Of a stretch of DNA of 55,136 bases, positions 1 through 55,136 are shown one piece after another. Source of the DNA: Hydrogenobacter sp. (GTDB lineage Bacteria > Aquificota > Aquificia > Aquificales > Aquificaceae); contig JBEULM010000029.1 in the NCBI GenBank assembly GCA_041287335.1, positions 1-55,136 on the forward strand, read 5' to 3'. The position numbers were made by a program, and so were the translations under genes. How positions within the stretch are numbered: the stretch's first letter is position 1; the number at the start of each line of letters is the position of its first letter. The notes below the pieces were generated by a model. The model worked only from the letters and a program-made list of their open reading frames with translations. It did not search any database and was not told the DNA's origin.

Positions 1-2
1 AT

Positions 3-764
3 CTGACTGTGAGGGTTTATAAGGAAATTCAAAAGTTAAAGCCAGTGGATAGAATATGTGCCATAGACGTAGGGCTTAAGCATTTTGCCACCATTTGCTA
101 TTCGGATGGCTACTCAGAAAAGGTGGAAAACCCGAAGTATCTTGTCAAAACAGAAAAGAGGGTGGCAAGAGAGCAGAGGAAACTCTCAAGAAAGCAAAAG
201 GGTTCAAAAAACTATGAAAAACAAAGGCTGAAGGTGGCAAAACTTCATGAGAAAGTCAAAAACCAGAGAGAGGACTTTTTGCACAAGCTGTCCAGAAGGA
301 TAGTGAGCGAAAACCAGGCCATTGTCCTTGAGGACTTAAATGTGAAAGGTCTTCTCTCTGGCAATCTTTCCAAATACATACAGGACAGCTCATGGAGGAA
401 GTTTTTTGAGTATCTATCCTACAAAGCTTTGTGGTATGAAAGAGAGCTGATTTTTGCGGACAGGTTTTATCCATCTTCCAAGACCTGTCATGTGTGTGGA
501 TACAAAAATCAAGAGCTCAAACTGAGCGATAGAGAGTGGGTCTGTCCTGTATGTGGCACAAGACATGACAGGGATATAAACGCAGGCAAAAACTTATTGC
601 TTTATGGGTTCGCTCACCTTACGAGCGGTAGGGTCGGAACGGCCCGAGCTAAAGCCTGTGAAGAGGCGAGAGCCTCAATGAAGCAGGAAGCTCCACCTTA
701 TAGAAGTGGGAGTAGTTCACTTCATTTGGATAAGGCTGATATCTCCTCCCTAAGTTCTGGATAA
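3..764 (+). CDS. tnpB: IS200/IS605-type TnpB RNA-guided nuclease, 5' truncated by the window edge
   Basis: C-terminal two thirds of a TnpB/OrfB protein; the frame is still open at base 3, so the N-terminus lies outside. Counting from the GTG at base 9, the RuvC-I motif AIDVGLKH holds D20, Ruv[13 protein letters not shown] holds E108, a zinc ribbon uses C160/C163 and C179/C182, and RuvC-III is DRDINAGKN (D187/D189). All catalytic positions are present, so the visible part looks intact. TnpB proteins of this family are known to cut DNA guided by an RNA made from the element's right end. Here the last ~50 residues are translated from that RNA region (copy A), and the frame runs on past the element to stop 43 bases inside the antisense of the glyA 3' end. 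No tnpA is visible. Confidence 0.93.
611..720 (+). ncRNA. TnpB right-end guide-RNA scaffold (omega RNA), copy A
   Basis: Overlaps the tnpB 3' end. Four stems can be drawn: P1 GCTC/GAGC (612-615/623-626, loop ACCTTAC); P2 GGGTCG/CGGCCC (631-636/640-645, loop GAA); P3 GAGGC/GCCTC (663-667/672-676, GAGA loop); P4 an imperfect stem within 691-712. The box TGAAGCAGGAAG between P3 and P4 is identical in copies B (2527-2682) and C (19016-19144), where P2, P3 and P4 are kept by compensatory changes. The element appears to end in TTCAC at 720. In known TnpB systems the guide is the flank right after the right end; here that flank is antisense to the last codons of glyA. Confidence 0.75.
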
Positions 765-1990
765 AGGGGAAATTGCTCACAGAGGTCTATAACCTCCTGT
801 CTTACTTCCTGCAGAATCTTCTCGTCTCCTATGTTTTTTATCACCTTAGATATAAGTTTTGCTATCTTCCTCATTTCATACTCTTTCATGCCTCTGGTGG
901 TCATTGCAGGTGTGCCTATCCTGATACCGCTTGTTTTGACGGGCGGTAAAGGATCAAAGGGTACAGCGTTTTTGTTCACCGTTATGTTTGCTTTTCCAAG
1001 TGCCTCTTCTACCTCTTTACCCGTCAGTCCTGTATCTCTTAGGTCCAAAAGTACTATGTGGCTGTCCGTTCCTCCAGAAACCACTTTGAAACCTTCTCTC
1101 ATAAACTCCTCAGCGAGGACTCTGGCATTGGCTACGACTTGTCTGGCATACTCCTTAAACTCTTCTGTCATAGCCTCTTTGAAAGCTACAGCCTTCGCAG
1201 CTATGACGTGCATGAGCGGTCCCCCCTGCACTCCCGGAAATACTGACTTGTCTATATCCTTAGCGAACTCGCTTTTGCATAAGATAAAACCGCTTCTGGG
1301 TCCACGCAACGTTTTGTGTGTGGTTGAGGTAACAAAATGTGCATGCGGTACTGGATTAGGATAAACACCTCCCGCTATTAAACCTGCGTAGTGTGCCATA
1401 TCTACCATAAGGTAAGCGCCTACACTGTCAGCTATCTCTCTCATCTTAGCCCAGTCTATAATCCTGGGATATGCGGAAGCACCACCCACTATCAGTTTCG
1501 GCTTATATTCCTTTGCGAGCCTATACATGCCATCGTAATCTATAGTTTCCTTTTCCGGATGCACTCCATAATAAACCGCGTTATATATCTTTCCTGAGAA
1601 ATTAACTTTCGCCCCGTGGGTGAGATGTCCACCGTGAGCTAAATCCATACCCATTAGCGTATCTCCGGGTTTTAACACAGCCATATATACCGCCATATTT
1701 GCCTGTGTACCCGAATGAGGCTGTACATTTGCATGTTCAGCACCAAATAGGAGTTTTGCTCTCTCTATAGCCAGATCCTCCGCAATATCCACAAACTCGC
1801 ATCCACCGTAATACCTCTTGTGAGGAAGCCCTTCTGCATATTTGTTGGTCATTACGGAACCCTGAGCTTCCATAACTGCAAGGGATGTAAAGTTCTCGGA
1901 AGCTATAAGCTCAAGATGGTAAAACTGCCTCTCGTATTCCTTCACTATAGCTTCGTAAATTTCCGGATCAGTCTTAAAAAGGTGTTTCAT
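722..1990 (-). CDS. glyA: Serine hydroxymethyltransferase
   Basis: Converts serine and tetrahydrofolate to glycine and 5,10-methylene-THF in the cytosol, feeding one-carbon metabolism. It is a PLP fold-type I enzyme of 422 aa, the usual length. The PLP lysine is K226 in [12 protein letters not shown]; the N-terminal LIASENFTS motif and the PHSGTQAN cofactor motif are present. The start is fixed by a strong GAGGAGG Shine-Dalgarno just upstream. It appears monocistronic with its own promoter (2012-2040). Its stop codon (722-724) lies two bases from the right end of the tnpB element, so convergent transcripts from that element read into the glyA 3' end as antisense. Confidence 0.97.
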
Positions 1991-2011
1991 TTTTCCTCCT
2001 CAATTTTTAAA

Positions 2012-2040
2012 ATTCTAAGGTGTAAGCTTTTGTATGTCAA
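2012..2040 (-). promoter_or_regulatory. Sigma-70-type promoter of glyA
   Basis: On the minus strand, TTGACA (2035-2040), a 17-base spacer and TAGAAT (2012-2017), about 20 bases upstream of the glyA start, leaving a short leader that holds the GAGGAGG ribosome-binding site. Confidence 0.7.
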
Positions 2041-2289
2041 GTCAAGTGGAGAATGCTTTAAAATTCCAGCCGTATTTTTCAATTCCGCAATTTATAAAAT
2101 ACTCTCACCTCACATCGAAAAATTCAAAAGTTTGAGGAAGTGAGCTTCAAAAAAATCTACGGACATCCTACTGCTGAAGAAAATAAATTAAGAAACATGA
2201 GATGGTGAGGATGGACTTATATATCAGAAACAGGTTGATGACAACAATGGACGGAAAGAGCTTGTTAATTTTGCATAGGAGGTTTTTGT
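2041..2289. other. Intergenic stretch between glyA promoter and thioredoxin-like gene
   Basis: About 250 A+T-rich bases with no convincing gene. Reading frames here are under 40 codons, for example an ATG at about 2212 whose frame runs into the next gene out of phase. A ribosome-binding site (AGGAGG, about 2277-2282) belongs to the gene at 2290. I see no tRNA cloverleaf or strong hairpin. It may be a decayed gene, but I cannot show that. Confidence 0.35.
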
Positions 2290-2547
2290 ATGGAGATAAA
2301 AATCTATGGAGGACCTGATTGTAGAAGTTGTCAGGAACTTTTTGAACGTATAAGAGTAGTTGCCGAAGATCTGGGGCTTAAGGCGGACATTCAAAAGATA
2401 ACGGATATAGAGGAGATAATAAACTTTAATGCTCTTCCTGTGCTAATGATAGATGGCATAATAAAACACATAGGCAAACCTATACCAACTGTGAGTGACA
2501 TAAAAGTTTTGCTTACTTCAGCCAGTGTGACCTCCTCCCCTCATTAA
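2290..2547 (+). CDS. Small thioredoxin-like redox protein with a CxxC active site
   Basis: An 85-aa protein resembling the small redox-active disulfide family (thioredoxin_3 type): C11-R-S-C14 after the first beta strand, and the cis-proline loop ALPVLMIDG near residues 53-61. It probably carries out thiol-disulfide exchange in the cytosol; the substrate is unknown. It starts at ATG after a clear AGGAGG. The last residues, after about base 2527, are encoded by the right end of the tnpB-less element B, and the TAA stop (2545-2547) sits in the loop of that element's P4 hairpin. The original C-terminus was therefore probably replaced by the insertion. It stands alone on this strand. Confidence 0.8.
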   Translation: MEIKIYGGPDCRSCQELFERIRVVAEDLGLKADIQKITDIEEIINFNALPVLMIDGIIKHIGKPIPTVSDIKVLLTSASVTSSPH

Positions 2548-2682
2548 TTGAGGGGCTTCCTGCTTCACAGAGGCTTTCGCCTCTCCACAGGCATAAGCTT
2601 GGGTCGGTCCAACCCTACCGCTCGTAAGGTGAGCGATCCCATATATAAAACATTGCTGGCTGACTTGGTTTCGTCAGCCTCA
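2527..2682 (-). ncRNA. Stand-alone omega-RNA-like gene, copy B
   Basis: Predicted transcript from the promoter at 2689-2716. It begins with an extra hairpin GGCTGAC/GTCAGCC (2658-2664/2673-2679) not seen in the other copies, then P1 (2620-2623/2631-2634), P2 GGGTTG/CGACCC (2610-2615/2601-2606), P3 GAGGC-GAAA-GCCTC (2570-2583) and P4, a perfect 7-bp stem CCCCTCA/TGAGGGG (2537-2543/2549-2555). P2 and P4 differ from copy A in sequence but still pair. The element end GGTCAC reaches 2527; anything transcribed beyond it is antisense to the thioredoxin-like gene. Confidence 0.65.
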
Positions 2683-2688
2683 CATACC

Positions 2689-2716
2689 TTTATAGCACAT
2701 TCAAGAACAATGTCAA
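2689..2716 (-). promoter_or_regulatory. Promoter of omega-RNA copy B
   Basis: Minus strand TTGACA (2711-2716), 16-base spacer, TATAAA (2689-2694). The -35 starts 21 bases after the left-end hairpin, almost the same spacing as in copy C (20 bases). This suggests the original transposase/tnpB promoter has been kept. Confidence 0.65.
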
Positions 2717-2792
2717 GTCCTTTTTGTCTGCTTTCATCTCTCCTTTAAAAAGGAGAGCCTTCTGGTTGTAGGTCGTAAATCCTTAAAGCTTA

Positions 2793-3446
2793 TCACCATA
2801 CTCTCAAGGGCAGATCCTTCAATTTCTTTCTCCCGTAAGGTTTTATAAGCTTCAGGAATATAAGAGAGGTCATATAAGCATCTTCTAAGGCTGAGTGGTA
2901 AGAGCTGTAGGGAAGTTCAAGATCGGAAAGCATCTTCTCCATAGGAATAGGCTTTTCACCTTTGTAAAGATCAAGTACATCAAGAGAGTACGGTATAAAA
3001 GGGATACTGCAAAAATTCTTTACGAGCTTTTTGATCATTACAAGATCTATATAAAGGAAGTAACCTGTTAGCAAGCTACCTTTTGCAAACATTAAAAACT
3101 CCCTGCCCACTTCGGATCGCTCTCCTGCAAAGCTAAGATCGGAAGGAGTTATACCGTGTACCTCAACGGAGGATCTTTTAGGTGGTTTTTCGGGTTTTAT
3201 AAGCCTGTAAAAGCTTTGGGAAAGGTCAAGATACAATCTATCAACCTTCAAAGCGCCTATAGCGATAGGCTCATCCCTTTTCATGTCAAGACCCGTTGTT
3301 TCTGTATCAAAAATTACAAAGGTGGCATCCTCAACCTTTGTGTTCAGATCAATATCCCAGTTACACATATAAAATCTATCCTTATAGATCCTTTTGTAGG
3401 TGTATCTTGTGCACCTGTTTAAGAGATTGGGATAGTAAAACATCAC
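2793..3446 (-). CDS. DEDDh-type 3'-5' exonuclease (DnaQ/PolC-exonuclease-like)
   Basis: A 217-aa exonuclease-superfamily protein. Exo I is FVIFDTETTGLDM with the D and E metal ligands near residue 48, followed by IAIGALKVD, HGITPSD and the C-terminal YHSALEDAYMT, which holds the final H and D. It probably trims 3' ends of DNA or RNA. It is the last gene of the run DUF485-actP-DUF294-exonuclease, and its GTG/ATG start overlaps the preceding stop by 4 bases. Proteins of this kind often accompany cNMP-CBS-DUF294 proteins next to ActP-type symporters; why an exonuclease belongs there is not clear. A later start nearer the catalytic domain is possible. Confidence 0.85.
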   Translation of the reverse strand: MMFYYPNLLNRCTRYTYKRIYKDRFYMCNWDIDLNTKVEDATFVIFDTETTGLDMKRDEPIAIGALKVDRLYLDLSQSFYRLIKPEKPPKRSSVEVHGITPSDLSFAGERSEVGREFLMFAKGSLLTGYFLYIDLVMIKKLVKNFCSIPFIPYSLDVLDLYKGEKPIPMEKMLSDLELPYSSYHSALEDAYMTSLIFLKLIKPYGRKKLKDLPLRVW

Positions 3447-5296
3447 ATAAAGTACCTCAATTGATACCTGTGACGCAGAATGTCTTGAAACTCTTCCACT
3501 ATACCAAAAACATCTTTAAGTACTGACCTTTCTGCTCTTGAAAGAGCTTGGGGGTTTATGTAGTTGGTAGGCTCTTTAGACCTATGCAGATCCTCAGCTT
3601 GAAACTTTAAACGAAGCCCCATAAGAAACCTGTAAGCATCTTCAAGATCTTTGGCAAACCTTTCCGAAAATACGCCTGCAGAAGAAAGCTCCCTTATCCT
3701 GTCAAAGGTGTTGGTAGATCTTATCCTATGTTCAAGAGCTAACACTCTCACACCCTGCACTATGGGAAGTATTCCACCCGCTTTTATGTCAAATTCCCCT
3801 TTGTGAAGCCCAGATCTCTCCACAACAAAACCTCTAAAAAAGCCCAAGGGCACCTTAAATCTCACAGCTTGACCTGCCAAAAAGGATAGGAAAACCATAT
3901 TTTCGCTCACCTTTTTGAATACATGTTCCCAAAGTCTCTCCACAAGTGAGTGAGATCCGAAAACACCTCTGAAATCAAAAAATATGGACACGTTTAATGT
4001 ATGCTCGCCTTTAGGATTCTCTATCCAAGTATCTATCTGTTTCATCCACCCTTCAACGCTTTTTCTCCATAGAGGATTTGACAGCATAACATTACCAGGG
4101 CATGGAGGGAAGCCTATATTGAGAAGATTCCTCACATACTTTTCCGAGAAATCTTCAAAATACTCACTGACTTTAATATCAAGCATGGGTTTATCTTCGT
4201 ATATAATGGCGTTATCCTGGTCCGTTTTAAGGCTCTGCTCTTTCCTTCCCTCGCTTCCCAACACAAGTATGTTAAAAGCTGTAGGAGGTTCTATGCCCAT
4301 GTCTTTTATGGTGAGAAGTACCGTCTTTTGCATGATCTTATCGTTTATCTCTGATATGTACCTTCCCACCAGTTCAGGATCCGCACCCTGTGAAATGTAT
4401 TCAACAGCTACCTGAGATACGAGAGAGTAAACATAAGTGAGATCCTCCACACCCTTTGCCTTACCTATATCCTTCACGAGAAAAAGGAGATTTTTGCTCT
4501 CGTAAGCTATCATATCTTTATCCTCAAGTACACCTACTATTTTCCCTTTATCTTTTACCACAAGCCTCCTTATATTATGCTTTGCCATCAATAAAAGGGC
4601 ATCAAAAAGGAAAGCGTCAACATCTATCTCTATAACTGGAAAGGAAGCAACTTCCTTTGCTTTCACCTTTTTGAGATCATGTCCGGAGGCTACCACCTTC
4701 CTTATTATGTCTCTCTCAGTTATTATGCCTGTGGCGTTACCATCACGCACAAGGGCAAAGGTCAGATCCGCACCTATCATCTTCAGAATCACTTCTGAAA
4801 GTTTTTCCTCACCATCAACTAACAGGGGTGATGAAAGTTTTATCTTTCTTATAGGTAAGTTAGTCAGCTTTTCAAAACCTACATTTATAGCGTTCTTTTC
4901 CTTGCGTAACCTGTTTATGAGTTTATTGGTATAAAAATTTCTAAAATCTTCGTAATTCTTAGTCAACCTTTCAAAGACACCCTTTGGGATCATAAAAAGT
5001 ATAGTATCTTCTACCGCCGTGGCGCTTGAAGATGATGGTATGTTTCCCAAAAGGGACACATAACCGAAGCTGTCCCCTTCGTGAAGGTAATCAATAACGA
5101 TACCATCTTTCTTTAAAACTACAGCACCTTTCCTTATAACGTATAAAAACTCAAGCGGAGATTCACCTTCTTTGAAAATCACTTCACCTTTGGAATAGTA
5201 TCTCACGAGAAGGTTAGAGCTAAGACGAAGTATTTCCTCATCTGGAAGCTGGTCAAAAGGATAAATCTCTTTAAAGAAGCGCTCCGGATCTAACAT
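3443..5296 (-). CDS. Cyclic-nucleotide-binding / CBS pair / DUF294 nucleotidyltransferase-like protein
   Basis: A 617-aa soluble signalling protein. Residues ~10-125 are a cNMP-binding beta-barrel (FKEGESPLEFLYVIRKGAVVL, split by the usual glycines); ~155-285 are two CBS domains (GIITERDIIRKV; RRLVVKDKGKIVGVLEDKDM); ~330-460 are a DUF294 nucleotidyltransferase-like domain with GSEGRKEQSLKTDQDNA; the rest is the DUF294 C-terminal helical domain. Family knowledge suggests it senses nucleotides and regulates the neighbouring symporter, as a GlnD-like enzyme or ligand switch; the reaction is unproven. The ATG lies inside a 16-base palindrome (5294-5309) with only a weak AAAAG ribosome site, right after a strong hairpin (5309-5328), so its expression may be tuned separately from actP. 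Confidence 0.88.
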   Translation of the reverse strand: MLDPERFFKEIYPFDQLPDEEILRLSSNLLVRYYSKGEVIFKEGESPLEFLYVIRKGAVVLKKDGIVIDYLHEGDSFGYVSLLGNIPSSSSATAVEDTILFMIPKGVFERLTKNYEDFRNFYTNKLINRLRKEKNAINVGFEKLTNLPIRKIKLSSPLLVDGEEKLSEVILKMIGADLTFALVRDGNATGIITERDIIRKVVASGHDLKKVKAKEVASFPVIEIDVDAFLFDALLLMAKHNIRRLVVKDKGKIVGVLEDKDMIAYESKNLLFLVKDIGKAKGVEDLTYVYSLVSQVAVEYISQGADPELVGRYISEINDKIMQKTVLLTIKDMGIEPPTAFNILVLGSEGRKEQSLKTDQDNAIIYEDKPMLDIKVSEYFEDFSEKYVRNLLNIGFPPCPGNVMLSNPLWRKSVEGWMKQIDTWIENPKGEHTLNVSIFFDFRGVFGSHSLVERLWEHVFKKVSENMVFLSFLAGQAVRFKVPLGFFRGFVVERSGLHKGEFDIKAGGILPIVQGVRVLALEHRIRSTNTFDRIRELSSAGVFSERFAKDLEDAYRFLMGLRLKFQAEDLHRSKEPTNYINPQALSRAERSVLKDVFGIVEEFQDILRHRYQLRYFM

Positions 5297-5308
5297 CTTT
5301 TAAAAGAT

Positions 5309-5333
5309 GGCTCGCCACAAGGCGAGCCTTTTT
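5309..5333. terminator. Intercistronic hairpin between actP and the DUF294 gene
   Basis: GGCTCGCC (5309-5316) and GGCGAGCC (5321-5328) form a perfect 8-bp stem with a 4-base loop. On the plus strand it is followed at once by TTTTT (5329-5333), a textbook intrinsic terminator. On the minus strand, the direction of the operon, the T tract comes 3 bases later and is only TTTT. Read from actP it could be a partial terminator, an RNA-stabilising hairpin, or both. Confidence 0.6.
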
Positions 5334-5336
5334 CCT

Positions 5337-6878
5337 TCATTCGGCACCTATGCCTAAGTAAGTTCTTATCTTTTCTTCTTCGTACTTTTTCTCGGCGCTT
5401 TCCTCTTTTGTAAGCAGTGAAACCAATATACCCATCAAGAAAGAGGCGGTCATAGATATTAGGGCTGGATTCTTCCATGGAAATATGGGAGCTTGATTTT
5501 TAAGTACATCTACCCACACGGTAGGACTGAGAATTATGAGAACTACAGCCAAGAACGTACCAGTTAATATGCTTGCAACCGCACCGGCTGTAGTGAACTT
5601 CTTCCAAAAGATGGACATCACCAAAGGAGGAAAGTTGGCACTTGCGGCTATGGCAAAGGCAAGACCAACCATAAAAGCCACATTCTGCCCTTTAAAGACT
5701 ATACCGAGGATGATGGCGAGCACTCCAAGTATTAAGGTAGCTACTTTAGCAACCTTCACCTCTTCCTCTTCTGAAGAATGCCCACCTCTCACCACATTTA
5801 CATAAAGGTCATGAGATAAGGTAGAAGCACCTGCTAAGGTAAGACCTGCAACGACCGCAAGTATGGTAGCAAAGGCAACCGCAGCGATAAAACCTAAAAA
5901 TACGGTTCCCCCGACAGCTTCTGCGAGCAGAGGAGCTGCCATGTTTCCACCTTTATCTATCTTGGATATGACCTCTTGTCCGGCTAAGGCAGCAGCTCCA
6001 AAACCTATTATAAAGGTCAGTATGTAGAAATATCCTATAAAGCCCGTTGCGTAAAATACGGACTTTCTTGCCTCCTTTGCGTCTGGAACTGTATAGAATC
6101 TCATAAGTATGTGAGGCAGTCCAGCGGTTCCAAACATTAAAGCAAGACCCAAGGATACAGCATCCCATGGATTTGCTACAAGACCGCCAGGCACAAGCAT
6201 CTTATCTCCATACTTTTGTGCAACACTTGAAAATAGCGACATGGGATTAAAACCAAAATGGGAAAGAGCCAGAATGGCAAGCAGAGTAGCACCACCCAAA
6301 AGCAGTACAGCCTTTATAATTTGAACCCATGTGGTAGCAAGCATGCCACCAAAAAGCACGTAAGCTATCATAATAGTTCCCACTATGACTACAGCGATTT
6401 CGTAAGGTAGTCCGAACATGAGCTTTATAAGACTACCAGAACCCACCATCTGAGCTATAAGATAGAGTATAACTGTGGATAAAGCACCCAAAGATGCGGA
6501 AATCCTTATAGGTTTCTGAGATAATCTGTAGGCAACCACATCAGCAAAAGTGTACTTACCCAAGTTTCTTAGCTGTTCAGCTATCAAGAACATAACTATG
6601 GGCCATCCCACCAAAAAACCTATGGAGTAAATGAGTCCGTCATAGCCTTTCAGTGCTACAAGTCCAGCTATACCTAAGAAGGATGCAGCGCTCATGTAGT
6701 CTCCCGCTATTGCAAGTCCATTCTGAAGACCTGATATGCTTCTTCCTGCAGCGTAAAACTCAGTTGTTGTTCTGGTTCTCTTTGCTGCCCAGTAGGTTAT
6801 CCCAAGTGTTATGGCAACAAAGAGGAAAAAGAAAGCTATAGCTACCAGATTTGGTTGTCCAAGACTTGTCTGTGGCAT
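5337..6878 (-). CDS. actP: Sodium:solute symporter, acetate-permease (ActP) type
   Basis: A 513-aa membrane protein of the SSS family with about 13 hydrophobic segments from residue ~10 to 490. Typical motifs include [20 protein letters not shown] near the N-terminus and [21 protein letters not shown] in TM10-11. Family members import acetate or other small carboxylates with a cation. The small DUF485 protein encoded 3 bases upstream (YjcH-like) is the standard partner. The C-terminus is short and charged, without a fused signalling domain; the separate DUF294 protein downstream may fill that role. The substrate is inferred from family and context only. Confidence 0.85.
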
Positions 6879-6881
6879 AGC

Positions 6882-7172
6882 TTACCTCCTGAACTTATTT
6901 TTAATCTCTTCAACTGCGCGATCGTAATAGGTATTTGCCCAATAAACATAAATACCTGTAAGAAGCCAAGATATAACGATTATGGCGATACCGACAGGTA
7001 TACCGACGGTTAGACCTTCGCTCACTTTCTGGCTAAGAATGTCCTTTTTGAAGGCTAAAACAAATATAAAGCCAAAATACATAAGAAGCTGAAGTACAGT
7101 CAAAAGTGTAGCGACCGTGTTTCTTCTTGATGCAAGCTCTTTGAACTCCTTTGATTCCAGTACTTCTTTCAT
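6882..7172 (-). CDS. DUF485 (YjcH-like) small membrane protein, symporter partner
   Basis: A 96-aa protein with two transmembrane helices (about 20-45 and 55-77) and charged ends, the form of DUF485 proteins that precede ActP symporters. It begins after a strong AAGGAGGAGG site and is 3 bases from actP. The role is unknown; it is presumed to help assembly or function of the transporter. It is first in the run and follows a good promoter (7203-7230). Confidence 0.85.
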   Translation of the reverse strand: MKEVLESKEFKELASRRNTVATLLTVLQLLMYFGFIFVLAFKKDILSQKVSEGLTVGIPVGIAIIVISWLLTGIYVYWANTYYDRAVEEIKNKFRR

Positions 7173-7202
7173 GATAAACCTCCTCCTTAAATTGTATGAT
7201 TT

Positions 7203-7230
7203 ATTTTATAAACCTTTTGAATTTTGTCAA
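7203..7230 (-). promoter_or_regulatory. Promoter of the DUF485-actP-DUF294-exonuclease run
   Basis: Minus strand TTGACA (7225-7230), 16-base spacer, TAAAAT (7203-7208), about 30 bases upstream of the DUF485 ATG and its AGGAGG. Confidence 0.6.
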
Positions 7231-7274
7231 GAATATAAGATTTTTTGCATATAAATAAGGCAAATTTCCCACTT

Positions 7275-7303
7275 TTTCAATCAATAATCTTTCTTATTAT
7301 ACA
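7275..7303 (+). promoter_or_regulatory. Candidate promoter of the thiS run
   Basis: TTTCAA (7275-7280), 17-base spacer, TATACA (7298-7303). This leaves about 100 untranslated bases before thiS. No TPP-riboswitch core (CTGAGA with a partner helix) can be seen in that leader. Confidence 0.45.
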
Positions 7304-7412
7304 CAAAAATAGCTGATAAATATCATAGATTTTTGAATATCAAAGAAACAAAAACATGGATCATAACCACAGCCCTCTTGATTAAAAGGCTTTGAGTAAT
7401 ATCTTTTTACAC

Positions 7413-7619
7413 ATGATCGTTTACGTAAACGGTGAAAAGAGAGAAATAGAAAGGAGCATGAACATTTATGAACTTTTAGAGTATTTGGGTGTGGCTTACA
7501 GGGAAATAGGGCTTGCTGTTTCGGTAAATGGTGAAGTAATTGCGAAAGGTGAATACAAGAACAGAAGGATTATGGAAGGTGACAGCGTGGAGATCATACA
7601 CATAGTAGGTGGTGGTTGA
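7413..7619 (+). CDS. thiS: Sulfur-carrier protein ThiS
   Basis: A 68-aa ubiquitin-fold sulfur carrier for thiazole synthesis. It begins MIVYVNGEKRE and ends in the diglycine tail HIVGGG, which is adenylated and thiocarboxylated. A TTG at 7392 would add seven residues, but the ATG at 7413 gives the normal family N-terminus; neither has an obvious ribosome-binding site. It is followed 27 bases later by thiG, its partner. Confidence 0.9.
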   Translation: MIVYVNGEKREIERSMNIYELLEYLGVAYREIGLAVSVNGEVIAKGEYKNRRIMEGDSVEIIHIVGGG

Positions 7620-7646
7620 GATAAAATTTAGTAATGGAGGTATAGT

Positions 7647-8450
7647 ATGGTTGATCTTGAAAAGTTTTTGGAAGAAGATCCATTTGAAATCGCAGGCAGA
7701 ACTTTCAAGTCAAGGCTCATAATAGGATCTGGAAAGTTTAAGAGTTTTCAGCAAAATAAAGAAGTGCTTGAGGCGAGCGGTGCGGAAATAATAACCGTCG
7801 CAGTCAGGAGAGTGAATATCACCGATCCAACAAAGGAAAATCTCTTGGATTATATAGATCCTCAAAAGTATCTGATACTCCCAAATACCGCAGGATGTTA
7901 CACCGCAGAGGAAGCTATAAAGACGGCTATGCTTGCAAGAGAAGCTACAGGTATAAACTGGATAAAGCTCGAAGTGATAGGAGATCAAAAAACATTACTT
8001 CCTGATATGGAGCAGACGTTAAAAGCTGCAGAGTTTCTCGTAAAAGAGGGATTTATAGTTCTTCCTTATATATTTGACGATCCTGTTTACGCCAGAAAGT
8101 TTGAGGATGTAGGTTGTGCTGCGGTTATGCCACTTGCCGCACCTATAGGCTCAGGGCTTGGTCTTCAGAATCCTTACAACATCATGTTTATAAAGGAAGC
8201 TGTTTCTGTCCCTGTTATAGTTGATGCGGGAATAGGAAGCGCTGCGGACATTCCTCCCGTTATGGAACTCGGTGCGGATGCTGTACTCACCAACACAGCC
8301 TTAGCTGAGGCAAAAGATCCCATAAAGATGGCTGTTGCGATGAGATACGCTGTTATAGCGGGAAGACTCTCTTATCTTGCCGGAAGAATGCCAAAGAGAA
8401 CTTACGCTGTTCCTTCCTCTCCCTTAAGGGGAATTCCTTACAAATCATGA
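7647..8450 (+). CDS. thiG: Thiazole synthase
   Basis: Condenses 1-deoxyxylulose 5-phosphate, dehydroglycine and ThiS thiocarboxylate into the thiazole phosphate of thiamine. It is a TIM-barrel protein of 267 aa; the Schiff-base lysine is K107 in WIKLEVIGD. The phosphate-binding loops include [22 protein letters not shown] (in two parts). The start follows AATGGAGG. Its stop overlaps the start of the next gene by 4 bases (ATGA). thiE lies elsewhere in the window (39800-40450). Confidence 0.95.
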
Positions 8451-9772
8451 TTGATGTTGCAGTTATAGGCGGTGGAATATCTGGGCTTTCGTTGGCTCAC
8501 CATCTCAAAAAAGCTGGACTTGACATAAAGGTATTTGAAAAGGAAGATTCCTTAGGAGGAAACATACAGAGCGAGTATGTAAACGGCTATCTGTGTGAGC
8601 TTGGACCCCAGACCATACTTGCCGATAATATGGTAGAGAAATTTTTAAAAGATGTAGGTATAGAAGTCCTTTATGCTAACCCATCTTCCAAAAAGAGATA
8701 CATATACAAAAATGGTAAGTTAATACCTCTTCCCATGTCTCCCTTTGAGTTTTTAGTATCACCCCTTATCTCCATCAGTGGAAAGTTGAGGCTTTTAAAA
8801 GAACCTTTCATCCCCAGATCACCAAAAAAAGAGGAAAGTATAGCTCAGTTCGTAAAGAGAAGATTCGGAAGTGAGTTTTTAGAATACATTGTGGCTCCCT
8901 TTATATCGGGAGTTTACGCTGGTAATCCAGAAGAGCTATCCATAAAGTATGCGGTCAGAAAGGTTTACGAGCTGGAAGAAAAGTATGGCAGTGTCATAAA
9001 GGGAGGTATTAAGCTAAAAGCTTTAGGTCCATCCGGAAGGCTTGTCTCTTTTCGTGAAGGAAATGCAGAACTTATAAAGAAGCTATCTGAAGGTCTGGAT
9101 ATTTTTAAAGAGAATGTGGTTTTGAGAATAAGAAGAAAGGATGACGCTTTTATCCTTGACACTAAAGAGGGTAAATTTGGGGCTAAGGCAGTTGCGGTTT
9201 GTACTCCGGCAACCTCAGCAAGTTATCTGCTTAGGGAACTCTCTTGGAGTATATCCGAGGAGTTTGACAAAATTTATTATGCGCCTGTTGTTGTAGTGCA
9301 TGTAGCTGTAGATAGTGGCAGTTTGCCAGAAGGCTTCGGTTTTTTAGTACCAAGAAAGGAAGGCAAAAGGATACTGGGGGTGATCTTTTCCTCACAGCTC
9401 TTTGAGGGGAGAAGCCCTGTAGGTAAGGATTTGATGACAGTTTATCTTGGCGGTGCAACTGATCCTGAGATAATCCAGTATGAAGATGAAGCCATTGCGA
9501 GCGTATTAGAAAGGGAGCTTGGAGAAATCTTAGGCATACAAAATATTGAGATCGTCAAAATTATGCGCTGGAAGAAGGGTATACCTCAGTATACGCTGGG
9601 ATACGGCAAATATCTTCAGCTTGCAAGCTCTATGGAAAAGGAACAGCCGGGGCTTTTCCTCAGCGGTAATTACCTTTATGGGGTTTCCGTTGCTGATTGT
9701 ATAAGAGCCTCTTACGTGGTCGCTGAAAAGATTATGAATTTTCTTAGAGTGAAAGGGAGCGTTGTTGTATAA
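8447..9772 (+). CDS. hemG: Protoporphyrinogen oxidase, HemY/HemG-type flavoprotein
   Basis: A 441-aa FAD amine-oxidase-fold protein. The N-terminal dinucleotide fold is [17 protein letters not shown] followed by the E of VFEKED and the [19 protein letters not shown] loop; the C-terminal FAD motif is [19 protein letters not shown]. This arrangement matches oxygen-dependent-type protoporphyrinogen (or coproporphyrinogen) oxidases of haem synthesis; which porphyrin it uses cannot be told by eye. It overlaps thiG by 4 bases. Confidence 0.85.
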
Positions 9773-9797
9773 TTTAAAAAAATAAGGAGGTCTGAAG

Positions 9798-10451
9798 ATG
9801 CAGTTTTTCTTAGATACGGGAAATGTAGATGAGATAAAGCAAGCCTTGGACTGGGGGATTCTTGACGGTGTAACTACAAATCCCAGCCTTATATCCAAGA
9901 CAGGTAGACCCTTTATGGAAGTAGCTAAAGAAATCGTCAAACTCGTTGACGGACCTGTTAGTCTGGAGACTGTTTCTCTTGATGCTGAAGGCATGGTAAG
10001 AGAAGGAAGGATGCTTTCAGAATTGGGAGATAATGTAGTTGTAAAGATACCTATGACACCTGAAGGTGTTAAGGCTATTCAGGTGCTTGAGTCAGAAGGC
10101 ATACCGGTAAATGTAACACTCGTCTTTTCACCTGCACAAGCCCTAATAGCTGCAAAAGCAGGAGCTACTTTCGTATCACCCTTTATAGGAAGGATAGATG
10201 ATGTGTCTGGTGAAGGAATGAAGCTTATAAGGGAAGTTAGGACCATCTTTGATAATTACGATATAGATACGGAAATAATAGTAGCAAGTGTACGCCATCC
10301 CATGCATGTGGTAGAGGCTGCCCTCATAGGTGCTGATATATGCACTATGCCTTTTGATGTCATGAAAAAACTCTTTAACCATCCTTTGACGGATAAGGGA
10401 ATAGATCTATTTCTCAAAGACTGGGAGAAGGTGCCAGGTAGACCATTCTAA
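9798..10451 (+). CDS. tal: Transaldolase, short (TalC/FSA-like) type
   Basis: A 217-aa TIM-barrel aldolase of the short transaldolase class, moving dihydroxyacetone units between sugar phosphates in the pentose phosphate pathway. The Schiff-base lysine is K83 in [20 protein letters not shown] near residue 24 is the family signature. The start is preceded by AAGGAGGT. It ends the thiS-thiG-hemG-tal run and overlaps the convergent rseP stop by 4 bases. Confidence 0.94.
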
Positions 10452-11743
10452 ATTCCATTCCCCGTTATGAGTCTTACTATGTCGTTGAGTATAACGAGAG
10501 CAGAAAGAGCTATAATGATAGCAAAGCCCACCCTTTGCCAGTTTTCCTTGAACTTTTGAGATAGAGGTTTCCCTCTCAAGGACTCAATTAAAAACAGCAA
10601 GATGAGACCTCCGTCGAGTACAGGTAAGGGTATGAGGTTAAAAACTGCAAGTTGGACGGATATAAAAGCCATCATACCCAAAAAGGCTATGATACCCTGC
10701 TGAGCCGATTCACCAGCAAGCTGGGCTATAGCTATCGGACCTCCAAGCGTTTTTACGGATATTCCCCCAGTCGCAAGTCCCCATATGGCTTTTAAAGAAA
10801 GCAAAGTAAGGTTCTTTGTCTTTTCAAAACCTTCTAAAAAGGCTTTGTCTACAGGCTCTTTTACGCTCACGATCTGTATACGAGGTGATATACCCAGTAT
10901 AGGGATGCCCGTCTTTTTGTCTTTTATAGGGACAACTACTTTTTCTAAAACTTGCGTTCCCCTTCTGAGCTTCAACTTTACAACATCACCTTTTGTATCT
11001 CTTATGTTTTTTACAGCGTCATACCAACTGCTGATACTCTTTCCATTTACCTCCAGAATTTCATCACCTTCTTTTATACCTACCTGATCTGCAGGACTTT
11101 TAGGAAGGACGTTACCTATTACCGGTTTTATGTATGGTTCAGCGCCAAAGGAACCCGCTTTAGAAAGCTCAACCTTTCCAGAAAGTAATAGCTTTTGATC
11201 TCCCCTAAGAACTACCACATTCCAGTCCTTTTTCAGTATGCTGTTAAGTACCGCATTTTCTACATCCTTCCAAGTGCTAACCTTATTTCCATTTATTTCT
11301 ACAATGATATCGCCTGCCTGCAGTCCTAATTTCTGAGCTGGGCTTTTTTCTGCTATCTGTCCCACAACAGGTTTCTCAAGTACGTAAGATGGTGTAGGTC
11401 TTCCTACTGCATATATGAAGGAAAAGACCAAGATCGCCAAAAGGAAGTTGAAGAGTGGACCTGCGAAAGCTATGAGGATCTTCTGCCAGTTTTTCTTTGA
11501 GGAGAAAGCTCTCGGATCTTCCACTTTTTCTTCTTCACCGTAAAGCTTTACAAATCCCCCTAAAGGCACCGCGGACAACCTGTACTCTGTTTCTCCCCAC
11601 CTTTTTCTCACCAATACTGGACCAAAGCCTATAGAAAAGACCTCCACCCTTACGCCGAAGATCTTAGCAAACAAAAAGTGTCCAAATTCGTGAAACCATA
11701 CAAGCACACCTATAAGAACGAGAAAAGCTAAAAGCGTTTCCAT
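10448..11743 (-). CDS. rseP: RseP-type site-2 zinc metalloprotease
   Basis: A 431-aa intramembrane protease. H18-E19-F-G-H22 in the first membrane helix and [11 protein letters not shown] near residue 370 form the zinc site. Two PDZ domains occupy about residues 110-190 and 200-285, both with the carboxylate-binding loop. Family members cut anti-sigma factors or signal-peptide remnants in the inner membrane. It is last in the clpC-galE-MIP18-V4R-yjbQ-rseP series and starts immediately after the yjbQ stop. Confidence 0.93.
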
Positions 11744-12148
11744 TTATCTCTCTCCTATTACTTTTACTATCACCTTTCTTTCACGTGGTCCGTCAAACTC
11801 AGCTAAAAATACGGATTCCCATCTGCCAAGCATAAGCTCACCATTCTCAACAGGTATCACCCTTGAGTTCCCTATTATAGCACTTCTAATATGCGCTGCG
11901 GAGTTACCTTCCGAGTGAGCGTAAGAGCGGTCCTCCCAAGGGATGAGCTTTTCCATCGTGTAGGTTATGTCTCTGACTACATCTGGATCTGCACCCTCGT
12001 TTATGAATACTGCCGCTGTTGTATGCGGAACGTATACTATACAAATACCCGACCTTACACCTGACCTTTTGACTTCCTCTTTTACATTTGCGGTAATATT
12101 CACGATACTTGTCCTTTTGGTTGTTCTTATGCTAAAGACTCCCATCAC
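11744..12148 (-). CDS. YjbQ family protein (UPF0047)
   Basis: A 134-aa beta-rich protein with the family motifs VPHTTAAVFINEGADP, HSEGNSAAHIRSAIIG and the C-terminal GRWESVFLAEFDGPR. The conserved His and Glu residues probably bind metal. Some members can make thiamine phosphate weakly in vitro, and the family is sometimes called secondary thiamine-phosphate synthase; the true role is unsettled. It overlaps the V4R gene by 4 bases. Confidence 0.88.
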   Translation of the reverse strand: MMGVFSIRTTKRTSIVNITANVKEEVKRSGVRSGICIVYVPHTTAAVFINEGADPDVVRDITYTMEKLIPWEDRSYAHSEGNSAAHIRSAIIGNSRVIPVENGELMLGRWESVFLAEFDGPRERKVIVKVIGER

Positions 12149-12630
12149 TTCTGCGTTATCTTAAATACACACTTATCATTACCTTGCGCTTTGCACTTTA
12201 TCTCTTTAACTTCAAACCTTTTATCAAGAAGTGCGCTCAGAAACCCTTCAAAGAAGCCAGCCATAGGCTCGCACACAGGATTTTTGCTCTTTCCTATAGC
12301 CTCTACAAGTATGGAACCTTCAACTTTTATCTCCATGGTATCTATGTCGTACTCAAAGATATCTAAAAGCCTTGAAGACTCAGCTATAACGGTGAGTATC
12401 TCAAGAGCTTCATCAAGCCTGTCAGTATAAACACCATACCTCTCTTTAAGTATTTTAGCTCCCTTTTTGCCTCCATAACTTGCAGCTCTCTTTATTACCT
12501 TCTCAATGCCTAACTTGGAAAGCTTGTGAAGATCCCTATAACCGTCTATAAGAGCTGCACGGTGTATAAGTACAGACTCTCTCTCGATAGCTTCAGCCAA
12601 GGCGCGAAACTTATCCCTCAAATATTCCAT
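12145..12630 (-). CDS. V4R-domain protein (4-vinyl-reductase-like small-molecule sensor domain)
   Basis: A 161-aa protein. The first half is helical and charged; the second half (about 85-160) ends in the pattern EIKCKAQGNDKCVFKI, typical of V4R domains, where the two cysteines often bind metal or a ligand. It has no DNA-binding or kinase domain, so it would act as a stand-alone binding protein. The ligand is unknown. It overlaps the MIP18-family gene by 13 bases and yjbQ by 4 bases, so tight co-expression is likely. Confidence 0.7.
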   Translation of the reverse strand: MEYLRDKFRALAEAIERESVLIHRAALIDGYRDLHKLSKLGIEKVIKRAASYGGKKGAKILKERYGVYTDRLDEALEILTVIAESSRLLDIFEYDIDTMEIKVEGSILVEAIGKSKNPVCEPMAGFFEGFLSALLDKRFEVKEIKCKAQGNDKCVFKITQK

Positions 12631-12926
12631 CCCATACTCCTGAGCCGTTCTTTCCCTTCCTCAGATATTTTATCTTTATTCCATGCAGGTTCAAAGACAA
12701 AGTTTACGACAACGTCCTTAAGCTCTGGAAAACTTTTGAGTATATATTCCCTTATGTACTGTGCAAAGTAAGACTTTGCTGGACAACCCTGGACTGTAAG
12801 TGTCATGTCTATGTATGCGATGTTATCCTTCACAACTATCCCGTAAACCAATCCAAGATTAATTATATCCAGAGGTATTTCCGGATCTCTCACCTCTTTT
12901 AATCTCTCGTAAATTTCCAGCTCCAT
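12618..12926 (-). CDS. MIP18/DUF59 family iron-sulfur assembly protein
   Basis: A 102-aa protein with VRDPEIPLDIINLGLVYGI at the start of the domain and TVQGCPAKSYF holding the conserved cysteine of SufT/PaaD-type proteins. Such proteins help mature Fe-S clusters or deliver them to targets. It lies 7 bases after galE and overlaps the V4R gene. No suf or isc genes are in the window. Confidence 0.88.
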   Translation of the reverse strand: MELEIYERLKEVRDPEIPLDIINLGLVYGIVVKDNIAYIDMTLTVQGCPAKSYFAQYIREYILKSFPELKDVVVNFVFEPAWNKDKISEEGKERLRSMGWNI

Positions 12927-12933
12927 AGCTTAT

Positions 12934-16387
<3,454 letters not shown>

Positions 16388-16411
16388 CTTTCACACCTCA
16401 CTTATTTAATA

Positions 16412-16439
16412 AAGATATGTGAGCATTACAGTTTGGCAA
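16412..16439 (-). promoter_or_regulatory. Promoter of clpC
   Basis: Minus strand TTGCCA (16434-16439), 16-base spacer, TATCTT (16412-16417). Its -35 hexamer lies on the same bases as the -35 of the divergent icd promoter. Confidence 0.5.
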
Positions 16440-16462
16440 TGGCAAAACCCGAGTGCTAAAAT
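16433..16462 (+). promoter_or_regulatory. Promoter of icd
   Basis: TTGGCA (16433-16438), 18-base spacer, TAAAAT (16457-16462), followed by the AGGAGAGG ribosome-binding site (16471-16478). Confidence 0.55.
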
Positions 16463-16486
16463 ACTAAATAAGGAGAGGTGAATGCG

Positions 16487-17752
16487 ATGGTAAAAATGGA
16501 CAACCTTTACAGATGGGAAGGAAGCGTGAAACTGCCTCAGGAAGGCAAATTTATAAAATTGAAGCAAGACAAGAGTATAGAAGTGCCAGACTTTCCTATA
16601 ATACCCTTCATTGAGGGTGACGGTATAGGGGCTGAGATCATGCCTGCTATGATACACATCGTTAATGTGGCGGTAGAAAAAGCTTACGGTGGATCAAAGG
16701 GTATATATTGGGTGGAACTTTTAGCCGGGGATAAAGCTGAGGAAAAGACAGGCAAAAGGATGCCCGAAGAAACTTTAGATTTTTTAAAGCAAGCTATAGT
16801 AGGTATAAAAGGACCACTTGGTACACCTGTAGGAAAGGGAGGCAAATCTCTGAATGCCATTTTGCGTCAGTCTATGGACTTTTATTCTGCGATAAGACCA
16901 GTTTACTGGCTCGGACAACCCGCACCTATACCTGATCCCGAAAGGGTTAATGTTGCTATCTTTAGGGAAAATTCAGATGATGTTTATATGGGTATAGAGT
17001 ATATGCCAAAAGCGGAAAACACGCAAAAGATCAGGAAGTTCCTGATTGAAGAAATGGGGATATCCGAGTACGCCCTTCCTGAAGATTGTGGTATAACAGT
17101 AAAACCTATGAGCGAGTATAAAACAAAAAGGCACGTAAGAAAAGCCCTAAAGTGGGCGTTGGAAAACAACAAAAAGGTAGTAGCGGTTGTAGGGAAGGGG
17201 AACATAATGAAAGCTACTGAAGGTGCTTTTATGAACTGGGCTTTTGAAGTAGCCAAAGAGCCTGAATTTAAAGGCAAGGTCATAACGGAAGGTGAACTTA
17301 AAGAAGGGCAGGTACTTATGGTGAAGGTGATCACCGATCAGATGCTTATGCAACTTGTACTCAAGCCTGAGGCTTACGATGTGATAGTAACCCAAAACTT
17401 GAACGGGGATTACATATCGGATCTCGCATCAGCCCTCGTTGGAGGTCCCGGATTTGTCCCAAGTGGAAACATAGGTGATGGATATGCCCTTTTTGAAAGT
17501 ACACACGGAACAGCCTACGATATAGCTGGTAAAGGTATAGCAAACCCCCTATCTTTGACACTTTCAGGTGCGATGATGCTTGAATACTTAGGTTGGAGAA
17601 AAGCCTCTGAATTTATATACAGAGCTGTGAGAACTGCGATAAATGACAGACTTGGAACTCCCGATATAGCGAACGGATTTAGAAAACAGGGAATACAAGC
17701 AAAAGAGCTATCCACTTCAGAGTTTGCTAAAGCTATAGCTGAAAGGATTTAG
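16487..17752 (+). CDS. icd: NADP-type isocitrate dehydrogenase
   Basis: A 421-aa enzyme interconverting isocitrate and 2-oxoglutarate. In autotrophic Aquificales it works in the carboxylating direction in the reductive TCA cycle (family and lineage knowledge, not visible here). Motifs: FIEGDGIGAEI near residue 30, SLNAILRQSMDFYSAIRP substrate segment, and DIAGKGIANPLS with ESTHGTAYD in the cofactor region. The ATG at 16487 is 8 bases from AGGAGAGG; a GTG at 16478 is too close to that site. The 3' end overlaps the convergent Wzt-like gene by 36 bases. Confidence 0.95.
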   Translation: MVKMDNLYRWEGSVKLPQEGKFIKLKQDKSIEVPDFPIIPFIEGDGIGAEIMPAMIHIVNVAVEKAYGGSKGIYWVELLAGDKAEEKTGKRMPEETLDFLKQAIVGIKGPLGTPVGKGGKSLNAILRQSMDFYSAIRPVYWLGQPAPIPDPERVNVAIFRENSDDVYMGIEYMPKAENTQKIRKFLIEEMGISEYALPEDCGITVKPMSEYKTKRHVRKALKWALENNKKVVAVVGKGNIMKATEGAFMNWAFEVAKEPEFKGKVITEGELKEGQVLMVKVITDQMLMQLVLKPEAYDVIVTQNLNGDYISDLASALVGGPGFVPSGNIGDGYALFESTHGTAYDIAGKGIANPLSLTLSGAMMLEYLGWRKASEFIYRAVRTAINDRLGTPDIANGFRKQGIQAKELSTSEFAKAIAERI

Positions 17753-18895
17753 CTCTATACTCCCTTTTATTTTGAATATACCGAGATCTGTGACGGACTC
17801 TTTGGGTACATCAAAGGGCAGGCTTTTTACATCGTAAATTACTGTAGCGGTCTCATCAAGCAGATAGGCATCAGCAAAGTACCTACCGTGCAGAAGAGGA
17901 AAATCTTCAAAGGAAAACACTACATCAGTGCTATCTTCTACGATCACATCAATACTTTCGTGTTTGGTAGAATATACGCTGAGTAGTATATTGTCATTTC
18001 TCCTAAAGAGCAAGGCAAGTACAACCTTCTCTTTTTTGTTTGATCTGACTCTTAACCAAGCCCTGAACGTTTCTCCCGGTTTTATCTCTTGATGAGAGAT
18101 CTTAAAATCCTCTATATACGCGTGGGTCAGGTTAGCTCTGTGTATCTCCATTTGTTCTTGGTCCATTTTGTCCTTTTCTCTCATGTAGTCCTCGTACTCT
18201 TTGACTACGGAAAAGGGATCACCCTCCATCTGTATCTTACCGTCTTTTAGCCACACAGCCCTGTCACATACATTGGTTATCTGATAGGTGGAATGTGTTG
18301 TGAATATAAGTGTTCCGCCCCTCTCTTTAAATTCCCTGATCTTATCAAAGGATTTTTTTTGGAAATGTATGTCACCCACAGAAAGAGCCTCATCTATTAC
18401 AAAAACTTCGGGATTTAAAGCTATCATCACGGAAAAAGCAAGCCTGACTACCATTCCCGTTGAGTAAGTTTTTATAGGTTGATACAAAAAGTCACCCAGT
18501 TCGGAAAATTCCCTTATAAAGTCAAGCCTCCTGTCTATCTCGCTTTTGGAAAGTCCATTCAAGGATGCGTACATGTATGCATTTTCTACACCGGTAAACT
18601 CGGGATGAAAACCTGCACCAAGTTCCAGTATAGCACAAACTCTTCCAAATACTTTTACCTCTCCTAAGGTAGGTTGCTGTATGCCCGATATGATAGAAAG
18701 TAGGGTACTTTTTCCAGCACCGTTTTCTCCAACAATACCGAGCGCTTCTCCTTTTCTCACTTTAAGATTTATATCCTTTAGAGCCACTTTTTCATAGCTG
18801 AGGTTCTTCCTAAGGAGTATTTCAAAAAGCCTGTCCGCAGGCTTTCTGTACACCTTATAAACTTTTGATACACCCTTTAGTTCTATTATATGCAT
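17717..18895 (-). CDS. Wzt-type polysaccharide ABC transporter ATPase with C-terminal binding domain
   Basis: A 392-aa protein. Residues 1-~245 form an ABC ATPase: Walker A GENGAGKS, signature YSTGMVVRLAF, Walker B VFVIDEAL, and the H-loop in FTTHSTYQI. Residues ~270-390 resemble the Wzt C-terminal beta-sandwich that binds the cap of O-antigen-type glycans. The frame extends upstream to 18991, but those codons belong to the left end of element C, and MHIIELKGVSKVY at 18895 is the normal start. No Wzm permease, glycosyltransferase or other transport gene is next to it. Confidence 0.88.
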   Translation of the reverse strand: MHIIELKGVSKVYKVYRKPADRLFEILLRKNLSYEKVALKDINLKVRKGEALGIVGENGAGKSTLLSIISGIQQPTLGEVKVFGRVCAILELGAGFHPEFTGVENAYMYASLNGLSKSEIDRRLDFIREFSELGDFLYQPIKTYSTGMVVRLAFSVMIALNPEVFVIDEALSVGDIHFQKKSFDKIREFKERGGTLIFTTHSTYQITNVCDRAVWLKDGKIQMEGDPFSVVKEYEDYMREKDKMDQEQMEIHRANLTHAYIEDFKISHQEIKPGETFRAWLRVRSNKKEKVVLALLFRRNDNILLSVYSTKHESIDVIVEDSTDVVFSFEDFPLLHGRYFADAYLLDETATVIYDVKSLPFDVPKESVTDLGIFKIKGSIELNPFSYSFSKL

Positions 18896-18980
18896 GCTAT
18901 AAATGCTTATTTTAACCCAACTCAGCAAGAAGTCCCCCACTTCTACTTTGTAAGTGGGGGATGAATTGCCTATTTTTCTC

Positions 18981-19009
18981 TTGACGAACAATAAGTTTCG
19001 GTGTAAATT
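18981..19009 (+). promoter_or_regulatory. Promoter of omega-RNA copy C
   Basis: TTGACG (18981-18986), 17-base spacer, TAAATT (19004-19009), at the same position relative to the left-end hairpin as in element B. Confidence 0.6.
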
Positions 19010-19015
19010 ATTATC

Positions 19016-19144
19016 GCTATGAAAAGATGGGCTTGCTCACCTTACGAGCAGTAGGGCAGGAACTGTCCGAACTCAAGCCTGTGGAGGAGCTAAAAGCTCC
19101 GTTGAAGCAGGAAGCTACACCTTCTATAAGGTGGAGTAGTTCAC
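19016..19144 (+). ncRNA. Stand-alone omega-RNA-like gene, copy C
   Basis: P1 GCTC/GAGC (19035-19038/19046-19049), P2 GGGCAG/CTGTCC (19054-19059/19063-19068, loop GAA), P3 GGAGC/GCTCC (19086-19090/19096-19100), and P4 CTACACCTT/AAGGTGGAG (19115-19123/19128-19136, 8 of 9 pairs). P2, P3 and P4 all differ from copy A, yet pairing is kept. The conserved box TGAAGCAGGAAG is present. The flank that would serve as guide starts at 19145 and is antisense to the end of the DinG-like gene. Confidence 0.7.
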
Positions 19145-19145
19145 T

Positions 19146-21032
19146 CTATACACAATTCAGAGTCTTTATCTTTATGCCCAGCTCCTCTACCGCTCTGTGA
19201 AATTCTTTAAATTTGAATATCCTTCTGTCGCACAATACTATGGTTCCACTGTCATCTTTGCTTCTGATAAGCCTGCCTATACCTTGCTTGAACTTTATAA
19301 GAGCCTTCCGTTTTTGATACTCAAAGGGATCTTCTCCTACAGATTTGAGGAATCTCAGCCTGTGGAAGGTTACAGGATCTTCCGGACTCTCAAAAGGAAG
19401 CTTTGCCATCAAAAGTCCTTTCTTACCTTTCACATCAACACCAAACCACAAGCTGTCAAATCCAGCAAGAGCTTTTATTCTGCCCTCTCTGAGATCCTCT
19501 AAGATCTTAGAAAGATTATCTTCTCCCTGAAAAACCAATCCATCTTCATTTTCAAAGAGCTTTCTGTGTTCTTTGTTAGTTAGTAGAATTAGAAGCTTAT
19601 CATAAAGTGTTCTAAGGTATTTATAAGCCCTTACAAGACAGTTCTTCCAATTTTCTTCTCTTGGATCAACCTTATACACTAAAAAATTGACCTTATGGTA
19701 CGGTAGCGTGTGTTCAAGTTCGTAATACTCCCCTTTTATACCAAGAGTTTTTTCTAAATCTACGGGATGAGCTGTAGCCGATGTGATAATAACAGCCTTA
19801 TAGCTATTAAAATCCGTAAAGTTTACTGGAAATACTGGAAAACATTCTATCCTGTAGTTGTAAGTGCCGAGCTTTTTACTCCAATTTCTGCTTACCATAA
19901 AGCCAATTTGAGGATTTTCTTCCTTCATGAGCTTGAAAAATTCTTTCAACTTCAAAATCCTTCTGCTAAGTAGTTCGTAACTTTTTAGCTTCTTCAAAAA
20001 ATTTTCTTCCTCCTGACTCATTTCATCATAGTTGGACTTTAGCTCTATATAGTCTTCCCATGCGATCATACCGCTTTTCAGAAGGTAATCTTTGAGATTT
20101 AAGCTCACGAAAAGCCTATCTTTCAAAAAACTCAAAATGCTGTGAGTTACCTCTTCTTTTATGCGGGAGTAAAGTGATAAGATAGGCATGATTATACGTT
20201 TTTCAAACTCTTGCGCATAAGGGAGCGGGCTTTCAAGAGGTACTTGATCTTTATCTTGTTTGAAAAGGGTTTCAAAGTTATGTATAAAAAAACTTTCCAG
20301 ATCAACATCCGCAGACGGTAAAAACTCCCTTATCTTTCCGAGAATATCTACCCTTAGCGTGTAGAGAGATATCCCGACTGTTAGGCTACTTGTTGCGTAT
20401 CTATCAAGCTCATGAGCCTCATCAATTACGAGGACTCTCTCTTGTGTATTTTCAAACTCCTTAAGACTCAAAAGGGCGTGGTTTATAACGAGAATATCCG
20501 CAGATTTTTCAAGTCTCTTTAGCCTTCCCCAGTAGTAGCAATCGCGCTTGTACCTACAAAGGTTTCTATAGTGCGAAGTGCAATAATCCCCATCAATACA
20601 AAGCTTCTCTTTTAGTTCTGCATTAAGATTCACAAATTCAAAATCTCCATCCCATCCTGAATTTATCGCCTCCTCAATTTGGGGAATTTCCACCCTTTCA
20701 GTATAGTATCTGTCCAAACACAGGTAATTGGACATTCCCTTTATTATCAGATAACTCACATCACGCCCAGTTATATAATGAACGTAACTCCTAAGGACTT
20801 CTATATCTCTTCTGAGCTGTTCCTGTAAAAGCTTAGTACCTGTAGAGATTATAGCTTTCTGTCCTTTTTCTATAAGCGGTATCAAATACCCATAAGTTTT
20901 TCCTGTACCGGTAGGTGCCTGAACTATCTTAATACCCCCCTCCTCTATTGCTGAAAAAACTATTTCAAAAAACCTTTCCTGAACCCTTCTTCTCTCAAGC
21001 CCTTTTTGTAATAAAAATTCATACAAAACCAC
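19146..21032 (-). CDS. DinG/XPD-like superfamily 2 DNA helicase
   Basis: A 628-aa helicase. Walker A APTGTGKT (residues 39-46), STGTKLLQEQL motif Ia, DEAH box VIDEAHELD (about 212), and C-terminal motifs AGFDSLWFGVDV and QGIGRLIRS. Cysteines C105, C145, C151, C159 and C165 between motifs Ia and II fit the Fe-S cluster domain of DinG and XPD. It probably resolves R-loops, forks or G-quadruplexes. There is no N-terminal exonuclease domain. The stop codon (19146-19148) lies two bases from the right end of element C. It follows the ribbon-helix-helix gene on the same strand after a 92-base gap with no clear feature. Confidence 0.88.
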   Translation of the reverse strand: MVLYEFLLQKGLERRRVQERFFEIVFSAIEEGGIKIVQAPTGTGKTYGYLIPLIEKGQKAIISTGTKLLQEQLRRDIEVLRSYVHYITGRDVSYLIIKGMSNYLCLDRYYTERVEIPQIEEAINSGWDGDFEFVNLNAELKEKLCIDGDYCTSHYRNLCRYKRDCYYWGRLKRLEKSADILVINHALLSLKEFENTQERVLVIDEAHELDRYATSSLTVGISLYTLRVDILGKIREFLPSADVDLESFFIHNFETLFKQDKDQVPLESPLPYAQEFEKRIIMPILSLYSRIKEEVTHSILSFLKDRLFVSLNLKDYLLKSGMIAWEDYIELKSNYDEMSQEEENFLKKLKSYELLSRRILKLKEFFKLMKEENPQIGFMVSRNWSKKLGTYNYRIECFPVFPVNFTDFNSYKAVIITSATAHPVDLEKTLGIKGEYYELEHTLPYHKVNFLVYKVDPREENWKNCLVRAYKYLRTLYDKLLILLTNKEHRKLFENEDGLVFQGEDNLSKILEDLREGRIKALAGFDSLWFGVDVKGKKGLLMAKLPFESPEDPVTFHRLRFLKSVGEDPFEYQKRKALIKFKQGIGRLIRSKDDSGTIVLCDRRIFKFKEFHRAVEELGIKIKTLNCV

Positions 21033-21124
21033 AGCTTATTATATGATATATAAAAAAATAAATAGCCTAAGATAGTAAGAGGAGTCTTAAAGTTCCTTGA
21101 TTTTTTTAGGGCAACTGAATAAGG

Positions 21125-21331
21125 TTATGATGTGTAATCCGGAAGTCCAGACTTGTCAAGGGGATATACTGCCGTTTTCTCTTTAAGAACTTTCCATTCC
21201 TTTAGCTTTTGGGTTATCAAATCGCCAAGAGAGATGTTTTTCTTAACACTCTCTATTCGTAGTTCTTCCCATAGATCGTACGGTAGCTTAACAGTAGTCC
21301 TCTTGTATGCGGGTTTTTTCCCTCTTCTCAT
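21125..21331 (-). CDS. Ribbon-helix-helix (CopG/Arc-type) DNA-binding protein
   Basis: A 68-aa basic protein. TTVKLPYDLWEELRIES gives the beta strand and first helix, and KKNISLGDLITQKLKEW the second helix, of a ribbon-helix-helix fold. Such proteins are often antitoxins or repressors. No toxin-like gene is adjacent, so it could regulate itself or the DinG-like gene downstream. The ATG is 6 bases after a consensus -10 and has no ribosome-binding site, so the mRNA is probably leaderless. Confidence 0.8.
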   Translation of the reverse strand: MRRGKKPAYKRTTVKLPYDLWEELRIESVKKNISLGDLITQKLKEWKVLKEKTAVYPLDKSGLPDYTS

Positions 21332-21337
21332 GATTTG

Positions 21338-21365
21338 ATTATAACAGAGAACATTTTGATGTCAA
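21338..21365 (-). promoter_or_regulatory. Consensus promoter of the ribbon-helix-helix gene
   Basis: Minus strand TTGACA (21360-21365), 16-base spacer, TATAAT (21338-21343): both hexamers match the sigma-70 consensus exactly. On the plus strand, TTGATG occurs at 21356-21361, 21380-21385 and 21396-21401; these may be operator half-sites, the first overlapping the -35. Confidence 0.75.
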
Positions 21366-21554
21366 GATGCTTTAATGCGTTGATGACCTTATGACTTGAT
21401 GGCACACGGTTTAAATGCTTGTGTATCAAAGCTTTAAACTTTATAATCCCACATTCAACCATACATAAGGTGATTCTTGGAAATTAATTTCATTTGAAGA
21501 AGAAGATAGTAGCATGTAGTTAAACCCGCATATGGCTTTATACTTTTATTGCAG

Positions 21555-22814
21555 ATGGAGGGAAGGCATCTTAAACATTTGGTTCTATTTCTGGTGGTTC
21601 TGATCATTAGCTTTTTTAGGGTTGAAAGGGATAAGGAATACCTGCAGGAGGATTTTGGTAAGGCTAAGGTTTTGGTTTTGGTGGAAGGTTTACCAAATGT
21701 GGAAGCAAACAGGTTAAAAGTCAAGGTAAAGATAATAGGTGGGGACCTTCCTGAGATTTACGATAAGACGGGATATCTTACGCTTTTTGGTGCTGAGGAT
21801 CTACCTTCAAAAACTTTTGAGGTCTTAGGAAGGGTTAGACTTGCTTATGGAAAGGTGTTTATCAACGCAAGCTACACACACATAGGAAAACTCGTTTTTA
21901 CACGGGAAAGTATCAGAGAACTGTTCATGCGCAGAGTTGACGAGAGAATACAAGATCAAGAAATTAAAGCTCTCGTTTTTTCTTACCTCTTTGGCGAGTC
22001 TCAAGAAGTTTTACCTTTTGAGTACCAGACTGCTTTCTGGCAAACTGGTCTGTTGCACATTTTGGTGGTGTCGGGTTTCCACCTGTCACTTGTTGCTCTT
22101 ATCTTGAGGTTTTTACTGCCGGGCAGGTACGGGTTTATTCTCTCGCTTATTGGCATAAGTTTTTACTCTTTCTTTATTGTGCCTTTAGATCCGCCGGTAT
22201 TGAGAGCCTACATAATGATATTTTCTGCCTTCTTGATACTGCTTATATACAGAAGACCTGATTACCTCAGCCTACTTTTCCTTTCCGGTTCCATTATACT
22301 TTTGATATTTCCCGAATACTTGAGTTCATATTCCTTTTGGCTTTCTTTTACCGCCACACTTTATCTCATCCTCGCTAATGTTAATGTAGATGGTATAAAA
22401 AATTTTTTCCCTTCCAGACAGCACTATTACATATTTATGTCCTTTTGGGGTTCGCTTTTTGCAACGCTTAGCACTTCAAACATAGTGGCAACTTTTTCTT
22501 ACATTACGCCTTTGGGTATTGTGTTTACACCGCTTGTAAGTATGATATTTATACCTTTTACTGCTTATGGGATATTGGAACTTTTTACTTTTTTCAGTCT
22601 ACCTACCTTTCCACTTGAGCTGTTTGGTAAGATTATTTTAAACTTGGTAAGTATAATATCACACATAAGTTTCACATTAAACACCTCTATATCTGTGGAA
22701 ATGGCTATATTTTTGAATATTACTGGAGGTGTTCTGCTTTACTTTTTGAAAGATTGGTGGAAAGTTTTGGTTGTTTTCCTTAATGTGCCTTTTTTATTAC
22801 CACTTTGGTTATGA
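21555..22814 (+). CDS. comEC: ComEC/Rec2-type competence membrane protein without a nuclease domain
   Basis: A 419-aa protein: an N-terminal helix (8-22), an OB-like domain with a [17 protein letters not shown] stretch (about 25-110), then a polytopic Competence domain holding the signature [14 protein letters not shown] and at least seven membrane segments. ComEC carries incoming DNA across the inner membrane. Full-length proteins usually end with a metallo-beta-lactamase domain; here the frame stops after the membrane part. A TTG start at 21549 is possible; neither start has a good ribosome site. The last 35 bases overlap gyrA tail to tail. Confidence 0.82.
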
Positions 22815-25071
22815 GGTCGTCACCTATATCCCACCTTTGGCTCTCTTTAAGAAGTACTTCACCTTCTTCAAGCTTGTCATAGAAAACTCTCCCTTTCTCC
22901 GTTGCTATCATAATTTCCACGACATCTTTTATCGGTACTATGTCTGCAAGGTGGCTTTTGGTGTAACTCATAACGCCTATACCTTTTGACCCTCTCCCTT
23001 TCACAGGTATGTCCTTTGAGCTGATCTTTTTTATGCTTCCTCTTTCTGTGATCAAAATAAGGTAAGGGCAATCTGTTAAAGCTCTCGCACCTTTGAGCGT
23101 GTCATCCCCTTCAAGCTTTATACCTATTACACCCTTTGATCCTACAGTAGCTGGAGGTATTTCCCTTATGGGAAATCTTAGGATCTTACCCTTTCTCGTA
23201 AAGAGTATTATGTCACCTTCTTCCGGTGATTGTAGAACTCTTACCACCTGATCCGTCTCTTCAGAAAACTTTATTATGGACATGCCTTGAGACTTATACT
23301 CAAAATCCACTATAGGTATCTTCTTTACGTATCCCGCTTTTGTGATCAACACTATACGGTCACTAGCCTGAGATCTCACAAAGGCACCAACAATGCTTTC
23401 GTCCCTTTCTTTGAAAGATACCTTGCTTCCCTGCAAAGCCTGAGAACCAGCTATCCAGTAAACCCGCCCCCTATTAGAAACCATAAATAGCCCTTCATCA
23501 AAGGGAACATCTAATATGTTAACTATCTGCTCTTCCTCCTCTTGTATTTGTTCAAGGGGTGTAATCTTCCCGTTAGAGTATATAACTATGGTGAGCTGTC
23601 CTACTTCCTCTTTCCCTTCAAAACCCAAAACGAAGCTCTTTCTAGGTGAAGGGAATTCTTTAGCCAATTGCTCCATTTCCTGCACAAATACCTTTATCCT
23701 CTCTTCCTCACTACTTATAAGTTTTTTATAGTACTCTATATTTTGGATAAGTTCCCTTTCCTCTTGCTCAAGCCTTGATCTTTCCAAAGAAGTGAGTCTC
23801 TGAAGCCTCATATCAAGTACAGCGTTGGCTTGTTTTTCACTCAAAAGGTAGTTTTTTATGAGCTTTTCTCTGGCTTCTGCGATATCTTTGGAATTTCTTA
23901 TATCTCGTATGACACCGTCCAAATGCCTTAGAGCCATTATCAAGCCCTGAACTATATGAAGCCTATCTTCAGCCTTTTTGAGATGATGCTTTGCCCTTCT
24001 TAAGATCACTTCAAGTCTGTGCTTTAAAAACTCTTGTAAAATACCCTTTATGCCTACCTGTTTAGGTTCGTTATCTATAAGTACTACAAAATTCAGAGGG
24101 AAGTTTTTCCTTAGCGCCGTGTGTCTGTATAGCTTTTCCAAGACTTTTTGACCATTCGCTTCCCTTTTTAATTCTACCACTATCCTTATACCTTCTTTAT
24201 CCGATTCGTCTCTTATATCCGATATTTCTCTGATTTTGCCCTCCCTCGCAAGTTCAGCTATCCTCTTTATGAGTTCCGCCTTATTTACCTGATAGGGTAT
24301 CTCGGTTATAACTATCTGTTCCCTTCCTCCCTGCAATTTTTCTACGTGAGCCTTTGCCCTGACTCTCACATACCCTCTTCCTACGTGATAGTAATCAATA
24401 ATTTCAGCGTAATTTTCCACTATTCCCCCCGTAGGGAAGTCGGGACCCTTTATGTATTTCATTATCTCCTGAGTTGATATGTCTGGATTCTTTGCCAGTT
24501 CTATGAGCGCAAGACACACCTCTTTGAGATTATGCGGTGGGATGGATGTCGCCAACCCTACAGCTATACCCGTACTACCGTTGCAAAGCATGTTGGGAAA
24601 CTTTGATGGAAGAACGGAAGGTTCTATAGTTGAACCGTCAAAATTTGGGGCAAAATCTACAGTACCATCTTCTATATCCTCAAGGATTTTGACTGCAACC
24701 TTGGAAAGCTTGGCTTCAGAGTACCTCATAGCAGCAGGAGGATCACCGTCTACGGAACCGAAGTTGCCCTGTCCGGTGATCAAAGGATACCTCATATTAA
24801 AGTCTTGAGCCATTCTGACCAAAGCATCGTAAACTGCCTGATCACCGTGAGGGTGATAGTATCCAAGTACCGTGCCAACGATCCTCGCACTTTTGACAAA
24901 GGGTTTATCTGGCATAAGACCCATTTGGTACATAGCGTAGAGTATTCTTCTCTGCACTGGCTTTAGACCATCGCGTGCGTCAGGTATAGCACGCCCCACT
25001 ATTACGGACATAGCGTAATCTATGTAGGACTGCTTTACCTCTTCTTCTATGGGAACTGTCGTGATTTCCAT
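22780..25071 (-). CDS. gyrA: Type IIA topoisomerase A subunit (GyrA family) lacking a GyrA box
   Basis: A 763-aa protein. The breakage-reunion domain begins [30 protein letters not shown] (in two parts) and holds the catalytic tyrosine in [10 protein letters not shown] (about residue 118). The C-terminal beta-pinwheel (about 490-760) has GRVYWIAG and [12 protein letters not shown] blade motifs. Where gyrases carry QRRGGKG in blade 1 there is only the acidic run EQIQEEEEQ. The GyrA box is needed for DNA wrapping and negative supercoiling. The Aquifex aeolicus enzyme is known to lack it and act like topoisomerase IV. The partner GyrB is elsewhere. Confidence 0.92.
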
Positions 25072-25124
25072 GCCTTTATAAAATTATACACCACTCCAGA
25101 TGAAGGTTATATCTTAATATAATT

Positions 25125-25502
25125 ATGGAAAAAAAGTACGGTGAGCTTGCAATAGAATCCGCACAGTTGGAAGCCTGGGAAAATCCATCCCCGGAAAGAG
25201 ACTACGTGATAGAGATAACTTTTCCCGAATTTTCTTGCTTGTGTCCGCGTTCTGGCTATCCTGATTATGCTACCATAAGAATACGTTATATTCCAGATAG
25301 GTATATAGTGGAGCTAAGGTCCCTCAAGTTGTGGCTCAACAAGTTCAGAAACCGCTACATTTCCCACGAACAGGCTACTAACGAAATATACGCAACTCTT
25401 TACGAAACTTTAAAACCTAGATTCCTTGAGGTAGTGGGTGACTTTAATCCCAGAGGTAACGTACATACATTGATAAAAATCAGGAGTGATGGACTGTACT
25501 GA
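25125..25502 (+). CDS. queF: NADPH-dependent preQ0 reductase
   Basis: A 125-aa, single-domain QueF of the tunnelling fold. It reduces 7-cyano-7-deazaguanine to preQ1 on the way to queuosine in tRNA. The nucleophile is C40 in [10 protein letters not shown], with D47 as the acid, and VELRSLKLW (E63) is the family substrate motif. No preQ1 riboswitch is visible in the 53 bases upstream. Its end overlaps the convergent transglutaminase gene by 23 bases. Confidence 0.94.
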
Positions 25503-27402
25503 TATGCTTTCCTTTGTTGAGCATCTTTTTTATACTGTCAAGAGCTTCATACCCATGAAGTATCTCATCACGGTACACCTTATAAGGTGAGAATCTGTGT
25601 CTGTGGTATAGGGTCACAATGTATTCCACATAGGGGTATATATCCGAACCTTTTAGATCCCTAAGAAGTTCCCCAGGAAGGGTTTTGTCTTTTACCTTCA
25701 AAACGTTCAAAAGTTTTCTGTATAGATTCTCTGGCGTTTTTCTGCTGTATATATACAGCTTAAAAGTAGCGTAAAGAATCACAAAAAGGAAAGCAAGCTT
25801 AAAAGCTTCCAAGAAAAAACCTTTCAGATTTGCAGGTTTAAGACCCAGTTTTATGTCCTTATGTAGCTTCTTAAAGAGTGAAAACTGCTTCTGTGAAGAA
25901 AAACCGACGACATTTGAGTACCAGAAGCTTATCAGTGCATCCGTGATCAAGGATAAGCTTGATATATTCTTTACGCCCGGTGATGTGTAGGGGGGAGTGG
26001 TGTCTATCCTCACCCAACGACCCTTTATGTATGCTTCAACCCACACATGAGCCATAGAGTTGGTTACTACATAATATCCGCCATAATCGTTCCATACTTC
26101 TCCTCTGAAACCTCCAACTACTCTTGCTGGTATACCCATAAGCCTGAGTAATATGGCTGTGGCACTCGCATAGTATTCGCAGTTCCCTCTTTTGGAGACG
26201 AAGAGAAAATAATCCAGAGGATCGCCTTCGTACCTGTCAAGCGTCAGGGAATACTTAAATCCTTTTGAGAAGAACTTCTCAACGTTTTTTATCATATCTT
26301 CCTGATCCTTTGCTCCCTTTGAAAGTTCGCGAGCAAGCTCCACTATGCTTTTAGAAACATTTTTAGGTACTTCCATATAGCCGTGAACATCCTCCTGGTA
26401 AGGAGGTATGTCTGTAGAAATAGCCGTGTATCTTATGGGTCTTGTGATCTCCTTTAAAGACATAAAAACGCCACCCGAGGACATGTATACATTTCCTACC
26501 GTACCCTCTACATTTTTTAAAGCGACAGGATAATCAAGAGCGGGAAGGTATTTTTCAAAGGTAGGTTCAAGCATAACCGTATAAGAGGTAAGCTTGCCTT
26601 TCAGAGTGGGCATGGGTATCTGTTCTTTTTTCGTACTTATCCATTCGTTTCCTACGTAAGTGTCAAATACGGAAACTCTCCAGTACATATTTTTAAGCCC
26701 TTTGGGAAGACCGTAAACCCTGAAAACTACGCTGTTATCCTGTTGTATCTGTCCTACCTTACCAAGGCTTACGCTGTCTGCTATGCCTGTCTTTAATCCG
26801 GAGCTTGCCCTTCCAAAAAGATCAAAGAGTGGCGTTTGGGTCCTGGGTAGAAGAACGAAAAAGGGTACGGTAAGTAGGCTCACCGCTGAGAAAAAAGCTA
26901 CGGATATCAATGCGTAATATTTTATAACCTTTTCGCTCACTACCTTTTCACCTACGCTCTTTTGTAGATTTATGAAAACCAAAGAAGAAACACCCAAACA
27001 TATTTCAAGTAAAAGCAAAAGTGCAAAACTCACACTCAGGTTATAAACGGTTGAAACCGATACCGCAAAAAGGCTTAAAAGAAGTATTTGATACATATCT
27101 CTGGGCTTTTTTTCTTCAAGGCTTTTTATAGCAAGTAGGAGAAGTACCGCGTTGGCAAAGGGTCTTAGCAGATCCTCCAGACTGATAAAAGACAGAAAGT
27201 AAAGGGAGAAAATGACAGCAAAGATGTTCAAAATAGTTCTCCTTATAGGATACACTCCTTTTACATCCGCATATATTCCAACAGCATAAACAAAGAGAAA
27301 GGTAAGATAAAAGATCCCTTCGGCTACATTGTATAAGGAGAAAGCTCCCACTAAGGCACAAAGATGCACGAGAAACAGGCTTACGGATCTAACGCTTACC
27401 AT
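25480..27402 (-). CDS. Membrane-anchored transglutaminase-like protein (TgpA type)
   Basis: About 640 aa. Residues 1-~185 hold about six membrane helices (DUF3488-like). A soluble segment follows with the transglutaminase core: the Cys in [20 protein letters not shown], the His in [10 protein letters not shown] and the Asp in WVRIDTTPP form the usual triad. Another membrane helix and a DUF4129-like tail close the protein. Members act at the cell surface as proteases or amidases; the substrate is unknown. The ATG at 27402 overlaps the HD gene by 14 bases; an upstream in-frame ATG at 27438 would overlap by 50. Confidence 0.85.
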
Positions 27403-28531
27403 AATATCCCCTCTTTGCAAGAAAGCTTTTGAGTTCATCTATCATACTTTTTTCTGCATAAATGCGGTATATTTCTATGTCCCTCAGGTTAGAAAGTATT
27501 CCTGATAATTCTTTTAGCGAAAAAGTTTTACCATTTTCCGAAATAGGAATATCCTCATCCAGCACTTTTTTGCTTACATAATCAAATCTCATGAGTTCAG
27601 GTTCGTATATGGAAACTAACTCCTCTTTGACTTCTTCAAACTCTTTTTTTGATTGGGTGTGAAAAACTTCCCTGAAATGCTCCCTGCCTATGAGCCTCCT
27701 CACATGCAAGTCTTCCGGATGCTTGAGCGCCACTGAAAGTATATCCCCATCCGTTAAAGTCATAAGTAAGTCCGTATTCAGAAAGTACTCTTTTCCAAAA
27801 AAATTCTCTATCATCTCAATTAGATGTATATTAAGAATTCTCACCACTTTGTGAAAATACACCTGGACATACATAAAGTATCGCCCAAGAATAAAGCTCT
27901 CTAAGGCTCTTATGGCGCTCATGTTTACTGTTTTTTTACCTTCCACCAGCTCAATATGATTTAAAAGCCTTTCGTAATCAAAAAATCCGTATGATGTTCC
28001 ACAAAAGTATGCATCCCTTCTCAGATAATCCATCCTGTCTGATCCGAACTCACCAGTTATTATGTTGGATAGGAGTGTTTCGGAGCTGTCTTTACACCTC
28101 TTGAAAGCCAATCTTGCTATCAGTTCTATTTCATCCCACGAAAATCCTTCCTTTCTAAGTGTATCCATAATTTGACCCTGAGTTACTACCCTATAACCTA
28201 CATCTTCATGTCCTTTACTACCAAGAAGAACCTCAGTGGTGTGAGAAAAGGGAGGATGTCCTATATCGTGTAAAAGTCCTGCGAGCCTAACTATCTGTAA
28301 AAGTCTCCTATCTTTTAAACCTAAGCTGTTGTATATGCGTGTGGATAGCTCCATAACGCCTAAAGAGTGTTCAAAACGTGTGTGCTGAGCAGAAGGAAAC
28401 ACCAAATAAGCTACCCCTAACTGTCTTACGTACCTGAGCCTTTGGAAAGGTACGGAATCTATCAGTTTAAGTTCGTGATCCTCCACCCTCACAAAACCGT
28501 ATATAGGATCGGAAAAATCCTTAAACATCAA
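27389..28531 (-). CDS. HD-superfamily phosphohydrolase
   Basis: A 380-aa protein with HTRFEHSLGVMELS (first His), GLLHDIGHPPFSHTTE (HD doublet plus downstream His) and a later SDRMDYLRRDAYF aspartate, the pattern of dNTPase-like HD proteins. Likely substrates are nucleotides or second messengers; not resolvable by eye. The stop overlaps the transglutaminase and the start overlaps the 68-aa gene by 4 bases. Confidence 0.87.
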   Translation of the reverse strand: MMFKDFSDPIYGFVRVEDHELKLIDSVPFQRLRYVRQLGVAYLVFPSAQHTRFEHSLGVMELSTRIYNSLGLKDRRLLQIVRLAGLLHDIGHPPFSHTTEVLLGSKGHEDVGYRVVTQGQIMDTLRKEGFSWDEIELIARLAFKRCKDSSETLLSNIITGEFGSDRMDYLRRDAYFCGTSYGFFDYERLLNHIELVEGKKTVNMSAIRALESFILGRYFMYVQVYFHKVVRILNIHLIEMIENFFGKEYFLNTDLLMTLTDGDILSVALKHPEDLHVRRLIGREHFREVFHTQSKKEFEEVKEELVSIYEPELMRFDYVSKKVLDEDIPISENGKTFSLKELSGILSNLRDIEIYRIYAEKSMIDELKSFLAKRGYYGKR

Positions 28532-28734
28532 TGACTTTCTTCCCTTTCCCGTTCAATCTCCTTTATTTCCTTCATAGTGAGATCAAAGTTGTAAAGTGCT
28601 ACAGTGACATCTTTGAGGTGTTTGGCAGCACGCACGTAAGCTTCTTTTAATCTTCCCTCGGGAAGTTTCTCTGCCTTCTCAAGTAAGCCTCTATGGAATA
28701 GTAGCAGACTGTTCCTGAGTTCGTTAAAGTCCAT
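28528..28734 (-). CDS. Small charged helical protein of unknown function
   Basis: A 68-aa protein, almost entirely helical by composition, with a Glu/Arg-rich C-terminus. I do not recognise a family. The start is well supported by AAAGGAGGT 6 bases before the ATG, which places it 88 bases inside the 3' end of the preceding gene in another frame. It overlaps the HD gene by 4 bases, so it is probably translated with it. Confidence 0.6.
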   Translation of the reverse strand: MDFNELRNSLLLFHRGLLEKAEKLPEGRLKEAYVRAAKHLKDVTVALYNFDLTMKEIKEIEREREESH

Positions 28735-29561
28735 CTCTTACCTCCTTTGATCCTCTTGAAGATACCTTTTATACTCTTTATGAGCTTCCTCCAGACTGAT
28801 TCTTCTCTGTCCCCCCTGTTTATAAATTCTATTTTTACGCTCTCTACAGCTTTCCCTTTCTGAAGTTTTTTTAGAACTTTTGAGAGATCACCCTTTAGCT
28901 TACCGAGGTTTATATTGTAGTAAACATCACCCAGATTTATGATCCTGTTTAGACAATCTCTTACATAAGGTACTATATTCCTGTTGTTTTGACGCGAATA
29001 GAGTTTAAAGGCGGATGCTAAGGATATAAGCGCTTCAAAAAAAACTGCCTCCTTTTTGAATCTCTCTTTTTGAAACTCACAGTAGTTTTCAAGCTCATCG
29101 TAGAGTCCTTCGTTGAACATAAGGGCTGATGTACAAACTGCATCGTAAGCTGTTACACTGCGTCCGTAATGAGAAACTCTGTTTATAATACCCCAATACT
29201 TTGCAATCTTAGAACCGAGCAAATTTATATCTCTACAGTATTTCTGATCTATCCTTATGAAGTTAACATCCCTTTCATCAATTCTGTATATATCCTTGCC
29301 TGTGTAGGTATTGCCGTACAAGTCATTGATGGTGAACAAGTTCATTTCCACAAGCACATCTTTCCAAGAATTTCTCGTATTTATAAAGTTTTTACTCGCA
29401 CACCTTAAAAACTGATCAAGATCTACGGTGACCTTTCCCTCCTTTCTAACGAGTTGCACGTAGCACAGAAGATATAAAAGAAGTTCTTTTTTGGATGTAT
29501 CTTCAAGCACTTCAAGAAAGATACTTTGCAGTTTATCCGTTTCTTTTATATAATCCAACAT
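28647..29561 (-). CDS. Unknown protein of 304 aa, lysine-rich
   Basis: I do not recognise this protein. It is mostly helical by composition, with no signal peptide or membrane helix; residues ~1-60 could form a helical domain and ~240-290 are very basic (KSIKGIFKRIKGG). The last ~30 codons overlap the next gene in another frame, so the original end may have been earlier or a frameshift may have extended it. The ATG lies 7 bases after a -10 box (TAATAT) and has no ribosome-binding site, which suggests a leaderless mRNA. It is followed by the 68-aa, HD and transglutaminase genes. Confidence 0.6.
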   Translation of the reverse strand: MLDYIKETDKLQSIFLEVLEDTSKKELLLYLLCYVQLVRKEGKVTVDLDQFLRCASKNFINTRNSWKDVLVEMNLFTINDLYGNTYTGKDIYRIDERDVNFIRIDQKYCRDINLLGSKIAKYWGIINRVSHYGRSVTAYDAVCTSALMFNEGLYDELENYCEFQKERFKKEAVFFEALISLASAFKLYSRQNNRNIVPYVRDCLNRIINLGDVYYNINLGKLKGDLSKVLKKLQKGKAVESVKIEFINRGDREESVWRKLIKSIKGIFKRIKGGKRWTLTNSGTVCYYSIEAYLRRQRNFPRED

Positions 29562-29568
29562 AACTAAA

Positions 29569-29597
29569 ATATTAAACCCGGATCACACCGCTGACAA
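29569..29597 (-). promoter_or_regulatory. Promoter of the 304-aa gene, probably leaderless
   Basis: Minus strand TTGTCA (29592-29597), 17-base spacer, TAATAT (29569-29574), with the ATG only 7 bases further on. Confidence 0.55.
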
Positions 29598-29615
29598 GCA
29601 CTTAAGAGAAGTTAA

Positions 29616-29765
29616 TCAATCCTTTACGCTGACTACTTCTTCCTTCCTTCTTTCCTTTGCTTCAAAATCTGAGGGTTTAATGTCCTTGAGGGCTTCCTTT
29701 GCCTTCTTCTTTTCCTCTATGAGGGCTTTCATTCTTTCAAGCTCTTCTTTCGTATAGCAACACAT
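29616..29765 (-). CDS. Small 49-aa charged protein starting MCCYTKEEL
   Basis: A short gene with a strong ribosome site, AAGGAGGTGAAAGCC directly before the ATG. The protein opens with a vicinal Cys-Cys pair and is otherwise a Lys/Glu-rich helix (27 of the remaining residues are K, E, D or R by rough count). The Cys pair could bind metal or a thiol, but no family is recognised. It lies 69 bases after the DnaC-like gene on the same strand and 54 bases before the 304-aa gene. Its only support is the start context and uninterrupted frame. Confidence 0.55.
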   Translation of the reverse strand: MCCYTKEELERMKALIEEKKKAKEALKDIKPSDFEAKERRKEEVVSVKD

Positions 29766-29834
29766 GGCTTTCACCTCCTTAGGTTGATGCTTTTTACTTT
29801 ATGCCTCGCTCCATCTTATGCAATATGCTTTTTG

Positions 29835-30491
29835 TCATGGTATGAGATACAAGATGGTGTTCATTTGATGTATTTTAGATACTACAGCTTCAGAAAGGCG
29901 ATCTTCTATGGTTTTAGCTACCTCTTTTTCATTTACCTTTCGTAGAGCATAGTTGGTAGTTATTATAGTGCTTTTCATGTGGTTGTATCTGTATGAGATT
30001 ATGTGAGTAATTATCTCTCTTTGCCAGTCCGAGAGGCGCTCGCTTCCAAGATCATCAAGTACCAAAAGAGGACTACGGAGTAATACGTGCATGAGCTTTG
30101 TGTATCTTTCACTATCTTCCATCACACTCTTGAGTTTGAAAAACATATCTTTTGTGTCAAAAAAGATACCTCTCACGCTCTTGTTGGTGTAAATGCTTTT
30201 TAAAACTGAAACAGCCAGATGCGTCTTTCCCATATGTGGAGGACCTAAAAGTGTCAGTCCCTTACCTTCGGAAGGATCAAAGCTGTGAGCAAAAGAGATG
30301 CAAACTTTCAGAGCCTGTACTTGAGAGCTTGACACTGGAACGTAATTTTCAAAGTCAGCATTTACAAACCTTGGAGGGATGTTCAGATACTTCGCTATGT
30401 CTTTAGATTTAAATTTGCAGGAGCATATCTCAACTGTGCGACCCTTATCCACAAATCCTGTGCCACCACAGATGGGACAATTTTCAGCCAT
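29835..30491 (-). CDS. DnaC/DnaI-like AAA+ ATPase (helicase-loader type)
   Basis: A 218-aa ATPase with a zinc-finger-like N-terminus, C5-P-I-C8 and C23-S-C25, as in DnaI/DnaC-related loaders. Walker A is GPPHMGKT (83-90), Walker B LLVLDDLGSE, sensor 1 STIITTNY, arginine finger IEDRLSE. It probably loads DnaB or is an IstB-like relative; there is no insertion-sequence context, so loader is preferred. The ATG is 7 bases from a TATATT box (30499-30504) and has no ribosome-binding site. Confidence 0.85.
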   Translation of the reverse strand: MAENCPICGGTGFVDKGRTVEICSCKFKSKDIAKYLNIPPRFVNADFENYVPVSSSQVQALKVCISFAHSFDPSEGKGLTLLGPPHMGKTHLAVSVLKSIYTNKSVRGIFFDTKDMFFKLKSVMEDSERYTKLMHVLLRSPLLVLDDLGSERLSDWQREIITHIISYRYNHMKSTIITTNYALRKVNEKEVAKTIEDRLSEAVVSKIHQMNTILYLIP

Positions 30492-30509
30492 ACTTTAAAA
30501 TATAGAAAG

Positions 30510-31262
30510 ATGTTTACTTTTTTGATCACCAATGATGATGGTTACTTTTCTGAAGGGATAAAAGCTCTCAGGGAAGCCTTAAAAAGCTTAGGTAAGGTGA
30601 TTTGCGTAGCTCCGGATAGAAACCTGAGCGGTGTAGGTCACTCTCTCACTTTCAACTCACCTTTGAGAATTAGGAGGGTGGATGAGGATTTCTGGACAGT
30701 TGTAGGAGGAACGCCTGCAGACTGCGTACATCTTGGTTATTATCTCATACTGGACGGTAAAAAACCCGATCTCATCTGCTCAGGTATAAACGAAGGACCC
30801 AATCTGGGAGAGGATATCACTTATTCCGGAACTGTATCTGGAGCTATGGAAGGTAGGATTTTAGGTATACCTTCTCTGGCTTTTTCAGTTTTCGGTAGGG
30901 ATGATGTGGATTTTGCGGAGATAGCCAAATCGGCAAAGGAGATTGTTCTTAGAGTTTTAGAAAAGGGAATGCCCGAAGACACTTATCTAAACGTGAATAT
31001 CCCCAATCTGAGAAAGGAAGATGTAAAGGGTTTTCTCATTACAAAGCAAGGAAAGAGAAGTTATAAAGAGAAGGTTTTGAAGCTTTCCGATCCTCATGGA
31101 AAGCCTATCTACTGGATCACCGCCGAAGAATTTGGATGGAGGCTCGAGGAAGGCACAGATTACTGGGCTGTTTATCACGGGTACGTTTCCATAACCCCAT
31201 TACAGTTAGATATGACAAACTTTGGAGCTTTGGAGGAACTGAAAAAGAACTGGGAGTTATGA
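30510..31262 (+). CDS. surE: 5'/3'-nucleotidase SurE
   Basis: A 250-aa metal-dependent nucleotidase removing phosphate from nucleoside monophosphates. Metal ligands D9-D10 are in ITNDDGYFSEG; VAPDRNLSGVGHSLT and the SGINEGPNLGEDITYSGTV region (in two parts) are family signatures. A TAAAAT box lies 8 bases before the ATG and there is no ribosome-binding site. It leads a plus-strand series through cmk. Confidence 0.95.
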   Translation: MFTFLITNDDGYFSEGIKALREALKSLGKVICVAPDRNLSGVGHSLTFNSPLRIRRVDEDFWTVVGGTPADCVHLGYYLILDGKKPDLICSGINEGPNLGEDITYSGTVSGAMEGRILGIPSLAFSVFGRDDVDFAEIAKSAKEIVLRVLEKGMPEDTYLNVNIPNLRKEDVKGFLITKQGKRSYKEKVLKLSDPHGKPIYWITAEEFGWRLEEGTDYWAVYHGYVSITPLQLDMTNFGALEELKKNWEL

Positions 31263-31277
31263 TAAAATCCTTCTCTA

Positions 31278-33518
31278 ATGGTTGAAGCTTACAAACTTCA
31301 TGGACTTACCAAAGAGGAGTACGAGCGCATACTTGAAAAGCTTGGAAGAGAGCCAAACGAAGTAGAGCTTGGTATTCTCGGAGCTATGTGGTCCGAACAC
31401 TGCTCTTACAAATCATCAAAGAGGCTCCTGAGAATGTTCCCTACCAAGTCGGATGCTGTCATTGTGGGACCTGGTGAAAACGCAGGAGTTGTGAAGGTAG
31501 ATGATGATGTGTGGATAGCCTTCAAAGTAGAAAGTCACAACCACCCCTCTTACATAGAGCCTTTTAACGGATCTGCAACGGGTGTGGGAGGCATAATAAG
31601 GGATGTGCTTTCCATGGGTGCAAGACCTATAGCCTTGGGTGACTCTCTGAGGTTCGGACCTATTAAAGACCGCAAAACTTTGTACGTACTCAAAGGCGTG
31701 GTAAAGGGTATAAGTCACTACGGAAACTCCATAGGTGTACCGACTGTTTGTGGTGAAACTTTCTTTGAAGAATGTTACGCTACAAATCCACTTGTCAACG
31801 CTTTTTGCTTGGGTATTTTACCCGCTGGAAGGATGTATAGCTCAAGGGCTAAGAAGGTTGGACAGGTACTTACACTTGTCGGTTCTTCAACGGGAAGAGA
31901 TGGTATACACGGTGCAGTAATGGCATCTGGTGAGTTTTCGGATGCTGTGGAGTCCAAAAGATCTCACGTGCAGGTAGGCGATCCGTACTTTGGTAAAAAA
32001 CTCATAGAGGCTCTTATGGAGATAATTGAAAGGGATCTCGTTGTGGGTATTCAGGATCTTGGGGCTGCAGGTCTTGCAGGTGCTGTATCCGAGGTAGCAA
32101 GTAAGTCACGTATGGGTGCTGAGTTGTATCTTGAGAGAGTGACGCTCAGGGAAGAAGGTATGAATCCTTACGAGATACTCCTTTCGGAAAGTCAGGAAAG
32201 GATGCTTCTGATAGTGGATGAGGAAAAGTTGAAGGAAATAGAAGAGATAATCAAGAAACACCACCTTGAGTACGCGCATGTAGGAAAGCTCACGGACAGT
32301 AGTATGTTGATAGCGTACTTTCACGGGCAAAAAGTAGTTGAGCTTCCTGTTAGTCTTATTGTTGAAGAAGCACCCATTTACGTAAGAGAGATCAGAGAAC
32401 CCTCCTATATAAAGGAAGTAAGGCATTTTAATCAGGATCTTCTTCCAAAAGTAGATGTAAGAAAAGCCCTTCGCAAATTGCTTACTTCGTTAAATATTTG
32501 TTCCAAAGAGTGGGTGTATACCCAGTATGACTATCAGGTAGGAACTAACACAGTTTTGAAGCCCGGAGGTGATGCCAGTATTTTACGCATCAAGTGGCCA
32601 TATCGTCCAAAACTCAAGAGCGAAAAGCTTTTGGCAATAAACATGGAAGGGAATTCAAGGATGGTTTATCTCAATCCCTATGAAGGTGGAAAGTTTGTTA
32701 TAGCCGAAGTGTGCAGAAACTTAGCGTGTGTTGGAGCAAAACCTGTTGGTATCTCAGACTGTCTCAACTTTGGAAATCCTGAAAGACCAGAAGTTATGTG
32801 GCAGCTCCAAGAAGCCATAAAAGGTATAGCTGAAGCCTGTGAATATTTGGGTGTTCCTATAGTGAGTGGTAACGTATCCTTGTATAACGAAACTGTTGAA
32901 GGAAAAAACTTCAGGAACATATATCCCACGCCGATAGTAGTAGGGGTAGGAATCGTAGAAAATAGAAAATTCATGGATCACAAGTTTAAGGAAGAAGGAG
33001 ATTTCATATTTCTCATAGGGGATCTAAAAAGAAGTTCAAGGCTTGACGGAAGTGAGTTTTTGAGAGAGATACACGGTAAAGTCGTCGGAGATGTGCCAGT
33101 GGTTAATCTTGAGAAAGAAAAAGCCCTTCACAAACTCCTTCTCAGACTTATAGACGATGATCTTATACTTTCAGCCCACGATGTATCAACGGGAGGACTT
33201 ATAGTGTGCTTGCTTGAGTGCGTTTTTGGAACTTCCTTTGGAGTTGGTCTGAACCTATATACGGATGAAAGGCTTGATTTCTTTCTGTTTTCCGAAAATC
33301 CCACACGTGTGGTAGTGAGTGTAAAAAGGGATAACGTAGAAGCTTTTAAAGATATTACAGAGGAGGAAGGTTTAGATTGGATGCTTTTAGGAAGAATCAC
33401 TGAAGATAAGAAGCTTAGAATAGAACTCTATGACGAACTTATCCTTGAGGAAAGAGTGGAAGATCTGGAGGACTTATGGAAAAACTCCTTAGAAAGAGCG
33501 TTATCACATACCTTATAA
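31278..33518 (+). CDS. purL: Phosphoribosylformylglycinamidine synthase subunit PurL
   Basis: A 746-aa, small-type PurL performing the ATP-dependent FGAR to FGAM step of purine synthesis together with PurQ and PurS, which are not in the window. Motifs: GAMWSEHCSYKSSKRLL, KVESHNHPS, GTGV-type substrate loop TGVGGIIRDVLSMGARP and the second-half DCLNFGNPERPEV. Its final 43 bases overlap lspA. Confidence 0.96.
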   Translation: MVEAYKLHGLTKEEYERILEKLGREPNEVELGILGAMWSEHCSYKSSKRLLRMFPTKSDAVIVGPGENAGVVKVDDDVWIAFKVESHNHPSYIEPFNGSATGVGGIIRDVLSMGARPIALGDSLRFGPIKDRKTLYVLKGVVKGISHYGNSIGVPTVCGETFFEECYATNPLVNAFCLGILPAGRMYSSRAKKVGQVLTLVGSSTGRDGIHGAVMASGEFSDAVESKRSHVQVGDPYFGKKLIEALMEIIERDLVVGIQDLGAAGLAGAVSEVASKSRMGAELYLERVTLREEGMNPYEILLSESQERMLLIVDEEKLKEIEEIIKKHHLEYAHVGKLTDSSMLIAYFHGQKVVELPVSLIVEEAPIYVREIREPSYIKEVRHFNQDLLPKVDVRKALRKLLTSLNICSKEWVYTQYDYQVGTNTVLKPGGDASILRIKWPYRPKLKSEKLLAINMEGNSRMVYLNPYEGGKFVIAEVCRNLACVGAKPVGISDCLNFGNPERPEVMWQLQEAIKGIAEACEYLGVPIVSGNVSLYNETVEGKNFRNIYPTPIVVGVGIVENRKFMDHKFKEEGDFIFLIGDLKRSSRLDGSEFLREIHGKVVGDVPVVNLEKEKALHKLLLRLIDDDLILSAHDVSTGGLIVCLLECVFGTSFGVGLNLYTDERLDFFLFSENPTRVVVSVKRDNVEAFKDITEEEGLDWMLLGRITEDKKLRIELYDELILEERVEDLEDLWKNSLERALSHTL

Positions 33519-33961
33519 CCTTTGGCTTTTTATTGACAGGTGATCTCATAACAAAGAGTCTTGCGGAAAAATATCTCAGTAGTAGAGAGGTGAGCCTTCT
33601 TCCTTTTATGCACCTGGTTTTAGTCTATAACAAGGGTGTAGCCTTTGGCTTCCTTTCCGATGCGCCCGATATAATAAGACTGCCTCTCATACTTCTTACA
33701 CCGATTGTCGCTCTTTCGCTCACACTCCTTTATACAATCAGACATAATGACGCAAAGAATGCTTTTCTTATGGGTATGATAGGTGGGGGAGCTATAGGAA
33801 ACTTATACGACAGGTTCTTTCTCGGATACGTGAGGGATTTTATATACATCTCTTACGGTAAGTTCTCGTGGCCAGCCTTTAATCTTGCCGATATGGGTAT
33901 AAGTATGGCTATAATGTTTTTAGTTCTTAAATCTCTTCTGAATCACTCTGGAAAAAGGTGA
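33476..33961 (+). CDS. lspA: Lipoprotein signal peptidase
   Basis: A 161-aa inner-membrane aspartyl protease that cuts prolipoprotein signals. Four membrane helices; catalytic aspartates D112 (GNLYDRF) and D139 (FNLADMGIS); VYNKGVAFGF is the family motif. It starts inside purL (43-base overlap), after GGAGG. One likely client in the window is the outer-membrane efflux lipoprotein at 53416-54789. Confidence 0.95.
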   Translation: MEKLLRKSVITYLITFGFLLTGDLITKSLAEKYLSSREVSLLPFMHLVLVYNKGVAFGFLSDAPDIIRLPLILLTPIVALSLTLLYTIRHNDAKNAFLMGMIGGGAIGNLYDRFFLGYVRDFIYISYGKFSWPAFNLADMGISMAIMFLVLKSLLNHSGKR

Positions 33962-33983
33962 TAAAATAAATTATATTATTCGT

Positions 33984-34265
33984 ATGGTGGACATTAAAAC
34001 GGTAGAAAAGACCGCTTATCTTGCGAGGATAGAACTCAAAGAGCATGAGAAGGAGATTCTCAGCAGGCAATTTCTTGACATACTTGCCTTTGTGGAACAG
34101 CTAAAAGAGGTGAATACGGAAGGTGTAGAACCTATCGCTTATCATATCTGCACACCTTTGAGGGAAGACATACCGAGTGAATGCTTAAGTCAGGAAGAGG
34201 CTACAAGTAACGCACCACAGGGAGAAAGGGGATTTTTTGTAGTGCCCAGAGTCGTGGAGGTGTAA
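33984..34265 (+). CDS. gatC: Glu/Asp-tRNA amidotransferase subunit C
   Basis: A 93-aa GatC with the usual helical N-terminus ([12 protein letters not shown]) and the linker that clamps GatA to GatB, ending FFVVPRVVE. The complex makes Gln-tRNA(Gln) or Asn-tRNA(Asn). GatA and GatB are elsewhere. It ends 4 bases before recA. Confidence 0.9.
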
Positions 34266-34269
34266 GTTT

Positions 34270-35286
34270 ATGATAGAAGAAAAAGAAGTCGTTGAAAAGA
34301 GAAAAGCCCTTGAGAACGTACTTCTCGGAATAGAGAGAAGGTTCGGGAAAGGTTCCATAATGCCCCTTAAAAATGCCGAAAGAGTCAAAGTGGATGTCAT
34401 ACCTACAGGTTCACTATCCCTTGATATAGCAACGGGGATAGGAGGCATACCAAGAGGTAGGATAGTGGAGATATTCGGACCTGAATCTTCCGGTAAAACT
34501 ACGCTGGCTCTTCATGTGATCGCGTCAGCTCAGAAGATGGGGGGTATAGCGGTATTCATAGATGCTGAGCATGCCCTTGATCCCAAATATGCGGAAAAGA
34601 TAGGGGTAAACACGGAAAGCCTTTACATATCACAACCCGATTACGGCGAGCAAGCCCTTGAGATAGTTGAAAGTCTCGTGGCAAGCAACGCAGTAGATGT
34701 AGTCGTAATTGACTCAGTCGCCGCACTCGTTCCAAAGGATGAGCTGGAAGGTGAAATGGGAGAGGCACATGTGGGAAAACAAGCAAGACTTATGTCTCAA
34801 GCTCTCAGAAAACTAAAAGGTATGGCACACAAAGCAAATACAGCTATCATATTTATAAACCAGCTCAGGGAAAAGATAGGTGTTATGTTTGGAAATCCAG
34901 AAACTACACCGGGAGGAAGGGCGCTTAAATTCTTCGCCGATATGAGACTTGACGTAAGAAAGATAGGGGAAATAAAGGACAGTAACGATAGGGTAGGTAG
35001 CAGGGTAAAGGTAAGAGTGGTAAAAAACAAATTAGCTCCACCTTTTCAAGAGGCTGAGTTTGATGTCATATACGGTGAAGGAATATGCAAACTCTGCGAT
35101 CTTATAGATATAGCTACTGAGCTAAAGATACTAAATAGGAGCGGTGCCTGGTACAGCTACGGTGATACTAAGCTGGGGCAAGGCAAAGATCAGGCTAAGA
35201 AGTTTCTTGCGGAAAATCCGAGCATAGCTCAGGAGATAGAATTAAAGGTAAGGGAGGCTTCAGGACTTGCTCCAGCTGATACTTAA
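34270..35286 (+). CDS. recA: Recombinase RecA
   Basis: A 338-aa RecA. Walker A GPESSGKT (70-77), Walker [14 protein letters not shown], loop L2 region [20 protein letters not shown]. It forms filaments for homologous recombination. No SOS-type operator is obvious upstream, and it is embedded in a constitutive-looking run. It overlaps pilT by 20 bases. Confidence 0.98.
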
Positions 35287-36364
35287 AAGGGCTATTGAAT
35301 CGGGAGCTTCTGATGTTCACATAAAGTCGGGTAGTCAGCCTGTTATAAGATCTAAAAAGAGGCTTGTGAGGCTTGCTGACTTTCCCGTTATAGAAGAGAA
35401 GATGATGGAACTTTTTGTGAGGGAGGTACTGGAAAAAAACAGGAGAAAGATGGCTGAGTTTGAGGAACTTGGGGAGACGGATACATCATACTCCCTGCCG
35501 GGTGTAGCACGCTTTAGGGTAAACGTCTATAAGCAAAGAAACACTACAGGTATGGCTTTCAGAGTCGTGCCTTTTGATGTCCCCCCCTTTGAAAGCCTTA
35601 ATCTACCAGAGGTTATGCGAAGGGTAATTTTGGAAAACACCAAAGGCTTCGTGTTGGTAACCGGTCCCACGGGATCTGGCAAATCCACAACCCTCGCAGC
35701 CCTTATAAACATCATAAACAAAACCAGGGATGCGGTAATAGTTACCATAGAAGATCCCATTGAATATCTCTTCAGAGATGAGAAATCCTTTATAGTACAG
35801 AGGGAAGTAGGTATAGACACGTCTTCTTTTTCAAGGGGTTTGAGAGCATCTCTGAGAGAAGATCCGGATGTGATAATGGTAGGAGAGATAAGGGACAGTG
35901 AAACAGCTCAGATATGCCTTCAGGCTGCCGAAACAGGTCACTTAGTCTTTTCAACACTTCATACGCTCGATGCCAAAGAATCCATTAACAGACTAATAGG
36001 TATGTTCAACCTTGAAGTCAGAGAACAAATAAGGATACAGCTTGCAGAAACGCTTATCGCCATATTTTCTCAAAGGCTCCTTCCAAAAGCGGACGGTAGC
36101 GGAGTAGTGCCTGCGGTTGAGGTTTTGGTAAACACAGCAGCGATAAAGGAGGCTATACTTGATCCTACAAAATTTGATGAAATACCTACGCTCCTTGAAA
36201 AGGGGAAAAGCGTTTACGGCACTCAGACCTTTGATCAGCACCTTGAGGAACTTTACAGGAGAGGTCTCATAGACTATACTACAGCCCTGTTATTTGCCAG
36301 CAAACCTGGTGATCTTGAATTGAGATTAAAAGGCATATCTTCGGGAGGAAGGAGCTTCTTTTAA
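35267..36364 (+). CDS. pilT: Twitching-motility ATPase PilT
   Basis: A 365-aa type IV pilus retraction ATPase. Walker [15 protein letters not shown], Asp box [10 protein letters not shown], Walker [15 protein letters not shown] and His box [10 protein letters not shown] are all present. The start appears to be TTG at 35267, within recA, with GGGAGG about 10 bases upstream. No other pilus gene lies in the window, though comEC (21555-22814) would share a DNA-uptake role. Confidence 0.93.
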
Positions 36365-37035
36365 TGAGGATAGCTATAGATGGACCTGCTGGAAGTGGAA
36401 AAAGCACCGTAGCTAAGGCAATATCAAAACTTTTATCTATACCTTACTTGGATACTGGAAGTGTCTATAGAGCTTTTGCTTATATCGCAAGAGAGAAGAA
36501 AAAGGACATCAAGAACTTAAAAGAGGTGCTTTCTCTGTTTGATAATGCACCCATAGTAAAGTTAGACATAGCTAAAACGGAGATCTATTATGAAGGTACT
36601 AAACTGGATGCAGAACTTAAAGGCGAGGAAATAGGTAGGTACGCATCTCTTATAGGTAGCGTGCCACAGTTTAGGGAAAAGATGATAAAGTTTTTTAGAG
36701 AGCTTTCAGACGATATGCAGATAGTGGCGGAAGGTAGAGATACGGGTACACATATCTTCCCAAATGCACCTGTGAAACTCTTTATTACTGCAAGTCTTGA
36801 AGAAAGAGCCAGGAGGAGATTCCTTGAGCTTTTGTCTTCAGGAGTTGATGCAGACTACAAAAAGATTCTTGAAGCTTTAGCGGAGCGAGACAGAAGGGAT
36901 ATGGAAAGACCTCTATACCCTTTTAAACCTGCAGAAGATGCCATCATCATAGATACCACCGGTATGAGTGTTGAGCAAGTAATCCAAGAGGTATTAAAGA
37001 TCATTAAAGAAAAAGCCTCACACCTTAAGGTGTGA
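36364..37035 (+). CDS. cmk: Cytidylate kinase
   Basis: A 223-aa CMP/dCMP kinase. P-loop IDGPAGSGKSTVAKA at residues 4-18, DTGSVYRAFAY substrate region, VAEGRDTGTHIF (aspartate loop) and RDRRDMERPLYP. Start and pilT stop share bases (TAATG). Its 3' end lies inside a 22-base palindrome used as a terminator by the convergent porin gene. Confidence 0.95.
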   Translation: MRIAIDGPAGSGKSTVAKAISKLLSIPYLDTGSVYRAFAYIAREKKKDIKNLKEVLSLFDNAPIVKLDIAKTEIYYEGTKLDAELKGEEIGRYASLIGSVPQFREKMIKFFRELSDDMQIVAEGRDTGTHIFPNAPVKLFITASLEERARRRFLELLSSGVDADYKKILEALAERDRRDMERPLYPFKPAEDAIIIDTTGMSVEQVIQEVLKIIKEKASHLKV

Positions 37036-37037
37036 GG
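37006..37037 (-). terminator. Terminator of the porin gene, inside the cmk 3' end
   Basis: The perfect palindrome 37016-37037 (arms CCTCACACC and GGTGTGAGG around TTAA) is followed on the minus strand by CTTTTTCTTT. The cmk stop codon lies inside the stem; on the plus strand there is no T tract. Confidence 0.75.
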
Positions 37038-37060
37038 GTAAGAACGCGAGAAAGAGCCTT

Positions 37061-38269
37061 TTAAAAGATAGTTTGCAGTGCTATGGTATAGTCTGTGAAG
37101 TTTTTACCGCTGTTTTGGTTATAGCTCTTTAATACACCGTTTGGTGTCACAAAATCAACACCTAAGCTCATTTGAGCGTTCCAACCCTTGATATAGTAAT
37201 TGAGAAATACGGAGGTTCTGCTTACCTTACCTTTTGCGGTCAGATCCTTAAACTCCTTGTATTCCGAATATTCATATCTTGCTGCCAGAGCAGGTTTTCC
37301 TATGCCTATCATCTGGTCGTAAAGTATCTGTCCCATCACGTAGTAAGCGTTAGTCTTAGGTTTTTTGTTAGCTACACCCAAATTAGATGGCAAGCTCGTT
37401 TGACCTATGTATCCTAATTGCAAATTAGGTACAACATCTCCAAATTTCTGCTCCCACATAACATCAGCAGTCCATGCCTTAGCTGTACCGGAACTTCCTT
37501 TTCCGTCATCCCACTTTTGAGCCCAATAAGCCACGCCTATGTTAAGAACGTTTTGCTTACCAAGGTAGCTATCTGCCTTACCCCAACCCTTGTCCGCCTT
37601 GTAGCCGAGCATAACCGGATTGAACTCAAGTCTCATACCATAAGCTACGTTATCCTTAGTGCCGAGATTTGGATCCGTGTGATCAAATTTACCGTCAAAT
37701 ACGCCTAACCTATACTGGAGTATACCGTCAGCTATATTACCCCAGAAGCTTATACCTGCATCCCTGTCTCCGCTAAGCGTGGCAGGTGCAAAGGGGTTCC
37801 AACTTGGTGCTTTGTAACCATTTGTACCATCACCCGCACCCCACCTTATGCCCGTGGGTATGATGTAATTTCTGGAAGAGGTAAGGTTACCCCTCGCAAA
37901 GGGTATTCTGTACTTACCTGCCCTTACTTTGAACTCATCCGCAAGGTCAAGAGTTATCACTCCATCGTTGATGCTTGCAGAATTTGCCTGATGAACTCCC
38001 CTATTTGTGGTGTTTGGAGAAAAATCTCCTTCAAACTCAAACTTTACATACTTGTTTACTTGCCCAGCCATATTGATGGTAGCTCGCCTTATGGAGAAGT
38101 CTGTGTAGTCTTTGACATCACCTCTCGCCTTCCCCAGTTTCTGAGCTGTGATTCTCAAAGTTAAATCAAGTGTAGAAAAAGTGTTTTCATCCAGCTTTAT
38201 GGATGCTGCCTGAGCTGGAATAACAGATGCGCACAGTAAGGCGCTCAAAAACAAACCTTTTCTCATCAT
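37061..38269 (-). CDS. Outer-membrane porin, phosphate-selective O/P family type
   Basis: A 402-aa beta-barrel with a signal peptide of about 21 residues ending AQA. Motifs include FSIRRATINMAGQV (start of the barrel), GKYRIPFARGNLTSSRNY and the aromatic final strand ending in F, needed for outer-membrane insertion. Similarity is to the Porin O/P family; actual selectivity is unknown. It starts with two ATGs after AAGGAGG. Upstream are four TTAAC-type repeats at 11-base intervals plus a -10 box, the layout of a Pho-regulated promoter, which supports a phosphate role. Confidence 0.82.
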   Translation of the reverse strand: MMRKGLFLSALLCASVIPAQAASIKLDENTFSTLDLTLRITAQKLGKARGDVKDYTDFSIRRATINMAGQVNKYVKFEFEGDFSPNTTNRGVHQANSASINDGVITLDLADEFKVRAGKYRIPFARGNLTSSRNYIIPTGIRWGAGDGTNGYKAPSWNPFAPATLSGDRDAGISFWGNIADGILQYRLGVFDGKFDHTDPNLGTKDNVAYGMRLEFNPVMLGYKADKGWGKADSYLGKQNVLNIGVAYWAQKWDDGKGSSGTAKAWTADVMWEQKFGDVVPNLQLGYIGQTSLPSNLGVANKKPKTNAYYVMGQILYDQMIGIGKPALAARYEYSEYKEFKDLTAKGKVSRTSVFLNYYIKGWNAQMSLGVDFVTPNGVLKSYNQNSGKNFTDYTIALQTIF

Positions 38270-38301
38270 ACTACCTCCTTGCGTTTTGATTATTCAGGGA
38301 A

Positions 38302-38355
38302 ATTTTAGAAACGCTATGTTAAGGTTTTATTAATGCTTGGTTAATTTTCTGTTAA
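38302..38355 (-). promoter_or_regulatory. Pho-box-like operator and -10 of the porin gene
   Basis: Reading the minus strand: TTAACA (38350-38355), TTAACC (38339-38344), TTAATA (38328-38333), TTAACA (38317-38322), each separated by 5 bases, so the period is exactly 11. Nine bases further is TAAAAT (38302-38307). There is no TTGACA-like -35; the last repeat occupies that place. PhoB/PhoP boxes are direct repeats of 11-base units, and TTAACA-like units fit the Bacillus PhoP pattern. The first repeat overlaps the aldehyde dehydrogenase stop. Confidence 0.65.
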
Positions 38356-39785
38356 GGATTAAGATCCCATACGACCATCTTTATTTCTGTGTAATCCTCT
38401 ATGGCAAATCTTGGACCTTCTCTCCCTATTCCTGAATGCTTTACACCACCGTAAGGCATGTGATCAGCCCTAAAATTGGGACCTTCATTTATCAATACAC
38501 CTCCAGCCTCTACCTTTTTTATGAACTCCCAGGCTATATCAATGTCTTTGGTGAACACACCTACTTGAAGACCATACACAGAACTGTTTACCGCTTTTAT
38601 TGCTTCTTCTATATCCCTATACGGATTCACAACTACAACAGGAGCAAAGGCTTCTTCTGAAAAGAGCTTGGTATTTTCCGGTACAAGGCTAACTATCGTG
38701 GGTTCTAAAAGTGCCTTGCTTTCTGCACATGCTACGCCACCCCTTACGAGCTTTGCACCCTCTTTGATGGCTTGTCCTACCCATTCCTGTACTCTCTCCA
38801 CTTCCGAAGAGCTTATCATTGGACCCACATCCGTATCTTCCCGCATTGGATCGCCCACATTCAGATTATCAACAGCGCTTTTTAAAGCTGACAGATAAAT
38901 ATCAAAGACATCTTCGTGTACGAAGACTCTTTGAACGGATATACACACCTGACCGGCTATAGCGTAACCCCCCTGAATGGTTTTTACCACAGCCTTATTT
39001 ACGTTTCCGTCCTTATGTAACACCAAAGCTGAGTTAGAGCCAAGTTCCAAAATCACCTTCTTTATGCCAGCCTGTTTGGTGATGATCTCACCTATCTTTT
39101 TACTTCCTGTGAAGGATACAACTCTTACATCCGGATGGGTGGTCATAGCTTTACCAACGTCACCATATCCCGGTATTACGCTTATGGCTTCTGGTGGAAG
39201 TCCAGCAGAAAGGAGAAGTTCGCCAAGCATAAGAGGGGTCAAAGGTGTTCTTTCTGAAGGCTTTAAGATCACCGCATTACCTGCAGCCAAAGCAGGTGCT
39301 ACTTTGTGCATGGAGAGATTGAGAGGAAAATTGAAAGGCGTTATAGCCGATACTATACCTACCGGCTGTCTTATAAAAAAGCCAACTTTCCCCCTACCAT
39401 TCGGGTGAGCATCCAAAGGTACTACCTCTCCACTTATCCTCTTTGCCTCTTCCGCTGAAAAGATAAGCGTCTGTATAGCCCTTTGGACTTCTGATCTTGC
39501 CTCTCTTATAGTCTTTCCAACTTCAAGCACTAAGGTTTTTGCGAACTCTTCGGCTCTGTCTTGGAGCATCTGGGATGCCTTCATGAGTATGCTGTACCTT
39601 TCGTGAGGGGTAAGCGAGGACATTTTTCTGAAGCCTTCTTTTGCTACCTCTATAGCTTCATCAACTTGCTTTTCAGAACCTTTAAAGACCTTACCTATGA
39701 CTTCACCGGTATATGGATAGTGTATATACAGTTCCTCCTCACTCTTGACATACTTCCCACCTATTAACATACCCTTCTCAAGCAT
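38352..39785 (-). CDS. NAD(P)-dependent aldehyde dehydrogenase
   Basis: A 477-aa enzyme of the ALDH superfamily, nearest in appearance to lactaldehyde / non-phosphorylating GAPN-like members. Motifs: PFNFPLNLSMHKVAPALAAGN, FTGSKKIGE (cofactor), the Glu in LELGSNS and the Cys in AGQVCISVQRV. The substrate cannot be assigned. The ATG is 6 bases after TATAAT (39792-39797) and has no ribosome site, so it is probably leaderless. It is divergent from thiE with only 14 bases between starts. Confidence 0.88.
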   Translation of the reverse strand: MLEKGMLIGGKYVKSEEELYIHYPYTGEVIGKVFKGSEKQVDEAIEVAKEGFRKMSSLTPHERYSILMKASQMLQDRAEEFAKTLVLEVGKTIREARSEVQRAIQTLIFSAEEAKRISGEVVPLDAHPNGRGKVGFFIRQPVGIVSAITPFNFPLNLSMHKVAPALAAGNAVILKPSERTPLTPLMLGELLLSAGLPPEAISVIPGYGDVGKAMTTHPDVRVVSFTGSKKIGEIITKQAGIKKVILELGSNSALVLHKDGNVNKAVVKTIQGGYAIAGQVCISVQRVFVHEDVFDIYLSALKSAVDNLNVGDPMREDTDVGPMISSSEVERVQEWVGQAIKEGAKLVRGGVACAESKALLEPTIVSLVPENTKLFSEEAFAPVVVVNPYRDIEEAIKAVNSSVYGLQVGVFTKDIDIAWEFIKKVEAGGVLINEGPNFRADHMPYGGVKHSGIGREGPRFAIEDYTEIKMVVWDLNP

Positions 39786-39799
39786 GATATTATTATAGA

Positions 39800-40450
39800 A
39801 TGCGAAAGATGAATCTGTTTGTGTATCTTGTGACGGATGACAAGTACTTTATGGAAAGAGATCTTGTAAGTACCACTGAGCAGGCTTTGCAGGGAGGTAT
39901 AACAGCCCTTCAGTACAGATTTAAAAATAAGAGCGCAAGACAGATGTACGAAGAGCTTCTGGTACTTAGGGAGTTGACAAGAAGGTACGGAGTAGACCTT
40001 GTAGTAAATGATAGAGTGGATCTTGCAATGGCTGTAGGTGCAGATGGTGTACATGTAGGAAAGCAGGACCTTCCTCCCGACATTGTTAGAAAGATAGTAG
40101 GAGACAGCATGTACATAGGTTATTCGGTAAACAGCGTTGAAGACCTCAGGGATGTGGATCATCTACCTATAGATTACGTAGGATTCGGATCCGTTTACGA
40201 AACAACCACAAAGGAAAATTACAGATTAGTAGGTATAGAAGGTTTGCGTCAAGCTGTAAAGCTTACTCAAAAACCTATAGTAGCCATAGGTGGCATAACC
40301 CATTATAGGGTGAAGGAGGTTCTGGAAGCTGGGGCAAAAGGTGTAGCTGTAGTTTCAGCTATACTGGGGTTTGAGGATGTAAAAAAGGCTTCCGAAACGC
40401 TTGTACAAGCATGCAAAAGCGTCTATAGAGAAAGGCTCTTTATGCCATGA
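39800..40450 (+). CDS. thiE: Thiamine-phosphate synthase
   Basis: A 216-aa TIM barrel joining the thiazole and pyrimidine moieties to give thiamine phosphate. Motifs: ALQYRFKNKSARQ, VNDRVDLAMAVGADGVHVGKQDLP (in two parts), FGSVYETTTK and AIGGIT. A TATTAT box (39788-39793), with TTAACA 18 bases upstream of it, lies 6 bases before the ATG; no ribosome-binding site is present. Start could also be the ATG three codons on. Overlaps the exonuclease gene by 4 bases. Confidence 0.93.
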   Translation: MRKMNLFVYLVTDDKYFMERDLVSTTEQALQGGITALQYRFKNKSARQMYEELLVLRELTRRYGVDLVVNDRVDLAMAVGADGVHVGKQDLPPDIVRKIVGDSMYIGYSVNSVEDLRDVDHLPIDYVGFGSVYETTTKENYRLVGIEGLRQAVKLTQKPIVAIGGITHYRVKEVLEAGAKGVAVVSAILGFEDVKKASETLVQACKSVYRERLFMP

Positions 40451-41316
40451 AAATCCTTTATATACTTGACGGTTCAGCTTTTGTGTATAGGAGTTTTTTC
40501 GCCCTTCCTCAGCTTTCAACCAAGAGCGGATTTCCTACTGGTGCTGTATACGGCTTTATGAGAGCTATCCTTTCCATACTTAAGGCGGAAAGACCCAAGT
40601 ACTTCGTTGTGGTCTTCGACCACCCTGCACCTACTACAAAAAAGGAGATCTATAGCGACTACAAAAGTAAAAGACCACCTATGCCAGATCCTCTAAGGCT
40701 GCAAATACCTGTCATAAAAGAACTTTTGAAGCTTATGGGAATTCCCCTTTTGGAAGTGGAAGGTTACGAAGCCGATGACATTATCGGTTATATTACACAA
40801 AAGGCTGTGGAACTGAGCTTTTACGTAAAGATATACTCACCGGATAAGGATATATTACAGCTTGTGTCCGAAAAAGTGAGTGTTATAAACCCTATCAGTG
40901 GTGAGTTTTTTGACAGACAGGCTGTTTTGAAAAAGTTCGGGGTAAGCCCAGAACTCATACCGGATCTTCTCGCCTTGGCAGGTGACAAAGTGGATAACAT
41001 AGAAGGTATAAAGGGTATAGGGAAGAAGACAGCCATTAAGGTACTTGAAAAGTACCAAAGCGTTACTAACATACTGAGGAACTTTGAAGATTTCCAAGCT
41101 TTCTTCCCTTATGCTGACAGAGAAAAACTTGAGCTGTCTTACGCTCTTGTAAAGCTACATCCTGTGCCAGAAATGAACTTGAAAGAGGAGGATATACGCC
41201 TCAAAAAGCCGGATATGGAAAGTTTAAAGAGAAGACTTCTTGAACTTGAGATGAAAAGTTTGATAAAAGATGTGGAATCGTTATCAAAAAGTCTATCTCA
41301 AAGACAGCTTTTTTAA
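40447..41316 (+). CDS. Stand-alone 5'-3' exonuclease (PolA N-terminal-domain type)
   Basis: A 289-aa FEN-like nuclease equal to the 5' nuclease domain of DNA polymerase I. Metal-binding acidic motifs: LDGSAFVYRSF, VVFDHPAPTTKKEIYSDYK, EADDIIGYI, SPDKDILQL; the helix-hairpin-helix is GIKGIGKKTAIKVL. It ends after residue 289 with no polymerase part. A separate gene for this domain is known in Aquificales. Probable role: RNA-primer removal in Okazaki fragment maturation. Confidence 0.92.
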   Translation: MKILYILDGSAFVYRSFFALPQLSTKSGFPTGAVYGFMRAILSILKAERPKYFVVVFDHPAPTTKKEIYSDYKSKRPPMPDPLRLQIPVIKELLKLMGIPLLEVEGYEADDIIGYITQKAVELSFYVKIYSPDKDILQLVSEKVSVINPISGEFFDRQAVLKKFGVSPELIPDLLALAGDKVDNIEGIKGIGKKTAIKVLEKYQSVTNILRNFEDFQAFFPYADREKLELSYALVKLHPVPEMNLKEEDIRLKKPDMESLKRRLLELEMKSLIKDVESLSKSLSQRQLF

Positions 41317-42172
41317 ATTGGTAAAGAAGATTTTAATACCAATTTTATTATCCACATCATTTTTAGCTCTCTTTTTTGTGTATGTTCCTTTAGATAAAGT
41401 GATGAATAGCCTCAGTCGTGTATCTTTAGATGAATTCTTTCTTGCCTTTTTCTTCTATACAGCAAGTCAGATAATAAGGAGTTTTAGGTGGCTACCTTTG
41501 ATGAGAGGTCTAAGCTTCTTAGATATTTACCTTATAAACAGTGCCAATATATTCTTCAATAACGTGCTTCCTGCGAGAACCGGTGAGTTAAGCTGGTTTT
41601 ATTATGCAAAAAAACTCGGCGTATCTTTAAAGCTTTCTGTATGGTCTTTCCTTTTGGGAAGGCTTTTTGATCTTCTGGCTCTTATTTTTATAGCTTTGTT
41701 TCTCTATACAGTAATTGAAAAGTCAGTTCTGACCTTTTTCATTTCCCTCATAATGATATTTTTGTCTCTTTTTTTCCATAAAGTATACCTCTTTTTACCT
41801 TCTTGGGGAAAAATTGGAAACCTGAAAAGTTATCTCAAAGATAACACGAGCCTTCGGCTCTCAAGCTTACTCTTTTTGTGTTCCACCTTTTCTGTGGTTT
41901 TTAAGTTTGTTGCGATAGTTCAGCTTTTGAGTGTGTCCTCCTATTTACTAAGTTTTTTGTCTTTTTCTTTCGGTGAGCTAAGCAGTGTCCTCCCATTTCA
42001 CAGTTTTATGGGTTATGGTACTTACGAGATCAGCTTCTCAATACCTGCAAAATTTGCAAGTGCTGACATGAAAAAGTGGCTCGTTGAGGGATTTATAGCT
42101 CACAACTTCTTACTTTTGTCTTCAGCTTTCTATGGGATCCTTTCCGTATTTTTGCTTCACAGAAAAAACTAA
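41270..42172 (+). CDS. Flippase-like / LPG-synthase transmembrane-domain protein (UPF0104 type)
   Basis: A 300-aa integral membrane protein with about eight helices. FRWLPLMRG, then NNVLPARTGELSWFYYAKK and LGRLFDLLALIFI, are the family signatures. Members are thought to move lipids or lipid-linked intermediates. The ATG at 41270 would overlap the exonuclease by 47 bases; a TTG at 41318, just after that gene's stop, is an alternative. The stop overlaps nfeD by 4 bases. Confidence 0.8.
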   Translation: MWNRYQKVYLKDSFFKLVKKILIPILLSTSFLALFFVYVPLDKVMNSLSRVSLDEFFLAFFFYTASQIIRSFRWLPLMRGLSFLDIYLINSANIFFNNVLPARTGELSWFYYAKKLGVSLKLSVWSFLLGRLFDLLALIFIALFLYTVIEKSVLTFFISLIMIFLSLFFHKVYLFLPSWGKIGNLKSYLKDNTSLRLSSLLFLCSTFSVVFKFVAIVQLLSVSSYLLSFLSFSFGELSSVLPFHSFMGYGTYEISFSIPAKFASADMKKWLVEGFIAHNFLLLSSAFYGILSVFLLHRKN

Positions 42173-43443
42173 GATTTTCTCACCTTCAAGGTTAACCCCT
42201 TAACCTCTTCTATGAGTACAGCATCTCCCTTTTTTATATCCTCTTCACTCACCGCATTCCATATTTCTCCATGTACAAACACTTTTCCCTTGCCTTTTGC
42301 AAAGTCTGTTATGGCTTCTCCTACCTCTCCTATGAGTTCCTCAGTTCCCAGCATCTTCTTTCTCTTTTGAGCTTTAAAGCCGAGCCTTCCCGCAAATAGG
42401 AAGAAAGCTACCGTAAGAATTACCATAGTGGTTATAACGGAGATGGGTATGTTACCGTAAGGTGATTCTGGACTTATAAGTATGAAAGAACCGAGAGCTA
42501 AGGCTATGCCTCCAGCTATTGCAAGTCCTCCTAATGAGGGGGTAACCACTTCAAGAGCTAACAGTAAGATACCGGCAAGTATCAGCAAAAGTCCAAGCCA
42601 GTTTACACCCACCACACCCAAACCGTAAAGACCTAAAAGCAGTGATATTATCCCAACAGCACCTGGTACAATGCTTCCGGGATTATAAAGTTCAAAAAAT
42701 ATACCGTAAAACCCGATGAGTAAAAGCATATATGCGATAGTAGGATTAGTAACCAGATTTAAAAACTCTTCTCTCAGGCTCTTTGATATTTGATAAACTT
42801 GGACTCCTTCCGTTTCGAGTATTATTTTTCTTCCATGCTTTTCAACAATCCTACCGTTCAGCTTATTCAAAAGATCAGTCCTGTCCGTGGCTATGAGATC
42901 TATTATGTTAGCTTTTAGAGCCTCCTCAGGAGTCAGAGATATGCTTTTTTTTACCATGCTTTCCACAACTTCTACGTTTCTCCCCTTCTCTCTGGCTATA
43001 CTCCTTACAAACGCCAAGGTGTCCTGAAGTACCTTCTCCTTCATAACATCGTTCTGCCCTTCCCCACCTATTTGGACAGGATGAGCAGCGCCTATGTTTG
43101 TGCCAGGAGCCATTGCAGCAATATCTGCCGATATGGTTATTATAGCACCCGCAGATGCAGCACGTCCACCCGATGGATACACAAAAACTACAACGGGAAT
43201 AGTTGTCTTTTGAAACTCCTGAACTATTTCCCTCATTGAGGATTCAAGACCTCCAGGGGTATTAAGCTCAAGTATAAAAACACTTCCCTCTTCACTTTGT
43301 GCCTTTGATATGCTTCTCTTTATGTAATCCACTGCCACTGGCGTGATGGCATCTTGCCACTGGGCAACAAAAATCCTTGGAAAACCCTCATTCAAAAGTG
43401 AAAACATAAACAGAAAAAATACAGCTAAAGCACGCATCATCAT
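42169..43443 (-). CDS. NfeD-family membrane serine protease (ClpP-class, long form)
   Basis: A 424-aa protein: signal/first helix (1-20), ClpP-like protease domain (about 25-230) with FILELNTPGGLESS and the serine in PSGGRAASAGAII, followed by about five membrane helices (230-350) and a C-terminal OB-fold (GEVGEAITDFAKGKGKVFVHGEIWNA, in two parts). NfeD proteins usually work with a slipin/stomatin; none is next to it here. It begins with ATGATGATG just upstream of the divergent rpmF promoter. Confidence 0.9.
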   Translation of the reverse strand: MMMRALAVFFLFMFSLLNEGFPRIFVAQWQDAITPVAVDYIKRSISKAQSEEGSVFILELNTPGGLESSMREIVQEFQKTTIPVVVFVYPSGGRAASAGAIITISADIAAMAPGTNIGAAHPVQIGGEGQNDVMKEKVLQDTLAFVRSIAREKGRNVEVVESMVKKSISLTPEEALKANIIDLIATDRTDLLNKLNGRIVEKHGRKIILETEGVQVYQISKSLREEFLNLVTNPTIAYMLLLIGFYGIFFELYNPGSIVPGAVGIISLLLGLYGLGVVGVNWLGLLLILAGILLLALEVVTPSLGGLAIAGGIALALGSFILISPESPYGNIPISVITTMVILTVAFFLFAGRLGFKAQKRKKMLGTEELIGEVGEAITDFAKGKGKVFVHGEIWNAVSEEDIKKGDAVLIEEVKGLTLKVRKS

Positions 43444-43448
43444 GTCAG

Positions 43449-43476
43449 TTGGTATTATAATAGTACTGCATATAAA
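43449..43476 (+). promoter_or_regulatory. Promoter of the rpmF-plsX-fabH-mgtA run
   Basis: TTGGTA (43449-43454), 16-base spacer, TATAAA (43471-43476), about 28 bases before the rpmF ATG and its AAGGAGG site. Confidence 0.55.
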
Positions 43477-43504
43477 GTTTTTAAATTAACGAAGGAGGCG
43501 TATT

Positions 43505-43690
43505 ATGGCTGTTCCTAAGAGGAAGACATCCAAATGGAGAAGGGACAACAGAAGAGCGCAAAATTTCTTCTCTAAAGTAAAGCTTTCATCACTTGCAACT
43601 TGCCCTAATTGTGGGGAACTGACGATCCCTCATAGGGTATGCCCTTACTGCGGACATTATAAAGGTAGGGAAGTTATCAAAGTAAGTTGA
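43505..43690 (+). CDS. rpmF: 50S ribosomal protein L32
   Basis: A 61-aa zinc-type L32: AVPKRKTSKWRRDNRRAQ at the N-terminus and a CPNC ... CPYC zinc finger. The gene order rpmF-plsX-fabH is widespread in bacteria. Its TGA shares a base with the plsX ATG. Confidence 0.97.
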   Translation: MAVPKRKTSKWRRDNRRAQNFFSKVKLSSLATCPNCGELTIPHRVCPYCGHYKGREVIKVS

Positions 43691-44709
43691 TGAATACACC
43701 GAAGATAGCGGTTGATTGTATGGGGGGCGATTATGCTCCTGAGGAGATAGTCAAGGGGTGTCTTTTAGCTCACAGGGAACTTGACGTCATACTGTATCTC
43801 GTAGGTGACGAAAAAAGGATAAAAAGCGTATTAGATAAAGAAAATAGCTATGATAGGAAGAGACTTATACTTATTAATGCGGAAGATGTGGTGGGTATGA
43901 GCGAACCCCCGTCTAACGTTCTTAAAAAGAAAAGATCGTCCCTTTATATTGCGGGGATTTTGCTTAGAGAAAACGAGGCTGACGGGCTTGTATCTGCCGG
44001 AAATACAGGTGCTGTACTTACTGTTGGCAAGTTTCTGGTGGGGGCATTGGAACACATAGAGAGACCAGCTATAGGCGTGGCTCTTCCCAATCCTAAAGGA
44101 AGAACGGTTCTCATTGATGTAGGGGCGAACGTAGATTGTAAACCCAAACATTTACTTCAGTTTGCCATAATAGGGCACACTTACGCTAAGGAAATCCTCG
44201 GAGTACAAAATCCTAAGATTGGCATACTCAGTATAGGTGAAGAGGAAGGAAAGGGAAATGAGCTTGTGAGGGAGTCCTACGCCCTTTTAAAGAAGAGTAA
44301 GTTAAACTTCTTGGGAAATGCGGAGGGTAGGGACATATATGCTGGAACTTTTGATGTGATAGTTTGTGACGGTTTTGTCGGAAACGTGATCCTAAAAGCC
44401 AGTGAAAGTCTCGGTATGGCTGTGCTTCAGATGATAAAGGAGGAGGTTCAGAAAAGCCTCATCGCAAGAATAGGAGCGTTGCTCATAAAACCTGCCCTCA
44501 ATAACTTTAAGAAAAAAGCTGATTTTGCCGAATACGGAGGTATTCCACTGCTGGGTGCCAAAAAGCCTGTTATAATAACCCATGGAAGGGCAAACGCAAA
44601 AGCTATAAAGAACGCTATAAAGGTAGCTAACGAGTTTTACGTGCATCACTTTAACGAAAGACTCGCCGAATATATAAGGAGTCTCAGCCCAAAAGAGGTA
44701 AAAATCTGA
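43690..44709 (+). CDS. plsX: Phosphate acyltransferase PlsX
   Basis: A 339-aa enzyme making acyl-phosphate from acyl-ACP for phospholipid synthesis. Motifs: [66 protein letters not shown] overlaps the rpmF stop (TGATG), preferred over the TTG one codon earlier; its own stop overlaps fabH the same way. Confidence 0.96.
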
Positions 44710-45632
44710 TGGGAACAACTATAACGGGAATGGGTTATTATGTACCACCAAAGGTGCTTACTAACTTTGATTTAGAAAAGATAGTTGACACATCAGATGA
44801 ATGGATAACTACCAGAACGGGAATAAAGGAGAGGAGAATAGCTAACGACGAAAATGTTACTCAGATGGCTTATATAGCAAGCCTTGAAGCTATCAGATCC
44901 GCACGCATACAGCCGGAAGACATAGAAATAATTCTTCTCGCCACGCTCACCCCTGAGCTGAGATTTCCATCCACAGCATGCCTTTTACAAGCCAAGCTTG
45001 GAGCGACAAAATCTTACGCTTTTGACATATCGGCTGCGTGTAGCGGTTTTATTTACGGGCTTGAGCTGGCTGATGCCTACATAAGATCTGGGAAAGCTAA
45101 AAATATACTTCTCGTAGGCGTTGAGAAACTATCAGAGATAGTAGATTGGCAAGATAGAAGCACCTGTGTGCTTTTTGGAGATGGGGCGGGTGCTGTCGTA
45201 TTATCCAGAGGGGAAGGAGAGATACTTTCTTCCAAGATGCTGTCAGATGGAAGCTTGTGGGAAATACTTTACGCTCCAAAGTGCGGATACATAAGCATGA
45301 GAGGTAAGGAACTTTTTAAGATGGCGGTAAGGAGTATGGAAGATGCGTGCAGGTACGTTCTTGAAACATCAGGTGTAAGTGTTGAAGAAGTGAACTTGAT
45401 GATTCCCCATCAGGCGAATATAAGAATAATGGATGCCCTTGCTGAGAAATTAGGTATACCAAAAGAAAAGGTTTACTCCAACATACACAAATACGGCAAC
45501 ACTAGCGCAGCTTCCATACCCATAGCCCTCTGTGAAGCGTATGCCGAAGGTAAACTAAAAAGAGGCGATCTGGTGATGCTGACAGCAATGGGAGGAGGAC
45601 TGACTTGGGGAGCAATGCTTCTAAAATTTTAG
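44709..45632 (+). CDS. fabH: 3-oxoacyl-ACP synthase III
   Basis: A 307-aa thiolase-fold enzyme starting fatty-acid synthesis by condensing acetyl-CoA with malonyl-ACP. Catalytic C111 (SAACSGF), H234 (IPHQANIRI) and N264 ([11 protein letters not shown]) are all present. The 3' end overlaps mgtA by 28 bases and carries its ribosome site. Confidence 0.96.
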
Positions 45633-48037
45633 GACTATCCTCAAGTCAAGCCAACGAAAGACTCAAAAGATACGGCTATAATAGGATAGAAAAGGGGAAA
45701 AGGCTAAGCGATCTGGATATCCTTTTAAGTCAGTTTAAGAATCCTTATATCTTCTTGCTTCTCTTTACCGCAATTTTATCAGCCTTTTTGGGTGAGAAAA
45801 CTGATGCTTTTGTAATAGTTAGCATAATTCTACTCGGTGGTCTTTTGGACTTTTGGCAGGAAAGGGGAGCTAACAAAACGGTAGAGAAGCTCCTCTCTAT
45901 GGTGAAGACGCACGCGACTGTGATAAGGGATGGTGTGGAAAGAGACATTCCCATGGAGGAAGTCACAGTAGAAGATGCGGTGATTCTGAGGGCGGGTGAT
46001 ATGGTACCTGCGGACGGTAAAGTGCTTGAAGCAAAAGACCTTTTCATTAACGAAGCTCTGATGACTGGTGAAGCCTATCCTGTGGAAAAAAATGTAGGGG
46101 ACGATGTTTATATGGGTACGCATGTGGTAAGCGGTTTTGGAGTAATAAGAGTTTTTAAGATAGGTAGAGATACTGAGTATGGAAAGATAGTTGAAAAGTT
46201 AAAGCTTGGTAAAGGAGAAACGGATTTTGAGAGAGGTCTAAAGCGATTCGGTTATACGCTCCTTGAGGTGGCAACATTTCTCATTTTTCTGGTTTTCGCG
46301 ATCAATACTTATTATAACAGGGGTGTCATAGATTCACTCCTCTTTGCGCTTTCTCTGGGTATAGGCATAACGCCCGTACTTCTTCCTGCGGTAGTCAGCG
46401 TTGGTCTCTCTTACGGAGCAAGACATATGGCTCAAAAAGGTGCTATAGTAAAAAGGCTTACATCTATAGAAAACTTTGGAAGTATGAACGTTCTGTGTTG
46501 TGATAAAACTGGAACTCTTACAGAAGGAGTCATGAAAGTTTATACTTTCAGAGATTTATCAGATAAGGAAAGCAAAAAAGTAGCTCTCTTTTCATATCTA
46601 AATTCATATTTTCAAACAGGTTACAAAAACCCAATAGACGAAGCTATAAAGGAAGAATTAAAATCAACGGATATCTTAGAATTTAAAAAGCTTGATGAAC
46701 TTCCTTACGATTTTAATAGAAAGCGCCTTTCTGTACTTATCAAGAAAGATCAAGAAAATCTTTTAATAACTAAGGGTGCATACTCACATGTAATAGATAT
46801 CTGCACGTATGCAGAAATTGATGGAGAAGTTGTTGATATTCGCAAGGTAATGCAGGAAATTCAAAAAATTTACACGCAATACAGCACGCAGGGTTTCAGA
46901 TTAATAGCAATTGCATACAAACCTATGAAGGGGGAATCCATAAGTTATGGAGATGAGGAAGGAGAAATATTCCTTGGCTTTGTGGTAATGCACGATCCAC
47001 TAAAGGAAGATGCAAAGAATGTTGTAGAAAAGCTGTTAAGCCTTGGTGTGGAGCTAAGAATCATAACTGGAGACAACAGGCTCGTTGCTGAGTATGTAGC
47101 AGAAAAACTCGGCTTAAAAGGTAAAGTTATGAGTGGTGAAGACTTTAAAAATTTCTCCGAAGAAGCTCTTATAAGAAGAATCAAGGATGTTTTCGTATTT
47201 GCGGAACTCTCTCCCTTGCAAAAAGAGAGGGTCGTTAGCGCTCTGAAAAAGGCGGGTTACGTAGTGGGATACATGGGAGACGGAATAAATGATGTTACCG
47301 CTATGAGGAGTGCCGATGTGGCTATATCTGTGGAAAACGCTGTAGATGTGGCAAAAGAGAGCGCTGACATAGTTTTTCTTAAACCAGACCTAAACACAGT
47401 AATAGATGCCGTACTTGAAGGCAGGAAAACTTTCCTTAACACCATGAAGTATTTATTTATGCAAACAAGCTCCAACTTTGGTAACGTGTTTTCTATGGCT
47501 GGTGCATCCCTTTTGGTCCCTTTCCTTCCCATGCTACCAAAACAGGTTTTGACCGCAAACCTCTTAACGGATATCGCGGTAATGTCCATACCAGCCGATG
47601 GTGTGGATGATGATTGGATAAAGCTCCCAAAAAGGTGGAATATAGAGTTTATTGAAAAGTTCATGTTCTTTTTTGGGCTTTTGAGTTCCTTTTTTGATTA
47701 CATTACTTTCACCTTCCTTCTTTACATACTTGGAGCAACGTCTGAAACTTTCCGCACCGCATGGTTTCTTGAAGGATTATTTACCCAAATCCTTGTCCTA
47801 CTCATATTACGCACAAGGAAACCTTCTATAAAAAGTAAACCCTCCTCTCTCCTCATATTTACTGTATTCGTAACGGGAGTAACAGGCTTACTTATACCCT
47901 TTACCCCTCTTGGAAACCTGTTAGAGCTAAAGCCCTTAAACTTGACCCTTTACGTATTTATCTTTTTGATTACTCTCCTTTACCTCGTGTCAGTGGAAGC
48001 ACTAAAAAGGCTCTTTTACAGAAGATACAATCTCTAA
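45605..48037 (+). CDS. mgtA: MgtA-type (P-IIIB) magnesium-transporting ATPase
   Basis: An 810-aa P-type ATPase: N-domain start, A-domain TGEAYPVEK, phosphorylation site [10 protein letters not shown] (D300), nucleotide domain, [18 protein letters not shown] hinge, and C-terminal membrane segment [24 protein letters not shown] (in two parts) closely resembling MgtA. Family members import Mg2+. The hinge reads GINDVTAM where most have GINDAPAL. The TTG start, within fabH, is supported by AGGAGG about 6 bases upstream; no ATG is close. Confidence 0.9.
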
Positions 48038-48044
48038 CAGCTCC

Positions 48045-49142
48045 TTATACGCCCGTGTATCTTTCTTTTACCCTCTTTATTCTCCAGAGAGCTTTACTGT
48101 CCTCAGGTGTTATCAAGCTGTATGCCTTTCCGTAACTTCCTATTCTTCCAGTTCTCCCTATTCTGTGTATGTAAACCTCAGGGTCTTCAGGAATATGGTA
48201 ATTGATAACTAAGCTCACTCCTTTTATATCAAGACCCCTTGAGGCAACATCCGTTGCCACAACAGTTCTTACTTTTCCTTCTCTAAAGAGCTTAAGGGCG
48301 TTCTCCCTTTGTCTCTGTGTCATATCTCCATGCAAAGACACTACACTAAAACCTCTGTTTTTGAGTTCCTGAGATATATCCTTCGCATCCCTTTTTGTCC
48401 TCACAAAAATTATGACCTTTTCAAGTATATGGTCTCTGAGTATCTTCTCAAGCTCAGATATCTTTTGCTTGGGAGAGTTTAGTCTTATGAGCCTTTCCTC
48501 TATCTTAGGTTTTAATTCCGCGGATATGACCCTTACCACTTTGTAATTATCTCTCAAATGTTTTTTTGCCAACACCTCTATCTCTTTTGGTATAGTTGCG
48601 GAAAAGAGAAAAGTCTGTCTATCTATTGGTGTAAAAGATATTATGTATTCTATATCTTCGGCAAAGCCCATATCAAGCATTAGATCAGCCTCATCAAGAA
48701 CTAAAAAGGAGACACTGCCAACATTCAATGTACCCCTATTTATGAGGTCCTTTATTCTGCCCGGAGTCCCTATAACTATGTTAGGTGTAACCTTAGACAG
48801 AAGCTCCAGATCCCTCCCTACCGGTGTACCTCCGTAAAAAACGAACACCTTAAGTGCCTTGTACTTGGATAAGGCATAAAGCTGATCCTTGACCTGGAGG
48901 GCAAGTTCACGCGTTGGCGTTAGAATAAGTGCCTTTAAACCTCCATCCTTATTTATACTTTCCACGATGGGTATGCCAAAGGCAGCTGTTTTCCCTGTTC
49001 CAGTAGCTGCCTGTCCCATAATATCGTAACCTTTAAGAGCTAACGGTATAGCCTCACTCTGTATAGGTGTAGGTTCTTTAAAACCAAGCTCCCTTATAGC
49101 TTTTCCAAGTGGTTCACTTAACTGTTGAAAATTAAACTCCAT
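48045..49142 (-). CDS. DEAD-box RNA helicase, minimal core
   Basis: A 365-aa helicase with every core motif: Q motif (FKEPTPIQSEAIP), AATGTGKT, PTRELA, GTPGR, DEAD, SAT, and HRIGRTGR. It stops right after the second RecA domain, with no C-terminal RNA-binding tail. Probable role: RNA remodelling in ribosome assembly or decay. It has its own promoter and AGAGGAGG site, and ends 7 bases from mgtA. Confidence 0.94.
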   Translation of the reverse strand: MEFNFQQLSEPLGKAIRELGFKEPTPIQSEAIPLALKGYDIMGQAATGTGKTAAFGIPIVESINKDGGLKALILTPTRELALQVKDQLYALSKYKALKVFVFYGGTPVGRDLELLSKVTPNIVIGTPGRIKDLINRGTLNVGSVSFLVLDEADLMLDMGFAEDIEYIISFTPIDRQTFLFSATIPKEIEVLAKKHLRDNYKVVRVISAELKPKIEERLIRLNSPKQKISELEKILRDHILEKVIIFVRTKRDAKDISQELKNRGFSVVSLHGDMTQRQRENALKLFREGKVRTVVATDVASRGLDIKGVSLVINYHIPEDPEVYIHRIGRTGRIGSYGKAYSLITPEDSKALWRIKRVKERYTGV

Positions 49143-49166
49143 AACGATTAAAAACCTCCTCTTTTA

Positions 49167-49195
49167 ATTATACGTCCCTTTCTCTTTTTTGCAAA
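49167..49195 (-). promoter_or_regulatory. Promoter of the DEAD-box helicase gene
   Basis: Minus strand TTTGCA (49190-49195), 17-base spacer, TATAAT (49167-49172), about 25 bases upstream of the ATG. Confidence 0.6.
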
Positions 49196-49310
49196 AATTC
49201 TTATAGCCTAATATAAGATGAATTTATGCTTTAATAAAAGTTTCTTATTGAAATTCCTTATTAAAGAAAATAACTTTATACAGTCAATTCTGAAAGGGAG
49301 GTTAAAAAAA

Positions 49311-50549
49311 ATGTTAAGTAGGCGAAACTTTTTGAAAGGCGGTCTCGCTCTAAGCGCTGGAGGACTTCTGGTGCCAAAGTACCTTTTGGCAGCGGTTGAT
49401 CCTTCCTTACTTAGTACTGCGGCGAAAGAGCTTCCAGAGGGTGTACTTGAGGAACAAGTTTTGGAAGCTCTCCCAGGTAAAAAACCTCTTATCAAAAAAA
49501 CTTACAGGGCACCTAACTACGAAACGCCTGTTAAGTACTTCAACGAATTCTTCACACCAAACGATGTTTTCTTTGTGAGGTATCACCTTTCTAACATACC
49601 TGAAGTAGATGCAAAAACTTGGAAGCTGACCATAGGAGGTGATGCGATAGAAAAGCCTCTTGAGCTAACGCTGGAGGATCTCAAGACCAAGTTTGAACAG
49701 GTGGAGCTTGTGGCTCTGTGCCAGTGTTCAGGGAACAGGAGGGGATTATTTAAACCGCATGTAGCGGGAGTTGAGTGGGGATACGGAGCTATGGGGAATG
49801 CAAGGTGGAAAGGAGTAAGACTGAAAGACATATTGGAGAGAGCTGGTTTGAAGGGTAATGCTCTTGAGGTAGTACTCAACGGTGCGGACACAGGCGTGGC
49901 AGCAGGAACGCCAGACTTTATAAAGAGCATACCAGTTTGGAAGGCTCTTGACGAAAACACCATGATAGCTTACGAAATGAATGGAGAGCCCCTGCCTCAC
50001 TGGAACGGCTTTCCTGCAAGAGTAATAGTCCCGGGTTGGACTGCCACTTACTGGATGAAGCATATAATTTCTATTGATGTTGTCTCCAAACCTTTCGATG
50101 GCTTTTGGATGAAAACAGCGTATAGAATACCTCTGGGAAAGTTCCCTATAAGGGACAGATTCATATCTCAGGAAACTGCAGTCAACACACCTATAACTGA
50201 GATAGTCGTAAACTCTCTAATCACAAATATAAATGATGGGCAAAGGTTCAAGCTTGGGCAAATGGTTGAAATAAAAGGTATTGCGTGGGACGGTGGGTAT
50301 GGTATTAACATGGTGGAGATATCCACTGACGGAGGTAAAACCTGGCGTGAAGCTGAGCTGGGTAAGGATTATGGTCGCTACTCATGGAGGCAGTTCACTT
50401 ACAGATTTAGACCTCCCAAAAAGGGAACCTATACTATAATGGCAAAGGCAAGCAATAGGATAGGGCAGACACAGACCTTTGAGCTTATATGGAACCCTGC
50501 AGGATACCATCACAACGTAGTTCAGAAGATAAACATAAAAGTCGTATAA
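49311..50549 (+). CDS. sorA: Sulfite dehydrogenase molybdenum subunit (SorA/SoxC type)
   Basis: A 412-aa sulfite-oxidase-family protein with a Tat signal (SRRNFLKGGLALSAGG), so it is exported folded to the periplasm. The molybdenum ligand is C139 in LCQCSGNRRG; the dimerisation domain follows from about 300 (GIAWDGGYGINMVEISTDGG). It oxidises sulfite to sulfate, passing electrons to the cytochrome encoded next. The ATG at 49311 follows GGGAGG; a frame opening at 49218 would bury the Tat signal. Confidence 0.9.
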   Translation: MLSRRNFLKGGLALSAGGLLVPKYLLAAVDPSLLSTAAKELPEGVLEEQVLEALPGKKPLIKKTYRAPNYETPVKYFNEFFTPNDVFFVRYHLSNIPEVDAKTWKLTIGGDAIEKPLELTLEDLKTKFEQVELVALCQCSGNRRGLFKPHVAGVEWGYGAMGNARWKGVRLKDILERAGLKGNALEVVLNGADTGVAAGTPDFIKSIPVWKALDENTMIAYEMNGEPLPHWNGFPARVIVPGWTATYWMKHIISIDVVSKPFDGFWMKTAYRIPLGKFPIRDRFISQETAVNTPITEIVVNSLITNINDGQRFKLGQMVEIKGIAWDGGYGINMVEISTDGGKTWREAELGKDYGRYSWRQFTYRFRPPKKGTYTIMAKASNRIGQTQTFELIWNPAGYHHNVVQKINIKVV

Positions 50550-50563
50550 GGAGGTAAATAGAT

Positions 50564-50845
50564 ATGAGTAAAGCTCTTATATTTGGATGTATGCTTATGG
50601 CTATTTCCTTTGCTGGAGAGGAGAGTATAAAGCTAAAAGATGGTGAAGGTAAAGCTCTCGTAGAAGCAAACTGCTCTGCATGTCATAGTCTTGACTACAT
50701 TCAAATGAATTCCCCCTTTCTTGACAAGAAGGGTTGGGAGGCTACCGTTAACAAGATGATAAAAGCTATGGGCGCACCTATAAAGCAGGAGGATGTCCCT
50801 AAAATAGTTGAGTATCTTACCAAGTACTACGGTAAGAAAGAATAA
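50564..50845 (+). CDS. sorB: Sulfite dehydrogenase cytochrome c subunit (SorB-like)
   Basis: A 93-aa monohaem cytochrome c with a short Sec signal peptide (cleavage near residue 18) and haem motif CSACH. The C-terminal half (KKGWEATVNKMIKAMGAPI) resembles SorB/SoxD-type partners, with a methionine as likely sixth ligand. It lies 14 bases after sorA and would take electrons from it. Confidence 0.87.
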   Translation: MSKALIFGCMLMAISFAGEESIKLKDGEGKALVEANCSACHSLDYIQMNSPFLDKKGWEATVNKMIKAMGAPIKQEDVPKIVEYLTKYYGKKE

Positions 50846-50861
50846 GTGTTAGACTATCTTT

Positions 50862-51983
50862 ATGAGGGGTTATGATGTCATAGTGATAGGCGGGGGACCT
50901 GCGGGTTCTTCTGCCGCTTATTACGCTTCAAAAAACGGTCTTAAGGTGCTAATCCTTGAAAAGTACAAAGTTCCACGATTCAAACTGTGCGCAGGATGTA
51001 TCTCAAAAAGGATAGCTCCATACCTTCCGGAAGGTTGGGAAAGATTCGTGCTTAACAGGATAAAGGGGGGTATCCTAGGATACGGTGGAAGGGAGGAGTT
51101 TGAGCTTTCAGCTGATGAGGAAGTAGCGTATATTACGGATAGGGTTGAATTTGATACCTTTCTCTTAGAGAAAGCTCAAGGAAAAGGAGCAGATTTTGTG
51201 GATGAGTGTGAGGTCTTAGGTTTTGAAACAGAGGGAGGAAAGTACAGAGTAATAACTTCAAAAGGCAATTTTCATGCAGATTTTATAGTTGGTGCGGACG
51301 GTTTTTACTCAAAGACAGCTCAAGCCCTTGGCTACAAAAAGGACAAGTTCTTTAAAGCTCTTGAGTTTTTTACGCGAGGTGATCTTAGCGAAAAGGTAAT
51401 GATAGATATAGGATTAGTCAGAAGAGGGTATGCGTGGATATTTCCGAAAGGTGAAAATCTGAGCGTAGGCACAGCCTGTACACAAAGGGGAGATCTAAAA
51501 AGAGTTCTAACCGAATATTCAAGACTCAAGGGTGTAAAACCAGAAGGGAGGATGTATGGCTGGTACATACCTTATATAGAAAAAGATGGAGATGTATTCT
51601 GCGGTAAAGATCGCGTGCTTTTGGTAGGTGATGCGGCCAATCTCACGGATCCTCTTTTAGGAGAAGGTATATATTACGCAGTACGGAGCGGAAAACTCGC
51701 AGCTCAAGCATTAGCTGTTTCACCTTCAAAACCTACAGAGCAATACAGAAAACTTTTGAAAGATCTCGTTTCTGAGCTTGTTTACGCTGGAAAAATAGCT
51801 CGCCTCGGCTACAAATTTCAGAAGGTTGCTTACACAATGAGTAAAAAGGGTATATTAAAGAGCTATTACGATCTTCTTCTTGGAAAAACAAGCTATAAGG
51901 ATCTCTATAGAAAGGGTTTCGTTTATTTTTTAAGGGAGCTTGTAAAAGAATACGCAAGCTTTTATAATTATTTCTGGAGGTAA
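50862..51983 (+). CDS. Geranylgeranyl-reductase-family FAD oxidoreductase
   Basis: A 373-aa flavoprotein: VIVIGGGPAGSSAAYYASKNG FAD fold (in two parts), KVPRFKLCAGCISKRI with two cysteines next to the flavin region, GADGFYSKTA, and the second FAD motif LLVGDAANLTDPLLGEGI. Family members reduce prenyl chains of lipids, quinones or chlorophyll precursors. It is 16 bases after the sorB gene and 4 bases before the encapsulin gene. No signal peptide, so it is cytosolic, unlike SorAB. Its C-terminus shows no encapsulin-targeting motif I recognise. Confidence 0.83.
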   Translation: MRGYDVIVIGGGPAGSSAAYYASKNGLKVLILEKYKVPRFKLCAGCISKRIAPYLPEGWERFVLNRIKGGILGYGGREEFELSADEEVAYITDRVEFDTFLLEKAQGKGADFVDECEVLGFETEGGKYRVITSKGNFHADFIVGADGFYSKTAQALGYKKDKFFKALEFFTRGDLSEKVMIDIGLVRRGYAWIFPKGENLSVGTACTQRGDLKRVLTEYSRLKGVKPEGRMYGWYIPYIEKDGDVFCGKDRVLLVGDAANLTDPLLGEGIYYAVRSGKLAAQALAVSPSKPTEQYRKLLKDLVSELVYAGKIARLGYKFQKVAYTMSKKGILKSYYDLLLGKTSYKDLYRKGFVYFLRELVKEYASFYNYFWR

Positions 51984-51987
51984 AGTA

Positions 51988-52833
51988 ATGGACTTTCTTG
52001 GAAAGGATATGTCACCCCTCACGGAGGAAGAGTGGAAAACGCTTGAAGAGACAGTAATTGATGTAGCTAAAAAGGCTCTCGTATGCAGAAGGTTTATGAA
52101 CGTAGTTGGACCGTTGGGAGCTGGACATCAGGTGATATCTTACGATGTTTTTCTCGGAGTTGAGCCGGGAAGTTGTGAGGTAAGACCCGGTGAAGAGAGC
52201 GAAATGTGTGAACCTGTAAGGACAGGTACAAGGAAACACCTGATTCTTCCTACCGTATATAAGCCCTTCACTATAAGCTGGAGGGATCTTGAGTATTGGA
52301 GGCAGTTCAACCTTCCCATAGACACATCTTCCGCTGCAAGTGCGGCTTTTGCCACCGCGGTTGCAGAAGACACTCTCATACTTCACGGAAATAAAAAGCT
52401 CGGTATTGAGGGGCTTCTCACGGTGGAAGGAAGGCAGACTATGTCTATGAGTGATTGGGATGTGGTTGGTAACGCTTTCAACGATGTATCCATAGGTATA
52501 GCAAAACTTTCCGAAATGGGCTTCTTCGGACCATACTATATGGTGCTTAACCCAAAGCAGTACTTCCAGCTTAACAGGGTTTATCATAATACTGGACTTC
52601 TTGAGCTTGAACAGATAAAAAAGGTAGTTACAGAGGTTTTCTATACGCCAATAATACCTGAAGGTAAGGCTCTCCTGATCTCTTCTGGACCACAAAATAT
52701 GGACATAGTTTTAGGGCTTGACATGAGTTTGGCGTATACTGAAAGCACTAATATGGTACACCAGTTTAGAGTTATGGAGATCCTCGTTCCCAGAATAAAG
52801 CGTCCCGGTGCGGTACTCGTAATAGGTAAGTGA
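51988..52833 (+). CDS. Family 1 encapsulin shell protein
   Basis: A 281-aa HK97-fold protein, the usual size for family 1 encapsulins. The N-terminus FLGKDMSPLTEEEW with RRFMNVVGPLGAG, and GIEGLLTVEG, GPYYMVLNPKQYF and VLGLDMSLAYTES further on, match the family pattern. It would form an icosahedral protein cage in the cytosol. Its E-loop region (about residues 52-80) is longer than in Thermotoga and holds C63 and C74; C33 is the third cysteine. No ferritin, peroxidase or hemerythrin cargo gene is adjacent, and no fused cargo domain is present. It ends exactly where the convergent tetR ends. SD is TGGAGG. Confidence 0.9.
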   Translation: MDFLGKDMSPLTEEEWKTLEETVIDVAKKALVCRRFMNVVGPLGAGHQVISYDVFLGVEPGSCEVRPGEESEMCEPVRTGTRKHLILPTVYKPFTISWRDLEYWRQFNLPIDTSSAASAAFATAVAEDTLILHGNKKLGIEGLLTVEGRQTMSMSDWDVVGNAFNDVSIGIAKLSEMGFFGPYYMVLNPKQYFQLNRVYHNTGLLELEQIKKVVTEVFYTPIIPEGKALLISSGPQNMDIVLGLDMSLAYTESTNMVHQFRVMEILVPRIKRPGAVLVIGK

Positions 52834-53388
52834 TCAGGATGTGAGAGCCTTCCAGAGAAGGTCTGCTACCTCTCTTTTGATCTCTTCACGTTTTTCCAAA
52901 AGCCCAGCTTCCGTAAGGAGAAATACCCTCTCAAGGGTACCCACAAACATAGCAAGCGCGAGTTCAGCCCTAACCTTGACGATCCCCTTTCCCTCTTGAA
53001 GGAGTTTCAATACCGCATCCTTTGGAAGTTTTATAAACTCTTTTACCTCTTCAGCCCTCAAATAGTGAAAGAGATCTAGATATTTAAAAGCTTCAGGATT
53101 CTCAAAGCAGAAATTGAGAAATTCTTCAACAGCCCTATAAAACTTTTCTTTGTATGTCTTTTCTTCAAAAGAGGACATAAGTCTGTTGTAGAACTCTTCC
53201 GAGTACATACCGAAAAGCCCTCTCACTATCTCATCCTTGCTGACAAAGTGTCTGTATATGGCCCCTTCCGTTACACCTACATCCTTGGCTATATCCTTTA
53301 TAGTGGTTTCCCTTATGCCTTTTTCAGAAAAGAGCTTCAGTGCGGATTCTAAGATCCTCTTTTTTGTACCCTTTCGCTTTAACCTCAT
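52834..53388 (-). CDS. TetR-family transcriptional regulator
   Basis: A 184-aa regulator: helix-turn-helix TIKDIAKDVGVTEGAIYRHF (residues 29-48) and a helical ligand domain. It follows the RND efflux genes on the same strand and probably controls them. The ATG is 6 bases after TATAAT (53395-53400) with no ribosome site. Upstream, AGTGA/TCACT (53407-53411/53416-53420) forms a small inverted repeat that could be its operator. Confidence 0.9.
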   Translation of the reverse strand: MRLKRKGTKKRILESALKLFSEKGIRETTIKDIAKDVGVTEGAIYRHFVSKDEIVRGLFGMYSEEFYNRLMSSFEEKTYKEKFYRAVEEFLNFCFENPEAFKYLDLFHYLRAEEVKEFIKLPKDAVLKLLQEGKGIVKVRAELALAMFVGTLERVFLLTEAGLLEKREEIKREVADLLWKALTS

Positions 53389-53394
53389 AACTTT

Positions 53395-53420
53395 ATTATA
53401 ACAGAAAGTGACGGCTCACT
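53395..53420 (-). promoter_or_regulatory. -10 box and inverted repeat upstream of tetR
   Basis: Minus-strand TATAAT (53395-53400); inverted repeat AGTGA-N4-TCACT (53407-53420) in the -20 to -35 region, overlapping the efflux gene stop. No good -35 hexamer is visible, so the repeat may be the binding site of an activator or of TetR itself. Confidence 0.4.
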
Positions 53421-54789
53421 CTCTTTTCCATCCACCTCCGAGAGCTTTGTAAAGTAGCACCTGCTCTTTGAGATACTCACCCTTAAAAGTGATTAGCTCT
53501 AAGAGAGAAGTCTCATAATCCTTTTTTGCTTGCAGGACATTTATGTATTCCACCAGCCCGTTCTCGTACTGCTTTTGTGCAACTTTGAGTATGCTATTGT
53601 AATTATCTATCTGCATCTTCTGAAGTTCCATCTGTTCTTTTAGAGCCTCAAGGCTTATGAGAGCTTGATTGACTTCAGAAAAGGCGTTTTTTACGCTCTG
53701 TATATATTTTATCAGTGCCTGTCTTTTCAGAGATTCGGCTATATTAACTTCGGATTTAGTTCTCCCAAAGTCCAAAAGGGGTGAAAGGAGTGAAGCACCA
53801 AGACTCCACATATTTGCGGAGGAAGTAAAAAGATTGGACAGGCTCGCACTGCGAAGCCCTGTAGCTCCTGTAAGGAATATACGCGGAAAGTACTCTGCTT
53901 TTACAGCACCTACATTGTAATGGGAAGCTATAAGGTTCTGTTCTGCTGCAAATATGTCCGGTCTTTGCTCCAAAACATCAGATGGAATAAAGGAGGGTAT
54001 TGGTATTGCTTCAGGTAAACCTTTACACGTTAGATCGTCAGAAGAAAATATACCTTTTGGTTGTCTGCCAAGAAGTAGTGAGAGAGAGTTTTTTATCAGC
54101 TCCCTCTTTTCGTTAAGCTTTTTAAGATTAAGTTTTGCGCTATCAAGAAGCGTCTTTTCTTGCTCCACCGGGAGTATATCTATTAGACCGTTTTCATACT
54201 GCCTCTTTCTGTAGGTGTAGCTCTCTTCGTATCTTTTAAGCAAGTCTTCCATTATGCTTATCTGTTCTTGAACAGTACATAAATCAAAGTAGAGTGTAGC
54301 CACATCCGCAACAAGCTTAAGCCTTACTGTATCTGCGTAAGCCTTCTGAGCGAGAAGTCTGTGAAGCTCTGCCTTTTGATAATCCCTGAGTTTTCCGAAA
54401 AAGTCAAGCTCGTACGACAGAACGCCTGATATAGTAAAATCGCTGTAAGTTATACCACCAAAAGGCTTTGCCCTTTTGCTGAGCTTTTGCCTGTTTGCGG
54501 TAACGCTAAGATCAAGCTCGGGTAAAAGCTCTGCGGTGGCTAAACTGTAATAATAAGACGCTTCCTTTATCCTCTCATAAGCCAGAAGCAGGTCATCGTT
54601 ATTTTTTAGAGCTTCTTCTATAAATGTATTTAGCCTCTCATCCTTATAGTTTTCCCACCATCTTTGATCTATTTGTGTCTTCTCTTCCCCTCTTACTTCT
54701 GGCAGATCTATCTTAGGTCTTTCGTACTTAGGCGTCAGAGAACAGGAGAACAAAAATATACCGAGTAAAAAAACTGTAATCTTTTTCAT
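53416..54789 (-). CDS. RND efflux outer-membrane lipoprotein (NodT/OprM type)
   Basis: A 457-aa outer-membrane factor with a lipoprotein signal (lipobox LFSC, Cys at about residue 16) and two repeated coiled-coil/beta-barrel halves (QYENGLIDILPVEQEK; QYENGLVEYINVLQAKKDYE). It forms the exit duct of the tripartite pump. It overlaps the RND gene by 4 bases and precedes tetR. Confidence 0.93.
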   Translation of the reverse strand: MKKITVFLLGIFLFSCSLTPKYERPKIDLPEVRGEEKTQIDQRWWENYKDERLNTFIEEALKNNDDLLLAYERIKEASYYYSLATAELLPELDLSVTANRQKLSKRAKPFGGITYSDFTISGVLSYELDFFGKLRDYQKAELHRLLAQKAYADTVRLKLVADVATLYFDLCTVQEQISIMEDLLKRYEESYTYRKRQYENGLIDILPVEQEKTLLDSAKLNLKKLNEKRELIKNSLSLLLGRQPKGIFSSDDLTCKGLPEAIPIPSFIPSDVLEQRPDIFAAEQNLIASHYNVGAVKAEYFPRIFLTGATGLRSASLSNLFTSSANMWSLGASLLSPLLDFGRTKSEVNIAESLKRQALIKYIQSVKNAFSEVNQALISLEALKEQMELQKMQIDNYNSILKVAQKQYENGLVEYINVLQAKKDYETSLLELITFKGEYLKEQVLLYKALGGGWKRE

Positions 54790-55136
54790 GCTACTTCCTT
54801 CCTGCGCAATCCCTGAACTTTTTTAACTACGTAATAGAAAACAGGTATAAAGAAAGTACCTACAAGCGTGAGCGCAAGCATTCCTCCTACTACAGTGAAA
54901 CCTATGATGTGCCTGCTCCCAGCTGAAGGTCCAGTCGCCAAAGCTAAAGGCAAGCTACCCATTATAAAGGCAAAAGATGTCATTATTATAGGTCTGAACC
55001 TTATCCTTGCAGCTTCAAGAATAGCTCCTAAAAGATCCGAGCCATCTTTAAGTTTTTGCTCTGCAAACTCCACAAGAAGTATGGCATTTTTGGCTGATAA
55101 TCCTATCAAAGTTATTACACCGACCTGTGTGTAAAC
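54786..55136 (-). CDS. RND (HAE1/AcrB-type) efflux transporter, C-terminal part
   Basis: Only the last ~116 residues are in the window; the frame is open to the edge. QVGVITLIGLSAKNAILLVEFA is the conserved TM10-11 segment of AcrB-like pumps, followed by MTSFAFIMGSLPLALATG and the final membrane helix. It would export drugs or other hydrophobic compounds, driven by protons, through the neighbouring outer-membrane factor. Confidence 0.92.
   Translation of the reverse strand, partial: VYTQVGVITLIGLSAKNAILLVEFAEQKLKDGSDLLGAILEAARIRFRPIIMTSFAFIMGSLPLALATGPSAGSRHIIGFTVVGGMLALTLVGTFFIPVFYYVVKKVQGLRRKEVA

Follow-up and report, generated by a model that had tools for sequence, protein, structure and literature searches.

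A TnpB-less mini-element of Hydrogenobacter that is probably also a guide-RNA gene, and its relatives in Aquificota and their phages

Transposition by Y1 transposases requires only the ends of the element, as established for IS608 and ISDra2. Stand-alone omegaRNAs were reportedly mentioned for IscB by Altae-Tran in 2021. TnpB drives cleavage of the empty site and gene drive in known systems (PMC11870625). According to one survey, 64% of 16,029 RAGATH-18 RNAs adjoin IS607 TnpB, and the remainder thus lie apart; its passages on these RNAs describe neither a promoter, a 5' hairpin nor mobility for the unlinked ones (PMC11061315). HgcC4 and HgcC5 of T. kodakarensis are transcribed and are located apart from transposase genes (PMC4247193). 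In the open-access literature, no description was found of mobile guide RNAs that lack TnpB, have a promoter, and are capped by a hairpin.

The window, meaning the whole 55,136-nucleotide stretch analysed, is contig C29 of a 64-contig genome; G002 is a Hydrogenobacter MAG of the same genus. Mini-element B is read on the minus strand and consists of the TTTA target, a left-end hairpin, a promoter, a 5' hairpin, the omegaRNA, the right end TCAC, and the guide (Table 1). Its right end is GAGGAGGTCAC, with the last base at 2527. A first-pass annotation had placed the locus at 2527-2757; the right end stands, while the left edge had been set at the hairpin and the element extends to 2775. The left-end hairpin, TTGACA-N16-TATAAA, and intact right-end RNA that it described are all found on this strand. 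Its proposal that the locus is an RNA gene that lacks TnpB and has a promoter of its own also holds. There is no tnpB between the ends of B, and all 19 pairs of the stand-alone omegaRNA consensus are present. The predicted fold has -68.6 kcal/mol, compared to -50.5 +/- 4.3 kcal/mol for 200 dinucleotide shuffles, all of which it beats (z -4.24).

Table 1. Features of mini-element B and of related loci in the window
Feature	Position	Strand	Basis or remark
TnpB gene, 5' part lost at the contig end; possible trans partner	3..764	+	PF01385, PF07282, NF038281
Thioredoxin-like ORF (MTH895/ArsE family, PF13192)	2290..2547	+	Final codons supplied by the right end of the element
Predicted guide ACTGGCTGAAGTAAGCAAAA; antisense to the thioredoxin-like ORF at its 3' end	2507..2526	-	By position
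Whole mini-element B, 249 nt	2527..2775	-	Boundary type consistent with empty sites of other copies
Right-end terminus TCAC	2527..2530	-	T/GTCAC terminates nearly all copies
Right-end hairpin CCCCTC-AATTAAT-GAGGGG	2537..2555	-	Sequence and fold
omegaRNA core helices P2-P4	2559..2618	-	19/19 consensus pairs in B; covariation in stand-alone copies
RAGATH-18-like stretch inside the omegaRNA core	near 2592-2558	-	RF03064 30.9 bits, below cut-off
omegaRNA stem-loop 1, CGCTC-ACCTTAC-GAGCG	2619..2635	-	Compensatory changes (alignment A2 columns 53-67)
5'-terminal hairpin GGCTGAC-GAAACCAA-GTCAGCC, 7-bp stem; marks the stand-alone type	2658..2679	-	Covariation, 21 distinct hairpins
-10 box TATAAA, 16-nt spacer from -35	2689..2694	-	Read from sequence
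-35 box TTGACA	2711..2716	-	Position matches L018, L027, L029, L158, L159
Left-end hairpin CTCTCC-TTTTTAAA-GGAGAG	2738..2757	-	Shared with tnpB-bearing left ends L013, L014
TTTA target next to the left end, presumably the TAM	2776..2779	-	TTTA precedes all 17 measured minis
Second stand-alone mini-element (window C), without 5' hairpin	18915..19144	+	TTGACG-17-TAAATT promoter

By anatomy alone, B resembles TnpB omegaRNA loci, with the guide formed by the flank of the right end and the TAM at the left end, and covarying helices are situated upstream of the right end. B and 40 further stand-alone copies are neither encoded with tnpB nor overlap it. Judged by its sequence, the RNA of B is omegaRNA-like and belongs to an element without tnpB. 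The ends, target, promoter, 5' hairpin, core, lack of tnpB, and mobile copies in several genera are direct observations, and the reading proposed for them, with a probability of roughly 0.6, is that B is a non-autonomous mini-element of the IS200/IS605 type and at the same time a complete guide-RNA gene whose TnpB would be supplied in trans.

A DNA search gives 16 matches in the genome of the window. Some of them carry tnpB (the window copy at 3-764, L014, L017, L019, and L020), and others have none (B, window C, L018, and L021, the last being a near-copy of window C). A covariance model built from alignment A2 (R1) was run over 136 Aquificota genomes and has matches in 72. The 92 hits that were read comprise 44 tnpB-linked, 41 stand-alone, 3 partial tnpB, 3 undetermined, and 1 unclear. 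Since the omegaRNA itself is matched by translated C-termini of TnpB, a linked call demands a tnpB match that reaches 200 nt or more upstream; without this rule 78 of the 92 would be called linked.

The promoter of B is not listed by a generic promoter scan because its TATAAA lacks the final T. It is backed by related copies, in which this promoter recurs at the corresponding position. These include TTGACA-17-TATAAT in L018, TTGACA-17-TATAGT/TATACT in G002, and TTGACG-17-TATACT in L141. The 5' hairpin starts approximately 7-9 nt past the -10 box in G000, G002, G011, G073, G122, and L158. This nearly fixed spacing would put the 5' hairpin at about the expected start of the transcript.

The 5' hairpin of the stand-alone copies keeps a GAUAACCAA-type loop on a covarying stem. 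A GAUAAYCAA-type loop is found by pattern in 27 stand-alone hits and by eye in L024, which has one change. Of the 41 stand-alone copies, at least 28 thus have the hairpin, a proportion biased upward by a covariance model (R1) built from hairpin-bearing copies; among the 44 tnpB-linked copies none has it. About one third of the stand-alone copies, window C among them, have none, and the hairpin is therefore not obligatory. The first-pass annotation considered it private to B; this is contradicted by L018 in the same genome, with GGTTGAC-GATAGCCAAA-GTCAACT, and by many copies elsewhere. In 21 distinct hairpins, 83.1% of the stem cells are paired vs 67.7 +/- 2.4 in shuffles, and the covariation score is 0.435 vs 0.188 +/- 0.034, both statistics being inflated by related sequences. 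Sliding the arms gives at most 38.9% paired in the same set. Nine lineage representatives have 55 hairpin pairs, which are matched by 4 of 20,000 arm permutations. These counts come from a short hairpin-only alignment, as MAFFT misregistered the hairpin in A1 and A2; L018 is still misregistered in it and is scored as broken. A pseudoknot between the loop and a downstream segment (AACC with GGTT), considered by eye, is rejected since it fails in G002 and L018. In the stand-alone copy L127 (G010:C59), the leader forms a larger hairpin whose internal loop contains AATAACC; this may be the 5' hairpin in an elaborated form.

The omegaRNA core is equally intact in the two types, with 17-19 of 19 pairs kept in stand-alone copies and 15-19 of 19 in linked copies. 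Twelve stand-alone cores are 96.5% paired vs 85.3 +/- 1.3 when shuffled, with a covariation score of 0.443 vs 0.212 +/- 0.022, figures likewise raised by relatedness among the copies. Since Y1 transposition needs only the ends, the fact that promoter, hairpin, and core are all kept suggests that the RNA is under selection. It is unlikely that these elements are passive MITEs, which would have arisen by internal deletion, be mobilised in trans by TnpA, and retain the omegaRNA only through its overlap with the right end and the youth of the copies. Such an origin would fit the resemblance of both ends to autonomous elements, the near-identity of several copies within one genome, and the resemblance of the promoter to the tnpB promoter of linked copies such as L014 and L015. 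It does not fit the compensatory changes across genera in P2-P4, which are upstream of the right-end hairpin, the 5' hairpin, which covaries, has a conserved loop, and is absent from linked copies, or the nearly constant promoter-hairpin spacing in two families.

All 17 measured minis start after TTTA, and 16 of them end in TCAC and one in TCAT. The copies share the TTTA target, and the flanks are different at every copy. Subterminal hairpins (in B), a fixed short target, and the absence of target duplication are properties of IS200/IS605 (Y1) elements and are all observed here. Empty sites without duplication are found in relatives for L027, L029, L085, and C20, and L018 also has an empty site aligned across the junction in a relative. 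Window C has an orthologous empty site in G004 with a weaker alignment. Relatives have an empty site for at least five copies. A supposed empty site of L141 in G014 has a 17-nt deletion between repeats and is not counted as clean. No empty site for B itself was found in any relative, because a search for the thioredoxin-like gene in the genus gave distant homologues only. G011 contains about 15 minis with different flanks, together with an autonomous tnpA-tnpB element (L170) and tnpB-only elements (L033); the left end is common to all. A Y1 TnpA (PF01797) is present in G011, with a matching left end. None is detected in the genome of the window at PF01797 sensitivity, so movement there would need a donor, and B may be immobile now.

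Copies with the hairpin occur in six genera of two families (g1, g3, g6, g8, and g11 of the family of the window; g25 of f5). The first-pass annotation pictured a one-off deletion of the nuclease gene, which is at odds with the recurrence of the same layout as mobile copies across genera. An exact-pattern scan of public genomes yields nine Aquificota contigs and one binned as Deltaproteobacteria. The latter, L150:407-488 (-) in JAFDGW010000037.1, is a hairpin-bearing stand-alone omegaRNA and represents either horizontal transfer or a binning error. A scan of viral contigs yields two hairpin-bearing minis, L158 (IMGVR_UViG_3300042858_000011), labelled viral by IMG/VR and one weak major head protein match, and L159 (IMGVR_UViG_3300025373_000025), which sits between terminase and portal genes. 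The candidate guide-RNA elements of the stand-alone type are thus a dispersed mobile family in thermophilic Aquificota and some of their phages. The odds are about even for the wider proposal of widespread RNA-only mobile elements composed of a promoter, a 5' hairpin with the GAUAACCAA loop, and a guide scaffold between transposon ends, which would spread in bacteria and phages by borrowing TnpA to move and TnpB, in trans, for guide-directed retention or drive.

Other stand-alone forms have different leaders. In a distant Aquificota family, L099, L114, and L115 (G122), L110 (G120), and L096 (G121) have an extra domain between promoter and core, GGCCG..CTACTAGT..CGGCC..ACTGGTAG, which looks like a covarying pseudoknot. 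The 5' hairpin is also present in L099, L114, L115, and L110. A long leader with GGTGGAGAGCTAAAGGGGTGTGATGCCAGCCTCCACC is found in L043, L047, L048, L049, and L104 (G011), L038 (G015), L126, L137, and L145; no tnpB is found upstream in those with enough upstream sequence.

Possible protein partners are encoded elsewhere in these genomes, where TnpB, and in some genomes Y1 TnpA, occurs with matching ends or RNA. TnpB-domain matches exceed the cut-off in 13 of the 15 genomes checked, and only weak ones are found in G018 and G073. The right-end RNA of B and that of the tnpB copy in the window share 87% identity; the omegaRNA of the latter ends at 720. The tnpB frame of this copy does not stop within the omegaRNA or at the right end but enters a glyA-like ORF, on the opposite strand, at its 3' end. 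L019, on contig C7 of the same genome, encodes a full-length TnpB of 392 aa in which AIDVG, LEDLN, and DRDIN provide the RuvC D, E, and D. The 426-aa TnpB of L014 (1870-3150, minus strand) has VVFQQDSI in place of the VLEDLN of other copies; the usual RuvC glutamate seems to be replaced, possibly indicating a rearranged or dead site.

Loading by TnpB in trans, which the first-pass annotation also proposed, is plausible and is the leading candidate mechanism. The promoter would give an RNA that begins about 7 nt past the -10 box, at the 5' hairpin, crosses the right end, and extends into the flank. The hairpin could stabilise the 5' end of this RNA, or substitute for an omegaRNA part that the tnpB coding sequence gives in linked copies. 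TnpB from another locus would bind the stand-alone RNA, and the complex would cut the empty target (TTTA and flank), whether this is left behind by excision or located on a sister chromosome or on incoming DNA. Repair of the cut target would then copy the element back. The element would thereby parasitise TnpA for movement and TnpB for retention, and the minis probably keep their genomic place with TnpB borrowed from other sources in the cell. The numbers of RNA-only copies, which in some genomes (G011) approach those of tnpB copies, and their intact RNA scaffold would also suit a decoy or regulator that titrates TnpB, so that the other copies cleave less and either the host or the element profits. 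Such a role is improbable, as the RNA has a 3' end built exactly as a guide-bearing right end and shows no sequence sign of a blocked guide.

B is inserted at the extreme 3' end of the thioredoxin-like gene. The first-pass annotation rightly described the guide as antisense to this gene; an antisense role has no support. The guide is antisense to the ORF only because every guide derives from the sequence next to the insertion. Its sole match in its own genome is the cis flank, which has no TAM, and trans targets in this genome do not exceed the chance level of a reversed-pattern control. The lack of a second target is expected if B targets its empty site; from what is known of TnpB, the guide should address the empty DNA site rather than mRNA. 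A transcript from B would run antisense to the final codons of the ORF, in line with a regulator of the thioredoxin-like gene, antisense or RNA-guided, that the host has domesticated. That reading is very improbable when each copy has its own flank and the guide simply equals the insertion site, the cis site is without a TAM and no second target exceeds chance, and the genus has only distant homologues of the gene, so no conserved pairing.

If the proposed trans arrangement is true, the guide RNA and nuclease of TnpB systems are already separate in nature, with the nuclease shared in trans as between CRISPR arrays and their effector. It would make testable how guides became independent of the nuclease gene en route to CRISPR, and would represent a selfish layer parasitic on TnpB with copies in phage genomes. 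In practice, thermophilic TnpBs could be supplied with guides from the minis, as compact natural RNA genes that have a promoter of their own and a 5' hairpin for stability.

Among known RNAs, HgcC of hyperthermophilic archaea has sub-threshold matches to Aquificota omegaRNAs that include the right-end hairpin and GGAGGAGGUCA. The best HgcC (RF00062) match in Aquificota has 32.6 bits, below the gathering cut-off of 50, and B is not among the matches. HgcC differs in being archaeal and in not being treated as mobile guide RNAs in the literature consulted, and the kinship is suggested by weak scores. TnpB omegaRNAs, of IS200/IS605 and the RAGATH-18 reRNA of IS607 TnpB, share with B the right-end position, the flank guide, P2-P4, and the RAGATH-18-like stretch CCUGUGGAGAG...UGAAGCAGGAA. 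Unlike them, B has no tnpB and possesses its own promoter and 5' hairpin. No Rfam family matches within the window at gathering thresholds; RAGATH-18 (RF03064) reaches 30.9 bits on B (E 0.019) against a curated cut-off of 44.9, and the ends of B are hairpin ends of the Y1 type. MITE-like and IS1341-like derivatives of IS200/IS605 resemble B in being short, with ends moved in trans, a TTTA target, and no duplication. In contrast to these derivatives, the minis hold a guide RNA that is complete, driven by a promoter, and conserved in structure, together with a dedicated hairpin.
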